A DNA stretch of 64,000 nt from Bacteroidales bacterium (GTDB lineage Bacteria; Bacteroidota; Bacteroidia; Bacteroidales; VadinHA17). The DNA lies in contig JAFGLJ010000035.1 in NCBI GenBank assembly GCA_016928075.1, positions 1 to 64,000 on the forward strand. The letters run 5' to 3'. A model generated the notes under the pieces. That model was not told where the DNA came from, ran no database searches, and was given only the letters and a program-made list of their open reading frames with translations. Both the position numbers and the translations under genes were made by a program. Positions 1-64,000 of this stretch are shown piece by piece (the first letter of the stretch is position 1; each line of letters opens with the position of its first letter).

Positions 1-37
1 AACTCATTCTCAACTTTATTCAACTTTATTTAACTCT
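1..37. repeat. Degenerate short tandem repeat (CAACTTTATT/AACTCATTCT type)
   Basis: About three imperfect copies of an 8-12 nt unit built on CAACTTTATT and CTCATTCT. The same family recurs at 4853-4880, 6471-6490 and 42938-42973. It lies 15 nt beyond the stop of the leftward gene that follows. No coding content is visible. Confidence 0.6.
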
Positions 38-52
38 CCTGGAAAGGCGATA

Positions 53-2050
53 TCATTTCATTCCGCGGAGGATATATTCGATGATGGTGTCGGGTTGGAC
101 GGGGTTGACAAAAGCCCTGGTTTTGTACCTGGGGGCTGAGATCATCTTACGGTCGATCATCTCGTTGACAAGATTCATATACGGAAGAGAGGTCTTGCCC
201 ACAAGCAGGTTAGTGAGATCATTTTTCTGCTTATAATGTTTGAGCACGTCCCTGAACCCGTTGAGATAGAGATAATCCTTCGTAAAGCCACCACCCCTGA
301 ATATTCTTGCGGTGATATAAAAAGCCTGCGTTTCGTTCAGGTCGCTCATATCTTTTACGGCATGGAATGTCTGGCTGAAATCGTATCCCCTGAGCATCAT
401 ATGAATAACAAGCACCCTGAGGGCCAGTATCTGCAGTCGCCTGACACTCAGGTTGCCCGACAGGTATTCACTCAGTATGGCCAGCCCTTCCTGGGTACGG
501 GTATTCACGGGAGTTCCCAGCCTGAAGATATTAAGCGGATGCAGCCGTGCATTAATGGTTGTAAGCATATGCACTCCCACTTCATGCTCGGTAAGCGCAT
601 AAAGTGATTTATCATAAAACATGGCATCTTTTCTTATCCTGATGGTTTTACGGGTATTAAGGATAAGCACCTTGGCGATGATATTGCGTGTTATTTCCAG
701 CTTACATTCAAAGCCGTACTTCTTTATTTCCTGCCTGAAATAATCGGCCACGGCATTGGAATCGAGATTGAGTATTTCCGGCTCATCGGCAGTAGTGGAG
801 CAATGCATAAGGTAGCGTGCATTTTCAATATCATCCACCCCGGGTTCACCAAAATAACGAAGTGAATTATAGAGAAATTTGCCGGTGCCTATGGATGCTA
901 TGATATCCACCTTGTCAGCATATGAATCTATTACATCCTGATAAAGGAGCCGGATTGATATGTCATGTATATCCTCAACGGGTATATTGTACAATTCCCT
1001 CTTAAACTCAAAGGGATTGAGTGACAGTTGCTTGTACTTAAATACAGGATTCCGCTTATATTTTGACTTAAAGAAATCCTTTCTTGCCTGGTCGATATTC
1101 ACCGGGTTGACATAGTTCAGTATCTCGAAAGTGCGGGCAACACGAAAAAGTCTTTTATCGACCTTCAGAAGGTCTTTATCAAGTTCCGATGACAGCAGCT
1201 TATTATTCTTATGAAATACAAGGCTTGTTTTATGCCTTGTGAAAAAGGCGGCGGTATTGAGTATCCCTATCTTAAAATGACCGGCCAGTTTTTCAATGAT
1301 CAGGGGATACAGGTCTCCGTTTTCCTCATCGCAATAGATCTTTTTCACCTCTGTGGCAAGAACGAGGGTATTACCGAAATTCTGCGTGATATAAGAAAGG
1401 AGGTAGCCATTCCCCTTAAAAACATCATTCTCGGCCACCGTAACGTCGATATTCGGAAGCCTGAACTTACCGAGCTGGTTTAGCCAGTGATCAATATATT
1501 TACGATTGGATTCTTTATTTACCCGTTCGGTACCCAGGTTAAAGACGGGAGCTTCTTTCCCGAGCCTGCGGTAATTGAAGGAGTGAATGTCAAACACCAG
1601 CAGCGAGCTGTATTTTTTCTCAAGGTATGATATAAGGCTGTGAATTATCCTGTAGAAGTCAGAATGTTTTGACAGGCTTTTTTTTCTATGTTCTTCGGCG
1701 AGCGGTTCTTTCCATACCTGTTTACCCCATGCGACCGAGTAGATGGCATTTTCAGCATCCCTGTTAAGATCATATTCATACCTGGAGTCCATCCCGGATA
1801 TCACTATGGGCAGGGAAGAGATCATATCCAGTGTATGGGGATCTTCTTCCTTCCATCTTTCATGATCGGTAAGGCGGCATATTTCTTTCAGTTCAGGCCG
1901 GAGCCGGTGACCGTTATGTATTGACAGGCAGGCATAGGGTACATATTCTTCTATCTTAACATAAAATGAACCGCAGGCCGACAGTGTTTCAAATGTCTCA
2001 CCTGCGTTTATCTTTGAGATGATATCACCAACGGTAAGATCAGGCTTCAT
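53..2050 (-). CDS. N-formylglutamate amidohydrolase-like domain fused to QEGLA-motif (DUF1704) domain
   Basis: A 665-residue cytoplasmic protein with no signal peptide. Residues about 25-290 resemble the N-formylglutamate amidohydrolase family: IHNGHRL at 44-50, VFDIHSFN at 152-159, then the APVFNLGT stretch. Residues about 330-665 match the DUF1704/QEGLA family, with EHEVGVH at 488-494 and QEGLA at 520-524, a spacing that suggests a zinc-metalloprotease-like centre (E-H-x3-H plus a downstream E). It overlaps the upstream ATP-grasp gene by 11 nt, so the two are probably translated together. The family's historical name links it to flavohaemoglobin expression, but no activity is firmly established. 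The domain calls are good; the substrate is unknown. A peptide or amino-acid amide substrate is an inference from the two catalytic folds and the ligase partner. Confidence 0.85.
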   Translation of the reverse strand: MKPDLTVGDIISKINAGETFETLSACGSFYVKIEEYVPYACLSIHNGHRLRPELKEICRLTDHERWKEEDPHTLDMISSLPIVISGMDSRYEYDLNRDAENAIYSVAWGKQVWKEPLAEEHRKKSLSKHSDFYRIIHSLISYLEKKYSSLLVFDIHSFNYRRLGKEAPVFNLGTERVNKESNRKYIDHWLNQLGKFRLPNIDVTVAENDVFKGNGYLLSYITQNFGNTLVLATEVKKIYCDEENGDLYPLIIEKLAGHFKIGILNTAAFFTRHKTSLVFHKNNKLLSSELDKDLLKVDKRLFRVARTFEILNYVNPVNIDQARKDFFKSKYKRNPVFKYKQLSLNPFEFKRELYNIPVEDIHDISIRLLYQDVIDSYADKVDIIASIGTGKFLYNSLRYFGEPGVDDIENARYLMHCSTTADEPEILNLDSNAVADYFRQEIKKYGFECKLEITRNIIAKVLILNTRKTIRIRKDAMFYDKSLYALTEHEVGVHMLTTINARLHPLNIFRLGTPVNTRTQEGLAILSEYLSGNLSVRRLQILALRVLVIHMMLRGYDFSQTFHAVKDMSDLNETQAFYITARIFRGGGFTKDYLYLNGFRDVLKHYKQKNDLTNLLVGKTSLPYMNLVNEMIDRKMISAPRYKTRAFVNPVQPDTIIEYILRGMK

Positions 2051-3062
2051 CTATCAGGCGCTTAAAATGTTTCTTGCGTTCGATAGCCGACTCTTTTTTA
2101 AGGATGACATTTTCTATAAAATCGATCACTGTCTTCTGAATCCTTGTACGGTTGAACCTGTTTATCCGGGTTATGCCGCCCGGGCTGCACACATTTATCT
2201 CGATAAGTTTATCGTTGATTATGTCGAGTCCGACAAAAAAGAGTCCGTCGGACACCAGCTTGGGTCCTATCCTGCTGCAAATAATTTTTTCCTGTTTGCT
2301 GAGGGTATGCTTGCGTGCCGAGCCTCCGGCCTTGATATTTGACCTGATATCGTCTCTTGCAGGTATTCTCCTGTAGGCCCCAAGTGGTTCGCCGTTCAGC
2401 ATAAGCACCCTGACATCCCCCTCCTCGGCTCCTTCAATGAATTCCTGTAGTATTACGTAATTGCCTTCCTTTGTTCCCGAGATATAGAAATCGAGCAGGG
2501 AGTTGATATTCTGCAGTGCTGATTTTTCGAGCACTATAACCCCTTTCCCTCCAAAACCATCGAATGGTTTAAGTATCATTTTATCCTTTGGTGATTCAAG
2601 GATGGCTTTCTTAAGTACCGTTTTGCTTTTTGACACGTAGGTCACGGGTATTATCTCGTTATCATGGAAAGAGGCAGGATAAAGCTTGTTGTTTGCTTTT
2701 CTCAGTCCGTCGATATCATTTATTATGAAGGTATCATCCTTCACCGAGTCGAGGAAGTTGAGCATTACAGGATCTATGGGCGGGTTGCTCCTGGCAAATA
2801 TCACGTCAAAGCCTTCAAGGGGCAGCAGTTGTTCTTTAAATTCCACCTTCTTGTGGAACACATGGTAGTTGCCGGAATACTTATCCTTCTTTTTTATCTT
2901 GCGTACGAAACCCAGCGTCTGCGACTCACGGATAGTGAGGTTATGAGGATACAGCACCCCTACATTATGACCCCTGAGGACTGATTCATGTATCAGCCTG
3001 AGTGTTGAATCGTCCTCCGGGTCAAGGCTTTCCCACGGGTTTATTATGAAGCATATGTTCAT
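2040..3062 (-). CDS. ATP-grasp ligase, glutathione-synthase-like
   Basis: A 340-residue protein of prokaryotic glutathione synthetase (GshB) type. It opens with a Rossmann-like N-terminal segment (MNICFIINPWESLDPEDDST) and has ATP-grasp signatures: MILKPFDGFGGKGVIVLE (lysine and glycine-rich loop), VILQEFIEG, and the metal-binding LIEINVCSPGG near the C-terminus. No gamma-glutamylcysteine synthetase gene is nearby, so glutathione synthesis is not supported by context. The enzyme may join other amino-acid-like substrates. It is the first gene of a two-gene operon with the QEGLA protein. On the minus strand a TATCTTCG at 3085-3092 lies about 25 nt before the ATG and is a near match to the Bacteroidota -7 element. 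Confidence 0.82.
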   Translation of the reverse strand: MNICFIINPWESLDPEDDSTLRLIHESVLRGHNVGVLYPHNLTIRESQTLGFVRKIKKKDKYSGNYHVFHKKVEFKEQLLPLEGFDVIFARSNPPIDPVMLNFLDSVKDDTFIINDIDGLRKANNKLYPASFHDNEIIPVTYVSKSKTVLKKAILESPKDKMILKPFDGFGGKGVIVLEKSALQNINSLLDFYISGTKEGNYVILQEFIEGAEEGDVRVLMLNGEPLGAYRRIPARDDIRSNIKAGGSARKHTLSKQEKIICSRIGPKLVSDGLFFVGLDIINDKLIEINVCSPGGITRINRFNRTRIQKTVIDFIENVILKKESAIERKKHFKRLIDEA

Positions 3063-3155
3063 TCGTTGATTGTTGCTTTTTTTGCGAAGATAAATTAATA
3101 ATATGAATTAGAATTATTGATGAGATTTAAATTGAAGAGTCCGTCAGAATAATTA

Positions 3156-3187
3156 GTTTAAGTGGTTTAAGTTGTTTAAGTGGTTTA
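3156..3187. repeat. TTTAAGTGG tandem repeat, left arm
   Basis: About three and a half imperfect copies of TTTAAGTGG between the divergent ATP-grasp and sulfatase genes. An inverted copy lies at 4812-4843 on the far side of the sulfatase gene, and a self-contained inverted pair of the same family is at 35287-35356. Confidence 0.65.
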
Positions 3188-3219
3188 TCAAACAGACGAA
3201 CGACTAATGGTGAGAAAAG

Positions 3220-3288
3220 GTTTGAGTGTTTGAGTGTTTGAATGTTTGAGATCTTCAAACAATCAAACCGTTCAAGCTGATCAAACGG
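3220..3288. repeat. TTTGAGTG repeat with inverted half (gene-less hairpin form)
   Basis: Four copies of an 8-nt TTTGAGTG unit are followed, after a 5-nt turn, by CAAACAATCAAACCGTTCAAG, the degenerate reverse complement, so the whole can fold on itself. A related structure is at 6499-6555. It occupies the upstream region of the sulfatase gene. Confidence 0.6.
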
Positions 3289-3348
3289 ATTTGCATGGAT
3301 AGCTGGTGCGCAGCATATTTCGTATATTTATAAGAAAAACCAGCCCTT

Positions 3349-4683
3349 ATGAAATATCTGATTTATTTTCTTCTTGCATGCCCGGTTTTTCTTTTCAATG
3401 CATGTGACAATACTGCCGGTGAACAGCTTCCCAATTTCATCATAATATATGCCGATGATATGGGATACGGAGATATTACGACGAATGGCAATCCCTCGAT
3501 ACGTACTCCGCGCCTTGACAGGATGGCTGCTGAAGGGGCAAGGCTGACAAATTTTTATATTCCTGCCTGTGTATGCACGCCGTCGAGGGCAGCTTTGCTA
3601 TCGGGATGTTATCCCAAGCGTCTCTCCCTGCATGAACATGTATTGTTTCCTTATTCCGAGCATGGCATCAATGCCGCAGAGGAATTGCTCCCCGAGCTGC
3701 TTAAGGAAAAAGGTTATGCAACGGCCATTTTCGGCAAATGGCATCTGGGGCACCAGGAGGCTTTTTTGCCACTGCAGCATGGATTTGACAGGTACCTCGG
3801 TATCCCTTTCAGCAATGACATGAGCCGCACTGAAATGATAAAGAGGGGAAATGATAACTATATATACGATCTGCCTCTGATAAGCGGTAATGACACCATT
3901 GAACTGAATCCTGACCAGAGCCGATTCACAAGCATGTTCACAGATGCAGCAATCGGGTTTATTACTGAAAACAGGGACAGGCCTTTCTTTGTGTATATTC
4001 CCCATCCCATGCCTCATATACCTATCTATGCCTCCGAGGAATTTGAAGGTAAGAGTCCGGCCGGGCTGTATGGTGATGTGATAGAGGAAATAGACTATAA
4101 CACGGGAAGGATCCTGGATGCCCTTAAGGAATATGGTATAGATGAGAATACCATGGTTATCTTTTCATCTGACAATGGTCCCTGGCTGAGCTTTAAGACG
4201 CACGGGGGATCAGCGGGTGCATTCAGGGGCGGAAAACAAACCAACTGGGAGGGGGGGCACCGGGTGCCCTGCATAATAAGGTGGCCGGCACAGATCAGTG
4301 AAGGCACTCTGATAACATCACAGGTGACCAATATGGATATACTACCCACCATAATGAACATTATTGAAGGCAGGTTGCCCGTAAATGAGATTGACGGGCA
4401 GGATGTCGGAAGCCTGCTGACCGGCTCAGGCGAAATACCGGAGCCCTATCCTTTCCTGTACTATTCCATTGAGGGTGTGGCGTCAGGCATAAGGGTTGGT
4501 GATTATAAATATGTGAAGATAAATGAGGAAGATTACCTTTTTGATATTGATGTTGATTTCAGGGAAAAATTCAACCTGATAGGGGAATTGCCGGGGAAAG
4601 CCGTAGAATTGCAGGAAATGATGATGAAATTGGATAGGGAGATAGAAATAGAGCAGAGACAGGCGGGGAAAAGTAAGTATTAA
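3349..4683 (+). CDS. Lipoprotein sulfatase (formylglycine-dependent)
   Basis: A 444-residue arylsulfatase-family hydrolase. The N-terminus is a lipoprotein signal (hydrophobic stretch, then FLFNAC with Cys19). The metal-binding IIIYADDMGYGD follows at about 31-42. The sulfatase signature C-T-P-S-R is at residues 76-80, where Cys76 would be converted to formylglycine, then GKWHLGH and later SSDNGPW with K and H residues. It resembles N-acetylgalactosamine/N-acetylglucosamine 6-sulfatases, but the sugar specificity cannot be read from the sequence. It probably acts in the periplasm or on the cell surface on sulfated host or algal glycans. The last codons (Lys-Tyr-stop) come from an AAGTATTAATTATGAA intergenic repeat that recurs at 6368. 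No maturase gene is in the window. Confidence 0.92.
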   Translation: MKYLIYFLLACPVFLFNACDNTAGEQLPNFIIIYADDMGYGDITTNGNPSIRTPRLDRMAAEGARLTNFYIPACVCTPSRAALLSGCYPKRLSLHEHVLFPYSEHGINAAEELLPELLKEKGYATAIFGKWHLGHQEAFLPLQHGFDRYLGIPFSNDMSRTEMIKRGNDNYIYDLPLISGNDTIELNPDQSRFTSMFTDAAIGFITENRDRPFFVYIPHPMPHIPIYASEEFEGKSPAGLYGDVIEEIDYNTGRILDALKEYGIDENTMVIFSSDNGPWLSFKTHGGSAGAFRGGKQTNWEGGHRVPCIIRWPAQISEGTLITSQVTNMDILPTIMNIIEGRLPVNEIDGQDVGSLLTGSGEIPEPYPFLYYSIEGVASGIRVGDYKYVKINEEDYLFDIDVDFREKFNLIGELPGKAVELQEMMMKLDREIEIEQRQAGKSKY

Positions 4684-4765
4684 TTATGAATTATTAATTA
4701 TGAACCGGGCAGCCGATGATTATCAATATACTTACTGCTAAATTGTTAAGGATATTGGATATATA
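4679..4765. repeat. Dispersed AT-rich repeat, copy 1
   Basis: It starts with TATTAATTATGAATTATTAA and runs through GATTATCAATATACTTACTG and GGATATTGGATATA. A diverged direct copy, recognisable over about 80 nt, is at 6367-6450, so the two copies flank the serine dehydratase gene. The start overlaps the sulfatase stop codon. Confidence 0.6.
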
Positions 4766-4811
4766 ATCCTGTAGAAGTTTAAGGATTTAACTGTTTATTT
4801 TTTATTACAAG

Positions 4812-4880
4812 ATAAACCACTTAAACTCTTGAACCACTTAAACTTTCCCTTCTAAACTCACTCTCAACTTCATTCAACTT
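4812..4880. repeat. TTTAAGTGG right arm plus AACTCACTCTCAACTT repeat
   Basis: 4812-4843 is the inverted counterpart of the TTTAAGTGG arm at 3156-3187. 4853-4880 is a second family (CTCACTCTCAACTTCATTC) whose inverted counterpart is at 6471-6490. The serine dehydratase gene ends inside this second block at 4870. Confidence 0.6.
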
Positions 4881-6249
4881 CCTTATCGGAGGATGAGAGA
4901 TCCTTATGGATCCGCCTGGCAGTGGGTGTAGTTGACAGCCCCCCCTTGCATGTGCAACGGTATTTCAGGTTCATATCGTCACCCACTTCTTTCATTGCTT
5001 TGATAACCTCATCCAGCGGTATTACGTGATCGTATCCCGCGATGGTCATATTGGCTGCGGCCAGGGCATTGAGGGCGGCCATGATGTTTTTCCCGAGGCA
5101 TGGCACCTCCACCCTGTCGGCCACGGGGTCGCATATCATGCCGAGGGTATTCTGCAGTGCCATGGATGCAGCATTGAGTGACATCTGACCGTCGCCTCCC
5201 ATCAGTTCAACAAGTGCAGCGGCAGCCATACCTGAGGCCGATCCGCATTCGTACTGGCAGCCTCCTTCTTCAGCTGCAAAACCGCATTCATTGGCGATGA
5301 ATATTCCGACCATACCCGCAGCCAGCAATGCTTTCATTATTTCATTTTCTGTCCTGCAAGCTGCTTCGGCAGAAGGAAGGAGCACACCCGGCAGTGTTCC
5401 GCAGGAACCCGCCGTGGGGGCAGCCACTATCAGGCCCATTGCGCTCTTGACTTCCATAACCGCAGTTACTGACCGGATAATTGTGTTGGCCAGGCTGGCA
5501 GGTATAAGCTGTCCTTTTTCAGGCGCCTGCGAGAAAAGGTGTGACTGCCGTGGCAGCAGCCGGTCTTCATAGCTGGTTCCTGCCAGACCATCATTTATTG
5601 CTTCCCTCATTATAAACATATATGAACGTGCAAGGATCAGGGCATCTTCCTCCGATACATCGCCTATGGCAGTTTCATACCGGACTGCATAATCTGAAAG
5701 AGCCCCCCCTTTTTGTTCCAGGAGTTTTACCAGCTCATTAATGTTCTTAAAAGGCAACACCGGGTCTCTTTTTAACCTGACCGGCATCAGGGGGTTTATA
5801 TAGTCCAGGTCGTCGTCAACAGGTTCATTGTTGAGCCTGGTGAGCCTGACGTTGCCACCGCCAGTGGATATAGCCATAAAGCTTACTTCCTTACCCGAAG
5901 CTCCTTTCAGATATGTATTATAGATATTGGGGTGGGCATCACTGAATTTTTCTATCCTGTACTCTATTTTCAATCCCTTCCGGCTGCACAGTTCTTCAGC
6001 TTTCAGCAGATCTTTATCGGCGATATCCATCCCGAGCAGACCGGCGGCGAGTCCCATGGCGGATCCCTGTCCGCGGTAGGTTGTAGCCACGGATCCCCGG
6101 GGATCGAAAGTAAAACGGGCATACACGGGTTCTTCCGAGAGCAACCTGCGCCCGAGGCGCCCTATCCTCACGGCAGCTGCAGTATGCGAACTGCTTGGAC
6201 CTCTCATTACAGGACCCAGAATATTGTTGAAGATTGAAGGAGGATGCAT
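4870..6249 (-). CDS. sdaA: L-serine dehydratase (single-chain, iron-sulfur)
   Basis: A 459-residue L-serine ammonia-lyase with fused beta and alpha domains. It converts L-serine to pyruvate and ammonia. Visible family features are the N-terminal GPVMRGPSSSHTAAAVRIG, the central SAMGLIVAAPTAGSCGTLPG, and cysteines in ANECGFAAEEGGCQYECGSA and MICDPVADRVEVPCLGKN, which would bind the oxygen-sensitive [4Fe-4S] cluster. The length is normal. The gene stands alone, convergent with the sulfatase gene. Its last residues (KEVE) and stop codon are encoded by an intergenic repeat, so the original C-terminus may have been shorter or different. An oxygen-labile enzyme of this kind fits an anaerobic or microaerobic life. 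Confidence 0.95.
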   Translation of the reverse strand: MHPPSIFNNILGPVMRGPSSSHTAAAVRIGRLGRRLLSEEPVYARFTFDPRGSVATTYRGQGSAMGLAAGLLGMDIADKDLLKAEELCSRKGLKIEYRIEKFSDAHPNIYNTYLKGASGKEVSFMAISTGGGNVRLTRLNNEPVDDDLDYINPLMPVRLKRDPVLPFKNINELVKLLEQKGGALSDYAVRYETAIGDVSEEDALILARSYMFIMREAINDGLAGTSYEDRLLPRQSHLFSQAPEKGQLIPASLANTIIRSVTAVMEVKSAMGLIVAAPTAGSCGTLPGVLLPSAEAACRTENEIMKALLAAGMVGIFIANECGFAAEEGGCQYECGSASGMAAAALVELMGGDGQMSLNAASMALQNTLGMICDPVADRVEVPCLGKNIMAALNALAAANMTIAGYDHVIPLDEVIKAMKEVGDDMNLKYRCTCKGGLSTTPTARRIHKDLSSSDKEVE

Positions 6250-6293
6250 GGCTGTTGTTTTTGGTTAATGGGTAAAGATAGTAAGTATTTTGC

Positions 6294-6360
6294 AGGGAGC
6301 AGGGGGCCAGCCTTCGTCCCGAGTTTTCGGGACTTCGGCTGGTAAAACAGGGAGCAGGGG
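6294..6360. repeat. GGAGCAG repeat interrupted by a hairpin
   Basis: Two short blocks of GCAGGGAGCAGGGG in the same orientation flank a 36-nt near-perfect hairpin at 6307-6342, whose arms are CCAGCCTTCGTCCCGA and TCGGGACTTCGGCTGG. The same heptamer family is found at 22193, 35172, 55092 and, inverted, 55656. Confidence 0.65.
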
Positions 6361-6366
6361 AAAGAT

Positions 6367-6490
6367 GAAGTATTAATTATGAATTATGAATTGAGCAGCA
6401 AGGGATTATCAATAAACTTACTACCAGATGATTAAAGGTAGTGGATAAAGGGCGGGTTAATGGGTAAAAAAAGTTGAGAGTGAGTTGAAT
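6367..6490. repeat. Dispersed AT-rich repeat copy 2, followed by GTTGAGAGTGAG repeat
   Basis: 6367-6450 matches 4679-4765 in the same orientation (TATTAATTATGAATTATGAA, GGATTATCAATAAACTTACT, then TGGATAAAG). 6471-6490 (AGTTGAGAGTGAGTTGAATA) is inverted relative to 4853-4880. The serine dehydratase gene therefore has related repeats on both sides. Confidence 0.55.
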
Positions 6491-6498
6491 AGAAAATG

Positions 6499-6555
6499 TT
6501 TGAGAGTTTGAACGGTTTGAACGGTTTGATCATTCTTTCTATTAATCAAACGGTT
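6499..6555. repeat. TTTGAACGG repeat with inverted half
   Basis: TTTGAGAGTTTGAACGG and two further TTTGAACGG-like copies are followed by AATCAAACGGTT in the opposite sense. It is related to 3220-3288 and ends 11 nt beyond the 3' end of the tRNA gene on its coding strand. Confidence 0.55.
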
Positions 6556-6565
6556 AGGGTGGGCA

Positions 6566-6643
6566 TGGTGGGACATACTGGATTCGAACCAGTGACTTCT
6601 ACCCTGTCAAGGTAGCGCTCTAAACCAACTGAGCTAATGCCCC
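6566..6643 (-). tRNA. tRNA-Val (anticodon GAC)
   Basis: The minus strand folds as a full cloverleaf. The acceptor stem is GGGGCAT with ATGTCCC (one G-T pair), the D arm is GCTCAGTTGGTTTAGAGC, and the anticodon stem CTACC/GGTAG encloses TTGACAG, giving anticodon GAC for valine GUC/GUU codons. The T arm contains GGTTCGAATCC. The discriminator A and the terminal CCA are encoded (TGG at 6566-6568 on the plus strand). The gene is 78 nt. Confidence 0.96.
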
Positions 6644-6650
6644 AAGAAAT

Positions 6651-6738
6651 TGTTTCAAGTTTGCCTTCGGCGAGCTCGGCTTCGCCTCGGTTCAGGTTTC
6701 AAGTTTCAAGTTCCGGGTTCCGCGTTCCGGGTTTCGTG
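6651..6738. repeat. TTTCAAG repeat interrupted by a hairpin
   Basis: A TGTTTCAAGTTT block is followed by an imperfect GC-rich hairpin (CCTTCGGCGAGCTCGGCTTC region, 6663-6690) and then GGTTTCAAGTTTCAAGTTCC and further 7-nt copies grading into GTTCCGG. It sits between the tRNA 5' end and the stop of the NUDIX gene, 19 nt from that stop. Confidence 0.55.
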
Positions 6739-6756
6739 GTAAAAATAGTAATTTTT

Positions 6757-7266
6757 TCAATAAAGGGTATCTTTCAGGACATGGAGATATTCATATTCGA
6801 AGTTAGGGGTGAAGAGGCCTGTGCCGAGGTTTTCTTCTATCTCTTCCCTGCTCCAGAATCGTCCGTCATCAACTTCTGACGGATCGGTTACGGGGGAATG
6901 ATCATTCCGTGTAATGTATGAATATACCAGTTCCCGCTCCCTCTCTGATTTCCAGATATAATTTTTGATAAATTCATAACTGAAGTTTTTCATTCGCGTT
7001 TCTTCCCATGCTTCACGCAGCAATGCCTGTTCCTGGGTTTCCCCGGGATCCACATGGCCCCCCACGGAGGTATCCCACCTGCCGGGCTGAATATCTTTTT
7101 GCAAGGATCTCTTCTGCAGAAAGATATGCCCTTTGCCGTTAATAATATGAAGATGTATAACAGGATGGAGGAGCATGCTTTTACCGTCGTGACATTTGCT
7201 CCTGGGTGCCAGCCTGATCAGCTCTCCCTTCTCATTTACTACTGGAATCATTTCTTCCGGATGCAT
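6757..7266 (-). CDS. NUDIX hydrolase
   Basis: A 169-residue cytoplasmic NUDIX protein. The Nudix box is intact: GGHVDPGETQEQALLREAWE followed by ET, giving G-x5-E-x7-R-E-x2-E-E, which binds the catalytic divalent metal. The N-terminus (EEMIPVVNEKGELIRLAPRSKCH) and HIFLQKRS resemble the isopentenyl-diphosphate isomerase/YfcD-like subgroup, which acts on diphosphates linked to another moiety. The actual substrate is not predictable. It is a single gene between repeat blocks. Confidence 0.88.
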   Translation of the reverse strand: MHPEEMIPVVNEKGELIRLAPRSKCHDGKSMLLHPVIHLHIINGKGHIFLQKRSLQKDIQPGRWDTSVGGHVDPGETQEQALLREAWEETRMKNFSYEFIKNYIWKSERERELVYSYITRNDHSPVTDPSEVDDGRFWSREEIEENLGTGLFTPNFEYEYLHVLKDTLY

Positions 7267-7288
7267 AGTGAGGTTGTTTATATTTTCA

Positions 7289-7477
7289 GTAAAAGTAAAA
7301 AGGAAAAAGGAAAAAGGAGAAAGGAGAAAGAGGGCCGAGCGTTTATAATTTGCCCGGTGGGCAAATTTAGCGATGAGCCAGATAGAGCAGAGGTTATCTA
7401 AGGAAAAAGTAAAAAGTAAAAAGTAAAAAGTTGAGGCGTAGCCGAAACCCCGGCTGAACGCAGTGAACGCCGGGGGA
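7289..7477. repeat. AAAAGTA/AAAGGAG repeat blocks with hairpin inserts
   Basis: This 218-nt gene-free interval contains AAAAGTAAAAAGGAAAAAGG and AAGGAGAAAG blocks at 7289-7330, a palindrome AATTTGCCCGGTGGGCAAATTT at about 7347-7368, an AAAAAGTAAAAAGTAAAAAG block at 7403-7430, and a GC hairpin CCCCGGC...GCCGGGG at about 7449-7475. No reading frame with recognisable content is present. Confidence 0.55.
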
Positions 7478-7484
7478 AAAACTA

Positions 7485-7922
7485 TTAAAGGCTAAGGCTG
7501 AGGCTAAGGCTAAGGAGAGTAGTCAAGGTATTACCTAATTTTGTTGGCATTTTGTGTTTCTTTGTGGTTTCAATTGTTTTTATCATTGAATCCAATTCGA
7601 GAATAACATCACCGTATCCATTTACCAGTTCATTCTTTTCATGATTTGTAATATAACCTAAGGCTTCTGATGCAAGGCTTTGATTAATAATCTCATAACA
7701 GCTGCCCCTGGCTATTTTGTAAAACCTTGTTTTATCAAATGATTCATATCTGCCAAAACCTTCTGCTGTATTGTTAGTAACAGAGTGAGCAGCTCTTCGC
7801 ATTTCCGAAACCAGACAGAATTTTTCTGCAGCAGGATATTTTTTGGTTAACCTGTATACCAATAAAAGAAGATAAAATGCCTTCTTCCAAACCGACATCT
7901 CAGTGAAATCTTTATATACCAT
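7485..7922 (-). CDS. Four-helix-bundle protein (S23 / 23S-rRNA IVS protein family), copy 1
   Basis: A 145-residue helical protein of the S23/IVS-encoded protein family, related in fold to the Avd accessory protein of diversity-generating retroelements. The family signature is present: YKDFTEMSVWKKAFYL at the start and EMRRAAHSVTNNTAEGFGRY in the middle (compare LRR-x3-S-x3-NIAEG in copies 2 and 3). The C-terminal LSLSLSLSL tail is encoded entirely by the GGCTAA/GGCTGA repeat at 7489-7517 and is probably not part of the original protein. The gene lies inside a pair of inverted repeat arms (7489-7517 and 8033-8063). The molecular function of free-standing members is unknown; pentameric nucleic-acid-binding bundles are known from relatives. 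Confidence 0.88.
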   Translation of the reverse strand: MVYKDFTEMSVWKKAFYLLLLVYRLTKKYPAAEKFCLVSEMRRAAHSVTNNTAEGFGRYESFDKTRFYKIARGSCYEIINQSLASEALGYITNHEKNELVNGYGDVILELDSMIKTIETTKKHKMPTKLGNTLTTLLSLSLSLSL

Positions 7923-8063
7923 TTTATTCTATGTTAATAGATAATTGAATTAAGAAATGCAGCGAAAACCATTAAAGGTTATTATATAAAAATAAGTAAA
8001 ATATCTTAATTAATATAAATAATCTCACCAGTCCTTAGCCTTAGCCTCAGCCTCAGCCTCAAC
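7489..8063. mobile_element. Putative IVS-like element: four-helix-bundle gene between inverted GGCTAA/GGCTGA arms
   Basis: The left arm 7489-7517 and right arm 8033-8063 are inverted. Read inward, both contain GGCTGAGGCTAAGGCTAAGG, giving a perfect 20-bp inverted repeat about 520 nt apart. The only gene between them is four-helix-bundle copy 1. The arms abut the stop codons of that gene and of hisIE (3 nt away). Calling it a mobile element is an inference: no target-site duplication or transposase is seen. A transcript of the whole interval could close the arms into a long stem, as in 23S rRNA intervening sequences. Confidence 0.4.
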
Positions 8064-8065
8064 AA

Positions 8066-8665
8066 TCATATTTTATGTCGGGCTTTAAGGGCGGCGATGA
8101 TATCCCTGAAGGCGAAGCCTTTTGCATGGAGAAGGACGAGGAAATGGTACACCAGGTCGGCTGCCTCTTCGAGGAAAAGATCATTCCTGCCGTTGACAGC
8201 CTCAAGGATGAGCTCCACAGATTCCTCCCCGACCTTCTGTGATATTTTAGTCACTCCCTTATCAAATAAGCGTGCGGTATAAGATGTACCGGGATCGGCC
8301 TCTCTCCGTGATTCAATAACAGTCTCAAGGTAGGTTATGAACTCAAGGTTGTCTTTCTGGTTGACCTCAGCCCAGCAGGTGTCGTCACCAGTATGGCAGA
8401 CCGGTCCGTCAGGTATTGCCTTTGCAAGCAGGGTATCGCCATCACAGTCTGCTTTTATATCCACCAGCCTGAGATAATTGCCCGAGGTTTCACCCTTGGT
8501 CCACAGTTCTTTCCTTGAGCGGCTGAAGAAAGTAAGTTTTTTAGTTTCTTTTGTCAGCCGCAGGGCATCCTCGTTCATATATGCCAGCATAAGTACCTTT
8601 GACGTTGTGGCATCCTGCACTATCACAGGTACAAGCCCGCCATTCTTATTGAAATCAATATTCAT
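8066..8665 (-). CDS. hisIE: Bifunctional phosphoribosyl-AMP cyclohydrolase / phosphoribosyl-ATP pyrophosphatase
   Basis: This 199-residue protein performs steps 2 and 3 of histidine synthesis. Residues about 1-105 are HisI: MLAYMNEDALRLT, SRSRKELWTKGETSGN, and the metal-binding cysteines in KADCDGDTLL and CHTGDDTCW. Residues about 112-199 are HisE, an all-alpha MazG-like fold: ARLFDKGVTKISQKVGEESVE and EEAADLVYHFLVLL with the acidic residues that bind magnesium. It is the last gene of the his operon. The start is the ATG at 8663-8665. Its stop lies 3 nt from the right arm of the neighbouring repeat element. Confidence 0.96.
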   Translation of the reverse strand: MNIDFNKNGGLVPVIVQDATTSKVLMLAYMNEDALRLTKETKKLTFFSRSRKELWTKGETSGNYLRLVDIKADCDGDTLLAKAIPDGPVCHTGDDTCWAEVNQKDNLEFITYLETVIESRREADPGTSYTARLFDKGVTKISQKVGEESVELILEAVNGRNDLFLEEAADLVYHFLVLLHAKGFAFRDIIAALKARHKI

Positions 8666-8718
8666 TTTATTGTATGTTTCTCTTACCTAATCATAAATAT
8701 TAAACAGCAAAAATAATA

Positions 8719-10188
8719 TTATGTTCTTACTATTATACCATTCTGAGCCAGATAGTTTTTAACCTCAGCGATACTTATATCACCATAGTGGAAAAGTCCT
8801 GCAGCCAGTGCTGCATCTGCCCTGCCCTTTTCAAAGGCATCTTTAAAATGGGACAGTTTGCCTGCTCCCCCGGAGGCTATCACAGGTACATCAACAAGCT
8901 CGTCAATAGCAGCCAGCGCGTCATTTGCGTATCCATTACGGGTGCCATCATGATCCATCGAGGTAAAGAGCACTTCCCCTGCTCCCCTTTTCACTCCTTC
9001 CCTCACCCATTCGAACAGGTCGATTCCGGCAGGTATCCTGCCACCGTTGAGATATACTTTCCATCCACCATTTTCATAGCGGGCGTCAACTGCGAGAACG
9101 ATACACTGGCTGCCAAATTTACCTGCCATACTGTTTATGATACCGGGATTGCGCACTGCAGCCGAGTTGACCGATACCTTATCGGCCCCGTTTGCCAGCA
9201 TGGCATTCACATCGTCAAGGCCGGAAATACCGCCACCAACGGTAAAAGGGATGTTCACAGCTTCAGCAACTTTTCTCACCAGCGCAGACAATGTTTTTCT
9301 TTTCTCGTGTGTGGCGGTGATATCCAGAAAAACCAGTTCATCGGCACCCTCATCGGAATAGCGTTTGGCGAGCTCAACAGGATCGCCGGCATCGCGCAGT
9401 CCCACAAATTTCACTCCCTTTACCACCCTTCCATCCCTGACATCAAGACAGGGTATTATCCTGCGCGCCAGTGTTTCAAGGGGGTAAGGGTTCAGTGGTA
9501 TCCTCGACTCATAAAATGCCTTACCGCTGATAACATTTTTTATACCTGCATTATCCAGTTCCCTTAGATCATCAAGGCTGCCCAGTCCGCCACTGGCTAT
9601 GAGCTCCATCCCGGGATACCTGTCAAGTATATCTTTATACATTTTCACTGATGGCCCTTCCATGGTACCGTCGCTTTTGATATCAGTACATATGACTTTC
9701 TTTATACCTTTTTCCACGTAGTAATTGAGAAAATCAAACAGGCCTGTTGATGATGTTTCGAGCCATCCGCCGATAGCTATTTTGCCATTCTTCACATCAG
9801 CTCCCAGGATGATTTTCTCCGGGCCATACTTATTAAGCCATCCCAGAAAAACACCAGGCTTTTTCACCGCCACGGAACCTCCCGTAACCATTGCGGCCCC
9901 CGCCCTGAAGACTCTTTCAATATCGGCATCTGTTTTCACTCCACCCCCGTAATCGATGATAAGCCCCGTTGATCTGCGAATATTTTCCATGATATCAAGG
10001 TTGATTATCCTGCCCTGCCTGGCACCGTCAAGATCGACCAGGTGAAGCCTTTTGAATCCTGCTGCTTCAAACTTCCCTGCCATATCAACAGGATCAGTGT
10101 TGTATTCGGTAATGCTGTCAAAGTCACCCCCTGTCAGGCGGACACATTTGCCACCGATTATATCTATTGCCGGTATTATCTCTATCAT
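8719..10188 (-). CDS. hisAF: Fused HisA-HisF: ProFAR isomerase joined to the cyclase subunit of IGP synthase
   Basis: One 489-residue frame carries two consecutive half-barrel-duplicated (beta/alpha)8 enzymes. Residues 1 to about 238 are HisA, with [14 protein letters not shown] (catalytic Asp9), [15 protein letters not shown] (Asp131) and [11 protein letters not shown]. Residues about 239-489 are HisF, with [20 protein letters not shown] (catalytic Asp249), LAVDAR (Asp368), and the phosphate-binding TVGGGIS and VIASGGAG. There is essentially no linker: the segment [14 protein letters not shown] leads straight into the HisF first strand. Both active sites look complete. It follows hisH with a 4-nt ATGA overlap, and HisH is HisF's glutaminase partner. 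Separate hisA and hisF genes are the norm in Bacteroidota, so this fusion is unusual. Confidence 0.95.
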
Positions 10189-10778
10189 AGTTTCAGAAAA
10201 TTATCCAGTATTTCAATCCCTGCTTCCCCTGACTTTTCAGGGTGGAACTGGCATCCGAAGAAGTTATCTTTTTCAATGGCTGCGGTGAAGCTCCCGTGAT
10301 AGTAGCTGTTAGCTGCAGTATATTCATTACCAGGGACATAATAGCCATGCACAAAATACATTCTTGTCCTTTCGTCGATGCCTTCAAACAGTCTCCCTTT
10401 AAGGTTGTCAATGATGTTCCACCCCATATGCGGCACCTTGATACCGGCTGAATTCCTTTTCCTGAAATAGGCCACCCTGCCTTTTAAAATCCCCAGGCAT
10501 TCCGTGTCTCCCTCATCGCTTGTTTCCATCATCAGCTGCATGCCCAGGCATATACCAAGCACCGGTTGTTGCAATGAAGGTATGAGGTTGTCCAGTCTTT
10601 TTTCCCTGATTCTTTTCATTGCGCTGATGGCATTGCCCACCCCTGGAAAAATCACTCTGTCGCTCCGGGAGATGGTTTTTTCATCGGCCGTAAGCACGGG
10701 GCTATATCCCAAATTTTTGCATGCACTGGCAACTGAAAAGAGGTTACCGGCTCCGTAGTCTATGATTGATATTTTCAT
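10185..10778 (-). CDS. hisH: Imidazole glycerol phosphate synthase, glutamine amidotransferase subunit
   Basis: A 197-residue class I glutaminase that feeds ammonia to HisF. The nucleophile Cys77 sits in [10 protein letters not shown], and the His179/Glu181 pair is in CQFHPEKSG. The oxyanion region reads FPGVGNA. The length is typical. The stop overlaps the ATG of hisAF by 4 nt, which suggests coupled translation of the two partner subunits. The gene is preceded by a gap of about 160 nt that holds a repeat block, the largest break inside the his operon. Confidence 0.96.
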
Positions 10779-10831
10779 TTTACCATTTCAATTAAATATT
10801 AATATTTTAAACTAGCTGCTTTTAGTAAACA

Positions 10832-10912
10832 GGTGCCGGGTAACTGGGCACTGGGTGTCCGCCTTCGCTGGAAGCTTCGGCGGACAAGCTGGGTATCGGG
10901 TAGCTGGGTTGA
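10832..10912. repeat. CTGGGTA repeat interrupted by a hairpin, inside the his operon
   Basis: GCCGGGTAACTGGGCACTGG and CTGGGTATCGGGTAGCTGGG are two blocks of the same 7-8 nt unit in the same orientation. Between them is a hairpin at 10857-10885 with arms GTCCGCCTTCG and CTTCGGCGGAC. It separates hisCB from hisH by 161 nt, 28 nt beyond the hisCB stop. It has no gene and no terminator-like T-run. Confidence 0.6.
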
Positions 10913-10939
10913 GAAGTAATAATAAACCTTTCATAGTTA

Positions 10940-12583
10940 TCAGTATTTTGTGCTTTGTATTCTGTCATCTGTTATTTCCGCTGCCTGTTTAAGTGAGCGT
11001 GCGAATCCTTTAAAAACTGCCTCAATAATATGATGATCATCTTCGCCTTCCGCTTCAATATTAAGGGTGAAGCCGGCATTGTCTGCCAGTGACCGGAAAA
11101 AATGTTTAAACAAACTTGCAGGTACCCGTCCAACAGTATTATCATGAAATTTCACATTCCACACAAGCATATTCCTGCCGCCGATGTCAATTGTTACCAT
11201 TGCCCTGCTCTCGTCCATGGGCATTACAAAACCGTAGCGGTTCACTCCTTTCCTGTCGCCAAGCATTTCATTAAGCGCCTGTCCCATAGTTATGGCTATA
11301 TCCTCCACAGTATGATGCATGTCCACATCAATATCGCCCGATGCCCGAACCAGCAGGTCAGTTTTACTATGGAAAGCAAACAGTTCAAGCATGTGGTCAA
11401 GGAATCCCGAACCTGTCTGTATGTCGGCTATTCCCCTGCCACGGAGGTTGATATCAACGAGTATATCGGTCTCCCGTGTACGTCTTCGCTTTACCACCTG
11501 GTTGTCTGTTTGTTCCCCGGCCGGCTTACCGGCAAAGAAATTATTTATTTCTTCCACAAGAATCCTGTTCTGGTTCTCCGTTCCCACGGTTATCCTGAGG
11601 CATCCCTCACACAGGGGCATGCCGGAACGGTCGCGTACCACGATACCTTCGGCCAGCAGGTAATTATACAATTCCACAGGCTTGTCAACCCTGACAAGAA
11701 TGAAGTTTGCACTCGAGGGAAATACTTTTCTTATCCCGTCTATTTTCCCCAGTTCACCTGTTAGTTTTTCCCTGTTACTTATTATCCTTTGAACCTGTGA
11801 CCTGTAAATCTCTTCCCTGTCGAGAGCATTAAGACCTGCTGCAAGAGTGAGGCTATTCACATTATATGGCATTTTTATGGAGTTAAGCACCCTGAGGAGC
11901 TCCGGATGACCATATCCCATTCCCAGTCGTGCCCCTGCCATAGCCCGTGCCTTGGAAAAAGTGCGCAGGATAAAAATATTTTCATAGTCCTTTATCAACT
12001 GCAGAAAGCCTTCCGTTCCCGAGAAATCGATATACGCTTCATCAATAACAACCAGTCCGTCAAGCTGTTCAACGATCCTGTTCACTTCCTCTGATGGGGC
12101 AAGGATACCCGTCGGGTTATTTGGTGAACAAATGAAGATTATCCTGGTATCCTTATCCACGGCTTTCATTATTTCATCTGCGCTGAACATAAAGTCATCA
12201 CCGGGGAGCACTTCTTTCACCGCCACATTATTAGTTTCAGCCACCACCCTGTACATTCCGTATGTTGGTGGTACAGTAATCACATTAGATCTACCCGGCA
12301 TGGTTGTGGCTCTTACCAGGAGATCGAGTATTTCATCACTCCCGTTACCGATTATTATCCTGTCTGACTGAATACCGGTAATCCTCGTTATCCTTTCTTT
12401 CAGTTCATATTGCATGGGATCGGGATACCTGTTCATGCCTGTCACTCCCCTGAAGGAAGAACCGTATGGGTTCTCGTTTGCATCCAGGAAGATTCTTGCC
12501 CTGCCCGTGAATTCGTTCCTTGCCGAGGAGTAAGGTTTCATGGTAAGCAGGTCGGGGCGTATTATGTTTTTCAGTTTGGTCAT
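10940..12583 (-). CDS. hisCB: Fused HisC-HisB: histidinol-phosphate aminotransferase joined to IGP dehydratase
   Basis: A single 547-residue frame. Residues 1 to about 350 are HisC, a PLP fold-type I aminotransferase: FLDANENPYG, FICSPNNPTGI, VVIDEAYIDFS, and the Schiff-base Lys211 in RTFSKARAMAGARLG. After a linker of about 15 residues (KPAGEQTDNQVVK), residues about 367-547 are HisB imidazoleglycerol-phosphate dehydratase, with GSGFLDHMLELFAFH, DMHHTVEDIAI, DESRA and EGEDDHHIIEAVFK, all metal-binding histidine motifs. Bacteroides-type HisB usually carries an N-terminal histidinol-phosphate phosphatase domain. That domain is absent here, so the phosphatase step must be encoded elsewhere. The fusion joins genes that are neighbours in the usual operon order. 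Confidence 0.95.
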   Translation of the reverse strand: MTKLKNIIRPDLLTMKPYSSARNEFTGRARIFLDANENPYGSSFRGVTGMNRYPDPMQYELKERITRITGIQSDRIIIGNGSDEILDLLVRATTMPGRSNVITVPPTYGMYRVVAETNNVAVKEVLPGDDFMFSADEIMKAVDKDTRIIFICSPNNPTGILAPSEEVNRIVEQLDGLVVIDEAYIDFSGTEGFLQLIKDYENIFILRTFSKARAMAGARLGMGYGHPELLRVLNSIKMPYNVNSLTLAAGLNALDREEIYRSQVQRIISNREKLTGELGKIDGIRKVFPSSANFILVRVDKPVELYNYLLAEGIVVRDRSGMPLCEGCLRITVGTENQNRILVEEINNFFAGKPAGEQTDNQVVKRRRTRETDILVDINLRGRGIADIQTGSGFLDHMLELFAFHSKTDLLVRASGDIDVDMHHTVEDIAITMGQALNEMLGDRKGVNRYGFVMPMDESRAMVTIDIGGRNMLVWNVKFHDNTVGRVPASLFKHFFRSLADNAGFTLNIEAEGEDDHHIIEAVFKGFARSLKQAAEITDDRIQSTKY

Positions 12584-12605
12584 TGCAATAAGTGTTTGTT
12601 GTTTT

Positions 12606-13925
12606 TTACATCCCCCTGTCAGCTAACGCTGACTTCCCCCTTGCAAGGGGGAGCTTATTTCTGATACGTATGGCATTCACATGGGCGTCGAGGCTTTCTG
12701 CTTCGGCCATTTTCTCGACATAGGGGCCAATTGCCGCAAGTCCATTTTCCGACACTTTCTGAAAGGTTATTTTTTTCAGGAAGCTATCTAGAGACACCCC
12801 GCTCCATCCCCTGGCCATTCCATTGGTGGGCAGTGTATGGTTAGTACCCGATGCATAGTCACCAACACTTTCGGGACTGTAATTGCCCAGGAACACCGAC
12901 CCTGCGTTGACAACTTCCCCTGCCATTCCCTCGGGATCTTTAACGGAGAGTATCAGATGTTCAGGAGCATAGTCGTTCATCACTTCTATAAGTTCTTCCA
13001 TGCCGGGCACTATAATGGCTGCCGACACTTCCAGGGCTTTATCGATTATTTCCTTTCGAGAGAGATCTTTCTTTTGTTTTTCAAGCTCCAGGGCAACCTG
13101 TTCAGCGATTTCTTTCTTTGTTGTCAGCAATACGGCCTGGCTATCGGTTCCGTGCTCTGCCTGTGAGAGCATATCCGCAGCTATGAATGAGGGTTCAGCC
13201 GTTTCATCGGCCACCACCATCACTTCCGAGGGGCCGGCGGGCAGATCTATGGCAATGCCTTCCATAGCGGCAATTTGTTTTGCAGCAGTGACATACTGGT
13301 TGCCGGGACCAAAGATCTTGTCAACCTTAGGAATGGTTTCAGTTCCATAAGCCATAGCGCCCACTGCCTGTATACCACCTGCTTTAAATATTTTTGTGAC
13401 CCCTGTTACCTTTGCTGCATACAGAATGACGGGGTTTATTTCACCCTTCCTGCCGGGAGGGGTGCACATAATTATCTCTTTGCATCCCGCCACACGTGCG
13501 GGCACTGCCAGCATAAGGACAGAGGAGAACAGGGGTGCTGTTCCACCGGGTATATAAATACCTGCCCTTTCAAGAGGCACTCCCTTCTGCCAGCAATAAA
13601 TACCGGGCATTGTGCCGATCATTCTCGGTACTGTTTTCTGGCTTGCATGGAAAAGCTCTATATTTTCCATAGCCATTTTAATAGCTTCTTTCAGTCCGGG
13701 ACTTATACTACCGGCCGCTGACTCTATTTCTTCCGGGCTGACCCGGATATTTTCAAGCTTGGCACCATCATACCTGAGTGTGTATTCCGCCAAAGCCATA
13801 TCACCGCGTTTCTTTATACCTGTAAAGATTTCGTTTACAAGAGGTGCTATTTCAGACAGATCCTGCACGGGGCGCTTCAGAATCTGCCGTGTTTCATTGA
13901 TGTTAGTGTATTCAAATATTTTCAT
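12606..13925 (-). CDS. hisD: Histidinol dehydrogenase
   Basis: This 439-residue enzyme carries out the last two oxidations, from histidinol to histidine, with NAD and zinc. Motifs are GIYIPGGTAPLFSSVLMLAVPA, GPGNQYVTAAKQ, IDLPAGPSEVMVVAD, SQAEHGTDSQ and NHTLPTNGMA. I place the start at the ATG at 13923-13925 (MKIFEYTN), because the longer frame begins at a TTG inside the end of hisG. The last 13 or so residues (LPLARGKSALADRGM) are encoded by two palindromes at 12618-12633 and 12636-12651 and do not resemble the family C-terminus, so a repeat has replaced or extended the original end. Confidence 0.94.
   Translation of the reverse strand: MKIFEYTNINETRQILKRPVQDLSEIAPLVNEIFTGIKKRGDMALAEYTLRYDGAKLENIRVSPEEIESAAGSISPGLKEAIKMAMENIELFHASQKTVPRMIGTMPGIYCWQKGVPLERAGIYIPGGTAPLFSSVLMLAVPARVAGCKEIIMCTPPGRKGEINPVILYAAKVTGVTKIFKAGGIQAVGAMAYGTETIPKVDKIFGPGNQYVTAAKQIAAMEGIAIDLPAGPSEVMVVADETAEPSFIAADMLSQAEHGTDSQAVLLTTKKEIAEQVALELEKQKKDLSRKEIIDKALEVSAAIIVPGMEELIEVMNDYAPEHLILSVKDPEGMAGEVVNAGSVFLGNYSPESVGDYASGTNHTLPTNGMARGWSGVSLDSFLKKITFQKVSENGLAAIGPYVEKMAEAESLDAHVNAIRIRNKLPLARGKSALADRGM
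12618..12651. repeat. Twin palindromes at the hisD 3' end
   Basis: GTCAGCTAACGCTGAC (12618-12633) and CCCCCTTGCAAGGGGG (12636-12651) lie side by side inside the last codons of hisD. Both could form hairpins in the mRNA. There is no T-run after them, so a plain rho-independent terminator is unlikely, and the next gene follows 23 nt after the hisD stop. Confidence 0.6.
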
Positions 13926-13950
13926 ACCTGTGAATTTTACCTGTTTATTA

Positions 13951-14817
13951 TCAGACAACCATTTTTTCGATAGGGATGACCAGGATTCCCTGGGCTCCTT
14001 TTTCTTTTAACTGCCCTATCACTGCCCAGAAATCAGTTTCGCTGATAACCGAATGGACGGAGCTCCATCCTTTCAATGCCAGGGGCATTATAGTCGGGCT
14101 TTTCATACCGGGAAGTATTTTGCATATATCTTCCAGTTTCTCATCGGGGGCATTCAGAAGTATATACTTATTGTTCCTGCTTGCCAGCACCGATCTTATC
14201 CTGAAGAGTATTTCACCGGCGACAGCCTGCTTCGCTTTATTCAAGGCAGGGCCTTTCACAAAGCAGGCTTCAGATTTAAGTATAACCTCCACTTCTTTCA
14301 GCCCGTTTTTAAAGAGTGTGCTTCCTGAGCTCACAAGGTCGCATATGCCATCGGCAAGGCCGATATTGGGAGCTATCTCAACCGATCCGGATATTTCATG
14401 GATCTCTGCATCGATATTATTATTCATGAGATACTTCCTGAGAGTATTGGGATAGGATGTTGCCAGCTTCTTATTTTTAAACCATCCTGGGCCATCATAT
14501 TTCTCATTCCTTGGTATTGCCAGGGAGAGGCGGCATCGGGAGAAACCGAGTTTTTCCACCACCTCACATTCCTTTTCTTTTTCAATGACAACATTCTCCC
14601 CCAGTATAGCAATATCGGCAACGCCATCTTCGAGGTACTGAGGTATATCTGAATTCCTGAGAAACAGCACGTCAGCCGGAAAATCAAAGGCAGGAGCTAT
14701 AAGCTGGTCAAAACCATTATCAATTCTTATTCCGCATTCCCTGAGGAGGGATATTGACCCGTCGTGAAGCCTGCCCGATTTCTGCACTGCAATTTTTAAT
14801 TTTTCTTCCATATCCAT
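13951..14817 (-). CDS. hisG: ATP phosphoribosyltransferase (long form)
   Basis: A 288-residue HisG-L enzyme that commits ATP and PRPP to histidine synthesis. It has the periplasmic-binding-protein-like catalytic core (KIAVQKSGRLHDGS, DVLFLRNSDIPQYLEDGVADIAI, NIGLADGICDLVSSGSTL) and a C-terminal ACT-like regulatory domain from about residue 215 (KSPTIMPLALKGWSSVHSVI). That domain in this family mediates feedback inhibition by histidine. It is the first structural gene of the operon, 14 nt after the attenuator T-run, so both transcript attenuation and enzyme feedback are likely. The start ATG is at 14815-14817. Confidence 0.96.
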   Translation of the reverse strand: MDMEEKLKIAVQKSGRLHDGSISLLRECGIRIDNGFDQLIAPAFDFPADVLFLRNSDIPQYLEDGVADIAILGENVVIEKEKECEVVEKLGFSRCRLSLAIPRNEKYDGPGWFKNKKLATSYPNTLRKYLMNNNIDAEIHEISGSVEIAPNIGLADGICDLVSSGSTLFKNGLKEVEVILKSEACFVKGPALNKAKQAVAGEILFRIRSVLASRNNKYILLNAPDEKLEDICKILPGMKSPTIMPLALKGWSSVHSVISETDFWAVIGQLKEKGAQGILVIPIEKMVV

Positions 14818-14831
14818 TCATTTTTAAGCAT

Positions 14832-14867
14832 AAAAAAAGCCCGCCTTTGCTATATGCACCGGCGGGC
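14832..14867 (-). terminator. his attenuator terminator hairpin
   Basis: On the minus strand, GCCCGCC (14867-14861) pairs with GGCGGGC (14845-14839). An inner TGC/GCA stem extends it, and seven T residues (14838-14832) follow directly. It ends 14 nt before the hisG ATG and lies after the leader peptide stop, exactly where an attenuator terminator is expected. Confidence 0.9.
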
Positions 14868-14909
14868 CCTGGTTTTATTTTCTATATTATTACAGCATTG
14901 TGTATACCA

Positions 14910-14969
14910 TCATCCGCTCGCCGGAAGGCAAGTAACATGATGATGGTGATGTAATGCTATGTTATTCAT
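14910..14969 (-). CDS. hisL: his operon leader peptide
   Basis: A 19-residue open frame, MNNIALHHHHHVTCLPASG, with five consecutive His codons (CAT CAC CAT CAT CAT at 14951-14937). It is followed by a TGA stop and then the terminator. It is preceded at a short distance by a Bacteroidota-type promoter. Five His in a row immediately upstream of hisG is the diagnostic feature of a histidine attenuator leader. The peptide itself needs no function beyond being translated. The start codon ATG is at 14969-14967; no strong Shine-Dalgarno is visible, as is usual in this phylum. Confidence 0.88.
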   Translation of the reverse strand: MNNIALHHHHHVTCLPASG

Positions 14970-14987
14970 TTTTGTTTCCTGAGGGTA

Positions 14988-15020
14988 CAAATATATGGGA
15001 TTATTTTCTATATAAACAAA
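14988..15020 (-). promoter_or_regulatory. his operon promoter
   Basis: On the minus strand TTTG (15020-15017) is followed after 21 nt by TATATTTG (14995-14988), an exact match to the Bacteroidota sigma-ABfr consensus TTTG/TAnnTTTG. Transcription would start about 10-15 nt before the leader-peptide ATG at 14969. Confidence 0.75.
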
Positions 15021-15077
15021 TGGATCCTTGAAAAAGTTGAGAAAGGGCAGGGGGATGATGAATACCCAGTTCTTTCG

Positions 15078-15140
15078 TAAATCTTAAATCGTTAATCTAT
15101 AATCTTAAATCACAGAGCTCATCGCTCAGGGCTCATCGCT
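15078..15140. repeat. AATCTTAAATC and GCTCATCGCT repeats at the glpK 3' end
   Basis: AAATCTTAAATCGTTAATC followed by AATCTTAAATC, then GAGCTCATCGCTCAGGGCTC with a second GCTCATCGCT copy. The final codons of glpK (AMSPER and stop) lie within the second pair. Confidence 0.55.
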
Positions 15141-16630
15141 TTTTTCAGGGCCTGTTGCCAGTTGCGGATGTGTGTTTCGACGGTGGATTTATCCATGGCA
15201 GGGCTGAAAACCCTGTCGGGAGACCAGTGCTTCTTCAGTTCACTGATGCTGTCCCAGAACCCAATTGCCAGGCCTGCCAGGTAGGCTGCACCAAGGGCCG
15301 TTGTTTCCATGACGGCAGGTCTGATGACTTCAGCACCAAGAATATCGGACTGGAACTGAAGGAGAAGGTTATTGGCCGAAGCCCCTCCATCAACTCGTAT
15401 CTCGCTGAAGCCCCTTCCGAAATCCGTTTCCATGGCAATAAGCACATCCCTCACCTGGAAGGCTATGCTTTCCAGAGCTGCCCGTGCGAAATGTCCTTTT
15501 GTTGTACCTCGTGTGATACCAGTTATGGTACCGCGGGCATGGGGATCCCACCATGGTGCCCCGAGTCCTGACAAGGCGGGCACGAAATACACACCGCCGT
15601 TATCCTCAACAGTAAGGGCAAGTGCTTCACTGGAGGGTGAATCAGGTATGATCCCAAGTCCGTCACGCAGCCATTGAACAGCCGCGCCGGCAATGAACAC
15701 CGAGCCCTCCAATCCGTAAACAATCTCATCACCCACCTGCCAGGCTATAGTTGTGAGAAGCTTATTTTTTGACATAACGGGACTGCTTCCTGTATTTAGG
15801 ATCATGAAGCAGCCTGTTCCATAGGTATTTTTTACCATGCCTTCGTCAACACAAAGCTGCCCGAAAAGGGATGCCTGCTGGTCGCCTGCAATACCTGCAA
15901 CGGGAACCGTAAATCCAGTTACGCCACTGTCGGTCATACCGTATATCTCGGAGCATGATCTTACTTCGGGCATCAGCTTCCGGGGGATATTAAACAGCTT
16001 ATGCAGCTCATCGTCCCATTCAAGGGTATTTATATTATAGAGCATGGTACGGCTGGCATTTGACACATCCGTGGCATGGATCCCCTTGCCCGGTCCGCCG
16101 GTGAGCTTCCACAGCAGCCAGCTGTCGACAGTGCCAAAGCATAAATCACCTTCAGTAGCTTTCTGCTTAACACCCGGTATATTATCAATTATCCACCTGA
16201 TCTTGGTAGCAGAAAAATAAGCATCAGGCACCAGGCCTGTACGGGACTGTATCAAACCGTCGAGACCATCATTAATAAGGCCGTCACATATGTCAGCCGT
16301 GCGCCTGTCCTGCCACACTATGGCATTGTATACAGGCTTTCCCGTATGCCTGTCCCATATTACAGCAGTTTCTCGCTGGTTGGTAATGCCCAGTGCCACA
16401 ATATCCCTTCCCTCAATGCCTGCCCTGGCTGTTGCTTCAGAGATTACCGACATCTGGCTCGACCAGATCTCCAGCGGGTCATGCTCAACCCACCCGGACC
16501 TTGGATAAAGCTGCCTGAACTCCTTTTTCGCCATGCTGACCACCTGCCCGCGGTCGTCAAACAGTATTGCCCTTGAACTGGTAGTTCCCTGGTCAAGTGC
16601 GAGAATGTATTTAGTCCTCATCGGATGCAA
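15119..16630 (-). CDS. glpK: Glycerol kinase
   Basis: A 503-residue FGGY-family kinase that phosphorylates glycerol to glycerol 3-phosphate with ATP. Visible motifs are [18 protein letters not shown] (ATP-binding first domain), [32 protein letters not shown] and the C-terminal [26 protein letters not shown] signature. The ATG at 16621 (MRTKYIL) is the likelier start, three codons inside the frame. No glpF or glpD is adjacent; the gene is divergent from the sugar transporter. Its last codons (KAMSPER) are encoded by a GCTCATCGCT repeat. Confidence 0.96.
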
Positions 16631-16759
16631 TGATTTATTTAATCAGCACAAGATACTTAAATTATACCAAGGTAAGTAAATGCAAAGCCCCGGGAAGGGA
16701 TCATTTTATTTAGAACCATTCTAAATATTTGAAGTTGATGAAAAAATTATATGCGCCGA

Positions 16760-16771
16760 AAACGTTTGAAA
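16760..16771. promoter_or_regulatory. Putative LacI-family operator upstream of the transporter gene
   Basis: AAACGTTTGAAA, built on the near-palindrome AAACGTTT, is identical over 12 nt to 34055-34066 in front of the LacI-type regulator and susC. It is about 80 nt upstream of the likely -7 element at 16849, which would suit activation better than steric repression. The rest of the 265-nt interval 16631-16895 shows no gene. Confidence 0.5.
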
Positions 16772-16848
16772 CATAAGTGGTCGGAAGAGCATTCCAAATT
16801 TTATGTTATACCACTGATTTTAAATGGAATAAGCACAATATTTTTATG

Positions 16849-16856
16849 TATTTTTG
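16849..16856 (+). promoter_or_regulatory. Likely -7 promoter element for the maltose arm
   Basis: TATTTTTG matches TAnnTTTG. A clear TTTG -33 element is not found at the expected distance (TTTT at 16818-16821 is the nearest), which is compatible with activator dependence. The transporter ATG is 40 nt downstream. Confidence 0.45.
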
Positions 16857-16895
16857 ATATAGATCAGCAGAATAAACCGGAAATAATCTTAGTAT

Positions 16896-18425
16896 ATGAG
16901 TGACAAGATAAAAATGAAACCCAGGCTCAGTTTCTGGCAGATATGGAATATGAGTTTTGGTTTCCTGGGCATACAGTTTGGTTTTGCCCTGCAGAACGGT
17001 AATGTAAGCCGCATTTTCCAGACTCTTGGTGCCGAGATAGAGAGGATACCGATATTATGGATTGCCGCCCCTGTTACCGGACTCATAGTTCAGCCTATCA
17101 TAGGGCACATGAGTGACAGGACCTGGAACCGTTTGGGAAGGCGCCGCCCCTACTTCCTCACAGGTGCCATTTTTGCATCAATAGCCTTAATACTAATGCC
17201 CAACTCACCTGCACTGTGGATGGCTGTAGGTATGTTATGGATAATGGATGCTTCAATAAATATCTCGATGGAGCCTTTCAGGGCTTTTGTAGGGGATATG
17301 CTTCCCGACCGCCAGCGTACTCTTGGCTTCACCATGCAGAGTTTCTTCATCGGCATAGGGGCTTTTGTTGCATCATGGTTACCTTATATACTCACCAACT
17401 GGTTCAATATTTCAAACACCGCGCCCGAGGGACAGATACCCGACACGGTGAAGTACTCATTCTACCTTGGCGGTATTGTTTTCCTGCTGGCTGTAATTTA
17501 TACCGTGTTCACCACAAAAGAATATTCACCCGAGGAGCTGAGCAGTTTTGACCGACCCGAAAAGGGAGACAGGCCTGAAGATACCGCGGAGGTTGACGCA
17601 ACGTCAAAGTATGTCAGGAGGGGTATTATCTGGACCTTAGCAGGCATAATTTCTGCCCTGCCGGTAATATTCTTTAATCTTGAAAAGGAACTGTATATAC
17701 TGGCGGGTGGTTTATCAGTTTTCGGGATCTTACAGCTTCTGAGTGCCCTTTCCATTCATTATGGCAGGGAGAGGTCGGGCCTGGTCAGCATTATCACCGA
17801 CCTGTACCGGATGCCAAAGACCATGGCTCAGCTTGCGGTGGTGCAGTTTTTCTCCTGGTTTGCACTGTTCTCGATGTGGATATATACAACTGCAGCAGTC
17901 ACATCACGTATATACGGCACTTCCGACACAACATCGGAGCTGTATAATGAAGGGGCGAATCTTGTAAGCGGCATGTTTGGATGGTATAACCTGTTTGCTG
18001 CCGTTTTCGGGTTATTACTCCTGCCCTTTCTTGCACGGGTTTTCAACCGCAAGATCACTCACTCGATAGCACTGGTGGCAGGCGGGCTGGGGCTGGTTTC
18101 AATATTTCTAATCAACAATCCACAGCATATGATATTCTCGATGCTGGGAGTGGGCCTGGGATGGGCAAGCATACTGGCCATGCCATATGCCATTCTCACC
18201 GGTTCGCTGCCTACAAAAAAGATGGGTGTTTACATGGGCATATTCAATTTCTTCATTGTTATACCGCAGATACTGGCAGCAACCATACTCGGTTTCATGG
18301 TGAAGAGTCTTTTTAACGGTGAAGCAGTATATGCTTTGCTTACAGGTGGCTGTTCACTCGCAGTGGCAGCCGTCCTTATTCTGTTTGTGAAGGATACCAA
18401 GGATACCAAGGATACCATTGAATAG
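16896..18425 (+). CDS. MFS sugar transporter (GPH/SUC type), probable maltose/maltodextrin importer
   Basis: A 509-residue, 12-helix inner-membrane protein of the glycoside-pentoside-hexuronide/sucrose-transporter type. The N-terminus SFWQIWNMSFGFLGIQFGFALQNGNVSRIFQTLG and the loop GHMSDRTWNRLGRRRPYFLTG after the second helix (MFS signature D-R-x-G-R-R) are characteristic. A long hydrophilic loop near residues 210-240 precedes the second half. Position next to maltose phosphorylase and amylases suggests import of maltose or short maltodextrins by proton symport. The C-terminal KDTKDTKDTIE comes from a 9-nt tandem duplication (GATACCAAG). It is the first gene of a three-gene rightward operon. 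Confidence 0.9.
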   Translation: MSDKIKMKPRLSFWQIWNMSFGFLGIQFGFALQNGNVSRIFQTLGAEIERIPILWIAAPVTGLIVQPIIGHMSDRTWNRLGRRRPYFLTGAIFASIALILMPNSPALWMAVGMLWIMDASINISMEPFRAFVGDMLPDRQRTLGFTMQSFFIGIGAFVASWLPYILTNWFNISNTAPEGQIPDTVKYSFYLGGIVFLLAVIYTVFTTKEYSPEELSSFDRPEKGDRPEDTAEVDATSKYVRRGIIWTLAGIISALPVIFFNLEKELYILAGGLSVFGILQLLSALSIHYGRERSGLVSIITDLYRMPKTMAQLAVVQFFSWFALFSMWIYTTAAVTSRIYGTSDTTSELYNEGANLVSGMFGWYNLFAAVFGLLLLPFLARVFNRKITHSIALVAGGLGLVSIFLINNPQHMIFSMLGVGLGWASILAMPYAILTGSLPTKKMGVYMGIFNFFIVIPQILAATILGFMVKSLFNGEAVYALLTGGCSLAVAAVLILFVKDTKDTKDTIE

Positions 18426-18489
18426 TCAAAGGGATAAGTCCCGCTTTAAACAAAAAAGATTAATAATCACTACTGAAGGTACAGAATTT

Positions 18490-20799
18490 ATGGATCGCAG
18501 CTATAAAATTGACGAGTGGAAAATAATCGAGGAGGGGTTCAATCCTGAAAAGAACCGTGCCTCGGAAAGTGTTTTCTCCATTGGTAACGGGCATATGGGG
18601 CAAAGGGCAAATTTCGAGGAGAGATACAGCGGTAACAGTCTTCGCGGCAGCTATATCGCCGGCATATATTACCCCGATAAAACACGTGTTGGATGGTGGA
18701 AGAACGGATACCCCGAGTATTTTGCCAAAGTGCTTAATTCACCCAACTGGATAGGCATTGATGTAAGCATTGATGATGAGCAGCTTGACCTGGCCAGGTG
18801 TGAAATACTGTCGTTCCGCAGGGAACTGAACATGAAAGAGGGCACTCTTTCGAGGGTATTCAGCGTAAAAATGAAAAATGGTATCACTGTCGAAGTAAAC
18901 ACCACCAGGTTCGTGAGCCTGGACGACCACGAGCTGGGAGCAATAAAATATTCCGTAAAGCTGCCCGACCAGGGCGCCAGGTTGAGTTTCACACCTTTTA
19001 TCGACGGTAACGTGGTGAACGAGGACGCCAATTTTGGTGAAATTTTCTGGAATGAAAGCAACCGCTCAACTGACAATGGCAATGCTTTGCTGGTAACCAC
19101 GACACGCAAGACAAATTTCACTGTTGCCTTTGCCTCAAATTATGCCTTCTACAGGAATAAGAAAGAAATAATCACAGAGCCTGTGCTTCACAGCAGGGAG
19201 AAATACGCCGGGCATAGCTTCGAGATTGAAGCCAGGGCGGGGGTGCAATATACAGTTTATAAGTATGCTGCAATTCTAAGCTCAGAGAATAATCCCGTAA
19301 ATAAAATAGGACATCTTGCAACAATAAAGGTGCAGGAAGCTTCCTCGAAAGGCTTTGATGAACTACTTGATGCACACAGGGATGCATGGCAGAAAAAGTG
19401 GGATGAGAGTGATATAGTCATAAAAGGAGATCCTGCGGCACAGCAGGGCATCAGGTTCAATATATTTCAACTTTACCAGACCTATACGGGTGATGATAAA
19501 AGGCTGAATATCGGTCCCAAGGGATTTACGGGAGAGAAATACGGGGGAAGCACCTACTGGGACACCGAAGCTTTTGCCTTTCCTTTTTACCTTATGACAT
19601 CCGACCTGCATGTTGCACGTAACCTGCTGCTTTACAGGTACAGACACCTTGGCAAGGCTATTGAGAATGCCGAGAAACTGGGATTTAACAACGGGGCTGC
19701 CCTTTATCCCATGGTAACCATAAACGGTGAAGAATGCCATAACGAATGGGAAATAACCTTTGAGGAGATTCACAGGAACGGTGCCATTGCTTATGCCATA
19801 TATAATTATATTGAACATACCGGGGACAGCAGTTACCTTGAAGATTACGGGCTTGAAGTGCTGATAGCCCTTTCACGGTTCTGGCGGCAGAGGGTTAATT
19901 TCTCAGAACCAAAACTGAGATATGTTATCCTGGGTGTCACCGGTCCGAATGAGTATGAGAATAATGTCAATAATAACTGGTACACCAACAAGATTGCATG
20001 GTGGACAATGCAATACACCACTGAATGCATCGGGGCAGTAAAGTCCGCAGCCCCGGCAAAGTACAAGGATCTTGTGGAAAGGATAGAGTTTGACGAGAAG
20101 ATTGAAATTGCAGAATGGAAGGAGATAATCAACAATCTGTATTTCCCATATGATGAAGACAGGGATATTTTTCTCCAGCAGGAAGGCTACCTTGACAAGC
20201 TGCAGCAGACGGTGGATAATATCAAACCTGAAGAAAGGCCGATAAACCAGCACTGGTCCTGGGACCGTATACTAAGGTCATGCTTTATCAAGCAGGCGGA
20301 TGTTCTGCAGGGATTATATTTCTTCGGGGAAGAATATGATACAGAAACAATAAAAAGGAATTTTGATTTTTATGAGCCGCGAACGGTGCATGAATCATCG
20401 CTCTCGCCAAGCATATACTCGATAATGGCCAGCCGCACAGGAAGGATTGACAAGGCATATGAATTATACCTGAGGACTGCAAGGCTTGACATTGACGATA
20501 TAAACAAGGAAGTGAAGGAAGGATTGCACATCACGTCCATGGCAGGCACCTGGTTATCAATAGTTGAGGGTTTTGCAGGTCTGAAGGTGAAGCATCAGAA
20601 ACTGTATATTAACCCTCTTATACCCGAAGCATGGGAGATGTATTCATTCATGATACGCTTCAGGAATAACCTGCTGAAGATAAGTATAAACAAAACCAAG
20701 GCAGAAGTGGAGAATTTGTCGGGAAAACGTGTCTGCATAAACGTAGGAGGTGAAGAGAAAAAGATAAGTGCAGGAAATACAGAATTCTTTAAAATATAA
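18490..20799 (+). CDS. GH65 maltose phosphorylase (or closely related glucoside phosphorylase)
   Basis: A 769-residue cytoplasmic phosphorylase. I start it at the ATG 18490 (MDRSYKIDEWKIIEEGF); the longer frame begins at a TTG overlapping the transporter stop. The family features are SVFSIGNGHMGQRANFEE near the start, a long beta-sandwich, then the alpha/alpha barrel with YWDTEAFAFPFYL. The general acid Glu488 is in GVTGPNEYENN, and RTVHESSLSPSIYSIMASR lies near the phosphate site. Length and the catalytic Glu position match maltose phosphorylases. The products would be glucose and beta-glucose 1-phosphate, the latter needing beta-phosphoglucomutase, which is not encoded here. Kojibiose or trehalose specificity cannot be fully excluded. 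Confidence 0.92.
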   Translation: MDRSYKIDEWKIIEEGFNPEKNRASESVFSIGNGHMGQRANFEERYSGNSLRGSYIAGIYYPDKTRVGWWKNGYPEYFAKVLNSPNWIGIDVSIDDEQLDLARCEILSFRRELNMKEGTLSRVFSVKMKNGITVEVNTTRFVSLDDHELGAIKYSVKLPDQGARLSFTPFIDGNVVNEDANFGEIFWNESNRSTDNGNALLVTTTRKTNFTVAFASNYAFYRNKKEIITEPVLHSREKYAGHSFEIEARAGVQYTVYKYAAILSSENNPVNKIGHLATIKVQEASSKGFDELLDAHRDAWQKKWDESDIVIKGDPAAQQGIRFNIFQLYQTYTGDDKRLNIGPKGFTGEKYGGSTYWDTEAFAFPFYLMTSDLHVARNLLLYRYRHLGKAIENAEKLGFNNGAALYPMVTINGEECHNEWEITFEEIHRNGAIAYAIYNYIEHTGDSSYLEDYGLEVLIALSRFWRQRVNFSEPKLRYVILGVTGPNEYENNVNNNWYTNKIAWWTMQYTTECIGAVKSAAPAKYKDLVERIEFDEKIEIAEWKEIINNLYFPYDEDRDIFLQQEGYLDKLQQTVDNIKPEERPINQHWSWDRILRSCFIKQADVLQGLYFFGEEYDTETIKRNFDFYEPRTVHESSLSPSIYSIMASRTGRIDKAYELYLRTARLDIDDINKEVKEGLHITSMAGTWLSIVEGFAGLKVKHQKLYINPLIPEAWEMYSFMIRFRNNLLKISINKTKAEVENLSGKRVCINVGGEEKKISAGNTEFFKI

Positions 20800-20811
20800 A
20801 TCAATATAACC

Positions 20812-22188
20812 ATGAAAAAGCAACAATATTTATTGATAGTAATAGTACTTTCCCTTGGTCTTCTCATGGCGAGCTGCCAGGGTGGTGAAAGAAAGAAGGA
20901 AGAGGCTGCCGTGGTGCTGTCTTATGAGAAGCCGGCATGGAGCAAGGACGCTGTGCTCTATGAGCTTAATGTGAGGCAGTTTTCAGATGAAGGCACTTTC
21001 AACGCCGTAGAGGACAGGGTTGATGACCTGGCAGAGCTGGGTGTTGATGTTATATGGTTCATGCCCATTCACCCGATCGGTGAGGTCAACCGCAAGGGTT
21101 CACTGGGATCATACTATTCGATAAAGGATTTCAGGGATGTCAACCCTGAATTCGGTACGATAGATGATTTTAAATCCCTGGTCAACAGCATACACGATGC
21201 AGGGATGTATGTTATGATTGACTGGGTGCCCAACCATTCGTCATGGGATAACCTGCTGGCCGAGGAGCACCCTGACTGGTATGTTAAGGACTCAACGGGT
21301 ACTTTTGTTTCTCCCTACGACTGGACTGATGTGATACAGTTTGACTGGAGCAGCGAGGGTCTCCAGGAATATATGATGGATGCATTGCTCTACTGGGTTG
21401 AGGATATTGATGTTGACGGATTCAGGGTTGATCATCCGCATGTCACTCCCGCCGATTTCTGGCTTAAAGCGCGTCTTGAGATGGAAAAGGTCAAGCCTGT
21501 TCTTATGCTGGCAGAGAATGAAGACAGGGTTGAGTTTTTTGATAATGGTTATGATATTAACTATTCATGGGAACTGCATCACCTGATGAACCAGGTGGCA
21601 CAGGGAGAAGCTGATGCTGACGACCTGCATAAGGCTCTCGGGAAGGATTTTGAGAGGTTTCCCGATTATGCTTACAGGCTCAGGTTTATCACCAACCATG
21701 ATGAGAACTCATGGGCAGGCACCATAGAGGAAAGGCTGGGTGATGCACACGAGGCATTTGCAGTGTTCATGTATACCATACCGGGTGTGCCGCTGATATA
21801 TAACGGTCAGGAAGCAGGGCTGAACAAGAGGCTCGAGTTTTTCGAGAGGGATCCGATAGAATGGAACGAGTCGTACCTCACCGACTTCTATACTTCGCTC
21901 AATACTCTTAAAGAGGAAAATCCTGCTTTGTTCAACGGTAAGTTCGGGGGTGATTTCAAGGTCCTGGGTGTAACAGGTGATGATGATGCATATGCATATT
22001 CAAGGACAAAGGATGAAAACCGCGTGGTAAGCATAATCAATTTTGATGATGAGCCTGCGGAGTTTGTTGTAAGTGCGGATGTCGTGGGTGATTATGTGGA
22101 TTATTTCAGCATGGAGACCATCAGTATAACCGGTGAGCGGGTTTTCAATCTTGATGGTTGGGGTTATGTTGTGCTGGTAGCACGTTGA
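20812..22188 (+). CDS. GH13 alpha-amylase-family lipoprotein
   Basis: A 458-residue enzyme with a lipoprotein signal (hydrophobic core, then LMASC with Cys23). The catalytic (beta/alpha)8 barrel has the nucleophile Asp207 (DVDGFRVDHPH), general acid Glu235 (LMLAENED) and the third acid Asp297 (FITNHDENSW), together with DWVPNHSSWDN. A short C-terminal beta domain follows. It is compact and resembles cell-associated maltodextrin glucosidases or maltogenic amylases. It is the last gene of the transporter/phosphorylase operon, 12 nt after the phosphorylase stop, and probably degrades oligosaccharides at the periplasmic side for import. Confidence 0.93.
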   Translation: MKKQQYLLIVIVLSLGLLMASCQGGERKKEEAAVVLSYEKPAWSKDAVLYELNVRQFSDEGTFNAVEDRVDDLAELGVDVIWFMPIHPIGEVNRKGSLGSYYSIKDFRDVNPEFGTIDDFKSLVNSIHDAGMYVMIDWVPNHSSWDNLLAEEHPDWYVKDSTGTFVSPYDWTDVIQFDWSSEGLQEYMMDALLYWVEDIDVDGFRVDHPHVTPADFWLKARLEMEKVKPVLMLAENEDRVEFFDNGYDINYSWELHHLMNQVAQGEADADDLHKALGKDFERFPDYAYRLRFITNHDENSWAGTIEERLGDAHEAFAVFMYTIPGVPLIYNGQEAGLNKRLEFFERDPIEWNESYLTDFYTSLNTLKEENPALFNGKFGGDFKVLGVTGDDDAYAYSRTKDENRVVSIINFDDEPAEFVVSADVVGDYVDYFSMETISITGERVFNLDGWGYVVLVAR

Positions 22189-22192
22189 GGTA

Positions 22193-22257
22193 TGGCAGGG
22201 AGCAGGGAGCAGGGAGCAGGGGGATTATTATTTACCCGCTCCGCGGGTATGGCAGGG
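22193..22257. repeat. GGAGCAG repeat with hairpin between convergent operons
   Basis: GGCAGGGAGCAGGGAGCAGG continues to 22221. A small palindrome ACCCGCTCCGCGGGT follows at 22234-22248, then another GGCAGGGGA. It starts 5 nt past a stop codon and fills most of the 90-nt gap between convergent amylase genes. No other terminator is visible there. Confidence 0.6.
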
Positions 22258-22278
22258 GACGTGGATGGCGCGGGGATT

Positions 22279-25038
22279 TTATTTCTTAACAAAGCGGCGG
22301 GTGGCGGTGTGGGTGGGGGTGGTGAGGCGGATGAAGTAAATGCCGCGGGGCAGGCTGCTCACATCAAGTGATGAATCTCTGAAGCCGGGAACTGAATATA
22401 CCTTCCTGCCTGATATATCAATAATGTCAAGATCCATAGCCCTGCCGTTATATTCCTCATCGAGATCGATAAACATTATATCATCCACAGGATTGGGATA
22501 TACTGTGAACCACTGTTCCAGATCTTTATTATAGAATACATCCTCAACTGCAAGGGGTATATCAGGGACAGTCATTCTTTCTGAAGTATAGATGCGGTAT
22601 TCGCCGGCACCCAATGCTATTATTTCTCCCGGACCGGTAACATTGATTGAATCGCCGGTGAAATATTCATACCACCAGCCTGCATTATGGAAATCACCGC
22701 CAACCAGGCCCGGGCTGACGTCAAAATTACCCAGTACAATAACATTCATTGACTCATGGCTTATCTTTATCCGTTTCCTCATGCCTTCAACAACAATCTC
22801 AAAATCGGAAGAGGAAAAGGCCGGATGTTCATTCCTCAGATTTATAAGTGCGGCGAAAGACCAGTACACCTTATTCCTGTCAGGATCATTGAAATAATCC
22901 CATCTAATGGGTTTCTCACCTGTCCGTCCGTTATAGTCTATCGAATAATCATAGCCCAGTTCACCAAACTGCCATATCATTTTCGGACCCGGGACGGTAA
23001 AGAAGAAAGTGGCTGCGAGAATCAGCCTGTTAAAGGCTGTCACCGGATTCTGAATATTATAATTACCGGATGAATTACCCCAGTTCAGATTTTTATACAT
23101 CATCCGTTCCTCATCATGGCTCTCCATGTATGCAACAAGGTGAGGGACATCCCAGTCCCTTACAACGTATGATCCCCAGTCGAGGTATGCGGGAAATCCC
23201 ATTGACAGCTCTGAATATCTTCCATTCATATTACCCCACAGCATCATGCCGTATTCAGCCAGCTCTTTCTCTTCGGGATTATCCGCAAAGTGTTCAAGTA
23301 TAACATAGAAATCCGGATCGACTGACCATATATGATCGGCATACATCTTCCATATTGCCACCCTTGAGGCATCATAGGCATTCCATGCCGACACGTTGCC
23401 CATGGTATTATTCTGGGTGAATCCTTTTGAAAGGTCGAAGCGGTAACCGTCTATATTATATTCTTCTATCCAGTGTCTCATCACTCTTTTTGAGAATTCG
23501 CGTGTATACTCACTCTCGTGGTTAAAGTCGTGGAAGACATTAAAATCATGGGTAGCAGTAACGTTGTACCAGGGGTTTTCCGCAGTTACATTATTGGTGT
23601 TCTTATCCCAGTAGAGGGCAGCTATGGGAGACGACCCGGTAGAGTGGTTGAGAACCACATCGAGAATAACTGCTATTCCTCTCCTGTGGCACGAATCCAC
23701 CAGTGCTTTGAGGTCATTTTTAGTACCGTAATACTTATCAGGCGCCAGGTAGTATGCCGGGTTATATCCCCAGCTCAGATTACCGTCAAACTCGTTAACG
23801 GGCATCAGTTCAATGGCGTTCACACCAAGGTTCTGCAGGTAATCAAGGGTGTCTATAAGTGTAAGGTAATGATGGGTGCCAAGGAAGTCACGCATCAGTA
23901 TCTCGTATATAACCAGGTCTTCTTTATCAGGGCGAATAAAGTCGGTGACCGTCCATTCATATTCCGGCTCTGCGGTTTGCAGCACAGACACCAGCCCTGT
24001 GGTCTCCCCTTCGGGATATTCAATCAGATCAGGGTATATATCATCAGTGATATATTCATCGTTCCAGGGATCAAGCACTTTTTCGGTATATGGATCCCCT
24101 ATCTTTATTGTTTCGTCCACCAGGTACTGGAACCTGTATTCCTGCCCTGCGGTAAGGCCGCCGATGTTTATCCAGAACCTTTCACCGTCGGGTGTTTTTT
24201 TCATATATCCCTGTTCGCTGATGAGCCAGTTATTGAAATCGCCCAGCACAAAGGCATCTGATTTGCCGGGGGCTGTCAGTACAAGTGTCACGGAATTATC
24301 ACCTGTATAGTTTATTCCATCTTTGGCACCAGGAGGCAGATCCTCGACCACCGGGTCGCTTTTCACAAACATGTACAGTGAGTCGGACACCACATCAGGA
24401 AGCGAATAGGCATTGATCTTAATCCATTTCCCGCCATATTCGTCCGCCGGCACCGTATATGTGAGCAGTGCGGGATCATCACTTTTGTATATCCTGGTAT
24501 CATCAACAAAGAGCACCAGTGAGTCGGCAAGTGTGGCTGATGCTTCGACGTCAAGGTCCTCATTCAATTCGATAATAACTGCCGGATCAGCCGGGCTGGT
24601 TATTGTTACGTTCAGGCCTGCCTCAAAAACTTCAACGAAAAGGTCTGCTGTCTGCAGGTCGGCACTGGCATCACGAAATACAAATGCCAGCTTAACCACA
24701 TCCTCATCACCTGTCATATTCGGGTAGAATTCTTCTATGCTCGGTGTTATTTCGAGTTTATACCTGTAATCGCCCAGGTAGGTAAGTTCAGGCTGGTTGG
24801 AATTATTACCCCAGTCACCTATAACATTCACCCAGTTACTGCTACCTTCAAGTATCACGCCAGTATGGGTGTAAACGTCGCCGGTATAGTTCTTCAGTTC
24901 TCCAGTATCTTCGTCACTGTCAAAATAGACGGTTATCGGCTGGCCCAGGGTTACTATAGATGGTTCGGTTTCTATTATCTGTGCCGGCAGCGTTACGGTG
25001 ATTATGGAGAGCACCAGGGCCCAAATATATTTTTTCAT
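22279..25038 (-). CDS. Secreted GH13 alpha-amylase with type IX secretion C-terminal domain
   Basis: A 919-residue modular protein. It has a signal peptide (1 to about 19) and two N-terminal beta domains. A CBM48/E-set-like module at about 240-330 (FVLGDFNNWL, YRFQYLVDE) precedes the GH13 barrel, with the nucleophile Asp535 (IDGYRFDLSKG), general acid Glu582 (VILEHFADN) and Asp642 (ESHDEER). A C-terminal sorting domain follows at about 840-919 (FTVYPNPVDDIMFID, LDIIDISGRKVY, LPRGIYFIRL, RRFVKK), typical of type IX cargo. It is therefore predicted to be exported across the outer membrane and act on starch outside the cell. It is the last gene of the leftward sus operon. Confidence 0.94.
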   Translation of the reverse strand: MKKYIWALVLSIITVTLPAQIIETEPSIVTLGQPITVYFDSDEDTGELKNYTGDVYTHTGVILEGSSNWVNVIGDWGNNSNQPELTYLGDYRYKLEITPSIEEFYPNMTGDEDVVKLAFVFRDASADLQTADLFVEVFEAGLNVTITSPADPAVIIELNEDLDVEASATLADSLVLFVDDTRIYKSDDPALLTYTVPADEYGGKWIKINAYSLPDVVSDSLYMFVKSDPVVEDLPPGAKDGINYTGDNSVTLVLTAPGKSDAFVLGDFNNWLISEQGYMKKTPDGERFWINIGGLTAGQEYRFQYLVDETIKIGDPYTEKVLDPWNDEYITDDIYPDLIEYPEGETTGLVSVLQTAEPEYEWTVTDFIRPDKEDLVIYEILMRDFLGTHHYLTLIDTLDYLQNLGVNAIELMPVNEFDGNLSWGYNPAYYLAPDKYYGTKNDLKALVDSCHRRGIAVILDVVLNHSTGSSPIAALYWDKNTNNVTAENPWYNVTATHDFNVFHDFNHESEYTREFSKRVMRHWIEEYNIDGYRFDLSKGFTQNNTMGNVSAWNAYDASRVAIWKMYADHIWSVDPDFYVILEHFADNPEEKELAEYGMMLWGNMNGRYSELSMGFPAYLDWGSYVVRDWDVPHLVAYMESHDEERMMYKNLNWGNSSGNYNIQNPVTAFNRLILAATFFFTVPGPKMIWQFGELGYDYSIDYNGRTGEKPIRWDYFNDPDRNKVYWSFAALINLRNEHPAFSSSDFEIVVEGMRKRIKISHESMNVIVLGNFDVSPGLVGGDFHNAGWWYEYFTGDSINVTGPGEIIALGAGEYRIYTSERMTVPDIPLAVEDVFYNKDLEQWFTVYPNPVDDIMFIDLDEEYNGRAMDLDIIDISGRKVYSVPGFRDSSLDVSSLPRGIYFIRLTTPTHTATRRFVKK

Positions 25039-25060
25039 ATCTACCCGGATTGAATATTAA

Positions 25061-26905
25061 TTACTGTATTTCCAGTATATATGGCTTACGTGGTGACAGT
25101 TTTATTGTTTCATCAAGGTCATACACCCTGCCGCCCAGGACGTCCTTACCTGATTTTTTGCCTTCAAGCATCTCACCGAAACGTTCCAGGTGAAGATCAT
25201 ATGGTGAAGCATTCTTATTAATTATGACCATCACCATATCATTATCATTGTATCTGAAATACACATATGTATTATGCTCCGGGGCAAAATGCATCAGTTT
25301 ACCCGTGTGTATCACCCCTGCCGTTTTTCTCCAGTTGAGCAGTTTTTTAAACATGCTCTGCATATTTTTTTCTTCGCTGTCCAATCCCTGACCCGTGAAG
25401 GCATTCACTTTATCGCCTGCCCATCCACCGGGAAAATCCTTCCGTATATATCCATGGTCATCCCCCTCCTTATGGGTCATCAGTATTTCAGTTCCGTAGA
25501 AGATCTGCGGTATGCCCCTTGTGGTAAGGAAAAAGACTATGCCATTACGGAACATATCTTTATTCATATCAAGCTGCATATAGAACCTTGGCATATCATG
25601 GTTATCGGGAAAGATAACCAGGTTGTAAGGGTTGGGATAAAGGAAGTCGCCGGCGAGCATCTCATAGATTTTTATGAGGCCGGTGTTCCATTCCTCTTTT
25701 TCTTTCAGTCCTTCGCTCACGGCATTTTGCAGCGGGAAATCCATGAGGCTGGGCAATTCACCCTGATAGCCATCCTTATTATCCTGTCCTTTCTGCCAGT
25801 ATGACACTATTGCCGGTTCAAGGCTCCATTCTTCACCCACTATATTAAAGAACGGATATTCTGCACTGATCCTCCTGTTCCATTCGGCCATCATATGTTT
25901 ATCGGGATACGGGTATGTGTCCATTCGTATTCCTGCCAGGCCTGCATATTCGATCCACCATATGCTGTTCTGGATAAGGTATTCGGTCATAAATGGATTT
26001 CGCTGGTTCATATCGGGCATGGATGCTGAAAACCAGCCACGTGTCATTTTTTCTTTGTCGGCTTCCGAGGCATACAGATCCTGGTTGACTGTTCTCCTGT
26101 GGTTGGTGCGGACATATTCCGGGTAACTGAGCCAGTCGTCTGCCGGCAGGTCATCCATCCACCAGTGGCCGGAGCCGCAATGGTTGAAGATCATGTCCAT
26201 TATCACCTTCATGCCTTTCTCTTTTGCTTCCCTGATCATTTCAACATAATCTTCATTGGTTCCGAAACGCCTGTCAACCTTATAAAAATCAGTAGCTGCA
26301 TATCCGTGGTATGACCATTCTTCCATATCGTTCTCCAGGACGGGGTTCAGCCAGATGGCTGTAAATCCCATATCCGCGATATAATCCAGGTGGTCCCTTA
26401 TGCCTTTGATATCGCCTCCATGCCTCCCGTAGCGTTTCCTGCGGTTAAGGCCTTCCTTCATCCCTTCGATCTCATCGTTTGACGGATCACCGTTTGCAAA
26501 CCTGTCGGGCATGATAAGGTACATCACATCCGAATTATCAAAACCTTTTCTTTCGGCTGACCCGGGTTTCCTTTCCAGGAGTTTATATTCTTTTTCGATC
26601 GTTTTGTTATGCTCATCCGTGAATTTTATCATGAATGATCCGGGTTTTGTTTCAGGTGATATATCGAGATTGACAAAGAGGTAATTTTTACTGGCAGTGC
26701 GGTCAACGGATACCAGTTGCAGCCCATCATAATCGATGTTCACCCTTGAATCAGCAATATTTTTACCATGCACCATTACCTGGAGCCGGGTATGTTTCAT
26801 CCCTGTCCACCAGAATGGGGGTTCGATATGTTCGATCTGTGCGTATGTGGTGTTTTTTGCAATCATAATGGCAATAGCCGTAAATATCAGCAGTTTAAAT
26901 TTCAT
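25061..26905 (-). CDS. GH13 neopullulanase/cyclomaltodextrinase-like enzyme (SusA type)
   Basis: A 614-residue periplasmic enzyme with a Sec signal peptide ending near TTYAQ (about residue 23). An N-terminal immunoglobulin-like domain (about 25-120) of the cyclomaltodextrinase N type precedes the barrel. Catalytic residues are Asp329 (AGIRMDTYPY), Glu358 (FFNIVGEEWS) and Asp437 (FPDNHDMPRF). DMIFNHCGSGHWWM and the C-terminal beta domain (VVFFLTTRGIPQIFYGTEI then LERFGEMLEGK) match SusA relatives. It would cut imported maltodextrins to maltose and glucose in the periplasm. It begins 4 nt after the GH53 stop and so is co-transcribed. Confidence 0.94.
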   Translation of the reverse strand: MKFKLLIFTAIAIMIAKNTTYAQIEHIEPPFWWTGMKHTRLQVMVHGKNIADSRVNIDYDGLQLVSVDRTASKNYLFVNLDISPETKPGSFMIKFTDEHNKTIEKEYKLLERKPGSAERKGFDNSDVMYLIMPDRFANGDPSNDEIEGMKEGLNRRKRYGRHGGDIKGIRDHLDYIADMGFTAIWLNPVLENDMEEWSYHGYAATDFYKVDRRFGTNEDYVEMIREAKEKGMKVIMDMIFNHCGSGHWWMDDLPADDWLSYPEYVRTNHRRTVNQDLYASEADKEKMTRGWFSASMPDMNQRNPFMTEYLIQNSIWWIEYAGLAGIRMDTYPYPDKHMMAEWNRRISAEYPFFNIVGEEWSLEPAIVSYWQKGQDNKDGYQGELPSLMDFPLQNAVSEGLKEKEEWNTGLIKIYEMLAGDFLYPNPYNLVIFPDNHDMPRFYMQLDMNKDMFRNGIVFFLTTRGIPQIFYGTEILMTHKEGDDHGYIRKDFPGGWAGDKVNAFTGQGLDSEEKNMQSMFKKLLNWRKTAGVIHTGKLMHFAPEHNTYVYFRYNDNDMVMVIINKNASPYDLHLERFGEMLEGKKSGKDVLGGRVYDLDETIKLSPRKPYILEIQ

Positions 26906-26909
26906 TCGA

Positions 26910-28064
26910 TCAAAAATTATAATTAAAAGTCATATAATCCATTCCCTGCAGGACGTTTCCCTGGAAGTCGAAGAAGGTATTGCTATCGAAGGCAGAGCCT
27001 GTGCCCCACTGTGTTTTAGCATTTGAGCTTATCCATGCCGGTTCCCAGTAGAATATCCCTTTGCCCCCGCCGTCAATTATTTCCTGTGTAAGTTTCTTCA
27101 GGTATTTATACTGTCCTGCCTCCGTTGCCGGGTAGTTGGGCACCAGTTTATCAGCATCCATGATATTGGGGTATGCATCGGCGTTCTCCAGTGTCCATGG
27201 ATATGCGGTCTCCAGCACCATAACATCTTTGCCAAATGTCTCTTTGAACTCCCGTACATAATCACTTACATCATTCAATAATACCGATGACCACATATAA
27301 TAATATGAAAAGCCTATTATGTCGTATTCAGCCAGGCCTGCTTCGACAAGGCTGGTGAACCAGTTTCTAACGTTTTCAGGCTGTGCTATATGGATGAGCA
27401 CTTCAGTATCGACCGTGCTCTGTGCCGCTGCATCCCTTACGGCTGTTATGGCCCTGTTGATAAGACTGACAAATTGTGCTGTGTTATCCCACCTGTTACC
27501 AGGAGGAAGGACGAATCCCGGGTTTATCTCATTGCCCACCTGTACATATTCAGGCATAAGGCCTTCGTTATCAAGCTTTTTCAGGGTGTTGAAAGTATAG
27601 TTATAGATACTGTCTCCCAGGGTTTCAGGGCTGAGATCCTGCCATGCTGACGGCGGAAACTGTTTTCCCGGGTCAGCCCAGTTATCGGAATAGTGGAAAT
27701 CGAGCAGCACCCTCATCCCCTCATCTTTTGTTCTTTGTATCCCCAGTTTTACATCTTCGAAATCATGATACATCTTACCGCCACCATACAGGTCTGCTGT
27801 CCACTGCGGGTTATGGAACAGGCGGAACCTCACCGCCCCGGTCCCGTATTTGCTGAATATCCTGTAAGGATCGGTCACCTTACCGGAATCTATATACACT
27901 CCCCCATGCTCAAGTATTTCATTCACATAGCTGAGGTCGGCTCCCATGAGGAATGTATCGGGGCTGTAGAACACCCTCGGGTCATCGTTCCCATCGGCTT
28001 CATTTTTATTACAGGCCAGCATCGCGATTCCAGTAAGTGCAAGTATAAACAGTATTGATCTCAT
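26910..28064 (-). CDS. GH53 endo-beta-1,4-galactanase lipoprotein
   Basis: A 384-residue protein with a lipoprotein signal (LTGIAMLAC, Cys18). It shows the GH53 pattern: FLMGADLSYVNEILEHGGVY, VRFRLFHNPQW, VLLDFHYSDNWADPGKQFPP, acid/base Glu179 in YVQVGNEINPG, and nucleophile Glu285 in VMVLETAYPW. GH53 enzymes cleave beta-1,4-galactan side chains of pectin. It is placed between susE and two alpha-glucan enzymes, which do not share that substrate. Either the locus handles two plant glycans together, or this enzyme has another specificity. It follows a hairpin at 28121-28167, so its expression may be lower than susCDE. Confidence 0.93.
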   Translation of the reverse strand: MRSILFILALTGIAMLACNKNEADGNDDPRVFYSPDTFLMGADLSYVNEILEHGGVYIDSGKVTDPYRIFSKYGTGAVRFRLFHNPQWTADLYGGGKMYHDFEDVKLGIQRTKDEGMRVLLDFHYSDNWADPGKQFPPSAWQDLSPETLGDSIYNYTFNTLKKLDNEGLMPEYVQVGNEINPGFVLPPGNRWDNTAQFVSLINRAITAVRDAAAQSTVDTEVLIHIAQPENVRNWFTSLVEAGLAEYDIIGFSYYYMWSSVLLNDVSDYVREFKETFGKDVMVLETAYPWTLENADAYPNIMDADKLVPNYPATEAGQYKYLKKLTQEIIDGGGKGIFYWEPAWISSNAKTQWGTGSAFDSNTFFDFQGNVLQGMDYMTFNYNF

Positions 28065-28120
28065 AACGAGCTATTCATCGGTTTAACATCAGGATGCATT
28101 CAAGTTAATAAAACGGAATA

Positions 28121-28167
28121 AAAAAAGGTTGTGAAGAGGGATTATTTTCACTCAACACAACCTTTTT
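28121..28167 (-). terminator. Hairpin with T-run between susE and the GH53 gene
   Basis: On the minus strand AAAAAGGTTGTG and CACAACCTTTTTTT form a 12-bp stem with a loop of about 22 nt, ending in a T-run. It lies after the susE stop and before the GH53 gene in the same direction. It may be a partial terminator that sets the expression ratio of susCDE to the enzymes. The plus-strand reading also has an A/T-rich end, but no rightward gene ends here. Confidence 0.65.
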
Positions 28168-28181
28168 CCTAATCCAAAATC

Positions 28182-29252
28182 CTAATTTTTAACTACAGTA
28201 TAAGTGTAAATTGCCTGACTGAGATCGAGGGTAATTGTATAATTACCTGCCTCAGGGATAGGAATATTTGAACCTCCCGGATTAACAATACCATCCGGTT
28301 CGTCATCTCCGAAGTTAAGGTCCCATCCATCGTTAGCCCTGAATTTAAAGTCTCCTGCATGGAGGTCGAGGGTAACTTCAAGGACCCTTTCTGCTGCATT
28401 ATAAGTCATATCGACATCCACGCTCCAGTCGTAAGGAGGCACTGCTCCACCTATAATACCCCAATCGGTGCGTAATATTGAATAAGTAGCTGCGCCGAGG
28501 TCGGCTTTAATCCTGTGCAGACCGGCGGCGGTATTTATCACTATATTATTACCTCCCCAGTTTCCTATCTGGAGTGTTCCGGATGTACCTGAAGGATCGG
28601 GATCACCTATTGTATTAGCCTCTTCCCATGCAGGCGCTTTGAGCAGCTTAAAGCCACTCGGGCTGCCGGCGGTATTGATATACCCCTCGTACCGGTCGTT
28701 GAAACCTGCTGACCATATAACTGACGATGAATCGCCGGCATTCCAGCCGTTATGATCGCCTGGAACAAACAGTCTCGGGTATATAATAACTTTCTTGAAA
28801 GGAGTAAGGGTAAAGCTTATCACATTTGAATAGAGGGTATCTATATCCTGATGCAATACAGCCATGATCCTTGCTTCCAGATCAACCGGTTCTTCGGGAG
28901 TAGCCCCCATAGCCATCAGTGTACCGTTTATATCACCCACGGTGAATGCTGTTCGTAGTCTATTGGTATTTCCCAGGTTCATATAATCAGAGAAATTATT
29001 CCCTGCAAAATCCAGCTGGAAGAAATAGGTAGCTGCGGCAGCAAATCCATAGTCGGCCGGGTCCCATGTAAACACGGCAAGTGTATCTTCCTCATTATCT
29101 TCAAGGAGGACCTGGCTTGAACCTGCCAGGGCACTGGTCAGTACCGGTCCTGTGAGCGTATCTGCCAGGAATGGTCCTTCCTTGTCTTTTTCGCAAGACT
29201 GGAAATATATAATTCCCAGTATTGCCATTAATATAATAGTTACTTTCTTCAT
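28182..29252 (-). CDS. SusE/SusF-like outer-membrane starch-binding lipoprotein
   Basis: A 356-residue lipoprotein (FQSC, Cys20). Residues about 30-140 form a SusE-type N-terminal Ig-like domain (QVLLEDNEEDTLAVFTWDPADYGF is typical). Two tandem starch-binding modules follow: about 150-250 (LFVPGDHNGWNAGDSSSVIWSA, then TGLHRIKADLGAATYSI-like) and about 255-356 (DVDMTYNAAERVLEVTLDLHAGDFKFRANDGWDLNFGDDEPDG). Both end in the LxxxxYTY pattern. It would sit on the cell surface beside SusCD and help hold maltooligosaccharides. Genuine SusE and SusF have one more or different modules; a single protein here covers the role. Confidence 0.9.
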   Translation of the reverse strand: MKKVTIILMAILGIIYFQSCEKDKEGPFLADTLTGPVLTSALAGSSQVLLEDNEEDTLAVFTWDPADYGFAAAATYFFQLDFAGNNFSDYMNLGNTNRLRTAFTVGDINGTLMAMGATPEEPVDLEARIMAVLHQDIDTLYSNVISFTLTPFKKVIIYPRLFVPGDHNGWNAGDSSSVIWSAGFNDRYEGYINTAGSPSGFKLLKAPAWEEANTIGDPDPSGTSGTLQIGNWGGNNIVINTAAGLHRIKADLGAATYSILRTDWGIIGGAVPPYDWSVDVDMTYNAAERVLEVTLDLHAGDFKFRANDGWDLNFGDDEPDGIVNPGGSNIPIPEAGNYTITLDLSQAIYTYTVVKN

Positions 29253-29267
29253 AGCGCTTGTTTTTTT

Positions 29268-30869
29268 CTAGTTTTCACCATATCCGGGGTTTTGTTCCAG
29301 GTTAGGATTGGCTCCGCGGTCGGAATCGGGTATCGGGAACAGGTTATACTTATCATCTGTTGCGATACCGTCTTTTGCGGCACCCTTGAACTGCCAGAGG
29401 TATCCACCGCCAGTGAATAAACCGAATCGTATAAGGTCGGTTCTGCGGTATCCTTCATAATGAAATTCCCTGCCTCTTTCATCGAGTATCCAGTCGAGGG
29501 TAAGCTGTCCTGCGGTTATTTCCCCCGCGGGACCTTCGTATGCCCTGTTACGTACCAGGTTAACATAATCGAGTGCATTGGCAGCGGATGCGTTGGTAGC
29601 CCCGCGAAGATGAGCCTCGGCATACATCAGGTATACATCGGCCAGTCTGAAGAATGGTATGTCCGTATCCGGGTGAGTGGAATGAGATCCTGCAACACCT
29701 TCGGATGTTATGTTTTTCCATTTTGTCAGGCGATACCCTTCAGAGGGTTCAAACTGGTCTTCGATATCCAGTGTCTGTCCGTCGGTCCATATCATAGCTC
29801 GTTTATCCGTTGCTCCCGTTATATCAGGAAAAACAGCCACAAATTCCCTGAGTGTTCTCAGCCCGTTCCATGCTTCTCCCACGCCAAAGTCAGCCGGCAC
29901 TATTGTGCCCCCTACGGTTGCGCAGACAAGGAATGTTGTACCTCCCCAGGTTTTTGTAGCCTGCCCGTCCTGCGGAATTGCAAATATGACGCCATCACAG
30001 TTATGGTTATCTGCCAGGAACAGCTCAGGATAGGAATCATGCAGTTCAAAACCTGCGTTTATCACGTTCTGACAGTTTGTAATTACACCATCATAGTTGG
30101 CTGTACCTGTATACACTTCGGCATTGAGGTACAGTTTAGCCAGCAGTGTCCATGCTGCTGCCTGGTCGAAGCGACCATAGTCGTTGGTCAAAGCAGGTGG
30201 CAGCTGGTCCTGTATCTCCAGCAATTCAGACTCAATATAGTCATACAGGTCGGCCCTGCTGATCTGTTCGGGCAGGAATGATCCCACACCATCTTCCTCT
30301 GTTACGAAGGGAACATTACCAAACATATCGAGTGCATGGTAATAAGCCAGTGCGCGCATCATGCGTGCTTCGGCTTTATAGCCTTTTATTGTTTCCTTCT
30401 CAGCATCAGAGAATCCTCTCTCATCAAGCTTGCTGTCGGCACACTCCCGGATGAACTCGTTACATATGGATATCTGGTAGAATATCCTTGAGTACATATT
30501 TGTTATGAACTCGTTTGAAGGCGACCAGTCCATTTCCTGGTAATCCCTGAGGTTTCCGTCGTTCCAGGAAAGGATAGTTTCATCGGTGGGCAGTTCCTGT
30601 GCGTACCAGTATGCCCTGTGGTATTGTCCGAATCCTTCGTCCAGGCCACTCAGGTCATTGGCACCGTGTGGTCCCTGCTGTCCGCTCACGGCCAGCCCTG
30701 CATATACTTTTGCAAGTACACGCTTATAATTGGCTGCCGATTGATATACATTCGCAGAAGTTATTATATCGTCGTCAAGAGGTACTGTATCAAGATCACT
30801 GATACAGGATGTCAGCGACATAATAATGCTAACTACTGCAACAACTGATATTTTAATATAATTCTTCAT
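29268..30869 (-). CDS. susD: SusD/RagB-family nutrient-binding lipoprotein (starch locus)
   Basis: A 533-residue surface lipoprotein (MSLTSC, Cys22) with the all-helical tetratricopeptide-like SusD fold: YKRVLAKVYAGLAVSG near the N-terminus, YKAEARMMRALAYYHALDMFGNVPFV, FRLADVYLMYAEAHLRG and, near the C-terminus, ILDERGREFHYEGYRRTDLIRFG plus NPNLEQNPGYGEN. It forms the hinged lid over the SusC barrel. It is 18 nt after susC and 15 nt before susE. The neighbours give starch or maltodextrin specificity; the sequence alone would not. Confidence 0.95.
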   Translation of the reverse strand: MKNYIKISVVAVVSIIMSLTSCISDLDTVPLDDDIITSANVYQSAANYKRVLAKVYAGLAVSGQQGPHGANDLSGLDEGFGQYHRAYWYAQELPTDETILSWNDGNLRDYQEMDWSPSNEFITNMYSRIFYQISICNEFIRECADSKLDERGFSDAEKETIKGYKAEARMMRALAYYHALDMFGNVPFVTEEDGVGSFLPEQISRADLYDYIESELLEIQDQLPPALTNDYGRFDQAAAWTLLAKLYLNAEVYTGTANYDGVITNCQNVINAGFELHDSYPELFLADNHNCDGVIFAIPQDGQATKTWGGTTFLVCATVGGTIVPADFGVGEAWNGLRTLREFVAVFPDITGATDKRAMIWTDGQTLDIEDQFEPSEGYRLTKWKNITSEGVAGSHSTHPDTDIPFFRLADVYLMYAEAHLRGATNASAANALDYVNLVRNRAYEGPAGEITAGQLTLDWILDERGREFHYEGYRRTDLIRFGLFTGGGYLWQFKGAAKDGIATDDKYNLFPIPDSDRGANPNLEQNPGYGEN

Positions 30870-30887
30870 TTCCTTATTCTTTTAACA

Positions 30888-33845
30888 TTAATAAGTCATA
30901 CTAACACCGAAGAGGAATGTCCGCGGGCGGGGGTATATATTATTATCTATACCATTTGCCACTTCAGGATCAAGGCCCCTGTATTTAGTAACCAGCAAGA
31001 GGTTCTGTGCTGTTGTATAGACCCTGAGGTTCAGTTTACCTGCCAGCAGGTTATCAAATGTATATCCAAGAGATGCATTATCCAGCTTCAGGTAAGAACC
31101 GTTCTCAATATAGTAGTCAGAGAAATATTTGGGATTCTCAAACTGAGTTTCCAGCAGGTTCCTGTTGGCATTGCCCAGGCATCCTGCAAGGTAAATGCTG
31201 GAATATGAGCCGGAGTTTGAGAAATTGTTATTATAGATATAATTGCCGAGGGCCACCCTTCCGGCGAATGAGAAATCGAAGTTTTTATACCTGAGCAATG
31301 AGTTAAATCCCATGAAGATATCGGGATCAGGATTTTTATACCTGTACCTGTCTTCAACGGTTATTGTTCCGTCGCCATTCCTGTCGACATACAATCCTTC
31401 AATTGGTGTGCCGTCCTGGTCATACACCTGTTCCCATACATAGAATGAGTATTTAGGATGTCCAACGCTGTGTATCTGTATGGTATTACCAACAGCGCCC
31501 GAGATACCGCCCACGGGAACGCCTTCATAATCGGGATCATCAACGAGAGTAAGCTTGGTTATCTTGTTCTCGTTATATGTTGCATTGAAGCCAACATCCC
31601 ATGAAAAGCCCGGCCTTGACAGAACCACTGCGTTGATAGCGAATTCAATACCCCTGTTTTCCATATTACCCACGTTGGTGAGTATCTGGTTTGTAAGGTT
31701 TGTACCTGCAGGTACGGGTATAGTATTAATAAGGTCTTTGGTGTACTTGTAATACGCATCAATTTCACCGGTGATCCTGTTATTGAGGAATCCGAAATCC
31801 AGGCCGATATTATATGTTTCTGTCTCTTCCCATTTCAGGTTAACATCATAACCTTCGGGACGCAGGGTGGTATAATAGGTATCGCCGAACTGGTACCTGG
31901 CATTAGGCTCACTGTATGTGTACCTTGCAAGGTAGGGATAGTCATTGTCCGTAATATTCTGCTGGCCGGTAACGCCATAACCCAGTCTCAGTTTAAGGGT
32001 AGTTATCACATTACTTGCCAGGAATGGTTCCTCGTCAATATTCCATGCCAGTGCAACCGAGGGGAATAATTCCCAGCGGGTTTCAGGTGAGAACCTTGAT
32101 GATCCGTCCTGGCGAAGAGTAAAGGTAACAAGGTAACGATCCATGAAAACATAGTTCAGACGTCCGAAGAATGACACCAGGTAACTTTCCGTTTTATAAT
32201 CGGTCTGCTGGTTAAGAACCGTTCTCATGGCATTGGTGGAGAAATAAGTTCCTTCCCTGTAAAAGTGCTGCCATGAATATCCTGCGACTGCATTGATACG
32301 GCTGCTGATCTGAGGTATTTCATTTACATAGTTGAAATAGAAATCCAGCAGTGAGTTTTGTTTCCCCTGGCTATATTCTGATTTTTCGCCTCCGCCTTTT
32401 ACGGGATCATAATCCCAGGGTGCATTCACGGGAGAATTTATTGTACCGTCACTGCTTGAGCCGTCATGACCCAGGTTCAGTTTGGCTGTCAGTTCAGGCA
32501 GGAAATGCATTTTGTATTCGAGCTGAACGTTTCCGATGAACCTGTTAACCGTGGAAATGTCATCCCTCATCATCAGCTGGGCTACAGGATTGGTAGTAGC
32601 CGTGAAATAGGGTGTTCCATCCGGGTTGGTCCATGTGAAATATCCGCCATAGGGACTTTCAGGATCATAGACAGGTTGTGTGGGATCCATTGAAACAGCA
32701 CCCCCTATAGCACCCCTGTTGGCAAAGGTATTGTTAATATGCATTCCCTTGATATTAACATCAAGCGTGAGGTGATCATCCAGGAATGAGGGGTTAAGGT
32801 TTATGGATGCCGTTGTTCTTTTCAGGTTATCCGTTTTGAGAATACCATCCATATCAGAGTAACTTATTGATACCCTGTAAGGAAGGTCTTCAACTGAGCC
32901 TGAGAAGTTAAGGTTATGGTCGTGGCTGACAGCCGTGCGATAGATCTCATCCTGCCAGTCTGTATCAGCAGTACCCAAAAGGCCGAGCACAAGGTTGTTA
33001 CCTGCATACCTTTCCTGTATAAGGTCCCTGTATTCATCGGCACCAAAGTTATCCACCTGGTTGTAGCGTGAGCTTATTGACACATTACTTGTGTAATTAA
33101 TCTTCATAGGCTGACCGGCCTTACCTTTTTTAGTATTGATAATGATAACACCGTTTGAAGCCCTCAGACCGTAGATAGCGGTAGCGGACGCATCCTTCAG
33201 TATTGTAAAGTTTTCAATATCGGAAGGGTGAATGGTGTTAAGCGGGTTTCTCATACCTGAGACACCTTCATTATCAAGAGGTACGCCGTCAATGACTATA
33301 AGCGGGTCATTGCTTGCAGACAGTGACGAACCACCCCTGATCCTTATGGTTGCCCCTTCACCGGGAGCACCACCGCCATCGGTGATCTGCACGCCTGCTA
33401 TCTTTCCTACAACAAGCTGTTGCGGTGAAGTAATTGATCCCCTGTTAAAATCCTCCGAGTCGATAGCTTTAACAGAGCCTGTAGCATCTTCTTTCCGGGT
33501 TGTACCATAACCGATGGTTACAACCTCGGCAATCTGCATAATGTCGACCTGTAGTTCGACATTGATGGTAGTACGGTTATCAACAGGAATTTCCTGTTCT
33601 ACGTAACCGATAAAGGAGAACACCAGGATCGCATCAGGGTCTACCTGAAGGCTGTACTCTCCATCAGCATTGGTGGTTGTACCCCTTGTTGTACCCTTGA
33701 TGAGTACATTTACTCCGGGTAAAGTGGTCCCCTCCAATGCATCAGTGACCGTTCCGGTAACAGTTATCTGCTGGCCGAAAAGGACACTGCTCATCATCAA
33801 ACCGGCGATGAAAATCATCAGTCGCCGCATCAATAATCTGTTCAT
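30888..33845 (-). CDS. susC: SusC-family TonB-dependent outer-membrane transporter (starch locus)
   Basis: A 985-residue protein. It has a signal peptide (to about residue 25) and a carboxypeptidase-regulatory-like domain at about 27-105 (TGTVTDALEGTTLPGVNVLIKG). The SusC signature GYGTTRKEDATGSV begins the plug domain (about 112-230, with GVQITDGGGAPGEGATIRIRGG, VIDGVPLDNEGVSG and ILKDASATAIYGLRASNGVI). The 22-strand barrel follows, ending in an aromatic beta strand (TFLFGVSMTY). It imports glycans with energy from TonB. It is the first gene of the leftward operon and divergent from the LacI regulator, with which it shares a 304-nt control region. Confidence 0.95.
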   Translation of the reverse strand: MNRLLMRRLMIFIAGLMMSSVLFGQQITVTGTVTDALEGTTLPGVNVLIKGTTRGTTTNADGEYSLQVDPDAILVFSFIGYVEQEIPVDNRTTINVELQVDIMQIAEVVTIGYGTTRKEDATGSVKAIDSEDFNRGSITSPQQLVVGKIAGVQITDGGGAPGEGATIRIRGGSSLSASNDPLIVIDGVPLDNEGVSGMRNPLNTIHPSDIENFTILKDASATAIYGLRASNGVIIINTKKGKAGQPMKINYTSNVSISSRYNQVDNFGADEYRDLIQERYAGNNLVLGLLGTADTDWQDEIYRTAVSHDHNLNFSGSVEDLPYRVSISYSDMDGILKTDNLKRTTASINLNPSFLDDHLTLDVNIKGMHINNTFANRGAIGGAVSMDPTQPVYDPESPYGGYFTWTNPDGTPYFTATTNPVAQLMMRDDISTVNRFIGNVQLEYKMHFLPELTAKLNLGHDGSSSDGTINSPVNAPWDYDPVKGGGEKSEYSQGKQNSLLDFYFNYVNEIPQISSRINAVAGYSWQHFYREGTYFSTNAMRTVLNQQTDYKTESYLVSFFGRLNYVFMDRYLVTFTLRQDGSSRFSPETRWELFPSVALAWNIDEEPFLASNVITTLKLRLGYGVTGQQNITDNDYPYLARYTYSEPNARYQFGDTYYTTLRPEGYDVNLKWEETETYNIGLDFGFLNNRITGEIDAYYKYTKDLINTIPVPAGTNLTNQILTNVGNMENRGIEFAINAVVLSRPGFSWDVGFNATYNENKITKLTLVDDPDYEGVPVGGISGAVGNTIQIHSVGHPKYSFYVWEQVYDQDGTPIEGLYVDRNGDGTITVEDRYRYKNPDPDIFMGFNSLLRYKNFDFSFAGRVALGNYIYNNNFSNSGSYSSIYLAGCLGNANRNLLETQFENPKYFSDYYIENGSYLKLDNASLGYTFDNLLAGKLNLRVYTTAQNLLLVTKYRGLDPEVANGIDNNIYPRPRTFLFGVSMTY

Positions 33846-34040
33846 AGATTTTTGTTTATTAACGGGTTACACATTTCTGAGAATAGTATCTTATTTTTAA
33901 ATCAGGTTCAGGCAATTATTCAATATAATTTTGAGATAAGATTTTAATTATTACTGCAGTCCAGCTAAAAAGATTTTCAGGTTCAGATGTAAATTTCGTA
34001 AGTTTACCATTCCTATCCAATTCTTTTTCAGACTTTTGAC

Positions 34041-34066
34041 GCAATCGTTTCCGCAAACGTTTGAAA
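34041..34066. promoter_or_regulatory. Putative LacI-family operator between susC and its regulator gene
   Basis: AAACGTTTGAAA at 34055-34066 is identical to 16760-16771, and a weaker half-like site GCAATCGTTTCC lies just before it (34041-34052). CAAACGTTTG (34054-34063) is a perfect 10-nt palindrome, as expected for a LacI-type dimer. It is about 85 nt before the regulator ATG and about 210 nt before susC. No confident promoter for susC was found in the 304-nt interval 33846-34149. Confidence 0.55.
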
Positions 34067-34149
34067 TCATTTTTATATCCATTAACTGTCTGACAGGAAA
34101 TAGAAAAAAAATAGTTACTTTTACCCTTGTGGGCTTATTTAGATAGATT

Positions 34150-35166
34150 ATGAATAAAGAGAATGTTACCATAAAAGATATAGCGCGGGAGCTGGAGATA
34201 TCGCCCTCTACAGTATCAAGAGCCCTCAAGGATCATCCGGATATAAGTCCTGAAACAAAAAAGCTGGTAAATAACCTGGCCGACAAATGGAATTACAGGC
34301 CTAATCCTATCGCACTTAGCCTGAAGGGAGGCACAAGCCGTACCATTGGCATTGTTGTCCCTGAAATAGTTCATTATTTCTTTTCATCAGTGATAAGCGG
34401 GATAGAAGATTATGCCAATGAGAATGATTACAATGTCATGATATGCCAGTCGAATGAAGATTATGAGAAAGAAGTGAACAGCATACAGACCCTTGTTAAC
34501 AGTCGTGTTGACGGCATACTTATCTCCATCTCGAAGTTAACACGCAACATGGAACATTTTCACCAGTTAAAGAGCCGGAACATCCCCCTTGTTTTCTTTG
34601 ACAGGATAAGCAGCGAGGTTGAGAGTGACAGGGTTGTTGTTGATGATGCTGAGGGGGCTTACATGGCCACCAAGCATCTTATCCTGGAGGGTCGAAAGAG
34701 GATAGTGCACCTTTCGGGGCCTCCGAACCTGGTTATTTCGAAGGACAGGATAGATGGTTACATACGGGCGTTAAATGAGTTCCAGTGCAGTGTTGCCGAA
34801 GAGAACATAGTTAAATGTGACCAGATACAGGAAGCAGAGTGGATAGTACCCAGCCTGATGAAAAGAAGCCCTCCCCCTGATGCTTTCTTCTGTGTAAACG
34901 ACTTTACGGCGGCCCAGACACTTAACCTGGTAAAGAGGCTGGGTTTCAGGGTTCCCGAGGATGTTGCCATTGTCGGTTTCACCAATGGTCAGCTTTCCAT
35001 GCTGACGGACCCGGGACTGAGCACTGTTGACCAGCATGGTTATGACATGGGGAGGGAGGCTGCACGCCTTCTGCTTGAAAGGATAAAAGACAGGAACCGG
35101 CCCTACCAGAACAGGGTGATAAAGACGGAACTTGTGGTAAGGGGAAGCAGCTCAAAGGAATTATGA
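34150..35166 (+). CDS. LacI-family transcriptional regulator of the starch locus
   Basis: A 338-residue DNA-binding protein. The N-terminal helix-turn-helix (VTIKDIARELEISPSTVSRAL, residues 6-26) is followed by the hinge helix PNPIALSLKGG. A periplasmic-binding-protein-like effector domain spans about 62-338 (TIGIVVPEIVHYFFSSVISGIEDYA, GILISISK, LVFFDRI, DAFFCVNDFTAAQ, VAIVGFTN). The effector is probably a maltooligosaccharide breakdown product. Divergent placement from susC and the shared site at 16760 imply that it controls both arms of the locus. Relatives in flavobacterial maltose loci play this role; SusR of Bacteroides is a different family. Confidence 0.93.
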   Translation: MNKENVTIKDIARELEISPSTVSRALKDHPDISPETKKLVNNLADKWNYRPNPIALSLKGGTSRTIGIVVPEIVHYFFSSVISGIEDYANENDYNVMICQSNEDYEKEVNSIQTLVNSRVDGILISISKLTRNMEHFHQLKSRNIPLVFFDRISSEVESDRVVVDDAEGAYMATKHLILEGRKRIVHLSGPPNLVISKDRIDGYIRALNEFQCSVAEENIVKCDQIQEAEWIVPSLMKRSPPPDAFFCVNDFTAAQTLNLVKRLGFRVPEDVAIVGFTNGQLSMLTDPGLSTVDQHGYDMGREAARLLLERIKDRNRPYQNRVIKTELVVRGSSSKEL

Positions 35167-35171
35167 AATGG

Positions 35172-35206
35172 CTGGGAGCAGGGAGCAGGGAGCAGGGAGC
35201 AGGGAA
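35172..35206. repeat. GGAGCAG heptamer repeat
   Basis: Nearly five perfect copies (GGGAGCAGGGAGCAGGGAGC and on) start 6 nt after the stop codon of the LacI-type gene. No inverted partner is close; the next same-family blocks are over 12 kb away. Confidence 0.7.
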
Positions 35207-35286
35207 GGAACCAACCAGTAAGAAATATAGTTATTATTAAATGATTAAAGAGGGTAGTCAAAGGGCTCGTTAATCAAGTTGAAAAA

Positions 35287-35356
35287 TTTAAGTGGTTTAA
35301 GTGGTTCAGGGGAGCGTGTAAGAATAAACTTTTAAACTCTTAAACCACTTAAACCC
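35287..35356. repeat. Gene-less inverted pair of TTTAAGTGG repeats
   Basis: TTTAAGTGGTTTAAGTGGTT (from 35287) and AACTCTTAAACCACTTAAAC (to 35354) form an inverted pair with a spacer of about 20 nt. It ends 5 nt from the stop of the fucosidase gene. It looks like the short form of the arms that flank the sulfatase at 3156 and 4812. Confidence 0.6.
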
Positions 35357-35360
35357 TGGC

Positions 35361-36788
35361 TTAGGGCCGGTGGATTTTAAGGGTAAAGGCCAGGTCGGAG
35401 GGTACTTTCCTTACGGGTATGTTGATTTTGCAGGAATCACCTGACTTGCGCCATTTGAGTTTGCCTTTTGTTCCCAGCATCTCTACTCCTGAGCCTTCAG
35501 GAATCTTTATACCTCCTATGTTTATTTCGCCCGGAATATCTTCACCTTCGTCAAGCAGGTATATTGCATAAACAATATCTTCACCCCTTGAAGTGTAACA
35601 TATTTTTCCGTCCTTAAAGGGCTCTATTGCCCTTGTGCCGTTGATAGCCTCCGAGTTAATGTCCATCCATTGCCCAATTTCTTCCAACAGTGAATATGCT
35701 TCATCATCCCATTCACCATCAGGTCCCGGGGCGATATTAAGAAGCAGGTTCCCCCCCTTGGCAACAATATCAACCAGCATATGCACAGCTTTCCTGCTGC
35801 TCATATATTTTGCATCGGGCGTCCACGACCATCCTCCTCCCGATATGATACATGACTCCCAGGGATAGGGGAGTGCTTCTCCGGGTACGGTATTTTCCGG
35901 AGTGAGGTAATTCTGGTTTTTGCCATAAACGGCCCTGTCGACAACTATCAGCCCGGGCTGTTTCTCCCTGGCCTTCAGTACAAGCTCATCCATCCGTACA
36001 TCCTGGTTTTGCACCCTTGTGGGTTTTTCAATATTCATGCTCGCGTATGCTTTTCTGACTTCTTCAGGGCTTCGTTTCTTCACCCAGCCGCCATCAAGCC
36101 AGAGGATATCCACTTTACCATAGTCAGTCATAAGTTCCATTATCTGGTTATGTGTAAACTGCACAAAGTTCTCCCATCGTTCAGGGTAATTATTTACGCT
36201 GTAGTTTACATTCCTGTCGGGTGTGGCAAAATTAGGCCACCAGTAATATTCACTGTGCCAATCGGGCTTTGAGAAATATGCTCCTGTCCACATACCTGCG
36301 TTCCTGAAGGCATCAAATATCTCTTTCGTTATATTTGCCCGGGGATTATTATGAAAGGGTGTTTTTTCATCAGTTATTTTATAATCGGTATACTCCGTAT
36401 CGAACATGCAAAACCCGTCGTGGTGCTTTGTTGTAAAAACCACGTATTTCATGCCTGCCTTTTTTGCTGCCTGCGCCCATTTATCAGGATTAAAATGCAC
36501 GGGGTTTAAAGTGGTTTGCAGGTTTTCATATTCCTTTTTGTACTCGGTATAATTATCGCTTTTCCGCCTACACCATCCTTCATCTTCTGAGCATATCGAC
36601 CAGGATTCGACTATGCCCCACTGGCTGTAAGGACCCCAGTGCATGAGCAGGCCGAACTTAAGGTCCTGCCATTGTTCGAGTTTTTCTAGCACCAGGGGAT
36701 CGGTTTCAGGGATATACCGGTCGAGGTGATGCTGGGTGAATGCTGCGTTGGATATCAGAATGGATAGTAGTAGTATTTGTGGTTTCAT
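35361..36788 (-). CDS. GH29 alpha-L-fucosidase, copy 1
   Basis: A 475-residue secreted glycosidase with a Sec signal (to about residue 18, NAAFTQ). The GH29 barrel has LKFGLLMHWGPYSQWGIVESW, YVVFTTKHHDGFCMFDTEYTDYKIT, and the nucleophile Asp232 in VDILWLDGGWV. A C-terminal beta-sandwich follows (from about 380). It removes terminal alpha-L-fucose from plant, algal or host glycans. It is the last of three fucosidase-type genes reading leftward, 206 nt after the previous stop, with repeats in the gap, so it may or may not be in the same transcript. Confidence 0.94.
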   Translation of the reverse strand: MKPQILLLSILISNAAFTQHHLDRYIPETDPLVLEKLEQWQDLKFGLLMHWGPYSQWGIVESWSICSEDEGWCRRKSDNYTEYKKEYENLQTTLNPVHFNPDKWAQAAKKAGMKYVVFTTKHHDGFCMFDTEYTDYKITDEKTPFHNNPRANITKEIFDAFRNAGMWTGAYFSKPDWHSEYYWWPNFATPDRNVNYSVNNYPERWENFVQFTHNQIMELMTDYGKVDILWLDGGWVKKRSPEEVRKAYASMNIEKPTRVQNQDVRMDELVLKAREKQPGLIVVDRAVYGKNQNYLTPENTVPGEALPYPWESCIISGGGWSWTPDAKYMSSRKAVHMLVDIVAKGGNLLLNIAPGPDGEWDDEAYSLLEEIGQWMDINSEAINGTRAIEPFKDGKICYTSRGEDIVYAIYLLDEGEDIPGEINIGGIKIPEGSGVEMLGTKGKLKWRKSGDSCKINIPVRKVPSDLAFTLKIHRP

Positions 36789-36821
36789 TATAAAATGTTG
36801 ATAGAGTTAAAGACAAAAGAT

Positions 36822-36957
36822 AAAAGTACAAAGTGAAAAGTACAAAGTAAAAAGTACAAAGTAAAAAGTAGAGGCGAAAGGCTTTACGCCTCGAATTTTG
36901 CAGGAATTATTAATTGATAAATACAATATAGAGTCGAAAGGCTTTGCGCCTCTACCT
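36822..36957. repeat. AAAGTAC/AAAAGTA repeat and twin GAGGCGAAAGGC hairpins
   Basis: 36822-36870 holds seven imperfect copies of a 7-nt AAAGTAC/AAAAGTA unit. GAGGCGAAAGGCTTTACGCC at 36871-36890 and GAGTCGAAAGGCTTTGCGCC at 36932-36951 are two near-identical hairpins 60 nt apart. The interval between the two fucosidase genes holds no reading frame of note. Confidence 0.6.
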
Positions 36958-36994
36958 TGATATCATAATTAATTATCAGATTCTTCTCTAACGC

Positions 36995-38326
36995 TCAGAA
37001 TGACAGTTCCAGTTTACCGTCGAGGATGAGGCAAATTACCGTCATTGTATCATCAAGAACCTCATCAGGTACATCTATAAATATCAGCCCTGAGTGGTTG
37101 CTCCAGTAAGGTCTCAGGTATTCCTTATAGTCCAGTTTTGTGCCATTTCCCACCACGTATATCCTGTTGATCCTGTTCTTCACTCCTTCAAGCATAACCT
37201 GGTCTTCGGCAGGTTTGCCATTTACAAACAGGTAGAGTTTTGTGCTGTCGGCTGAAAGTGTTGAGGGCCCATAGAAACAGCCGGGTGGCAATCCTGCATT
37301 TTTCCCATAGATAGCCTCACTGTGTTTGGATGTCCATCTGCCCATTTCTTTAAGGATATTTACCTGTTCTTGCGGTATGGTGCCATCTGCCCTGGGGCCT
37401 ATGTCAAGCAACAGGTTTCCTCCCATTGAGAGGCATTCAGCGAATATCCTCACTATCTGGGAAGGGCTTTTATAATTACTGTCGTTATGCTGGTATCCCC
37501 ATGAGTCGTTCATTGTCATACATAGTTCCCAGTATTCGCTTTCAGGTGCTTTCACCGGCAGTCCCTGCTCAGGTGTTTCATAATCGCCATAACCCTGCAG
37601 GCGGCTATTGATGATAGCCTTGCTGTTATCATCAAGGACCATTTGCCGGATCTCTTTTGCCTTCCACCATTCAGCACTCTGCTCCCAGTCGCCGTCGAAC
37701 CACAAAAGGTCGGGTTTATATTTTTTACTTATCTCCGATATCTGGCCGTGGTTAAATTCCGTGAAAGCTGCGTGCCGTTCCGGGTCATCAGTATATCTTT
37801 TCTTATCCCCGGTAAAATTGGGGTAATCGGGATGCGACCAGTCGAGCACTGAATAATAAAGACCCACTTTCAGTTTATTCTTTCTCAGTTCTTTAACAAA
37901 AGGCTCAATCAGGTCCCTGCCCGCCGGGGTTCTGTCAACCACTTTAAGATCGCTGTATCTGGAGTCCCACAGCGCCACACCATCATGGTGTTTACTGGTT
38001 AGTACCGCATAACGGGCACCGCTTCCTTTTATGAGCGAAGCCCACTCAGCAGGATCATATTTATCAGCCGTGAATCCTTCGAGCTGTTTCATATAATCCT
38101 CATAAGAAATATAACCGTTATAAAACGACCATGACTCATCGATGCCATTAACAGCGTAGATGCCCCAGTGTATGAAAATACCCAGTTTGGCATCTTTGAA
38201 CCATTGCATCCGTTCGGCTTTTTCATCATTAGCCTGCTGAGCGTTCACCTGAAGCACAGAAACTGCAGCCAGTATTAAAATCAGCCGATATGCGAATTTT
38301 GATTTCATAATATTAATTTTACCCAT
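36995..38326 (-). CDS. GH29 alpha-L-fucosidase, copy 2
   Basis: A 443-residue secreted enzyme. The start may be the first ATG (MGKINIMKSK) or the seventh codon; the latter leaves a cleaner signal peptide ending at VNAQQ. GH29 features are AKLGIFIHWGIYAVNGIDESW, YAVLTSKHHDGVALWDSRYSD and the nucleophile Asp211 in LLWFDGDWEQS. It is clearly a paralogue, not a recent duplicate, of the gene at 35361, so it may differ in linkage preference. It follows the GH95 gene after 1 nt and must be co-transcribed with it. Confidence 0.93.
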   Translation of the reverse strand: MGKINIMKSKFAYRLILILAAVSVLQVNAQQANDEKAERMQWFKDAKLGIFIHWGIYAVNGIDESWSFYNGYISYEDYMKQLEGFTADKYDPAEWASLIKGSGARYAVLTSKHHDGVALWDSRYSDLKVVDRTPAGRDLIEPFVKELRKNKLKVGLYYSVLDWSHPDYPNFTGDKKRYTDDPERHAAFTEFNHGQISEISKKYKPDLLWFDGDWEQSAEWWKAKEIRQMVLDDNSKAIINSRLQGYGDYETPEQGLPVKAPESEYWELCMTMNDSWGYQHNDSNYKSPSQIVRIFAECLSMGGNLLLDIGPRADGTIPQEQVNILKEMGRWTSKHSEAIYGKNAGLPPGCFYGPSTLSADSTKLYLFVNGKPAEDQVMLEGVKNRINRIYVVGNGTKLDYKEYLRPYWSNHSGLIFIDVPDEVLDDTMTVICLILDGKLELSF

Positions 38327-38327
38327 A

Positions 38328-40616
38328 TTAATCTTTTTTCATTCTCAAAATTATCTTTTCCCCGGGAGAAGTATCAAATTCAAGCAGTCCTGATGCTGAA
38401 GTTGTTATTCCTTCTTTTCCTGTCTCAAAATCATTTCCGAAGGGATTCCTCAATCTGCATTTACCTCCTGCCCCGGATATAATCTCCACCATTGTTGTTA
38501 CCCCTTCTTCCATAACTGCTGAAACAAGAAAAGCCCCGACGGTACGTAATTTATTATAAGAAATGTTTTCCCATTCACCCGGTACAGCCGGGAAAATGAT
38601 TATCTCGCCGCTATGGCTCTGTAAAAGCATTTCCTGAAGACCCGAAGCAAAAGCAAAATTGCCTTCAAGGGTAAAGGGGCGGTATATGAATCTTGAATAT
38701 CCCTTGCCTGACTGGTCGCCGTTAACATGGAAACTATTAGGCAGGCAGAATGCGGTGGCGAAGATCTTCAATGAGTTTGCCGCCTCATCCCCTTTCCCTG
38801 CCCTGGCATACAGGTTCCCAAGCCAGCTGAAGGAATACCCTGTCCACCAGTCTGATCCTGTTTTCTGCAGATTATCCAGTGTTTTTTCAATGACTTCCTT
38901 ATCAGCAGGCCCGTTACTAACGTCCAGCAAGCCCAGTGGGTGCCATGCCATAAGGTGGGAAAAATGGCGGTGTGACTCTTCCAGGTGGTGACCGGGTGCT
39001 ATCATAAGTCCTGTATTCCGGTCAATAGCAAAATCAGGCCATTCTGAAAGTCTTGATTCCCATTGCCGGGCTTCCTCATTTCTGCCCAGACACCGGGCAA
39101 GCTCGGAGGCTTTAAAGTATGTCCACCGTATAAGGGCGAGATCGAAGTTGGTTGTCTGGCCGAACCAGGCTTCTCTTCTGTTGTCATTAATCTCAGGGCT
39201 TGAGCTTATCGGGAGTTTCATCTTTCCATCCTCACCCCTTACCGTTATATTGTCAAAATGTTTTGCGACGGCACTGATCCAGGGATAGGCTCTTTCTTCA
39301 AGAAATTCCCGGTCCATGGTATACTGCCAGTGCAAATAGAAGTGATGTGCCAGCCATGCTGAAACCGTTGGTCCCATGCTATACTGGATCCATCCTCCCA
39401 TCGGTTCACCCGTAAGTGTTGTAACCCCCGGAACATTCAGCCCATCCGAATGAAAATATCCCCGTGTATATTTTTCAAATACCGGCTTGTATTTCCATAG
39501 CCAGTCAACAAATCCCCGTTCAATATCAACATGATTCGAAGAATAGGAAGGCCAGTAGCTCAGCTGTGTATTCAGATCATGGTGAAAGTCACCTTTCCAG
39601 GGAGGAAGCCGCCCATTATCCGCTGTCCATACACCCTGGAGTGGTATTGGCGGGGTATTGCTTCGTGCCGCAGATCCGAATTTATACATCTCCAGGTACC
39701 ATTGCTTTTCAAGGATTGTATCAGGTATGCTTATTGCTGATTTTTCCCAGTATTCATCCCACCATGAAGAATGATCTGCAAATGAATGCATAAATCCCTT
39801 ATTATAAGCTATATCGACGGTACGCGTTTCCGTTTCATCATTTTCCCACCCGGGAAATTCAGAGCTTATGCTCCAGCATCCCGTTAGTTGATTCTTTCCT
39901 GATTTCCACTTAAGGTCGATGGTATATTCAAAGCCACCCCATCCATTTTGGATATATGTAACCCTGTTATTGCCTTTCTCGATTGATCCTTCATCATAAC
40001 CCAGTGCTGTCAGGTTTGTCTCCGACTCAATATTCTTTTCTCCGGCTGTTTCGTCCCTGGTATAAGCAGGTGGTACAAGTACAGGCGTTAGAGAAGCGGG
40101 CAGGTTATCAAACAAGAACCATCCTGCCTGTTCCGTAGCATCGAGAAATATTCTAAGGACAGTTCCGTTCTGCCATTTCACTTCACATACGGCATTATTT
40201 ACATATAGCCTGACATATTCTGTTTCTCCAAGGCTATCAATATTAAATTCCAGTGCACCTGCCGGAATTTTTGTCGGTGCCGGTCGCTCATTATAGGGAA
40301 TATCAAGTTTTTCCTGGACAACTTCATAAGTATCATTCTCCCAGTTTTTATAAACCCATTCGTAGGATATTTCCGAAAAATCAATATTTCGCATTGGTCT
40401 GAGGTCCCAGAGATCGGCCCTGTCGAGGGATATCCTCAGATTATTGTCTTTCTTCCACACCAGTGCTCCCAGCATACCGTTACCTAGCGGTATGGCCTCA
40501 TCCCATGTTGATGCAAGGTCATCAAAGATAAGGTCATGAGGGCCGGGGTCAGGGATTTTTTTACTGCAGGACATGAGGGCTAAAAAGAATATTAAGGGCA
40601 GGGATAGGTTTTTCAT
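38328..40616 (-). CDS. GH95-family alpha-L-fucosidase-like lipoprotein
   Basis: A 762-residue lipoprotein (LALMSC, Cys17) of the GH95 type. An N-terminal beta domain opens with STWDEAIPLGNGMLGALVWKKD. The alpha/alpha barrel contains GVWTADNGRLPPWKGDFHHDLNTQLSYWPSYSSNH, followed by FGQTTNFDLALIRWTYFKASELA and HRHFSHLMAWHPLGLLD. GH95 enzymes are alpha-1,2-L-fucosidases, and some relatives are alpha-galactosidases, so the exact sugar is not certain. As the first gene of the fucosidase cluster, with two GH29 enzymes, removal of several fucose linkages is the simplest role. Confidence 0.88.
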   Translation of the reverse strand: MKNLSLPLIFFLALMSCSKKIPDPGPHDLIFDDLASTWDEAIPLGNGMLGALVWKKDNNLRISLDRADLWDLRPMRNIDFSEISYEWVYKNWENDTYEVVQEKLDIPYNERPAPTKIPAGALEFNIDSLGETEYVRLYVNNAVCEVKWQNGTVLRIFLDATEQAGWFLFDNLPASLTPVLVPPAYTRDETAGEKNIESETNLTALGYDEGSIEKGNNRVTYIQNGWGGFEYTIDLKWKSGKNQLTGCWSISSEFPGWENDETETRTVDIAYNKGFMHSFADHSSWWDEYWEKSAISIPDTILEKQWYLEMYKFGSAARSNTPPIPLQGVWTADNGRLPPWKGDFHHDLNTQLSYWPSYSSNHVDIERGFVDWLWKYKPVFEKYTRGYFHSDGLNVPGVTTLTGEPMGGWIQYSMGPTVSAWLAHHFYLHWQYTMDREFLEERAYPWISAVAKHFDNITVRGEDGKMKLPISSSPEINDNRREAWFGQTTNFDLALIRWTYFKASELARCLGRNEEARQWESRLSEWPDFAIDRNTGLMIAPGHHLEESHRHFSHLMAWHPLGLLDVSNGPADKEVIEKTLDNLQKTGSDWWTGYSFSWLGNLYARAGKGDEAANSLKIFATAFCLPNSFHVNGDQSGKGYSRFIYRPFTLEGNFAFASGLQEMLLQSHSGEIIIFPAVPGEWENISYNKLRTVGAFLVSAVMEEGVTTMVEIISGAGGKCRLRNPFGNDFETGKEGITTSASGLLEFDTSPGEKIILRMKKD

Positions 40617-40921
40617 GTGATGTTTATTAACTGTTGAAGATTCTATCTAAGTTAAGGATAATATTAGCAAGATTATTTTGATTATTCAAGGCTGATGCTA
40701 AGGCTGAGGCTGAGACTGAGGAGAAGGTAAATGTGAATGATGAATATCGAATATCGATTAACGAATGATGAAGGATTGGTAACAATGGATTTGTGCCTGG
40801 GAATTGGAGTCTGTTTCTCCAGATTAACAATTATCATACCTCCGTAGGGACGACCTATCAGGGCGTCTGCAATTTTGCAGCAGGTAATTCAATTCAACGC
40901 CATCGAAAGTGGACCCGGGCA
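40617..40921. other. Gene-free interval with GGCTAA/GGCTGA repeat
   Basis: A 305-nt interval upstream of the GH95 gene. 40688-40722 (AAGGCTGATGCTAAGGCTGA and on) is a solo copy of the repeat family that brackets the first four-helix-bundle gene. Further on, AATATCGAATATCGATTAACG and a hairpin-like GGGACGACCTATCAGGGCGTC (40846-40866) are seen. No convincing coding frame or exact promoter was found. Confidence 0.5.
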
Positions 40922-42061
40922 TCACGTAAAATCAAATCCCGAGATAAAGGCCGGGCGGTTAAAGAATACTTCCTTATCCGTGTCGGAAAAATTAATGAAG
41001 TTGGCATAAACCAACCCGGGTTTGGCATTAAGCATCCTGTTAAGTGCACCCAGGTTTATCCGTGTTCGCATAATGTCATACAATTCACTCCTGTCATCAA
41101 TCCATGTAAGCCCCAGGTGATAGCCTTCAACAGCGCAAACCGACTCCATAAGAATTTCCAGGCTTTTTTCCCTTCCCTCCTTAAAGCAGAAGGATTCAAA
41201 GACCAGGAAGCGGAGTTCTTCAGGCTGGAACAGCCTTCTAAATAAAGGAGTGTAAGGCAGCACTCTCATGAATATCCATCCCCATACTCCGGGCATATGT
41301 ACAACATTGAATGAAGACGGCACAACAGATAATCCTGCAATAATTTCTTCATCTTCTTTCAACACGTAGAATTTATCCATACAGAAGCTGAACTCATCTG
41401 AATAGAAGGAGTGACCTCTGTAGAATTCGGCGAGGAGCCTTTTCATTTTACCCACTTCGTTTGCCTGCAATTTGCTCACATTACCTGATTTCACGGGTTT
41501 GAAGCGGCTGAAGGCTACCGTGAGAAAAGTCCTGATATGTTCAAAACCCACCTGCTGTATAAAGTTTTTCGACCTTTCATTCATACTTTCGATATAGGCA
41601 TAGACCACATGTTTTTCATCTTTTTCATAACCGGGAAAATCAAGCATTTGCGGTTTACGAAAGAATGCCAGCACTTTATCTTTCCATGTTTCCTCCCTGC
41701 TTTCAGGTCGCTGCCTGCCGGTGAATCCCTTTGAATTAAGGGCTGCCTGGAAGATTGGCATAAACGCGAAGTACCTCAGGTAAGAACTGTGAAAGTAATT
41801 TCCCGCGGTCATAATTTTCCTGTAACAGAATCCGATGGTCCCGGTTAGTTTATCCCTCTTGTAAAGGGAAACAAAACGGATATTGTTCCTGTATGCAGCT
41901 ATTTTATCTTTAATATTCAGTAGCTGGTATCTCATTCCTCCTTTCGTACCGAGCACCGTATTATCAAGAAGCACCTGGATATTCTCATCAGCCTTTTGTG
42001 TTAGCTTAACATCCAGGTCTTTATAGCTGATTATTATTTTTTCATATCCGGCTTCAGTCAT
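40922..42061 (-). CDS. Uncharacterised protein, possibly GNAT-fold acyltransferase
   Basis: A 379-residue soluble protein without signal peptide. I do not recognise a named family with confidence. The alternation of short strands and helices, and segments such as VVYAYIESMNERSKNFIQQVGFEHIRTF and FYVLKEDEEIIAGLSVVPSSFNVV, resemble acyl-CoA N-acyltransferase (GNAT) folds, perhaps two tandem ones. The first reads like the N-R-(A/S)-x3-Y/F-x-x-x-G-F element that ends a GNAT domain. It lies 13 nt downstream of the DUF4197 gene in the same direction, so both may share a transcript. Confidence 0.6.
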   Translation of the reverse strand: MTEAGYEKIIISYKDLDVKLTQKADENIQVLLDNTVLGTKGGMRYQLLNIKDKIAAYRNNIRFVSLYKRDKLTGTIGFCYRKIMTAGNYFHSSYLRYFAFMPIFQAALNSKGFTGRQRPESREETWKDKVLAFFRKPQMLDFPGYEKDEKHVVYAYIESMNERSKNFIQQVGFEHIRTFLTVAFSRFKPVKSGNVSKLQANEVGKMKRLLAEFYRGHSFYSDEFSFCMDKFYVLKEDEEIIAGLSVVPSSFNVVHMPGVWGWIFMRVLPYTPLFRRLFQPEELRFLVFESFCFKEGREKSLEILMESVCAVEGYHLGLTWIDDRSELYDIMRTRINLGALNRMLNAKPGLVYANFINFSDTDKEVFFNRPAFISGFDFT

Positions 42062-42074
42062 AGGTTCTGTACTT

Positions 42075-42833
42075 TTATTCCTGCTTATCCAGGCTTCCGA
42101 ATACTCTCTTAAGTATTGGTGTCACCCTGGCACTGACTTCGTTTCTAATCTTCAGTTCTTCATCTGCCACTTTAAGAAACATGCCGTCAAGAGCCTTATT
42201 TGTAAGATAATTACCAAGGTTTGTCTCAACGGGTTTAACCCCTGCGAGCCTGCCTGCAAGTGAACCGGCAAATTTATTCCACTGTCCTGTTAAAGCATCC
42301 CAGGAGTCCTGGGTTGATATATCACCAACAAGATCTTTTTCAACAGATGACTGTATGCGAGGGCTGTACAGGTTAAACAGTTCATCATAAGTTGTTCGTC
42401 TCAGATATTGCGTTGCCGCATCATCTTCACCATTCAATATGCCGAAAGCGTCTCTCACCGTCATTTGTGTTATGCTGTTCACAAATATCGGAGCCACCTC
42501 TTTTGCTGCATCTTCGGCAGCCCGGTTTATTCTCAGAATAACATCCTCCACCAGTTTTTCACCACCGGGTATTTTCGTGATATTATCAATTATTACCGTT
42601 GCCTCCTCCGGAAGGTAAATCTTAATAAGTTCATCCCCATAATAGCCATTTTGTACAGCCAGTCTTTGCGCCGAGTTCCTTGCCCCTGTTTTCAGGGCCT
42701 CTTTAAGGCCTTCAATGACCTCGGCTTCAGTCAGAGGTCCATCGGCCGCTGTCTGCAGGACGGTCATTAATTCAGCACAGGAAGCAAGGAGAAGGGACAC
42801 GGTAAGAACAATTGGAAGTACATATTTTTTCAT
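42075..42833 (-). CDS. DUF4197 lipoprotein
   Basis: A 252-residue predicted lipoprotein (LLLASC, Cys19). The remainder is helical and matches the DUF4197 family: LTEAEVIEGLKEALKTGARNSAQRL, VQNGYYGDELIKIYLPEE, MTVRDAFGILNGEDDAATQYLRR, and the C-terminal TNKALDGMFLKVADEELKIR. The family is common in envelopes of Gram-negative bacteria and has no known activity. It would be anchored in the outer or inner membrane facing the periplasm. Confidence 0.85.
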   Translation of the reverse strand: MKKYVLPIVLTVSLLLASCAELMTVLQTAADGPLTEAEVIEGLKEALKTGARNSAQRLAVQNGYYGDELIKIYLPEEATVIIDNITKIPGGEKLVEDVILRINRAAEDAAKEVAPIFVNSITQMTVRDAFGILNGEDDAATQYLRRTTYDELFNLYSPRIQSSVEKDLVGDISTQDSWDALTGQWNKFAGSLAGRLAGVKPVETNLGNYLTNKALDGMFLKVADEELKIRNEVSARVTPILKRVFGSLDKQE

Positions 42834-42937
42834 TTCAGGGTAGATTAATTTATTACTAGATTTTGCAAGATAGAAAATTAAGCTGATATTAAGTGTGGTG
42901 AATACAGGATGGGTTAAGGGGGAAGAAAGCTGAATAA

Positions 42938-43055
42938 AGTTGAGAATGAGTTGAGAGTGAGTTGAGAATGAGTTTAATAAATAAAGTTTTAGAGTTTGAA
43001 GGTTATGTTCGAAGAGAGCAATTCATAACTCAAAATCATAATTCATAATTAATAG
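42938..43055. repeat. GAGTTGAGAATG repeat and TTAATTATGAATT repeat at the ispD 3' end
   Basis: 42938-42973 contains three copies of a 12-nt unit (GTTGAGAATGAGTTGAGAGT and on). 43021-43055 is built of ATTCATAATT units. The ispD stop codon and its last residues (INYEL) fall inside the second block. A TTTGAAGG remnant lies between them, so three repeat families are packed together. Confidence 0.6.
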
Positions 43056-43725
43056 TCAGGATTGTTTCTGCCAGTATCATATCTAGTTTTGTGGTGATTT
43101 TAATATTTTCCGGGTTGCCGGGAACAAGGTTTATATTATGCCCCGCAGCTTCGACTACAGTAGCGTCGTCGGTAAAATCCGGTCTGTATGCCCTGGCATA
43201 AGCGGCAAGGAGGATGTCCGACCTGAAGACCTGGGGTGTTTGAATCAGTGCTATCTTTTCACGTTTCAAAGGCCTGTTCCTGTTATTTCTGAAAATCTCA
43301 CGGACTGATCCCGGTGGTTTTATAAAAGGTACGGCGTTACCTTTTTCTGCCGCAACAGTAAAGCATTTGTCTATTGTTTCTGTACTTACGAAGGGCCGCA
43401 CAGCATCATGAACAGCCACAAGTGACTTCTGCCTTATAAGTGACAGACCGTTCCGAACCGAATTATATCTTTCCTCACCGCCGGTCACTATATTATGAGC
43501 AGACTTAAAATCATATTGTATACATAATTCTTCCCACAACCCTTTACTGTCTTCGGGCAGCACTATTACCAGTTCAATAGCGGGATCATAGTCAAGAAAC
43601 CTGTCAATTGCATGAAAGATTACCGGCTTGCCGGCAAGCGTCAGGAATTGTTTGGGTACTGAAGCACCCATTCTCAGTCCCCTGCCCCCTGCCACAACTA
43701 TGAGATACCTGTGCAGCCTGCTCAT
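43036..43725 (-). CDS. ispD: 2-C-methyl-D-erythritol 4-phosphate cytidylyltransferase
   Basis: A 229-residue nucleotidyltransferase of the non-mevalonate isoprenoid pathway, forming CDP-methylerythritol. Motifs are VVAGGRGLRMGASVPKQFLTLAGKPV (CTP loop), GGEERYNSVRNGL, LVAVHDAVRPFVS, and DFTDDATVVEAAGHNINLVPGNPENIKITTKLDM. The C-terminal INYEL and stop are encoded by an AT-rich intergenic repeat. It lies 17 nt downstream of the acyl-CoA synthetase gene and is probably co-transcribed with it. Confidence 0.95.
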   Translation of the reverse strand: MSRLHRYLIVVAGGRGLRMGASVPKQFLTLAGKPVIFHAIDRFLDYDPAIELVIVLPEDSKGLWEELCIQYDFKSAHNIVTGGEERYNSVRNGLSLIRQKSLVAVHDAVRPFVSTETIDKCFTVAAEKGNAVPFIKPPGSVREIFRNNRNRPLKREKIALIQTPQVFRSDILLAAYARAYRPDFTDDATVVEAAGHNINLVPGNPENIKITTKLDMILAETILTINYEL

Positions 43726-43742
43726 AAGATAATCGCAATTGA

Positions 43743-45392
43743 TTACTGGGTATACAGAAACCTTTTTATGCTTCGTTTTGGCGTTTTGGCAAATTCCTCG
43801 TTATGAATCCTGAATTTGGTGACATTCATATAAGCCGGCAGTCTTTCATTCACTTCCTTCCTTGTCTGCTCATAAATCTGTTCCAGCTGATCTTCACCAA
43901 TATCATCTTTTTTCATTTGCTCAAAATCGGGATAAACGAGTGCAACCAGTTTATTATCCTCGGAGACAACAACTGATTCTGCTATAAGGTATTGATTGTT
44001 TATTATGGATTCAATCTCTTCAGGGTAAATGTTCTTACCCGATGGTCCCAGCAGGAGGCTCTTGCTACGACCTTTGATAAAGATGTTACCCTCCCTGTCC
44101 ATTATACCAAGGTCGCCAGTATGCATCCACCCGTTCTCATCAATGACTTCTTTTGTGGCTTTCTCGTTCTTGTAATATCCCAGCATAACATTATCGCCCC
44201 TGAGTATTATTTCGCCCACTTCCTTCCCGGGGTCAGCCGAGTCAATGGTAACCTCCAGGGTATCCACCGGTCGTCCTGAGGCGCCAAGCCTGGTGGTATC
44301 CCATGATGCATAGCTAATTAGGGGACCGCATTCTGTCATGCCGTATCCGACAGTAAACGGGAATTTTATCTTCTTAAAGAATTTTTCCACGTCAGCATTA
44401 AAGGCTGCTCCTCCTATAACCATTTCGTGGAAGTTGCCTCCAAATGACTCATAAAGTTTCTTTTTTATCTTATTCATCAAAACCCTGTTGATGCCAGGTA
44501 TGGCAAGCAGGATTTTCATTACCGGTTTGCTTATTACCGGCAGCATCTGTTTCTTGTATACTTTTTCTATAACAAGTGGAACAGAAAGGATAAGCCTTGG
44601 CCTTATTTCTTTGAAAGCCTGTAATATGATCTGTGGTGATGGTGTTTTTGTAAGTATGGTAATATGACAGCCATAAGTAAAAGGAAACAGGAATTCAAAT
44701 GCACAGCCGTAAGTGTGTGCAAGGGGCAGGAAACTGACTATATCATCACCCGGCTCAAGAGGCATATTATTCTGTGCAAACCTGACATTGGCTGCGAGGC
44801 TGCGGTGAGGCACCATTACGCCTTTGGAGAAACCTGTCGTACCCGAGGTATATGATATAACGGCAACTTCTTCATTGTCAATATCTGAGAATTTTATCAT
44901 TTCAGGCTTAAGAGCAGGGTATTTTTCAGAGTAGACCCTGTCGATATCCCCTACCAGCATCTTAACATTTTCATCCCGGCCATCGACATAACTGAAATCC
45001 TCGGCATACAGTATGTTGTTTACTGCCGGCATCTTTGAATAATCAAGGGTTTCCATTATACTTTTATCAACCACGAGGAGCTTTGAATCAGAATGATTCA
45101 CAATGTTCATCAGGTCCTCCGGTTTGAAGTCGGGCAGTATGGGTACTATAACCGCCCCATAAGCGACAGTAGCCAGGTAGACAATACACCAGTGAGCCGA
45201 GTTTTTACCTATCAGGGATACTTTATCACCCTGGCCTATGCCTGCTTTTTCGAAGATCAGATGTAACCTAAGCATGTTTCCGGCTATCTCTTTATAGGTA
45301 TAGCCCTCTCCCCCGTAATTTGAGAGAGCTTCTATGTCCCAGTTTTTCTTTATACTGTCTTCTATGTATCCTATGAGTCTTTCTTTGATCAT
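43743..45392 (-). CDS. Long-chain acyl-CoA synthetase (AMP-forming)
   Basis: A 549-residue member of the adenylate-forming family that activates fatty acids to acyl-CoA. Key motifs are the P-loop ISYTSGTTGFSKGVMVPH, VGYGMTECGPLISY, the hinge-region GWMHTGDLGIMDREGNIFIKGR, and the C-terminal catalytic lysine in AKTPKRSIKRFLYTQ. The length and the compact N-terminus resemble the long-chain forms in anaerobic Bacteroidota. No beta-oxidation genes are adjacent, so the role could equally be incorporation of exogenous fatty acids into lipids. Confidence 0.92.
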   Translation of the reverse strand: MIKERLIGYIEDSIKKNWDIEALSNYGGEGYTYKEIAGNMLRLHLIFEKAGIGQGDKVSLIGKNSAHWCIVYLATVAYGAVIVPILPDFKPEDLMNIVNHSDSKLLVVDKSIMETLDYSKMPAVNNILYAEDFSYVDGRDENVKMLVGDIDRVYSEKYPALKPEMIKFSDIDNEEVAVISYTSGTTGFSKGVMVPHRSLAANVRFAQNNMPLEPGDDIVSFLPLAHTYGCAFEFLFPFTYGCHITILTKTPSPQIILQAFKEIRPRLILSVPLVIEKVYKKQMLPVISKPVMKILLAIPGINRVLMNKIKKKLYESFGGNFHEMVIGGAAFNADVEKFFKKIKFPFTVGYGMTECGPLISYASWDTTRLGASGRPVDTLEVTIDSADPGKEVGEIILRGDNVMLGYYKNEKATKEVIDENGWMHTGDLGIMDREGNIFIKGRSKSLLLGPSGKNIYPEEIESIINNQYLIAESVVVSEDNKLVALVYPDFEQMKKDDIGEDQLEQIYEQTRKEVNERLPAYMNVTKFRIHNEEFAKTPKRSIKRFLYTQ

Positions 45393-45440
45393 ATGACGGT
45401 TTTTAAGGTTAATATGTAAATGTACGAAAAAGAATTAATT

Positions 45441-46035
45441 AACGACGAAAGACTAACGACTAACGACAAACGGGCATATAATGTAATCTTAACAGCTAAA
45501 GAGGGGGGTGTTTGGGAAATTATTTCTAAATTTAAGATGGAAATAATATGTCTCACTAAACTGCATTAAAAATGAGTAATTTTAAAAATCTTCGCGTTTG
45601 GATACGCGCTAAAAATCTTGCTAAGAAAATATATGAACTTACCAGGCAGGAACCTCTGACCGGTGATTTTAGTTTCAGAGATCAATTACGCAGATCAGCC
45701 GTAAGCATTGCCAGTAATATTGCTGAAGGAGATGAATCCGGTACCAATAAGATGGCCGTTAAGTACTTTTATACAGCAAAAGGTTCCTCTGCTGAACTTT
45801 ATACTCAACTGGTTATTGCCTTTGAGATAGGCTATATTAAAGAGGATATTCTTAATGAAATGCTGGAAGAATCTGAAGCAATATCAGCTATGTTATATAA
45901 ACTTATCTCAGTCAGAGCATCAGAAGAATAATCCAAATCCATGACTTAGACTATTGATCAACACTTAAGCCCTATAATTCCAGACTTTTTCTATTATCCC
46001 TTTAACCGTTGATCGTTAGTCGTTGATCGTTCGAC
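45441..46035. mobile_element. Putative IVS-like element: four-helix-bundle gene between inverted ACGACTA arms
   Basis: The left arm 45441-45472 (AACGACGAAAGACTAACGAC and on) and right arm 46006-46035 (CGTTGATCGTTAGTCGTTGA and on) are inverted. Their best shared core is AACGACTAACGA, with imperfect matches over about 30 nt. Four-helix-bundle copy 2 is the only gene inside. The right arm ends 3 nt from the stop of the membrane-protein gene. The element interpretation is an inference from three parallel cases in this window. Confidence 0.35.
45572..45931 (+). CDS. Four-helix-bundle protein (S23 / IVS protein family), copy 2
   Basis: A 119-residue helical protein, the usual size for the family. 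Conserved features are FKNLRVWIRAKNLAKKIYELT at the start and QLRRSAVSIASNIAEGDESG in the middle, followed by FYTAKGSSAELYTQLVIAFEIGYI. It is divergent from its left neighbour and is the only one of the three copies on the plus strand. Like the other two it stands between inverted copies of a short tandem repeat. Its function is unknown; relatives are encoded in 23S rRNA intervening sequences. Confidence 0.92.
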   Translation: MSNFKNLRVWIRAKNLAKKIYELTRQEPLTGDFSFRDQLRRSAVSIASNIAEGDESGTNKMAVKYFYTAKGSSAELYTQLVIAFEIGYIKEDILNEMLEESEAISAMLYKLISVRASEE

Positions 46036-46037
46036 TC

Positions 46038-46442
46038 TTATATTGCGTACATCACTATCAGTGCGATAATGCTCAGTATGTTTACGACTGTAAAAAAGTA
46101 ATAATAGTTTTCCCTGTTTTTCTTAAAGTGCCCCAGCTTACGGGCAAAGACACCTATGGTTGGGACGAACAGCACTATAAGAAAGGCATAGAATTCGACA
46201 CCGAGAAACACCTCGCTCATACCACCTTTTACCAGGCTTGAGAGATAGATGATCACAAGTATCACCACAAGGTAAAGCAAATAACTTATCTTCAGAAGGA
46301 GTGTTGAATAAGGGTACCTTTTATGTATCCTGTGAGGTTTCAGATATGCATAAGCCAGAGAAAATACTATTATGATAAATAATATTCCCAGAATATAATT
46401 CAGTATTTCGGGGAAGTTGGTCATATTTGCAAAGGTAATCAT
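46038..46442 (-). CDS. Small integral membrane protein of unknown function
   Basis: About 134 residues from the ATG at 46442, which I prefer because the longer frame would begin inside the preceding kinase gene. Four hydrophobic segments are visible: NYILGILFIIIVFSLAYAYL, ISYLLYLVVILVIIYL, FYAFLIVLFVPTIGVFA and YYYFFTVVNILSIIALIVMY. Short basic loops separate them. I recognise no family. It is 2 nt downstream of the ROK kinase and belongs to the end of that operon. The repeat arm at 46006-46035 begins 2 nt after its stop. Confidence 0.65.
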   Translation of the reverse strand: MITFANMTNFPEILNYILGILFIIIVFSLAYAYLKPHRIHKRYPYSTLLLKISYLLYLVVILVIIYLSSLVKGGMSEVFLGVEFYAFLIVLFVPTIGVFARKLGHFKKNRENYYYFFTVVNILSIIALIVMYAI

Positions 46443-46444
46443 CT

Positions 46445-47416
46445 TCAGAATTCCTTTAGTGTCCATACCAGGGAACTGGCACCGAGTACGGCAGCATTCT
46501 GTGTGCTAAGCTGTGAAGGGAGTAATTTCACCTTACCTTTATAGATACTCAGTAAGTGTTCCTCCATATATTCACGTGCTGGTTCGAAGATAAGATCCTG
46601 GGCAAGTGCGAGTCCGCCGAAAAGAAAAATTGCTTCAGGATCAGTATGTGCAACAACATCTGCAAGTTTAAATCCCAGCATTCTGCCCGTATGTTCAAAG
46701 GCTTCGAGTGCTATAGGATCACCTTTCAAAGCAGCATCATGGATTATTTTCGCATTTAGTTCATTAAAACTTAACTCTCTCAGATCACTGTCGACTATGC
46801 TGTCAGCCATTATTTTCAGGACCGTTCTTTTAATTCCGGATGCTGAAACATAAGTCTCGAGGCATCCTTTCCTTCCGCAGCCGCACATCCTGTTTGATGC
46901 TCCCGGTCTGATTGCAGTATGGCCTATCTCCCCGGCAAAACCATTAGCCCCGTAAACAAGTTTACCATCAATAACGAACCCGCTGCCAAGACCTGACCCG
47001 AGGGTTATTACTACAAAATTCTTCATCCCTTTTGCACCGCCGTATATCATCTCACCAACAGCAGCCGCATTGGCATCATTGGTCACAGTAACCGGCAGGG
47101 AAGTGTACTTTCTAAAATATTCAGCGATTGGAATAATGCCTTTCCACGGAAGGTTGGAAGGGTACTCAATTGTACCGTTGTTGATATTACCCATAGGTGC
47201 CCCGATACCATAACCCAGAACCTCGGCTGAATTTCCCAGCTTCCTTATGGTAACATTTATTTTTTCATATAATGCAGCTACAAATACTTCTACATCTTCG
47301 AATTCCTTTGTTTGTATGCTTCCTTCGGAAATTATTTTACCATCCCTGTCGACAAGCCCGAATACCGTATTGGTTCCACCGATGTCTATCCCGACAGCAA
47401 TTTGTCTTTTAGCCAT
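46445..47416 (-). CDS. ROK-family sugar kinase, copy 1
   Basis: A 323-residue kinase. The ATP-binding AVGIDIGGTNTVFGLVD opens the protein. NDANAAAVGEMIYGGAKGMKNFVVITLGSGLGSGFV carries the catalytic Asp in NDAN, and the ROK zinc site is MCGCGRKGCLETYVSASG. A C-terminal FLFGGLALAQDLI follows. The family phosphorylates glucose, N-acetylglucosamine, glucosamine or similar hexoses, and the sequence resembles glucokinases. It follows the SIS gene with a 103-nt gap. A close paralogue is at 51279, in the same direction and cluster. Confidence 0.93.
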   Translation of the reverse strand: MAKRQIAVGIDIGGTNTVFGLVDRDGKIISEGSIQTKEFEDVEVFVAALYEKINVTIRKLGNSAEVLGYGIGAPMGNINNGTIEYPSNLPWKGIIPIAEYFRKYTSLPVTVTNDANAAAVGEMIYGGAKGMKNFVVITLGSGLGSGFVIDGKLVYGANGFAGEIGHTAIRPGASNRMCGCGRKGCLETYVSASGIKRTVLKIMADSIVDSDLRELSFNELNAKIIHDAALKGDPIALEAFEHTGRMLGFKLADVVAHTDPEAIFLFGGLALAQDLIFEPAREYMEEHLLSIYKGKVKLLPSQLSTQNAAVLGASSLVWTLKEF

Positions 47417-47519
47417 TTTCAGTAGAATAAGTTAATAACTGGTTCAATATTAGAGAATAAAAATAATATATTGATTTAAAAGGAGAAATAATTGTCATGA
47501 TTTATGGCAATACTCCGAT

Positions 47520-48536
47520 TCAGGGGTCAATATATATATTACCAACTTTCCTTGCCCTTTCAGGCTTATCAAGGTCAATACCAAGCTTAATACCTGTTTC
47601 AACGAGGATATTCCATCCTGCTGCCAGTTCAACATATTCCCTGTATTTTCCACCGTCGGGAATAATAATTGTGGGGAATTTTGTTTCATGATCTGACAAG
47701 GCTATAATATTCAGGCCGACTCCTTTAACCAGGCATTCGTCAAACTTTTCTATTTCACCCGGGAACGGGTTGATCCATATTACTGCTTCGCCGGCATCCA
47801 TCACTTCTTCAATACCATGTACCCCGTAGGTGCCTTCCAGGAATTCAGATTTTTTTCTTGTAATTTCATTTGTCTTAAGAGTCAGTTCTTCGGCCACCCC
47901 GGCATTTCGCCCCGCAAAGTAAATGACCGTTGCCCTGCTTAGGGTATCACTTATCTCATTGTCAATTTGCAGGGTCATGGCTGCGGTGACCATTTCTGAC
48001 AATTCATCGAGCCCGTTCATCTCTTCACCGTCCAGGTAATGTATCAGGGCATCATAAAACAATGCCTGTTCGAAAACTGATTTTGTGGCTGCCACGGCAT
48101 CTTCCTTACCACATTTGAGTATATGTGTGTCATTGGACAGTTCTTCAAGCCGGGTATTGACGTTTGCAGTAAGTCCGAACCTATAATTATGCCCTTCATC
48201 TCTAAGCTTGTTGAACAGCCTTATCACCTCCTTTGTCTGGCCCGAATTAGATGCTCCGAATACAGCGAAACTACCGAGGTCATATTCAAGGGCCTGAGTT
48301 GATCCGTCGGTGAATGCTTTAATATCCATTCCCCTTCTTAAGATGTCATATATCATTCTTTTGGCCGGAAATATTCTGCTGCTTCCCTCTCCTGTAAGGA
48401 ACAGGCCTTTAGTTTTCCTGATCTTTTTCCCAAATCCGTGGGCATCATACCGGTCAAATTTCTTAATCACATCCGCTGTTTCCATCATTTCCCGGACCAG
48501 TGCAAATTTACTGTAACGTGTTTCTTTGAGGTTCAT
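47520..48536 (-). CDS. SIS-domain sugar isomerase/deaminase (GlmS/AgaS-like)
   Basis: A 338-residue cytoplasmic protein of two SIS domains, equivalent to the isomerase half of glucosamine-6-phosphate synthase but without the glutaminase half. FLTGEGSSRIFPAKRMI and FAVFGASNSGQTKEVIRLF are phosphosugar-binding loops. EDAVAATKSVFEQALF and NEITRKKSEFLEGTYGVHGIEEVMDAGE correspond to the conserved GlmS E-x-x-V-A-S-T-K and K-E-x-x-x-x-x-x-E segments. The expected reaction is isomerisation with deamination of glucosamine 6-phosphate or a related aminosugar phosphate to the ketose. It starts 1 nt after the PIG-L stop. Confidence 0.85.
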   Translation of the reverse strand: MNLKETRYSKFALVREMMETADVIKKFDRYDAHGFGKKIRKTKGLFLTGEGSSRIFPAKRMIYDILRRGMDIKAFTDGSTQALEYDLGSFAVFGASNSGQTKEVIRLFNKLRDEGHNYRFGLTANVNTRLEELSNDTHILKCGKEDAVAATKSVFEQALFYDALIHYLDGEEMNGLDELSEMVTAAMTLQIDNEISDTLSRATVIYFAGRNAGVAEELTLKTNEITRKKSEFLEGTYGVHGIEEVMDAGEAVIWINPFPGEIEKFDECLVKGVGLNIIALSDHETKFPTIIIPDGGKYREYVELAAGWNILVETGIKLGIDLDKPERARKVGNIYIDP

Positions 48537-48537
48537 A

Positions 48538-49311
48538 TCAATAATTATTTGTAATTATAAAATCTTTAAGATCTCTCTGTACCTGCGGGTCTCTCTGAAA
48601 GCCGCCGCCTATATGCTGCCAGTAGACCTCGGCATATTCAACATTAACATCCTTACCATAGTTACTGTTCCCTTCGAGGACGAAACCAAAAAAGTCACTC
48701 ATTTTATGCATATGCCTCATCAGTTCCTGCTGCGAAACATGATGCTCAAGCATCTTCTTTTTTGTGTCAATAACCGAACTCACGTCAACGTAAAAATGAG
48801 GTTTTGCTATTCTTGCTCCTATTGGATCGTTCAGGGTGAAGGGAGAGCTATGGTACAACAGGGGTGTGACATCAAGGGGTGGTTCATCAACGGGAACAGG
48901 GTCGAGGGAAGAAATCATAGCAGCCGATTCCACTATATTTGCCGTCACCCTGTGGTCGGAGTGATAGTCACAAGGAAGATGGGTAAACACAACACCGGCC
49001 CTTATCCTGCGCATAAGGGATATCACTTTTAATCGCATTTCCTTGCTGTCAAACAGGAATCCATCTTCACCACCCAGGCAATAATAATCTGCATCGAGTA
49101 CTGAAGCTGCTTCCCGGGCCTCCTGTTCACGAACCCTTGCAGTTTCTGACATGCTCATATTGCAACCACCCATCTGCCCTGCGGTCAATGTTGCAATAAC
49201 TATTTTATACCCTTTGTCCTTCAGAAGTTTAAGGGTTCCGGCATTCCATGCTTCAGCATCGTCAGGATGGGCATGTAATGAAAGAGCAATTTTATTGAAT
49301 TCTCTAGGCAT
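48538..49311 (-). CDS. PIG-L family N-acetylglucosamine-type deacetylase
   Basis: A 257-residue zinc-dependent deacetylase. The LSLHAHPDDAEAWNAGTL motif near the N-terminus is the H-P-D-D zinc-binding signature, and FTHLPCDYHSDHRVTANI carries the third His. No signal peptide is present, so it acts in the cytoplasm. Relatives remove the N-acetyl group from N-acetylglucosamine derivatives. Next to a SIS isomerase and kinases, the likely job is deacetylation of GlcNAc or chitobiose-type intermediates for catabolism. Mycothiol-like or bacillithiol synthesis is the other known role of the family but has no support from the neighbours. Confidence 0.88.
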   Translation of the reverse strand: MPREFNKIALSLHAHPDDAEAWNAGTLKLLKDKGYKIVIATLTAGQMGGCNMSMSETARVREQEAREAASVLDADYYCLGGEDGFLFDSKEMRLKVISLMRRIRAGVVFTHLPCDYHSDHRVTANIVESAAMISSLDPVPVDEPPLDVTPLLYHSSPFTLNDPIGARIAKPHFYVDVSSVIDTKKKMLEHHVSQQELMRHMHKMSDFFGFVLEGNSNYGKDVNVEYAEVYWQHIGGGFQRDPQVQRDLKDFIITNNY

Positions 49312-49327
49312 ATATTTAAAAATTTTC

Positions 49328-50527
49328 TTACGGGGTTATTTTTTCCAGTTCAACAAATTCAGGCAGTTCGCCTGCCAGGGGCAACATATAATCAATAAAT
49401 TTCCGGGAGGCATAATTCCTTTCTTCATTGAAATAATCAACGGGCACAGGCTTGGCTTTCACAGCCACGTCACCAAGCAATGACTTCCCATATTCAATCC
49501 GGTAAGGCTTGTCCGAAAGCCTGATCATGCTGACCATATATCCTGTTTCGCCTGCTTCGGCAATTTCCACCGCTTTTGTTCCGCAGATATAGGCCTCCTG
49601 GAGATCCAGTCTGGAAGCCCTGACCATGTCGCACATTATAAGTGATTCAGTGATCTGGAACTCGCCCCTGAAACCAAATTCCCTGTGTATCATCCCATGC
49701 AGATTAAGGCCAACACTTGCTCCTCCCATGGCTCCAAATTCAATATTGCTGAATTTATCCCTGGTCCCTGACTGGCTCACGGGTGATCCGTCGGCATATT
49801 TCAATCCTTCACCGCATACCACAGATACGTAGCCGTAATTATTTATGCATTTCTCCACATCAGTAAGGAACTTATCCCTATCAAAAACAAATTCAGGGGT
49901 ATAGATCAGGTGGGGGGCATCTGATTCTTTCTTTGCTGCGAGTGCTGTGGCCAGTGCCAGCCATCCGGAATCACGTCCTATAGTCTGGTAAACAACAAAC
50001 TTATCAACCTTTTGCATATCCCTTGCCAGTACACCTGCCTGCATTACATTGAGAATATTCGACCTTGCTGCCGAGGCAAAGCCCGGTGTATGATCTGTGC
50101 CAAACAGGTCATTATCAACGGTTTTGGGAATGCCTGTTCCTATAAGCTCATAGTTGTTCTCCCTGCAATATTTTTCCACCCTGTGGATAGTATCCATAGT
50201 GTCATTACCACCAATGAGAAAGAAATACCTTATGTTATACTTTTTAAGTACTTCCAGTATCACCGGGAAATCCTGTTCAACGAGTTTATGCCTGGATGAG
50301 CCCAGTGCCGAAGAAGGAGTGCTGCGCAGTCCTTTTATTACCCTGCCAGGCTGACTCCCCAGGTCGATAAGCCACTCATTCATAAAACCTTCAATGCCAT
50401 ATCGCATTCCATATATGCCGGTAATACCCGGTGAATCTTTGGCCGCCTCTATCACTCCTGCCAGGCTTGAATTAATGACCGACGTGGGTCCCCCGGATTG
50501 TCCGATTACTGCATTTCCCCTGATCAT
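49328..50527 (-). CDS. 6-phosphofructokinase, probably pyrophosphate-dependent
   Basis: A 399-residue PfkA-family enzyme. NAVIGQSGGPTSVINSSLAG begins the nucleotide/pyrophosphate site. LIGGNDTMDTIHRVE replaces the GGDGS of ATP-dependent enzymes with an Asp two places after the glycine pair, and GIPKTVDNDL carries the Lys typical of PPi-users. The catalytic Asp is in TVDND and the length fits the 400-residue PPi group. It would convert fructose 6-phosphate to the 1,6-bisphosphate (reversibly if PPi is used). It sits 16 nt upstream of the PIG-L gene, so amino-sugar-derived fructose 6-phosphate would enter glycolysis here. Confidence 0.9.
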   Translation of the reverse strand: MIRGNAVIGQSGGPTSVINSSLAGVIEAAKDSPGITGIYGMRYGIEGFMNEWLIDLGSQPGRVIKGLRSTPSSALGSSRHKLVEQDFPVILEVLKKYNIRYFFLIGGNDTMDTIHRVEKYCRENNYELIGTGIPKTVDNDLFGTDHTPGFASAARSNILNVMQAGVLARDMQKVDKFVVYQTIGRDSGWLALATALAAKKESDAPHLIYTPEFVFDRDKFLTDVEKCINNYGYVSVVCGEGLKYADGSPVSQSGTRDKFSNIEFGAMGGASVGLNLHGMIHREFGFRGEFQITESLIMCDMVRASRLDLQEAYICGTKAVEIAEAGETGYMVSMIRLSDKPYRIEYGKSLLGDVAVKAKPVPVDYFNEERNYASRKFIDYMLPLAGELPEFVELEKITP

Positions 50528-50538
50528 TTTATAGCTTT

Positions 50539-51192
50539 TTATTCAAAATATATTTTACCAAAATATTCCGGCCGGTGAAAATCAGGTTCTTCTGAAAGAA
50601 CCGGGTTCCAGCTCAGATAATGAGGTTGAGTGAGTCCGTCCCCGCATTTATAGAAATTAGCCCTGAACTCCCTTCCTTCAAGATTTGCTATATCATGCCT
50701 GAAAAAGACGCTTAGCGGTATTGCCACCGTCAGTGTCCATTCCTGTTGTCCCTGTCTTTCAGGGAAAGGTTCAGTGCCCGCACTGGGCAGGCAATGCACC
50801 TTGCCTGCTACAGCAGGATCTATTCTCCTGCTGTTATGCCTTCCTGTTCCATGACCAATAAGAAAAGCCCCTATGCTGTTGAATTCAAAATTATAATATA
50901 TTCCATCATCTGCGGGTGATACAAAGAATTCCACACAGGAATCTTCGTACACGTCCTGGTTTATCCCTGTCTTTTCTGCCTTCACATATTCTTCTATGAC
51001 ATAATATTTCAGGTAAATTTCGTTTCTGCCATAAGCTATTTTAAATGTCACTTGCGGTTTATAAGTTGTGACAGCCCAGTTAACTGTGTCAATATGATGC
51101 TTATCATTAAGATCATCCAGCCCGGCTGAAATTTCAGCCAGGCCGGGAAGATCTTTCACATACCCTAAATTGACCACCCTTATTATGTTCAA
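50539..51192 (-). CDS. CBM9/DOMON-like carbohydrate-binding fold protein
   Basis: A 217-residue beta-rich protein without a signal peptide. NEIYLKYYVIEEYVKAEKT, DSCVEFFVSPADDGIYYNFEFNSIGAFLIGHG and WTLTVAIPLSVFF, ending in LSWNPVLSEEPDFHRPEYFGKIYFE, fit the CBM9-like domain found in Bacteroidota. Such domains often sit in secreted proteins; a cytoplasmic form is unusual. It is 11 nt upstream of the phosphofructokinase and part of the same leftward cluster. A sugar-binding or lyase-accessory role is only a guess. Confidence 0.75.
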   Translation of the reverse strand: MNIIRVVNLGYVKDLPGLAEISAGLDDLNDKHHIDTVNWAVTTYKPQVTFKIAYGRNEIYLKYYVIEEYVKAEKTGINQDVYEDSCVEFFVSPADDGIYYNFEFNSIGAFLIGHGTGRHNSRRIDPAVAGKVHCLPSAGTEPFPERQGQQEWTLTVAIPLSVFFRHDIANLEGREFRANFYKCGDGLTQPHYLSWNPVLSEEPDFHRPEYFGKIYFE

Positions 51193-51278
51193 AGCAAATT
51201 AACTTTTTGTTTCTGAACTAACCGAACCAATTATCTTACTAAAGTTATCACGAAACAATGATAATTCCAAAAAAACTG

Positions 51279-52232
51279 TTAAAGTTCTTTCCATGCAAGG
51301 GCTGCCGCACCCAGTATAGCGGCATTTGTTTCAGGAATGGAAGATGGTAATATTTCAAAGGTATTTCTGAACACCGGCATTATCAATCTGTCCACATGTT
51401 TTCTCAGGGGTTCAAACAGGAGGTTGCCTGCCTTTACCAGTCCCCCAAAGAGAAAAACGGCTTTCGGGCTTGTAACGACCACTGCATTCACTATTGCCAG
51501 GGCGAGTATTTCGGCAGTATAATCAAAGGCATCAAGTGCCAGTTTATCACCTTTTTCTGCCGCCTCGGCCACCAGTTTGGAATCTATCAAAGCAGGATTT
51601 ATTTCCCTGAGCAGGCTGTAATCTTTTCTTTCCTCCATGAATATTTTTGCTGTACGCACTATACCGGTAGCTGAAGCATATGTTTCGAGGCATCCCTTTC
51701 TTCCGCAGCCACATTCCCTTCCCCCGGGTATCATTGTAACATGGCCGTATTCCCCTGCGAAGCCTGTATGGCCGTATACCACTTCATTATTTACCACGAA
51801 CCCGCTTCCGAGTCCTGTGCCCAGGGTAAGCAGTATAAAATCCTTAATTCCTTTAGCTCCCCCGAAGATCATTTCACCGACTGCTGCTGCATTTGCGTCA
51901 TTGGTCAGGACGACCGGTTTATTTAATTCTTTCTTCATTTTATCGGCAAAAGGAACGATTCCTTTCCAGGTGAGATTTGGAGCCAGTTCTATAGTTCCTT
52001 TATGATAATTACCATTGGGTGCACCTATTCCAACTCCTTTAAGTTTGAAACCTCCGGCTTCAGCAACCAGTTTATTTATTTCTCCGGCAAGTATTTTTAT
52101 AAAGCCATCGGGTTCCGGCGATTTGTCAGTATCTATAGTACTATCTGCTATTATCTTCCCCTGTTTATCTACGAGTCCATAAGCGGTGTTTGTTCCGCCT
52201 ATATCGATTCCAGCAACGATTTCTTCGGTCAT
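51279..52232 (-). CDS. ROK-family sugar kinase, copy 2
   Basis: A 317-residue paralogue of the kinase at 46445, sharing AGIDIGGTNTAYGLVDKQG, NDANAAAVGEMIFGGAKGIKDFILLTLGTGLGSGFVV and the zinc site ECGCGRKGCLETYASATG. The two proteins are similar along their full length, yet diverged enough that distinct substrates or regulation are possible. It heads the cluster of kinase, CBM9-like, PFK, PIG-L, SIS and second kinase, 87 nt before the next gene and 24 nt after the stop of the Ig-like lipoprotein. Confidence 0.93.
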   Translation of the reverse strand: MTEEIVAGIDIGGTNTAYGLVDKQGKIIADSTIDTDKSPEPDGFIKILAGEINKLVAEAGGFKLKGVGIGAPNGNYHKGTIELAPNLTWKGIVPFADKMKKELNKPVVLTNDANAAAVGEMIFGGAKGIKDFILLTLGTGLGSGFVVNNEVVYGHTGFAGEYGHVTMIPGGRECGCGRKGCLETYASATGIVRTAKIFMEERKDYSLLREINPALIDSKLVAEAAEKGDKLALDAFDYTAEILALAIVNAVVVTSPKAVFLFGGLVKAGNLLFEPLRKHVDRLIMPVFRNTFEILPSSIPETNAAILGAAALAWKEL

Positions 52233-52256
52233 TTCTGTAATAATTTATTGAGATAA

Positions 52257-54137
52257 TCATTTTTTTTCATTCTCTCCCCTGGTAGTACTTATTGACACCA
52301 CCTTTTGCCTCAGGCCTTCTATTTGCCAGTCTTCAATTAATTCCCAGCCTGCCTTCACTCCAATTTTCCCGGGATAATAGGTTACAGGTTCTGGTTGCCG
52401 TTTAAGCTGGTAATCACCCGTTGTCCATTCCCCGTTCCTGTCGATGTCAAATATCAGTTTTACCAGGTAGTCTTTACTATCAAGGTATGTGAAATCAATG
52501 CTGCCTTCATCAGGAAGGCTTATTTTCTTTTGCCGCACCAGTTTTTCCCCCGGGTCCATAAGTTGTACGATAACATCACCCACAAACCCTGTAATATTGA
52601 GTGTTAGCCTGCCGAATTGTTCAGGACTCCTGATCCTGAAATTGAAAGCACCGGAGTCAGTAAGGTGGTTGTATATATTTCTGAACGCGCCCTTATCCAT
52701 TATAAACAGGTAAGAACTGTCAGGAACGAGCTCTGCTTCAACCAGGAATTTTTTTGAGTTCAGGCTGTCGCGATTTATTGAATATTTCCTGTTGATCAGC
52801 AATGTATCACTTTTCAGGAACAGTTTTATAAGCGAAGTATCTGGATCCCATACTGGTGTTTCGAAAACAAATTCAGGCTTCTGTTCCGGCTTAAGACCTG
52901 TAGACTGCGACAGGTTGGTTCTGAAAGGGAGGCTGATTTCTTCAACTGCCGGTTGCCTGCCCCTGGTTATTATCCTGTATCTGAAGTTAATTGTATCAAT
53001 TACCGATTGCAGCTGGCCCAGGGTATCAGTTTCAGGATGTTCAAGATAAACAGTAATTCTTTCACGCGAATAGAATGCACTGTCAGTAAGCCATATTCTG
53101 AAAGTATCCTGTTTTGCAGAAATCTCTCTTAAATATTGAACTTCGCCGACTGTATCGGCAAACTGCATTATGAAAGAGGTGGTATCCACAGGCAATGAAA
53201 ACTTAAACTGCAGCAGGTAAGGTTGTGGCCTGTCAGTTCCTGTGAGATATTGTATTTTATTCTCAGCCACGAAATAATACAGTTCATATTCTTTCCCTGG
53301 GATGCGTTCATACCGGAGTGAGTCATATTCCTCTGTTTCTTCACCTGATTCTTCCACCCGTGTTGTGTCCTGGACAGGTGTTAGCAGTGTTGAATCGGTT
53401 TCTGCAATTATGCTGTCGGGCCGGGCTGGTATATAGTTGTTAGCTGCACTCACATATATTGAAGAATCCAAAAACGAAAAAGCCTCGGTGGGCAGGTCGT
53501 ATTGCTTGTTATTATTATCATCTTTCAACCCGTATATTTTATATTCACCCGCCGCAATATTATCGATCCTGAACTTACCATTATCCGATGCCCGGGTGAT
53601 ATAGTCAGGCAATGATGTTTGAGGAATGGTATCGGCCATTTCCGAATGGAGTAAAACCAGTATTTCTTCTCCTGCTTCAAGGGAGAAAGCATCATAAATA
53701 CAGCCTGTAATTGAAAGTGAATCTATAATATCACCTGTTGAAAATACATATTTGAAATTTTCCAGCGGGTTATTCTCATTAAGGTCCTTTATACAATCCA
53801 GGAAATTGAATGAATATGTCACACTGTCATGCAGCACCTCATCTTCATCCAGTTCCACAATAAGTTTTTTACCGCGTGTCTTTATTTCAGGTTTTTCATT
53901 AAGGGGAGGTGATATCATCAATACCTGGTCGACATTATCAAGGATAAAATACTCATCGAAAGTAACTTCAAATGATCTACCCTCAAAATTAACCGATTCA
54001 TTTTCCGGAATAATGCTTAACACTTCAGGTGGTTGTTCATCCTGGGGACCTCCTGAGGGTGAACTTACCTTAGCGCAAGATGCAATTATCAGGAATAAGA
54101 TGATTAATATGCTGATGTTCCGGTTAAGTGATAGCAT
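52257..54137 (-). CDS. Ig-like-domain lipoprotein (Big_5 type), function unknown
   Basis: A 626-residue lipoprotein (LIIASC, Cys21). The N-terminal Ig-like domain (SSPSGGPQDEQPPEVLSIIPENESVNFEGRSFEVTFDEYF, about 22-130) has the Big_5/SbsA pattern common in a Bacteroidota family. A beta-rich middle region follows, including an SdrD-B-like segment (SLSITGCIYDAFSLEAGEEILVLLHSE with DNGKFRIDNIAAGEYKIYGLKDDNNNKQYD) near 150-220, and a C-terminal region with Asp-rich turns (FDIDRNGEWTTGDY). It is likely exposed at the outer membrane. Family members are widespread and conserved but unassigned. It stands alone or first in the leftward cluster. Confidence 0.85.
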   Translation of the reverse strand: MLSLNRNISILIILFLIIASCAKVSSPSGGPQDEQPPEVLSIIPENESVNFEGRSFEVTFDEYFILDNVDQVLMISPPLNEKPEIKTRGKKLIVELDEDEVLHDSVTYSFNFLDCIKDLNENNPLENFKYVFSTGDIIDSLSITGCIYDAFSLEAGEEILVLLHSEMADTIPQTSLPDYITRASDNGKFRIDNIAAGEYKIYGLKDDNNNKQYDLPTEAFSFLDSSIYVSAANNYIPARPDSIIAETDSTLLTPVQDTTRVEESGEETEEYDSLRYERIPGKEYELYYFVAENKIQYLTGTDRPQPYLLQFKFSLPVDTTSFIMQFADTVGEVQYLREISAKQDTFRIWLTDSAFYSRERITVYLEHPETDTLGQLQSVIDTINFRYRIITRGRQPAVEEISLPFRTNLSQSTGLKPEQKPEFVFETPVWDPDTSLIKLFLKSDTLLINRKYSINRDSLNSKKFLVEAELVPDSSYLFIMDKGAFRNIYNHLTDSGAFNFRIRSPEQFGRLTLNITGFVGDVIVQLMDPGEKLVRQKKISLPDEGSIDFTYLDSKDYLVKLIFDIDRNGEWTTGDYQLKRQPEPVTYYPGKIGVKAGWELIEDWQIEGLRQKVVSISTTRGENEKK

Positions 54138-54233
54138 GAGAAAAATACTATAAAGGATTACAAACCTACATGAAATTTTTTACTTTTCATTCCTGCTTCT
54201 GCGACAAAAAAATTTGAGGTTGTCCTAAATTAA

Positions 54234-54264
54234 TTTAGTCAGTAAAACAATTTTCTTAATTTTG
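54234..54264 (+). promoter_or_regulatory. Promoter of lgt
   Basis: TTTA (54234-54237) and, after 19 nt, TAATTTTG (54257-54264) match TTTG/TAnnTTTG with one change in the -33 box. The lgt ATG at 54289 lies 24 nt downstream, giving a short leader. Confidence 0.5.
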
Positions 54265-54288
54265 CACCCTGTATCAATAAGCATCATT

Positions 54289-55092
54289 ATGGAACTGCTG
54301 GCTATAATAACCTGGGATGTAAATCCTGAAATATTCAGGATCGGTAATTTTGCACCAAGGTGGTATGGTGTACTTTTTGCCTCCGGCTTTCTTTTCGGTT
54401 ATCTGATTTTCAAGAGGATATTCAGAAACGAAGGTTTAAAGGTCGAAATGCTTGACAAGCTTACCATATACATGGCTATCGGGGTTATCGTAGGAGCCCG
54501 CCTCGGTCACTGCCTTTTTTATGAACCATCGTACTACCTGAGCAACCCGTTGGAGATACTTAAGATCTGGCGTGGTGGACTGGCCAGTCACGGAGCAGCA
54601 ATCGTTGTACCATTAGTTCTATGGCTCTGGTCAAGGAAGGAAAAGAAACCATTTATATGGATACTTGACCGTATAGTTATCGTGGTCGCCCTTGGTGGTG
54701 CCATGATACGGCTGGGCAATCTTATGAATTCCGAAATATACGGAGTTGAAACAACTCTTCCCTGGGGTTTTGTCTTCCTCCGTAACGGAGAAACAGTGCC
54801 CAAGCATCCCACCCAGATATATGAAGCACTGGCTTATTTCATTACATTCATAATACTTTACCGAATATACTGGAGAAAGAAAGGGGAATTTATCAACGGC
54901 TTACTCTTCAGTCTTTTTCTTATTCTTGTTTTTGTTTTCAGGTTTTTCGTTGAATTCGTAAAGGAAGACCAGGTGGATTTTGAGGCAACCATGACTCTCA
55001 ACATGGGCCAGTGGCTGAGTGTACCTTTTATATTGCTGGGAGTTGTTGTCTTAGTGATAAGTCTCAGACGACACAGGATGCAGGCTACCTAG
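54289..55092 (+). CDS. lgt: Prolipoprotein diacylglyceryl transferase
   Basis: A 267-residue inner-membrane enzyme that transfers diacylglycerol from phosphatidylglycerol to the lipobox Cys of prolipoproteins, the first step for the many lipoproteins encoded here. I start at the ATG 54289; the longer frame begins at a TTG that lies in the promoter. Signature elements are GVLFASGFLFGYLIFK, IGARLGHCLFYEP-like (GVIVGARLGHCLFY), WRGGLASHGAAI (catalytic His region), RLGNLMNSEIYGVETTLPWGFVF and HPTQIYEALAYF. Seven hydrophobic segments are visible. Its stop codon TAG touches the GGAGCAG array. Confidence 0.95.
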   Translation: MELLAIITWDVNPEIFRIGNFAPRWYGVLFASGFLFGYLIFKRIFRNEGLKVEMLDKLTIYMAIGVIVGARLGHCLFYEPSYYLSNPLEILKIWRGGLASHGAAIVVPLVLWLWSRKEKKPFIWILDRIVIVVALGGAMIRLGNLMNSEIYGVETTLPWGFVFLRNGETVPKHPTQIYEALAYFITFIILYRIYWRKKGEFINGLLFSLFLILVFVFRFFVEFVKEDQVDFEATMTLNMGQWLSVPFILLGVVVLVISLRRHRMQAT

Positions 55093-55194
55093 GAGCAGGG
55101 AGCACGGAGCAGGGAGCAGGGAGCAGGGAGCAGGGAGCAGGGAGCAGGGAGCAGGGAGCAGGGAGCAGGGAGCAGGGAGCAGGGAGCACGGAGT
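55092..55194. repeat. GGAGCAG heptamer array
   Basis: About 14.5 copies of a 7-nt unit over 103 nt, almost perfect apart from two GGAGCAC variants at 55101-55107 and near 55187. It is the longest block of this family in the window, lies exactly between the lgt stop and the stop of four-helix-bundle copy 3, and has no spacers. Replication slippage could change its length easily. Confidence 0.9.
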
Positions 55195-55199
55195 TTCTT

Positions 55200-55556
55200 T
55201 CAATTAAGTGTCTTTCTGAAAGATGTGATTCGCCTGCTTAAGTAAGCAAGATCAGCCAATAATTTTGTTTTCTCTTTCTCATCAATTATAGATCTCCTGT
55301 GAAATATTATAATCATATTTGCACATTCAAAAACTGACCTTCTGGAGATGTTAAGAAACTGACCAAATTCTTTTTTAGAAAAAGAACCTGATCCTTCGGT
55401 AATGTTATTTGATATTGATAATCCAGAGCTTCTTAATTGTTCAGCAAATTTATAAAGCTTTTTGCTATCGGCTAGTTCTGCAATATCAAATAGCCTGTCC
55501 CCTAGATCAATGGCATCACGCCATATCTCAAGATCTTCAAATCGAAAATGTTTCAT
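55200..55556 (-). CDS. Four-helix-bundle protein (S23 / IVS protein family), copy 3
   Basis: A 118-residue helical protein: FRFEDLEIWRDAIDLGDRLFD at the start and QLRSSGLSISNNITEGSGSF as the family core, followed by FLNISRRSVFECANMIIIFHRR. It is diverged from copies 1 and 2, so these are not recent local duplications. Its stop is 5 nt from the end of the GGAGCAG array. Function unknown. Confidence 0.92.
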   Translation of the reverse strand: MKHFRFEDLEIWRDAIDLGDRLFDIAELADSKKLYKFAEQLRSSGLSISNNITEGSGSFSKKEFGQFLNISRRSVFECANMIIIFHRRSIIDEKEKTKLLADLAYLSRRITSFRKTLN

Positions 55557-55726
55557 TTTTACAGCTTTTAATGTTATGCAACGAGAAATTATCTTAAAAG
55601 AAAGATAAGAAAATTATCAATATTACTTTTGAAACAGCAACATTTTTATTTAATCTCGCTCCCTGTCTCTTACTCCCTGCTCCCTGCTCCCTGCCCCCTG
55701 CTATCACGGAGTGAATAATTGAAGGT

Positions 55727-56308
55727 TTATTTCCTGACAATCCCATAAAAAAGTATATCTATAATCGCATCGAGGCGGGCATCCATGCCATAGCTTCTTT
55801 TCTCCCAGAAAAGAGGTAATTCCAGTCCTTTCAGGGCTGTTTGTACTGCCAGGGCAGCAAGGCCCGTATTTTCAAGGTTAAAATGTCCCGACCTGACTCC
55901 TCTCCACAATACATACCTTATCAGGGCTATTTCCATAAGATCATATTTTTCGCGCTGCTTTTCAATAAAGTCAAAATGGTCAAGGTCCCTGTTGAATATT
56001 GCATTATAATAATTTGACAGTTTTTCGAATAATTTCATCCTGATTTTAACATACCGCCGGAGTATAAGCTCTGGGTCATCACTGCTTTTTATTACTTTAG
56101 ATAACTCATCTTTAAGCACTTGTGCTTCATGATCGACAACTGCCTCAAATATCTCCTCCTTGCTCTTAAAATAATAATATATTGAACTTTTACCTTTATT
56201 CAGTGCATTGGCGATCTCCTCCATGGTTGTTTTCTTGAACCCGTAACGGCTGAATATCTTACTTGCACTCAGCACAATCTTTTCTCTATATTTTTCTTTA
56301 TCAACCAT
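55727..56308 (-). CDS. TetR-family transcriptional regulator
   Basis: A 193-residue repressor-type protein. The N-terminal helix-turn-helix runs IVLSASKIFSRYGFKKTTMEEIANALNKGKSSIYYYFKSKEEIFEAVVDHE (about 10-58), the TetR pattern. The C-terminal ligand domain is helical and unspecific. The gene is divergent from the methylthioadenosine operon, separated by about 210 nt with no repeats, so it may regulate that operon or itself; no operator palindrome was identified with confidence. Confidence 0.9.
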   Translation of the reverse strand: MVDKEKYREKIVLSASKIFSRYGFKKTTMEEIANALNKGKSSIYYYFKSKEEIFEAVVDHEAQVLKDELSKVIKSSDDPELILRRYVKIRMKLFEKLSNYYNAIFNRDLDHFDFIEKQREKYDLMEIALIRYVLWRGVRSGHFNLENTGLAALAVQTALKGLELPLFWEKRSYGMDARLDAIIDILFYGIVRK

Positions 56309-56480
56309 TTGCTTTCAAGTTACATTAAGGGTGCAAGTTATTCATATTATTCATTAAATGAAACAGTTTAATGATTTTCTTAGAACTAAATGGTCGATTG
56401 TTCGAATAACTCATCAGCCTTAGACTTAATTGAGATAATTTGATCTAACTAGTGCTGATTCGTATTATCCATATTTTTAT

Positions 56481-56488
56481 TAATTTTG
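56481..56488 (+). promoter_or_regulatory. Likely -7 promoter element of the mtnA operon
   Basis: TAATTTTG matches TAnnTTTG, 32 nt before the mtnA ATG at 56521. No exact TTTG lies at the expected upstream distance. The rest of the interval 56309-56520 shows no gene or clear repeat. Confidence 0.4.
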
Positions 56489-56520
56489 GGAATTCATTGC
56501 TCATAAAACGAAAGCAAGGA

Positions 56521-57630
56521 ATGCGGATCGGAGATAAACATTACGAATCCATCTGGCTTGACAAGGACGATGATAATGCTGTGAACATCATCGATCAGAA
56601 TAAATTACCTTTCAAATTTGAGATTATTTCTTTAAGGACAGTAGGGGACGTATTCAATGCCATCAGGAACATGACCCTCAGGGGTGCTCCTTTAATAGGT
56701 GTTGCAGCTGCCTACGGTATGTACCTTGCCTGTCTTGAAATAACTGCCTATACAAAATCAAGGGAACACCTGAGGAATGCGGCAAAATATCTCAAATCCG
56801 CCCGTCCTACTGCCGTAAACCTGGAATGGTCGGTGAACAGGCAGATGCAACAGCTGGCACAGTACTGCCGGCGCGACAGGCTTGTTAAAGTTGCTCTCAG
56901 GACTGCACATGATATCGCCGGGGAAGAAAAGGACAAGTGCAGGAAGATAGGCAAAGCCGGGCTGGAAATAATCGAAAAGTTAAGTAAAATTAAAAAGGGC
57001 GGAACTGTAAATATCCTTACTCATTGTAATGCCGGGTGGCTGGCATGTGTTGATTACGGAACGGCCACTGCACCGGTATACCTGGCTCATGATAAAGGCA
57101 TCAGCGTACATGTATGGGTAGATGAAACCCGTCCCCGCAACCAGGGAGCAAGGCTTACAGCGTGGGAGCTCGAGAACCACGGTGTACCCTGCACATTGAT
57201 TACCGATAATGCCGGTGGTTACCTGATGCAAAAAGGTGAGGTTGACATAGTTATTACGGGCAGCGACCGTACAGCCCTGAACGGAGACACAGCCAATAAA
57301 GCTGGGACTTACCTGAAAGCCCTGGCTGCAAGAGATAATAATATCCCTTTCTATGCTGCCCTGCCCACATCCTCCATTGACATTGGTATTAAAAACGGTA
57401 TAAATGAAATACCCGTTGAAGAAAGGGATGAAAAGGAGGTGCTGTACGTGGAAGGCCTGTATAATGATGAAATAGTGTATGCGAGAATATGCCCTGAAAA
57501 CACAAGGGCATCCAATTATGGTTTTGATATAACACCTGCTGAACTTATCACGGGTTTAATAACTGAAAAGGGTATATGCAGGGCAGGAGAAGATGATATA
57601 AGAAAGTTATTATCAGAAAAAAAAGATTAA
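56521..57630 (+). CDS. mtnA: S-methyl-5-thioribose-1-phosphate isomerase
   Basis: A 369-residue aldose-ketose isomerase of the MTA salvage pathway (methylthioribose 1-phosphate to methylthioribulose 1-phosphate). I use the ATG at 56521 (MRIGDKHYESIWLDKDDD); the longer frame starts at a GTG with no similarity to the family. Motifs are MTLRGAPLIGVAAAYGMYLA, NILTHCNAGWLACVDYGTA (catalytic Cys), VDETRPRNQGARLTAWEL and ITGSDRTALNGDTANKAGTY (catalytic Asp). It starts a tight three-gene operon, with 1 nt to the next gene. Confidence 0.95.
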   Translation: MRIGDKHYESIWLDKDDDNAVNIIDQNKLPFKFEIISLRTVGDVFNAIRNMTLRGAPLIGVAAAYGMYLACLEITAYTKSREHLRNAAKYLKSARPTAVNLEWSVNRQMQQLAQYCRRDRLVKVALRTAHDIAGEEKDKCRKIGKAGLEIIEKLSKIKKGGTVNILTHCNAGWLACVDYGTATAPVYLAHDKGISVHVWVDETRPRNQGARLTAWELENHGVPCTLITDNAGGYLMQKGEVDIVITGSDRTALNGDTANKAGTYLKALAARDNNIPFYAALPTSSIDIGIKNGINEIPVEERDEKEVLYVEGLYNDEIVYARICPENTRASNYGFDITPAELITGLITEKGICRAGEDDIRKLLSEKKD

Positions 57631-57631
57631 T

Positions 57632-58231
57632 ATGGAAGGAGTTATTAAATTCAATTGTTACTGGACCCAATCAGGGCCAGTTATTACTGACGAGCCATAT
57701 AATATTCTTAATTACTGGAGAGAAGTGTTATTTAATATGGACCTGATAGGGGCATATGAGAACGGGGTGGGTTTCGGTAACATGAGTTGCAGGATCGGTG
57801 AAAGCAATAAGTTTTTCATTACAGCTTCTGCAACCGGAGAAATTCCAGTGCTGGAACCGGGGCATTATGTCCGTGTCGAAGGATTCAACTTCGAGGATAA
57901 TGCCATCAAGTGCACCGGGCCGCTCAAAGCATCTTCCGAATCACTTACACATGCAGCTATCTACCAGGCCGACTCCGGGACAAATGCAATAATACACGTA
58001 CATAATCTTGAACTGTGGAAGAAGCTGAAGGACAAAGTGCCGACAACAAAAGAAGAATTTGAATATGGTACAGCAGGGCTTGCACTGGATATCTTCAGGT
58101 TGTTCATGGAAACCGATGTAATCGAGAAAAGAATAATTGTGATGGGTGGCGATCCTTCAGGGTTGATAACATTTGGCAATGAAATGGATGAGGCAATTAA
58201 TGTACTGATGTCATACATAGGCGAAGATTAA
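57632..58231 (+). CDS. Class II aldolase/adducin-family protein, probable methylthioribulose-phosphate aldolase or dehydratase
   Basis: A 199-residue protein of the FucA/AraD/MtnB family. The catalytic Glu103 (SSESLTHAAIYQ) and the zinc ligands His122 and His124 (IIHVHN) are present. The third zinc His, normally in an HG pair before the L-I-T stretch, reads Ser176-Gly177 (PSGLITFG), so the metal site may be altered. Between mtnA and an MTA phosphorylase gene, it should act on methylthioribulose 1-phosphate: either MtnB-type dehydration, or cleavage to DHAP and methylthioacetaldehyde as in the oxygen-independent DHAP shunt. No mtnC/D genes follow, which favours the aldolase reading. Confidence 0.78.
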   Translation: MEGVIKFNCYWTQSGPVITDEPYNILNYWREVLFNMDLIGAYENGVGFGNMSCRIGESNKFFITASATGEIPVLEPGHYVRVEGFNFEDNAIKCTGPLKASSESLTHAAIYQADSGTNAIIHVHNLELWKKLKDKVPTTKEEFEYGTAGLALDIFRLFMETDVIEKRIIVMGGDPSGLITFGNEMDEAINVLMSYIGED

Positions 58232-58971
58232 TGGATAAAATTGGTATAATTGGCGGATCAGGGCTGGAAGATCCTGAAATATTAAAGGATCAGAAAGAGG
58301 TAATATGCACCACCCCCTGGGGAGACCCTTCATCGATACTCCTGGAAGGCAAAATAAATAATAAGGATGTTATACTTCTATCAAGACATGGAAGAAAACA
58401 TACAATTCCCCCGACACAGGTTAATAACAGGGCTAATATCTGGGCATTAAGAGAAAACGGTTGCGACAAAATCATTTCCACCACAGCATGTGGCAGCCTT
58501 CGTGAAGATATTGGCCGGGGTGACATAATTATCCCCGATCAGTTTATTGATTTCACGCGCAGGAGGGAGCTTAGTTTCTTCGATGCTTTTGATCCCGGCG
58601 ACATGAAGCACACTCCCATGGCTGAACCTTTTGACAGCCTGATGAGAAATGCATTAATTGCAGCAGGCAGGAAACTGGGATTCCGAATCCATGAAACCGG
58701 CACCATTATTACTATAGAAGGGCCAAGATTTTCCACCCGTGCTGAATCAAAAATGTTCCGTACATGGGGTGCCGACCTGGTAAACATGTCAATTGCACCG
58801 GAAGTTATCCTGGCCAATGAGCTGGATATGCCCTATGCGACAATTGCCATGAGCACTGATTATGATTCGTGGCATGAAGATGAGGAGCCGGTATCATGGC
58901 AGGAGGTAATTAAAATCTTCAATGAGAATATCAGCAAGGTGGTAAGCCTTATCCACAAATTCTTTTATTGA
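58231..58971 (+). CDS. mtnP: S-methyl-5'-thioadenosine phosphorylase
   Basis: A 246-residue purine-nucleoside phosphorylase of the MTAP type, giving adenine and methylthioribose 1-phosphate. Phosphate-binding residues are in IGIIGGSGLED and SRHGRKHTIPPTQVNNRANIWAL. TACGSLRE and EGPRFSTRAESKMFRTWGADLVNMSIAPE follow. The base-specificity segment MSTDYDSW has the Asp-Tyr-Asp typical of MTAP rather than guanosine/inosine phosphorylases. It overlaps the aldolase-family stop by one base (TAATG). Together the three genes run from MTA to methylthioribulose 1-phosphate and beyond. Confidence 0.92.
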   Translation: MDKIGIIGGSGLEDPEILKDQKEVICTTPWGDPSSILLEGKINNKDVILLSRHGRKHTIPPTQVNNRANIWALRENGCDKIISTTACGSLREDIGRGDIIIPDQFIDFTRRRELSFFDAFDPGDMKHTPMAEPFDSLMRNALIAAGRKLGFRIHETGTIITIEGPRFSTRAESKMFRTWGADLVNMSIAPEVILANELDMPYATIAMSTDYDSWHEDEEPVSWQEVIKIFNENISKVVSLIHKFFY

Positions 58972-59405
58972 AATGCCCTCCTTTATTTGACGCAACCTTA
59001 AAAGGTCCTAAATCATCATACTATGTACAAACAATAAAAATGAATTAAAAACACAGTCGGCTTTCAATGATGAATTGAAATAAAAACAGAGGCAAACAAT
59101 TTAGATTATATCATTATATGGCTGTGTTTCTTTAAAATAATTGGAAAAAGTACTGAAAACCTTATTTATTTTTTAATCAGAGGGTGTTCCAAGAAAATAT
59201 GTACAGATGTAAATTTTATTAATAATTTTATATATTTGGGCTTACTTATAGAGAAAAAGAAACCTTTAACCTGGCTTATTAATTGAAAATATGAACAATT
59301 CTATACGTGAATCATCAGTTTTTTTTTAATAAACCTGATGCAATTAAAATTTGATCAGAGGAACTTAATACAAATTCCACTTCTATAAACCTAAAATAAT
59401 AACTT
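58972..59405 (+). promoter_or_regulatory. Long leader region before the second susCD pair
   Basis: A 434-nt gene-free interval without the short tandem repeats seen elsewhere. TATATTTG at 59231-59238 is an exact TAnnTTTG match and the best promoter candidate; no clear TTTG precedes it. Transcription from it would give a leader of about 160 nt before the susC ATG. CACAG (59049) and CTGTG (59124) arms of AAACACAG/CTGTGTTT flank the mtnP-side half. No riboswitch was recognised. Confidence 0.4.
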
Positions 59406-62400
59406 ATGAAGAAAATTTCTGTTTTAATCATGTTCTTGGCCGTCCTGGGCTTACAGCTAGCACAGGCACAGGTCAGACAGATCACAGGTACCGTGACCAG
59501 TGCAGAAGACGGGGCGCCGTTACCTGGTGTTCAGATTGTTGTTGTTGGCAGTACCATAGGAGCCATCACGGACGTCAACGGAAATTACTCCATTGATGTA
59601 CCTGAAACTGCAACTACCTTGCAGTTCTCATTCGTGGGGCTGACAACACAGGCAATTGACATTGAAGGAAAATCTGTCATTGATGTTGTAATGGAAGAGG
59701 ATCTGCAGGCCCTTGGGGAAATAATCGTAACGGGTTATAGTACCAGGGGTAAGAATCAGCTTACAGGATCAACTGTCCAGGTGACTGCTGACAAACTTAG
59801 GGATACCCCTGTTGCCTCGGTTGACCAGACCCTCCAGGGTAAGGTTGCGGGTCTTGTCATTAACACTTTCTCGGGAACCCCCGGCTCCAGGCAGGAAATC
59901 AGGATCAGGGGTGTAAGCTCACTTACAGCTTCCAATGATCCGCTGTTTGTTATCGATGGTGTTCCTGTTATAAATGAAGAAATTACAGGATCCACCGCCT
60001 TTTCATCTCTGGGCTCGCTTGCTGCTATTAACCCTGATGACATCGAGTCAATAACCGTGCTGAAAGATGCTTCTGCCACATCGGCCTACGGTGCAAGGGG
60101 ATCAAACGGTGTTATCGTTATTACCACCAACAAAGGTAAAGCAGGTAAAACAAGATTCAACTTTTCAGCTAACTACGGTTTTCAGAACAAGGCTGTTGTG
60201 GGCCGTAAAGAACTGACAGCCCTTCAGCGAGAAGAGCTTTATCTTGAAGCCGTGCTTAACACTTACGGTGAAGATTACAGCCTGGAAACCCCCGAACAGG
60301 CCTATGATTTTGCTGTTGACAATAACCTCTTCGGAGTACAGCAGTATATTGCATGGAATGCATTAGGAAGACCGGAAGGCAACTGGGGCGAGGCTGTCCT
60401 TAACAAAAATGCACCAACCTATAAGGTAAACTTATCAGCATCAGGAGGTGACAATACTTCGTCATTCTATGCTTCATTGGGTTATATGAACCAGGAATCA
60501 GTAGCCATAGGTAACCTTTTTGAAAGACTGACCGGGCAGCTGAACTACCAGAGAAAATTCCATGACAGGGTCAATTTCTCCACAACCAACACCGTTTCAT
60601 ACACCAACCAGGATCATATTTTCCTTGAAACTTCGGCTTACTATGGAAACCCGCATATGCTGAGGTATTTCATGCCGCCCACAATACCTCCATATAATGA
60701 GGACGGCACACCGAACATTGACTATGCTTCTGTTGCATTCAACATTATCTACCTCCAGGAGAATAACATCACCTGGAACCATATGCTCAGGTTTTTGTCA
60801 AACAGCTTTGTTGAATATGAAATAATTGATAACCTGAAGTTCAAGTCATTATATGCATTTGACTGGGTAATGGGTCACTATAAGGATTACCGTAACAGGT
60901 ACCATGGTGATTCAAGGGATGAAAACGGTAGTTCATATATGATACTTGACCAGGATTTCAATATGGTGTTCCAGAACTCACTGGACTACTCACTTAACTT
61001 CCTTGATAACCACAGGGTCGACCTTAAAGCCCTTATCGAGTACCAGAAATTCAAGTCATGGTATATGTATGCCTATGGCGAGAACTTTGTTACAGATGGA
61101 CTTACCAATGTGGCCTCTGCAGGATCCAACTTTGACGCCACTTCAGAATTCAGTGACTGGGCCAACCTGTCATACCTGGGTATGCTGAACTATAACTACA
61201 TGGGCAAGTATATTGCTGACTTCACCTTCAGAAGGGAAGGATCATCAAGGTTTGCCGAGGACCGCAGGTTCGGTAATTTCTGGGCCGTCGGTGTGGCATG
61301 GAACATGAGCCAGGAAAACTTCATGCAAGGAGTGTCATTCATTGACAACTTGAGGTTCAGAGGATCTTATGGTGTCAGCGGTAACTCCGGTGTGGGTCTG
61401 AATGCCTTCCAGTCATTACTTGGCTATGCTGCTGACTATGCCGGGGCAGGTGCTTCCTATCCATCAGGTTATGGTAACAATATGCTTACATGGGAGAAGA
61501 ACAGGAACTACGATGTTGGTTTCGACTTTGCCATCCTGAATAACAGGATAGACGGTTCATTCTCATACTTCAACAAGGAAACCTTTGACCTGTTGCAGAA
61601 TGTTCCTCTTACCAGGACTTCCGGGTTCAGCAGTATTACAAGGAACGTTGGGGCAATGGTAAACACCGGTATTGAGACAATGGTCAACCTTGCCGCTGTT
61701 CGTACCAGTGATTTCAACCTGAACTTCAGTTTCAACTTTGCCACATTGCATAACGAGGTCACTGAGCTTGCAAAAGATGCTGAAGGCAATGATATTGTAA
61801 TATCCAACAGCTATAAGAAGGTAGCAGTAGGACATACATATTACGAGTGGTACATGCAAGAGTGGGCTGGAGTCAATCCTGAAACAGGATTGCCTCAATG
61901 GTATGTCAATGAGACTGATGATGAGGGCAATATAGTTGACCCTGATGCAATCACTGAAAACTATAACGAAGCTCAGCGTGCATGGATGGGCAAGAGTGCC
62001 ATCCCGACATGGTCAGGCGGTGGCGGTATTCATATTGATTTCAAAGGAATTTATTTTGATGCCAACTTATATGTTGCAGGCGGCCATCTGATAGAAGAGC
62101 AATGGGACCACTATACATGGGATAATGGTCTGTATTCAGTCGGTTATTTCAATGGTATTGAAAAACTCCTGGAAAGATGGCAGCAGCCGGGTGATATAAC
62201 TGATATTCCCAAGTTTCAGTTTATGTTCAGGCCTCAGAATGCAGTATCTACCTCATCCCGTGTATTGTTTAAAGGTGATTATATGAGGCTTAAAGATTTA
62301 GTATTGGGTTACAACCTTCCTCCATCAATACTATCAAGGCTCAAACTCACAGGCGCTTCAATATATGCAAGGGGAACCAACATGTTCACCTATGCATTTG

Positions 62401-62510
62401 ACCCGGACACAAGAGAGGGATATGATCCGGAAACACAGGCCGACGGATATACCGGTCTTGAGACTCCGCCAATCAAATCACTCGTATTTGGTATAAACGT
62501 AAATTTCTAG
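59406..62510 (+). CDS. SusC-family TonB-dependent outer-membrane transporter (second locus)
   Basis: A 1034-residue protein. A signal peptide (to about residue 21, LQLAQAQ) is followed by a carboxypeptidase-regulatory-like domain (TGTVTSAEDGAPLPGVQIVVVG, about 27-105). The SusC motif is IIVTGYSTRGKNQLTGS, and the plug contains GTPGSRQEIRIRGVSS, FVIDGVPVINEE and VLKDASATSAYGARGSNGVIVITT. The barrel ends SLVFGINVNF. It is only distantly like the starch-locus SusC. With no glycosidase in view to the right, the substrate is unknown; members of this lineage also import peptides. Downstream genes beyond the window might tell. Confidence 0.95.
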   Translation: MKKISVLIMFLAVLGLQLAQAQVRQITGTVTSAEDGAPLPGVQIVVVGSTIGAITDVNGNYSIDVPETATTLQFSFVGLTTQAIDIEGKSVIDVVMEEDLQALGEIIVTGYSTRGKNQLTGSTVQVTADKLRDTPVASVDQTLQGKVAGLVINTFSGTPGSRQEIRIRGVSSLTASNDPLFVIDGVPVINEEITGSTAFSSLGSLAAINPDDIESITVLKDASATSAYGARGSNGVIVITTNKGKAGKTRFNFSANYGFQNKAVVGRKELTALQREELYLEAVLNTYGEDYSLETPEQAYDFAVDNNLFGVQQYIAWNALGRPEGNWGEAVLNKNAPTYKVNLSASGGDNTSSFYASLGYMNQESVAIGNLFERLTGQLNYQRKFHDRVNFSTTNTVSYTNQDHIFLETSAYYGNPHMLRYFMPPTIPPYNEDGTPNIDYASVAFNIIYLQENNITWNHMLRFLSNSFVEYEIIDNLKFKSLYAFDWVMGHYKDYRNRYHGDSRDENGSSYMILDQDFNMVFQNSLDYSLNFLDNHRVDLKALIEYQKFKSWYMYAYGENFVTDGLTNVASAGSNFDATSEFSDWANLSYLGMLNYNYMGKYIADFTFRREGSSRFAEDRRFGNFWAVGVAWNMSQENFMQGVSFIDNLRFRGSYGVSGNSGVGLNAFQSLLGYAADYAGAGASYPSGYGNNMLTWEKNRNYDVGFDFAILNNRIDGSFSYFNKETFDLLQNVPLTRTSGFSSITRNVGAMVNTGIETMVNLAAVRTSDFNLNFSFNFATLHNEVTELAKDAEGNDIVISNSYKKVAVGHTYYEWYMQEWAGVNPETGLPQWYVNETDDEGNIVDPDAITENYNEAQRAWMGKSAIPTWSGGGGIHIDFKGIYFDANLYVAGGHLIEEQWDHYTWDNGLYSVGYFNGIEKLLERWQQPGDITDIPKFQFMFRPQNAVSTSSRVLFKGDYMRLKDLVLGYNLPPSILSRLKLTGASIYARGTNMFTYAFDPDTREGYDPETQADGYTGLETPPIKSLVFGINVNF

Positions 62511-62514
62511 TACA

Positions 62515-63903
62515 ATGAAAAAAATAACATATACATTATTATCGATCGCACTGCTGGCAGGTGTACTTGCCTCCTGCAGTAAGGAAGCCCTGGATCCCAC
62601 CCTTGCACAGGCAAAAGCGGTTGAGGGAAGCATAAACACTGTTGAGGATATAAAAGGTCTTGTTTACGGTGTCTACAACAGGTTGACCGCCAGCTCATAT
62701 TATGGAAGGGATTTTATCATCTGGGGTGAAGTAAGAAGCGACAATTGCTTTTCAAACGGTAACTCGGGTAGGTTTGTCGGTGATGCCAGGATGGACTATA
62801 CCAGTAGCTTCGGTGGCCACTGGGCACAGGCATATTCAGCGATAGCAGTTGCCAATATTATCATAGGGATTAATCCGGATGATATAGAGGGAGACCGCGA
62901 CCAGCTCGACCATTATATCGGAGAGGCATATGCCTTAAGGGCACTGTGCCATTACGACCTGCTGATCTATTACGGGCAGATGCATAATGGTGATGCTGCC
63001 GGACTTGGTATACCTTATATCAAAGTGTATAAGAGTGAAGACCTTTACCCTCCAAGGGATACATGGCAGAATAACGTAACAGATATCTACGCTGATATCG
63101 ATATGGCCATCTCACTGATGGATCCGGCTCTGGCTGATGATTCAAAGCAGTTTTTCACCTATTATGGTGCCCATGCACTTAAAGCCAGGGTAGCCACATA
63201 TTTCGGCGACTGGTCTGATGTTGTAAGCTCATGCCAGGCAGTTATGGCGGGTGATTACGAAATTGTCGCTGGTGCTAATTTTGCCAATTCATTCCTTATT
63301 GACAGTGATGTCAATTCAGTCTTTGAACTTGCTTTCAGCGGCGTTGACAATGCAAACATCAACGGACTGCAGTATATTTACAGGGGCAAATCGTATGGTG
63401 ATATTTCGCCACTTGAAGACTTAGTCCTCTGTTTTGACCCTGGTGATGTGAGGGCTGCACCGGATATGATAGGACCCGATCCCGATGTGCCAACAAGGAT
63501 TTACACTAACCTTGGGAAATATCCTTCATATGACTATTCAGACAATGTGCCTGTACTGCGCTATGAAGAGGTTATTCTGAACTATGCCGAAGCTCTCTGG
63601 AGGATTAACCCGGCTGATGCCAACGCACTGACACAGCTTAACCTTGTTCCCGCACAGAGGGGTGCTTTGGCCTATACCGAAGTAACCGAAGACAATATCC
63701 TTCTCGAGAGAAGGAGGGAATTCTGCTTCGAAGGCCTGAGGTTCCACGACCTTGCCCGTACAGGAAGGGATATTCCTTATGTTGACACATTTAACCAGAC
63801 ACACCTGGGACCTGCTTACGGATCATATAACTATGCATTCCCCATCCCGCTGGGTGAATTGGATGCTAATCCGAATATGGTTCAGAACCGTGGATACTTA
63901 TAA
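62515..63903 (+). CDS. SusD/RagB-family nutrient-binding lipoprotein (second locus)
   Basis: A 462-residue surface lipoprotein (VLASC, Cys20). SusD features are DIKGLVYGVYNRLTASSYYGRDFIIWGE, YIGEAYALRALCHYDLLIYYGQM, LRYEEVILNYAEALWRINPADANALTQLN and the C-terminal ILLERRREFCFEGLRFHDLARTG plus IPLGELDANPNMVQNRGYL. It starts 4 nt after the susC stop. The strong terminator 18 nt beyond its stop closes the operon, so this pair is transcribed without enzymes. Confidence 0.95.
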   Translation: MKKITYTLLSIALLAGVLASCSKEALDPTLAQAKAVEGSINTVEDIKGLVYGVYNRLTASSYYGRDFIIWGEVRSDNCFSNGNSGRFVGDARMDYTSSFGGHWAQAYSAIAVANIIIGINPDDIEGDRDQLDHYIGEAYALRALCHYDLLIYYGQMHNGDAAGLGIPYIKVYKSEDLYPPRDTWQNNVTDIYADIDMAISLMDPALADDSKQFFTYYGAHALKARVATYFGDWSDVVSSCQAVMAGDYEIVAGANFANSFLIDSDVNSVFELAFSGVDNANINGLQYIYRGKSYGDISPLEDLVLCFDPGDVRAAPDMIGPDPDVPTRIYTNLGKYPSYDYSDNVPVLRYEEVILNYAEALWRINPADANALTQLNLVPAQRGALAYTEVTEDNILLERRREFCFEGLRFHDLARTGRDIPYVDTFNQTHLGPAYGSYNYAFPIPLGELDANPNMVQNRGYL

Positions 63904-63921
63904 TCACTGAAACTCTATAAG

Positions 63922-63954
63922 AAAAAATGCCCCGTGCCGCGGGGCATTTTTTTT
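63922..63954 (+). terminator. Rho-independent terminator after the second susCD pair
   Basis: ATGCCCCG and CGGGGCAT form an 8-bp GC-rich stem with a 5-nt loop, extended by A/T pairs on both sides and ending in a run of eight T. It starts about 18 nt after the SusD stop. The flanking A and T runs make it work in both directions. Confidence 0.92.
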
Positions 63955-64000
63955 GGATTAATGGAATGATGGATTATTGAAGGAAAATAATATTGTGTCT

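What the first reader, a model, noticed from the sequence alone, without database searches (positions are those of the whole stretch)
7489..8063. Four-helix-bundle gene enclosed by a perfect 20-bp inverted repeat of GGCTAA/GGCTGA units
Read inward, both ends carry GGCTGAGGCTAAGGCTAAGG. The gene's tail is written in the repeat itself. The layout copies that of 23S rRNA intervening sequences (an S23-type gene inside a stem), but here the host is an intergenic region. It may be a free-living IVS-like element.
Basis: partly seen in the sequence, partly recalled or inferred. Interest (0 to 1): 0.75.

Follow-up and report, generated by a model that had tools for sequence, protein, structure and literature searches.

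The report
Gene cassette between inverted heptad arms
A small gene and the mirror-image repeats on either side of it form one unit, a kind found here in bacteria of several phyla between other genes; it resembles the intervening sequences known inside ribosomal RNA genes, but what it does and how it moves are not known.

Summary
A PF05635 four-helix-bundle gene (7485-7922, -) lies between 28-nt arms, 96% complementary. The layout recurs around PF05635 genes: inverted arms (score >=14) at 55 of 96 loci from this genome and relatives, 59 of 80 named loci in several phyla, and 12 of 12 plasmid loci examined. Controls: 7 of 282 other genes; 1.4% of cross-locus pairs in the first set, up to 4% in the second. 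Arms are short tandem repeats, mostly heptamers; the motif differs between loci but is kept among close relatives. The 5' arm is G-rich (112 loci against 9). Elements sit in operon-like spacers, the 5' arm a median 9 nt behind the upstream stop codon; their orientation is that of ordinary genes. In one Flavobacterium spacer, species with flanks up to 96% identical hold different gene-plus-arm units; others hold remnants or short empty spacers. dN/dS is 0-0.13. Best reading: an IVS-like element of mRNA spacers, ended by its arms; arm pairing is predicted, RNase III release inferred. Against an RNA stem kept by selection: no G:U excess in mismatches (93 against 88). How it moves is unknown. No paper linking the two was found.

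The parts
8032..8059 (-). 5' arm of the element (sense of the gene), G-rich: four GGCTRA units plus ends
7489..7516 (-). 3' arm, complementary to the 5' arm at 27 of 28 positions
7485..7922 (-). four-helix-bundle (S23 / 23S_rRNA_IVP, PF05635, TIGR02436) gene, 145 aa; its last codons lie in the 3' arm
8066..8665 (-). hisIE (PRA-CH + PRA-PH), the upstream co-directional gene; its stop codon is 6 nt from the 5' arm
6757..7266 (-). NUDIX gene downstream, co-directional
45440..46031 (+). second element of the window: TAACGAC-type arm 45440-45472, PF05635 gene 45572-45931, arm 46007-46031 (weak, flank score 13)
55092..55702 (-). third element of the window: GGAGCAG-type arm 55092-55193, PF05635 gene 55200-55556 (-), arm 55673-55702 (flank score 27); the long arm abuts the stop codon of an lgt-like gene (name recalled from the protein sequence, not searched)
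35287..35353 (.). gene-less hairpin of the GTTTAAGTG family (loop 37 nt), the family that also arms the PF05635 gene at L011

Best explanation
The interval is one copy of a widespread compact element (median about 490 nt): a four-helix-bundle gene of the S23/IVP family enclosed by two inverted arms made of short tandem repeats, mostly heptamers. SHOWN: arms and gene belong together as a unit; each lineage has its own arm motif; units occupy spacers between genes, the 5' arm usually within a few nt of the upstream stop codon; units differ, decay or are absent at the same spacer in related species; the protein is under strong purifying selection. PREDICTED: in the transcript the arms pair into a stem with the gene in the loop. 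INFERRED: it is read from the host operon's transcript, the stem is cut by RNase III as in 23S rRNA intervening sequences, so that the message for the small protein is released; the pentameric S23-type protein binds its own arms (as RNA or DNA) and is needed for the persistence or spread of its own lineage. The step that carries it to a new site is not known.
For: Inverted arms at 55 of 96 loci against 1.4% of cross-locus pairs and 14 of 96 direct; 59 of 80 named loci in Bacteroidota, Patescibacteria and others; 12 of 12 plasmid loci, 10 of them cyanobacterial; 7 of 282 ordinary genes. Related elements align from the 5' arm inward: L061/L066 and L039/L066 from the first arm base, L009/L010 from inside one arm to the end of the other. 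Arm motif follows the protein: Mantel r 0.198, 0 of 500 permutations, arms alike only in close pairs. Unit swaps in one spacer of Flavobacterium and an exchange with another insert between cas6 and cas4 in a 98-99% identical pair. dN/dS 0-0.13 in 16 pairs. G-rich 5' arm 112 against 9. Stem in MFE and centroid. The known IVS has the same anatomy: S23 ORF, 28-bp terminal stem, RNase III (passages of PMC4990558).
Against: Mismatches between arms show no G:U excess over A:C (93 against 88; 44 against 39), so there is no sign of selection on an RNA stem. Orientation relative to neighbours is that of ordinary genes: co/co 83 of 120 against 169 of 263, upstream co-directional 97 of 120 against 211 of 263, so position behind a stop codon may be no more than the spacing of operon genes. 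41 of 96 and 21 of 80 loci fall below the cut-off (some by eye still inverted, others direct, e.g. L024). No near-identical copies inside one genome: 1 of 259 pairs at >=90% aa, so recent transposition is not seen. L061/L066 are alike for about 80 nt beyond the 3' arm. No expression, RNA or binding data.
Confidence: 0.55

Rival explanations
1. A DNA element: the arms are terminal inverted repeats acted on as DNA (cruciform or snap-back), and the four-helix protein is an accessory that recruits host recombination; the RNA stem is incidental.
For: Symmetric mismatches; arms end the homology between related copies; exchange of whole units in one spacer; gene-less hairpins and an internally deleted copy like MITE derivatives.
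Against: No transposase or recombinase in the unit; arm sequence differs between nearly all lineages, unlike transposon ends; no multicopy bursts; target-site duplications were not tested systematically.
Confidence: 0.22
2. Host-useful hairpin spacer: operon spacers attract slippage-made heptad hairpins that stabilise or separate messages, and the four-helix gene is a passenger or a hairpin-binding regulator.
For: The same Flavobacterium spacer holds other inverted-repeat families in other species, and the cas6-cas4 spacer holds another inverted repeat in Dolichospermum; heptads near stop codons and convergent heptad pairs were reported in Xanthomonas without any gene link (PMC4692102, section 10 and passages); low dN/dS.
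Against: Arm motif travels with the protein lineage and not with the site; short spacers without any hairpin exist at the same place (G070, G082, G129).
Confidence: 0.15
3. Retroelement of the diversity-generating kind: the protein is an Avd relative that works with a reverse transcriptase in trans, and snap-back cDNA makes the inverted arms.
For: Avd (4DWL) and 2GSC are reported as homologous (passages of PMC10053308); our profile hits 2gsc, E 6.9e-27.
Against: Six genomes with 5 to 11 PF05635 matches have no RVT_1 match, this one included (genomes incomplete, 74-98% where stated); no template or variable repeat was seen.
Confidence: 0.04
4. Chance: intergenic heptad arrays are so common in such genomes that some genes fall between two inverted ones.
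For: Arrays and gene-less hairpins are abundant.
Against: 7 of 282 ordinary genes and 1 of 62 short ones against 55 of 96; consistent G-rich polarity; recurrence in small Patescibacteria genomes, 19 of 27.
Confidence: 0.02

Closest known systems
23S rRNA intervening sequences (IVS) with an S23 ORF, e.g. Coxiella (PMC4990558)
   Same: S23-family ORF; compact (428-444 nt in Coxiella); enclosed by a terminal stem of about 28 bp; sporadic occurrence
   Different: Not in rRNA; arms are short tandem repeats with a motif of their own per lineage; lies in protein-gene spacers; RNase III release untested
Heptameric simple repeats: GGGAATC of Xanthomonas and GGGGA(C/T)T of Nostoc (PMC4692102); TAACTGA of Beggiatoaceae (PMC4679880); cyanobacterial STRR (recalled)
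   Same: Heptad unit, intergenic, G-rich on the sense strand near stop codons; convergent pairs reported (70 in X. campestris)
   Different: In the passages and section I read the authors link them to no gene family; here they end a four-helix gene unit
REP/REPIN with RAYT; MITEs
   Same: Inverted repeats near stop codons; gene-bearing and gene-less forms with the same motif
   Different: No Y1 transposase; the motif is a tandem repeat and differs between lineages
Avd of diversity-generating retroelements
   Same: Same four-helix-bundle superfamily according to PMC10053308
   Different: No reverse transcriptase, template or variable repeat beside it
23S_rRNA_IVP genes listed as cas-associated (PMC3936711; figure legend of PMC10910872)
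   Same: Same Pfam family between cas genes
   Different: The three copies seen here between cas or cmr genes have inverted heptad arms, so they look like inserted units and not like cas components

Membership tests
23S rRNA IVS | lies inside a 23S rRNA gene | tested here: not met
   Between hisIE and NUDIX; Rfam finds only a tRNA in window 6000-9500; no rRNA in 20 low-scoring loci
23S rRNA IVS | S23-family ORF | tested here: met
   PF05635 and TIGR02436
23S rRNA IVS | terminal inverted repeats that form a stem | tested here: met
   28-nt arms; paired in the predicted fold
23S rRNA IVS | excised from the transcript by RNase III | not testable with these tools
   No RNA data; no G:U excess
Insertion sequence / transposon | encodes a transposase | tested here: not met
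   PF05635 is the only Pfam match of the ORF between the arms
Insertion sequence / transposon | target-site duplication | not tested
   Arm ends are fuzzy; not examined systematically
Insertion sequence / transposon | multiple near-identical copies in a genome | tested here: not met
   1 of 259 within-genome pairs >=90% aa in the fetched copies
Diversity-generating retroelement (Avd) | reverse transcriptase | tested here: not met
   No RVT_1 match in this genome, which is 75.7% complete
REPIN/RAYT | Y1 (RAYT) transposase | tested here: not met
   Only PF05635 in the unit; the rest of the genome was not searched for RAYT
Heptad simple repeats (STRR / GGGAATC type) | 7-nt unit, intergenic | tested here: inconclusive
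   The window's unit is 6 nt; over the class 62 of the 88 arms with a clear period have period 7 or 14, 39 further arms have none

The most novel reading that the evidence does not exclude
Heptad repeats long reported as orphan simple repeats in cyanobacteria, xanthomonads and Bacteroidota are largely the ends and gene-less derivatives of one class of mobile element, in which each lineage of S23-type protein is matched to its own arm motif; ribosomal IVSs are a side branch that settled in rRNA, and 'cas-associated' IVP genes are copies that landed in cas operons.
Probability: 0.35. Interest if true: 0.9.

Novelty: new variant of a known kind. Interest (0 to 1): 0.78.

Why it matters
It would give a common identity to three unexplained things: S23/IVP four-helix genes of unknown function outside rRNA, heptameric intergenic repeats, and IVP genes filed as CRISPR-associated. 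It makes the old question of what S23 proteins do testable in ordinary mRNA, away from ribosomes. It also warns against function by neighbourhood: a gene that lodges in operon spacers will look like a component of many systems.

Tried and rejected
Sense-RNA wobble test: G:U-type against A:C-type mismatches, 44 against 39 and 93 against 88; no bias. Orientation bias: at first read as an insertion preference; the control shows ordinary genes with the same pattern, so it was dropped as evidence. Reverse transcriptase in trans: rejected as a requirement. rRNA location of low-scoring loci: none found among 20. Gene-less hairpin scan of the window at score >=14 with loops of a few hundred nt or less found one site only, so 'many gene-less hairpins' rests on weaker matches read by eye and on 5 of 15 GGCTRA loci with a convergent pair and no four-helix gene. 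In-situ change of both arms in an orthologous element was first suspected in the Flavobacterium spacer; the protein comparison showed swaps of whole units instead. The Xanthomonas prediction (that the XCC0516-type gene lies between inverted GGGAATC heptads) could not be tested: no Xanthomonas genome was reached (no four-helix match reported in L347-L349).

One search kept the best 80 of 505. The 127 elements were chosen by arm score >=13 out of 185. The 41 Flavobacterium spacers are best matches plus 20 that I picked by their gaps, out of 121 genomes; G108 could not be read. The 12 plasmid loci are 12 of 28 records and some are close relatives; their flank windows differ slightly from those, as do those of the control.

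Full report
OBSERVATION. The element sits between hisIE, 6 nt behind its stop codon, and a NUDIX gene, all co-directional. The RNA of the coding strand folds with the arms paired in MFE and centroid, z -5.98.

THE SAME LAYOUT IN THIS GENOME. The genome (2.76 Mb, 76 contigs, 75.7% complete) has 11 PF05635 matches. Ten have usable flanks on both sides; the best alignment of the 5' flank with the reverse complement of the 3' flank scores 11-34, and >=14 in 8 of 10; cross-locus scores are mostly 7-13 except between copies that share a motif. The eight carry six different motifs.

RELATIVES AND OTHER PHYLA. In 40 genomes (own included) 32 have PF05635 matches. Of 96 distinct genes with enough flank, 55 score >=14 inverted and 14 direct; cross-locus pairs reach that in 1.4% (inverted) and 1.0% (direct). 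A separate scan of named genomes gave 80 loci: 59 of 80 inverted, 10 of 80 direct; by group Bacteroidota 21 of 29, Patescibacteria 19 of 27, Chlorobiota/Ignavibacteria 2 of 2, other phyla 5 of 9, unnamed 12 of 13; cross-locus 0-4%. Of 28 plasmid records with a relative I examined 12: all 12 have inverted arms at >=14 (10 cyanobacterial, one Riemerella, one Azospirillum). In viral contigs only 7 loci were found, 6 of which score >=14, one of these with arms far from the gene. Control: 7 of 282 other genes, 1 of 62 short ones.

ARMS. In 127 elements (score >=13, from 185 genes) the median length is 491 nt; 62 of 88 arms with a clear period have period 7 or 14, 39 arms have none; the 5' arm has more G than C in 112 and less in 9; the 3' arm starts a median 15 nt after the stop codon and in 27 of 127 the stop lies inside it. 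Arm similarity follows protein similarity (Mantel r 0.198, 0 of 500), but arms are alike only between close proteins: 3 of 6 pairs at >=85% identity, 3 of 11 at 70-85%, 2 of 285 at 55-70%.

A UNIT WITH ITS ARMS. Five GGCTRA-armed relatives in four genomes align from the 5' arm inward and, at the E-value used, show no likeness outside the arms except about 80 nt behind the 3' arm in L061/L066. Two copies in this genome (L009, L010) are alike over 563 positions, from inside the 5' arm to the end of the 3' arm. L016/L017 align from inside the 5' arm, leaving the 5' arm itself out.

POSITION. Of 120 elements with a neighbour on both sides, 83 are co-directional with both; where the upstream gene is co-directional (97) its stop codon is a median 9 nt from the 5' arm. 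Ordinary genes show the same orientations: 169 of 263 and 211 of 263. So the elements lie in spacers as operon genes do; no insertion preference is shown by orientation.

ONE SPACER, MANY STATES. The spacer between a thiolase and an acyl-CoA dehydrogenase gene (names read from the protein ends, not searched) was read in 41 of 121 Flavobacterium-group genomes, not an unbiased sample. Twenty hold a four-helix gene: eight of one protein type (one, G109, looks broken: longest ORF 31 aa) and twelve of another type with three sub-lineages. Inverted arms >=14 by the scan used there in 16 of these 20; the other four score 10-13. G040 and G068 are 96% identical in the acd gene but carry different genes and arms. 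G123 and G127 are 96% identical there and carry proteins 59% identical with AGAATAG-like and AGAAGCA-like arms. Of the other 21, three are short spacers of 42-64 bp, G155 keeps the start and end of a four-helix gene in arms, G089 a tail, G142 a gene-less hairpin, and several hold other inverted repeats. A second case: cas6-cas4 of Anabaena sp. 90 carries an element where Dolichospermum UHCC 0315A, 98-99% identical on both sides, carries another inverted-repeat insert. At the window's own site, 5 of 5 relatives read behind hisIE lack gene and arms.

SELECTION. dN/dS 0 to 0.13 in 16 pairs; some dS values are near saturation. Within one genome the copies differ: 1 of 259 pairs at >=90% aa.

MECHANISM. 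The anatomy equals that of 23S rRNA IVSs (S23 ORF, 28-bp terminal stem, RNase III excision; passages of PMC4990558), hence the reading as an IVS-like element of mRNA spacers. RNA release and protein-arm binding are inference. Against it stand the symmetric mismatches and the lack of RNA data. No reverse transcriptase is needed, as far as incomplete genomes tell. The fold family is that of 2gsc, XCC0516.

LITERATURE. Nine searches of the open-licence PubMed Central library found no paper that links S23/IVP genes with tandem-repeat arms; subscription journals are mostly missing there. Closest: PMC4692102 (passages and section 10: heptads, 70 convergent pairs in X. campestris, no gene link in what I saw), PMC4679880 (passages), PMC3936711 (passages: 18 IVP genes in cas loci), PMC10910872 (one legend passage), PMC10053308 (passages), PMC11637426 (one passage).

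Noticed in passing
L360 1489-1857, L365 1495-1854, L366 1489-1845: Four-helix genes with inverted heptad arms between cas6 and cas4 (Anabaena sp. 90, Pseudanabaena galeata) and between cas10 and cmr3 (Picosynechococcus PCC 7003): probable passengers in CRISPR operons.
   Followed up: partly
L372 1733-2005: Another inverted-repeat insert (TTGGGTTG...CAACCCAA type) occupies the same cas6-cas4 spacer in Dolichospermum UHCC 0315A.
   Followed up: no
L302, L303, L315; L283, L309, L308, L317, L294, L311: Two further inverted-repeat families (CCCCCTAACCCCC type and GTCATTTCGACGAAGG type) occupy the Flavobacterium thiolase-acd spacer in other species.
   Followed up: no
window 7327-7430: A dispersed repeat that ends in AAGTAAA heptads recurs in this genome and in related ones at up to 91% identity.
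   Followed up: no
L148, L150, L155, L156, L157: GGCTRA arrays in convergent pairs without a four-helix gene (5 of 15 GGCTRA loci examined), always the G-rich array first.
   Followed up: partly
L024 / L159: A four-helix gene whose flanking GTTGAGAATGAG arrays are direct, not inverted.
   Followed up: no
L375 1960-1990: The cas6-cas4 spacer of Pseudanabaena ABRG5-3 holds a short direct ATTACGA heptad array but no four-helix gene.
   Followed up: no
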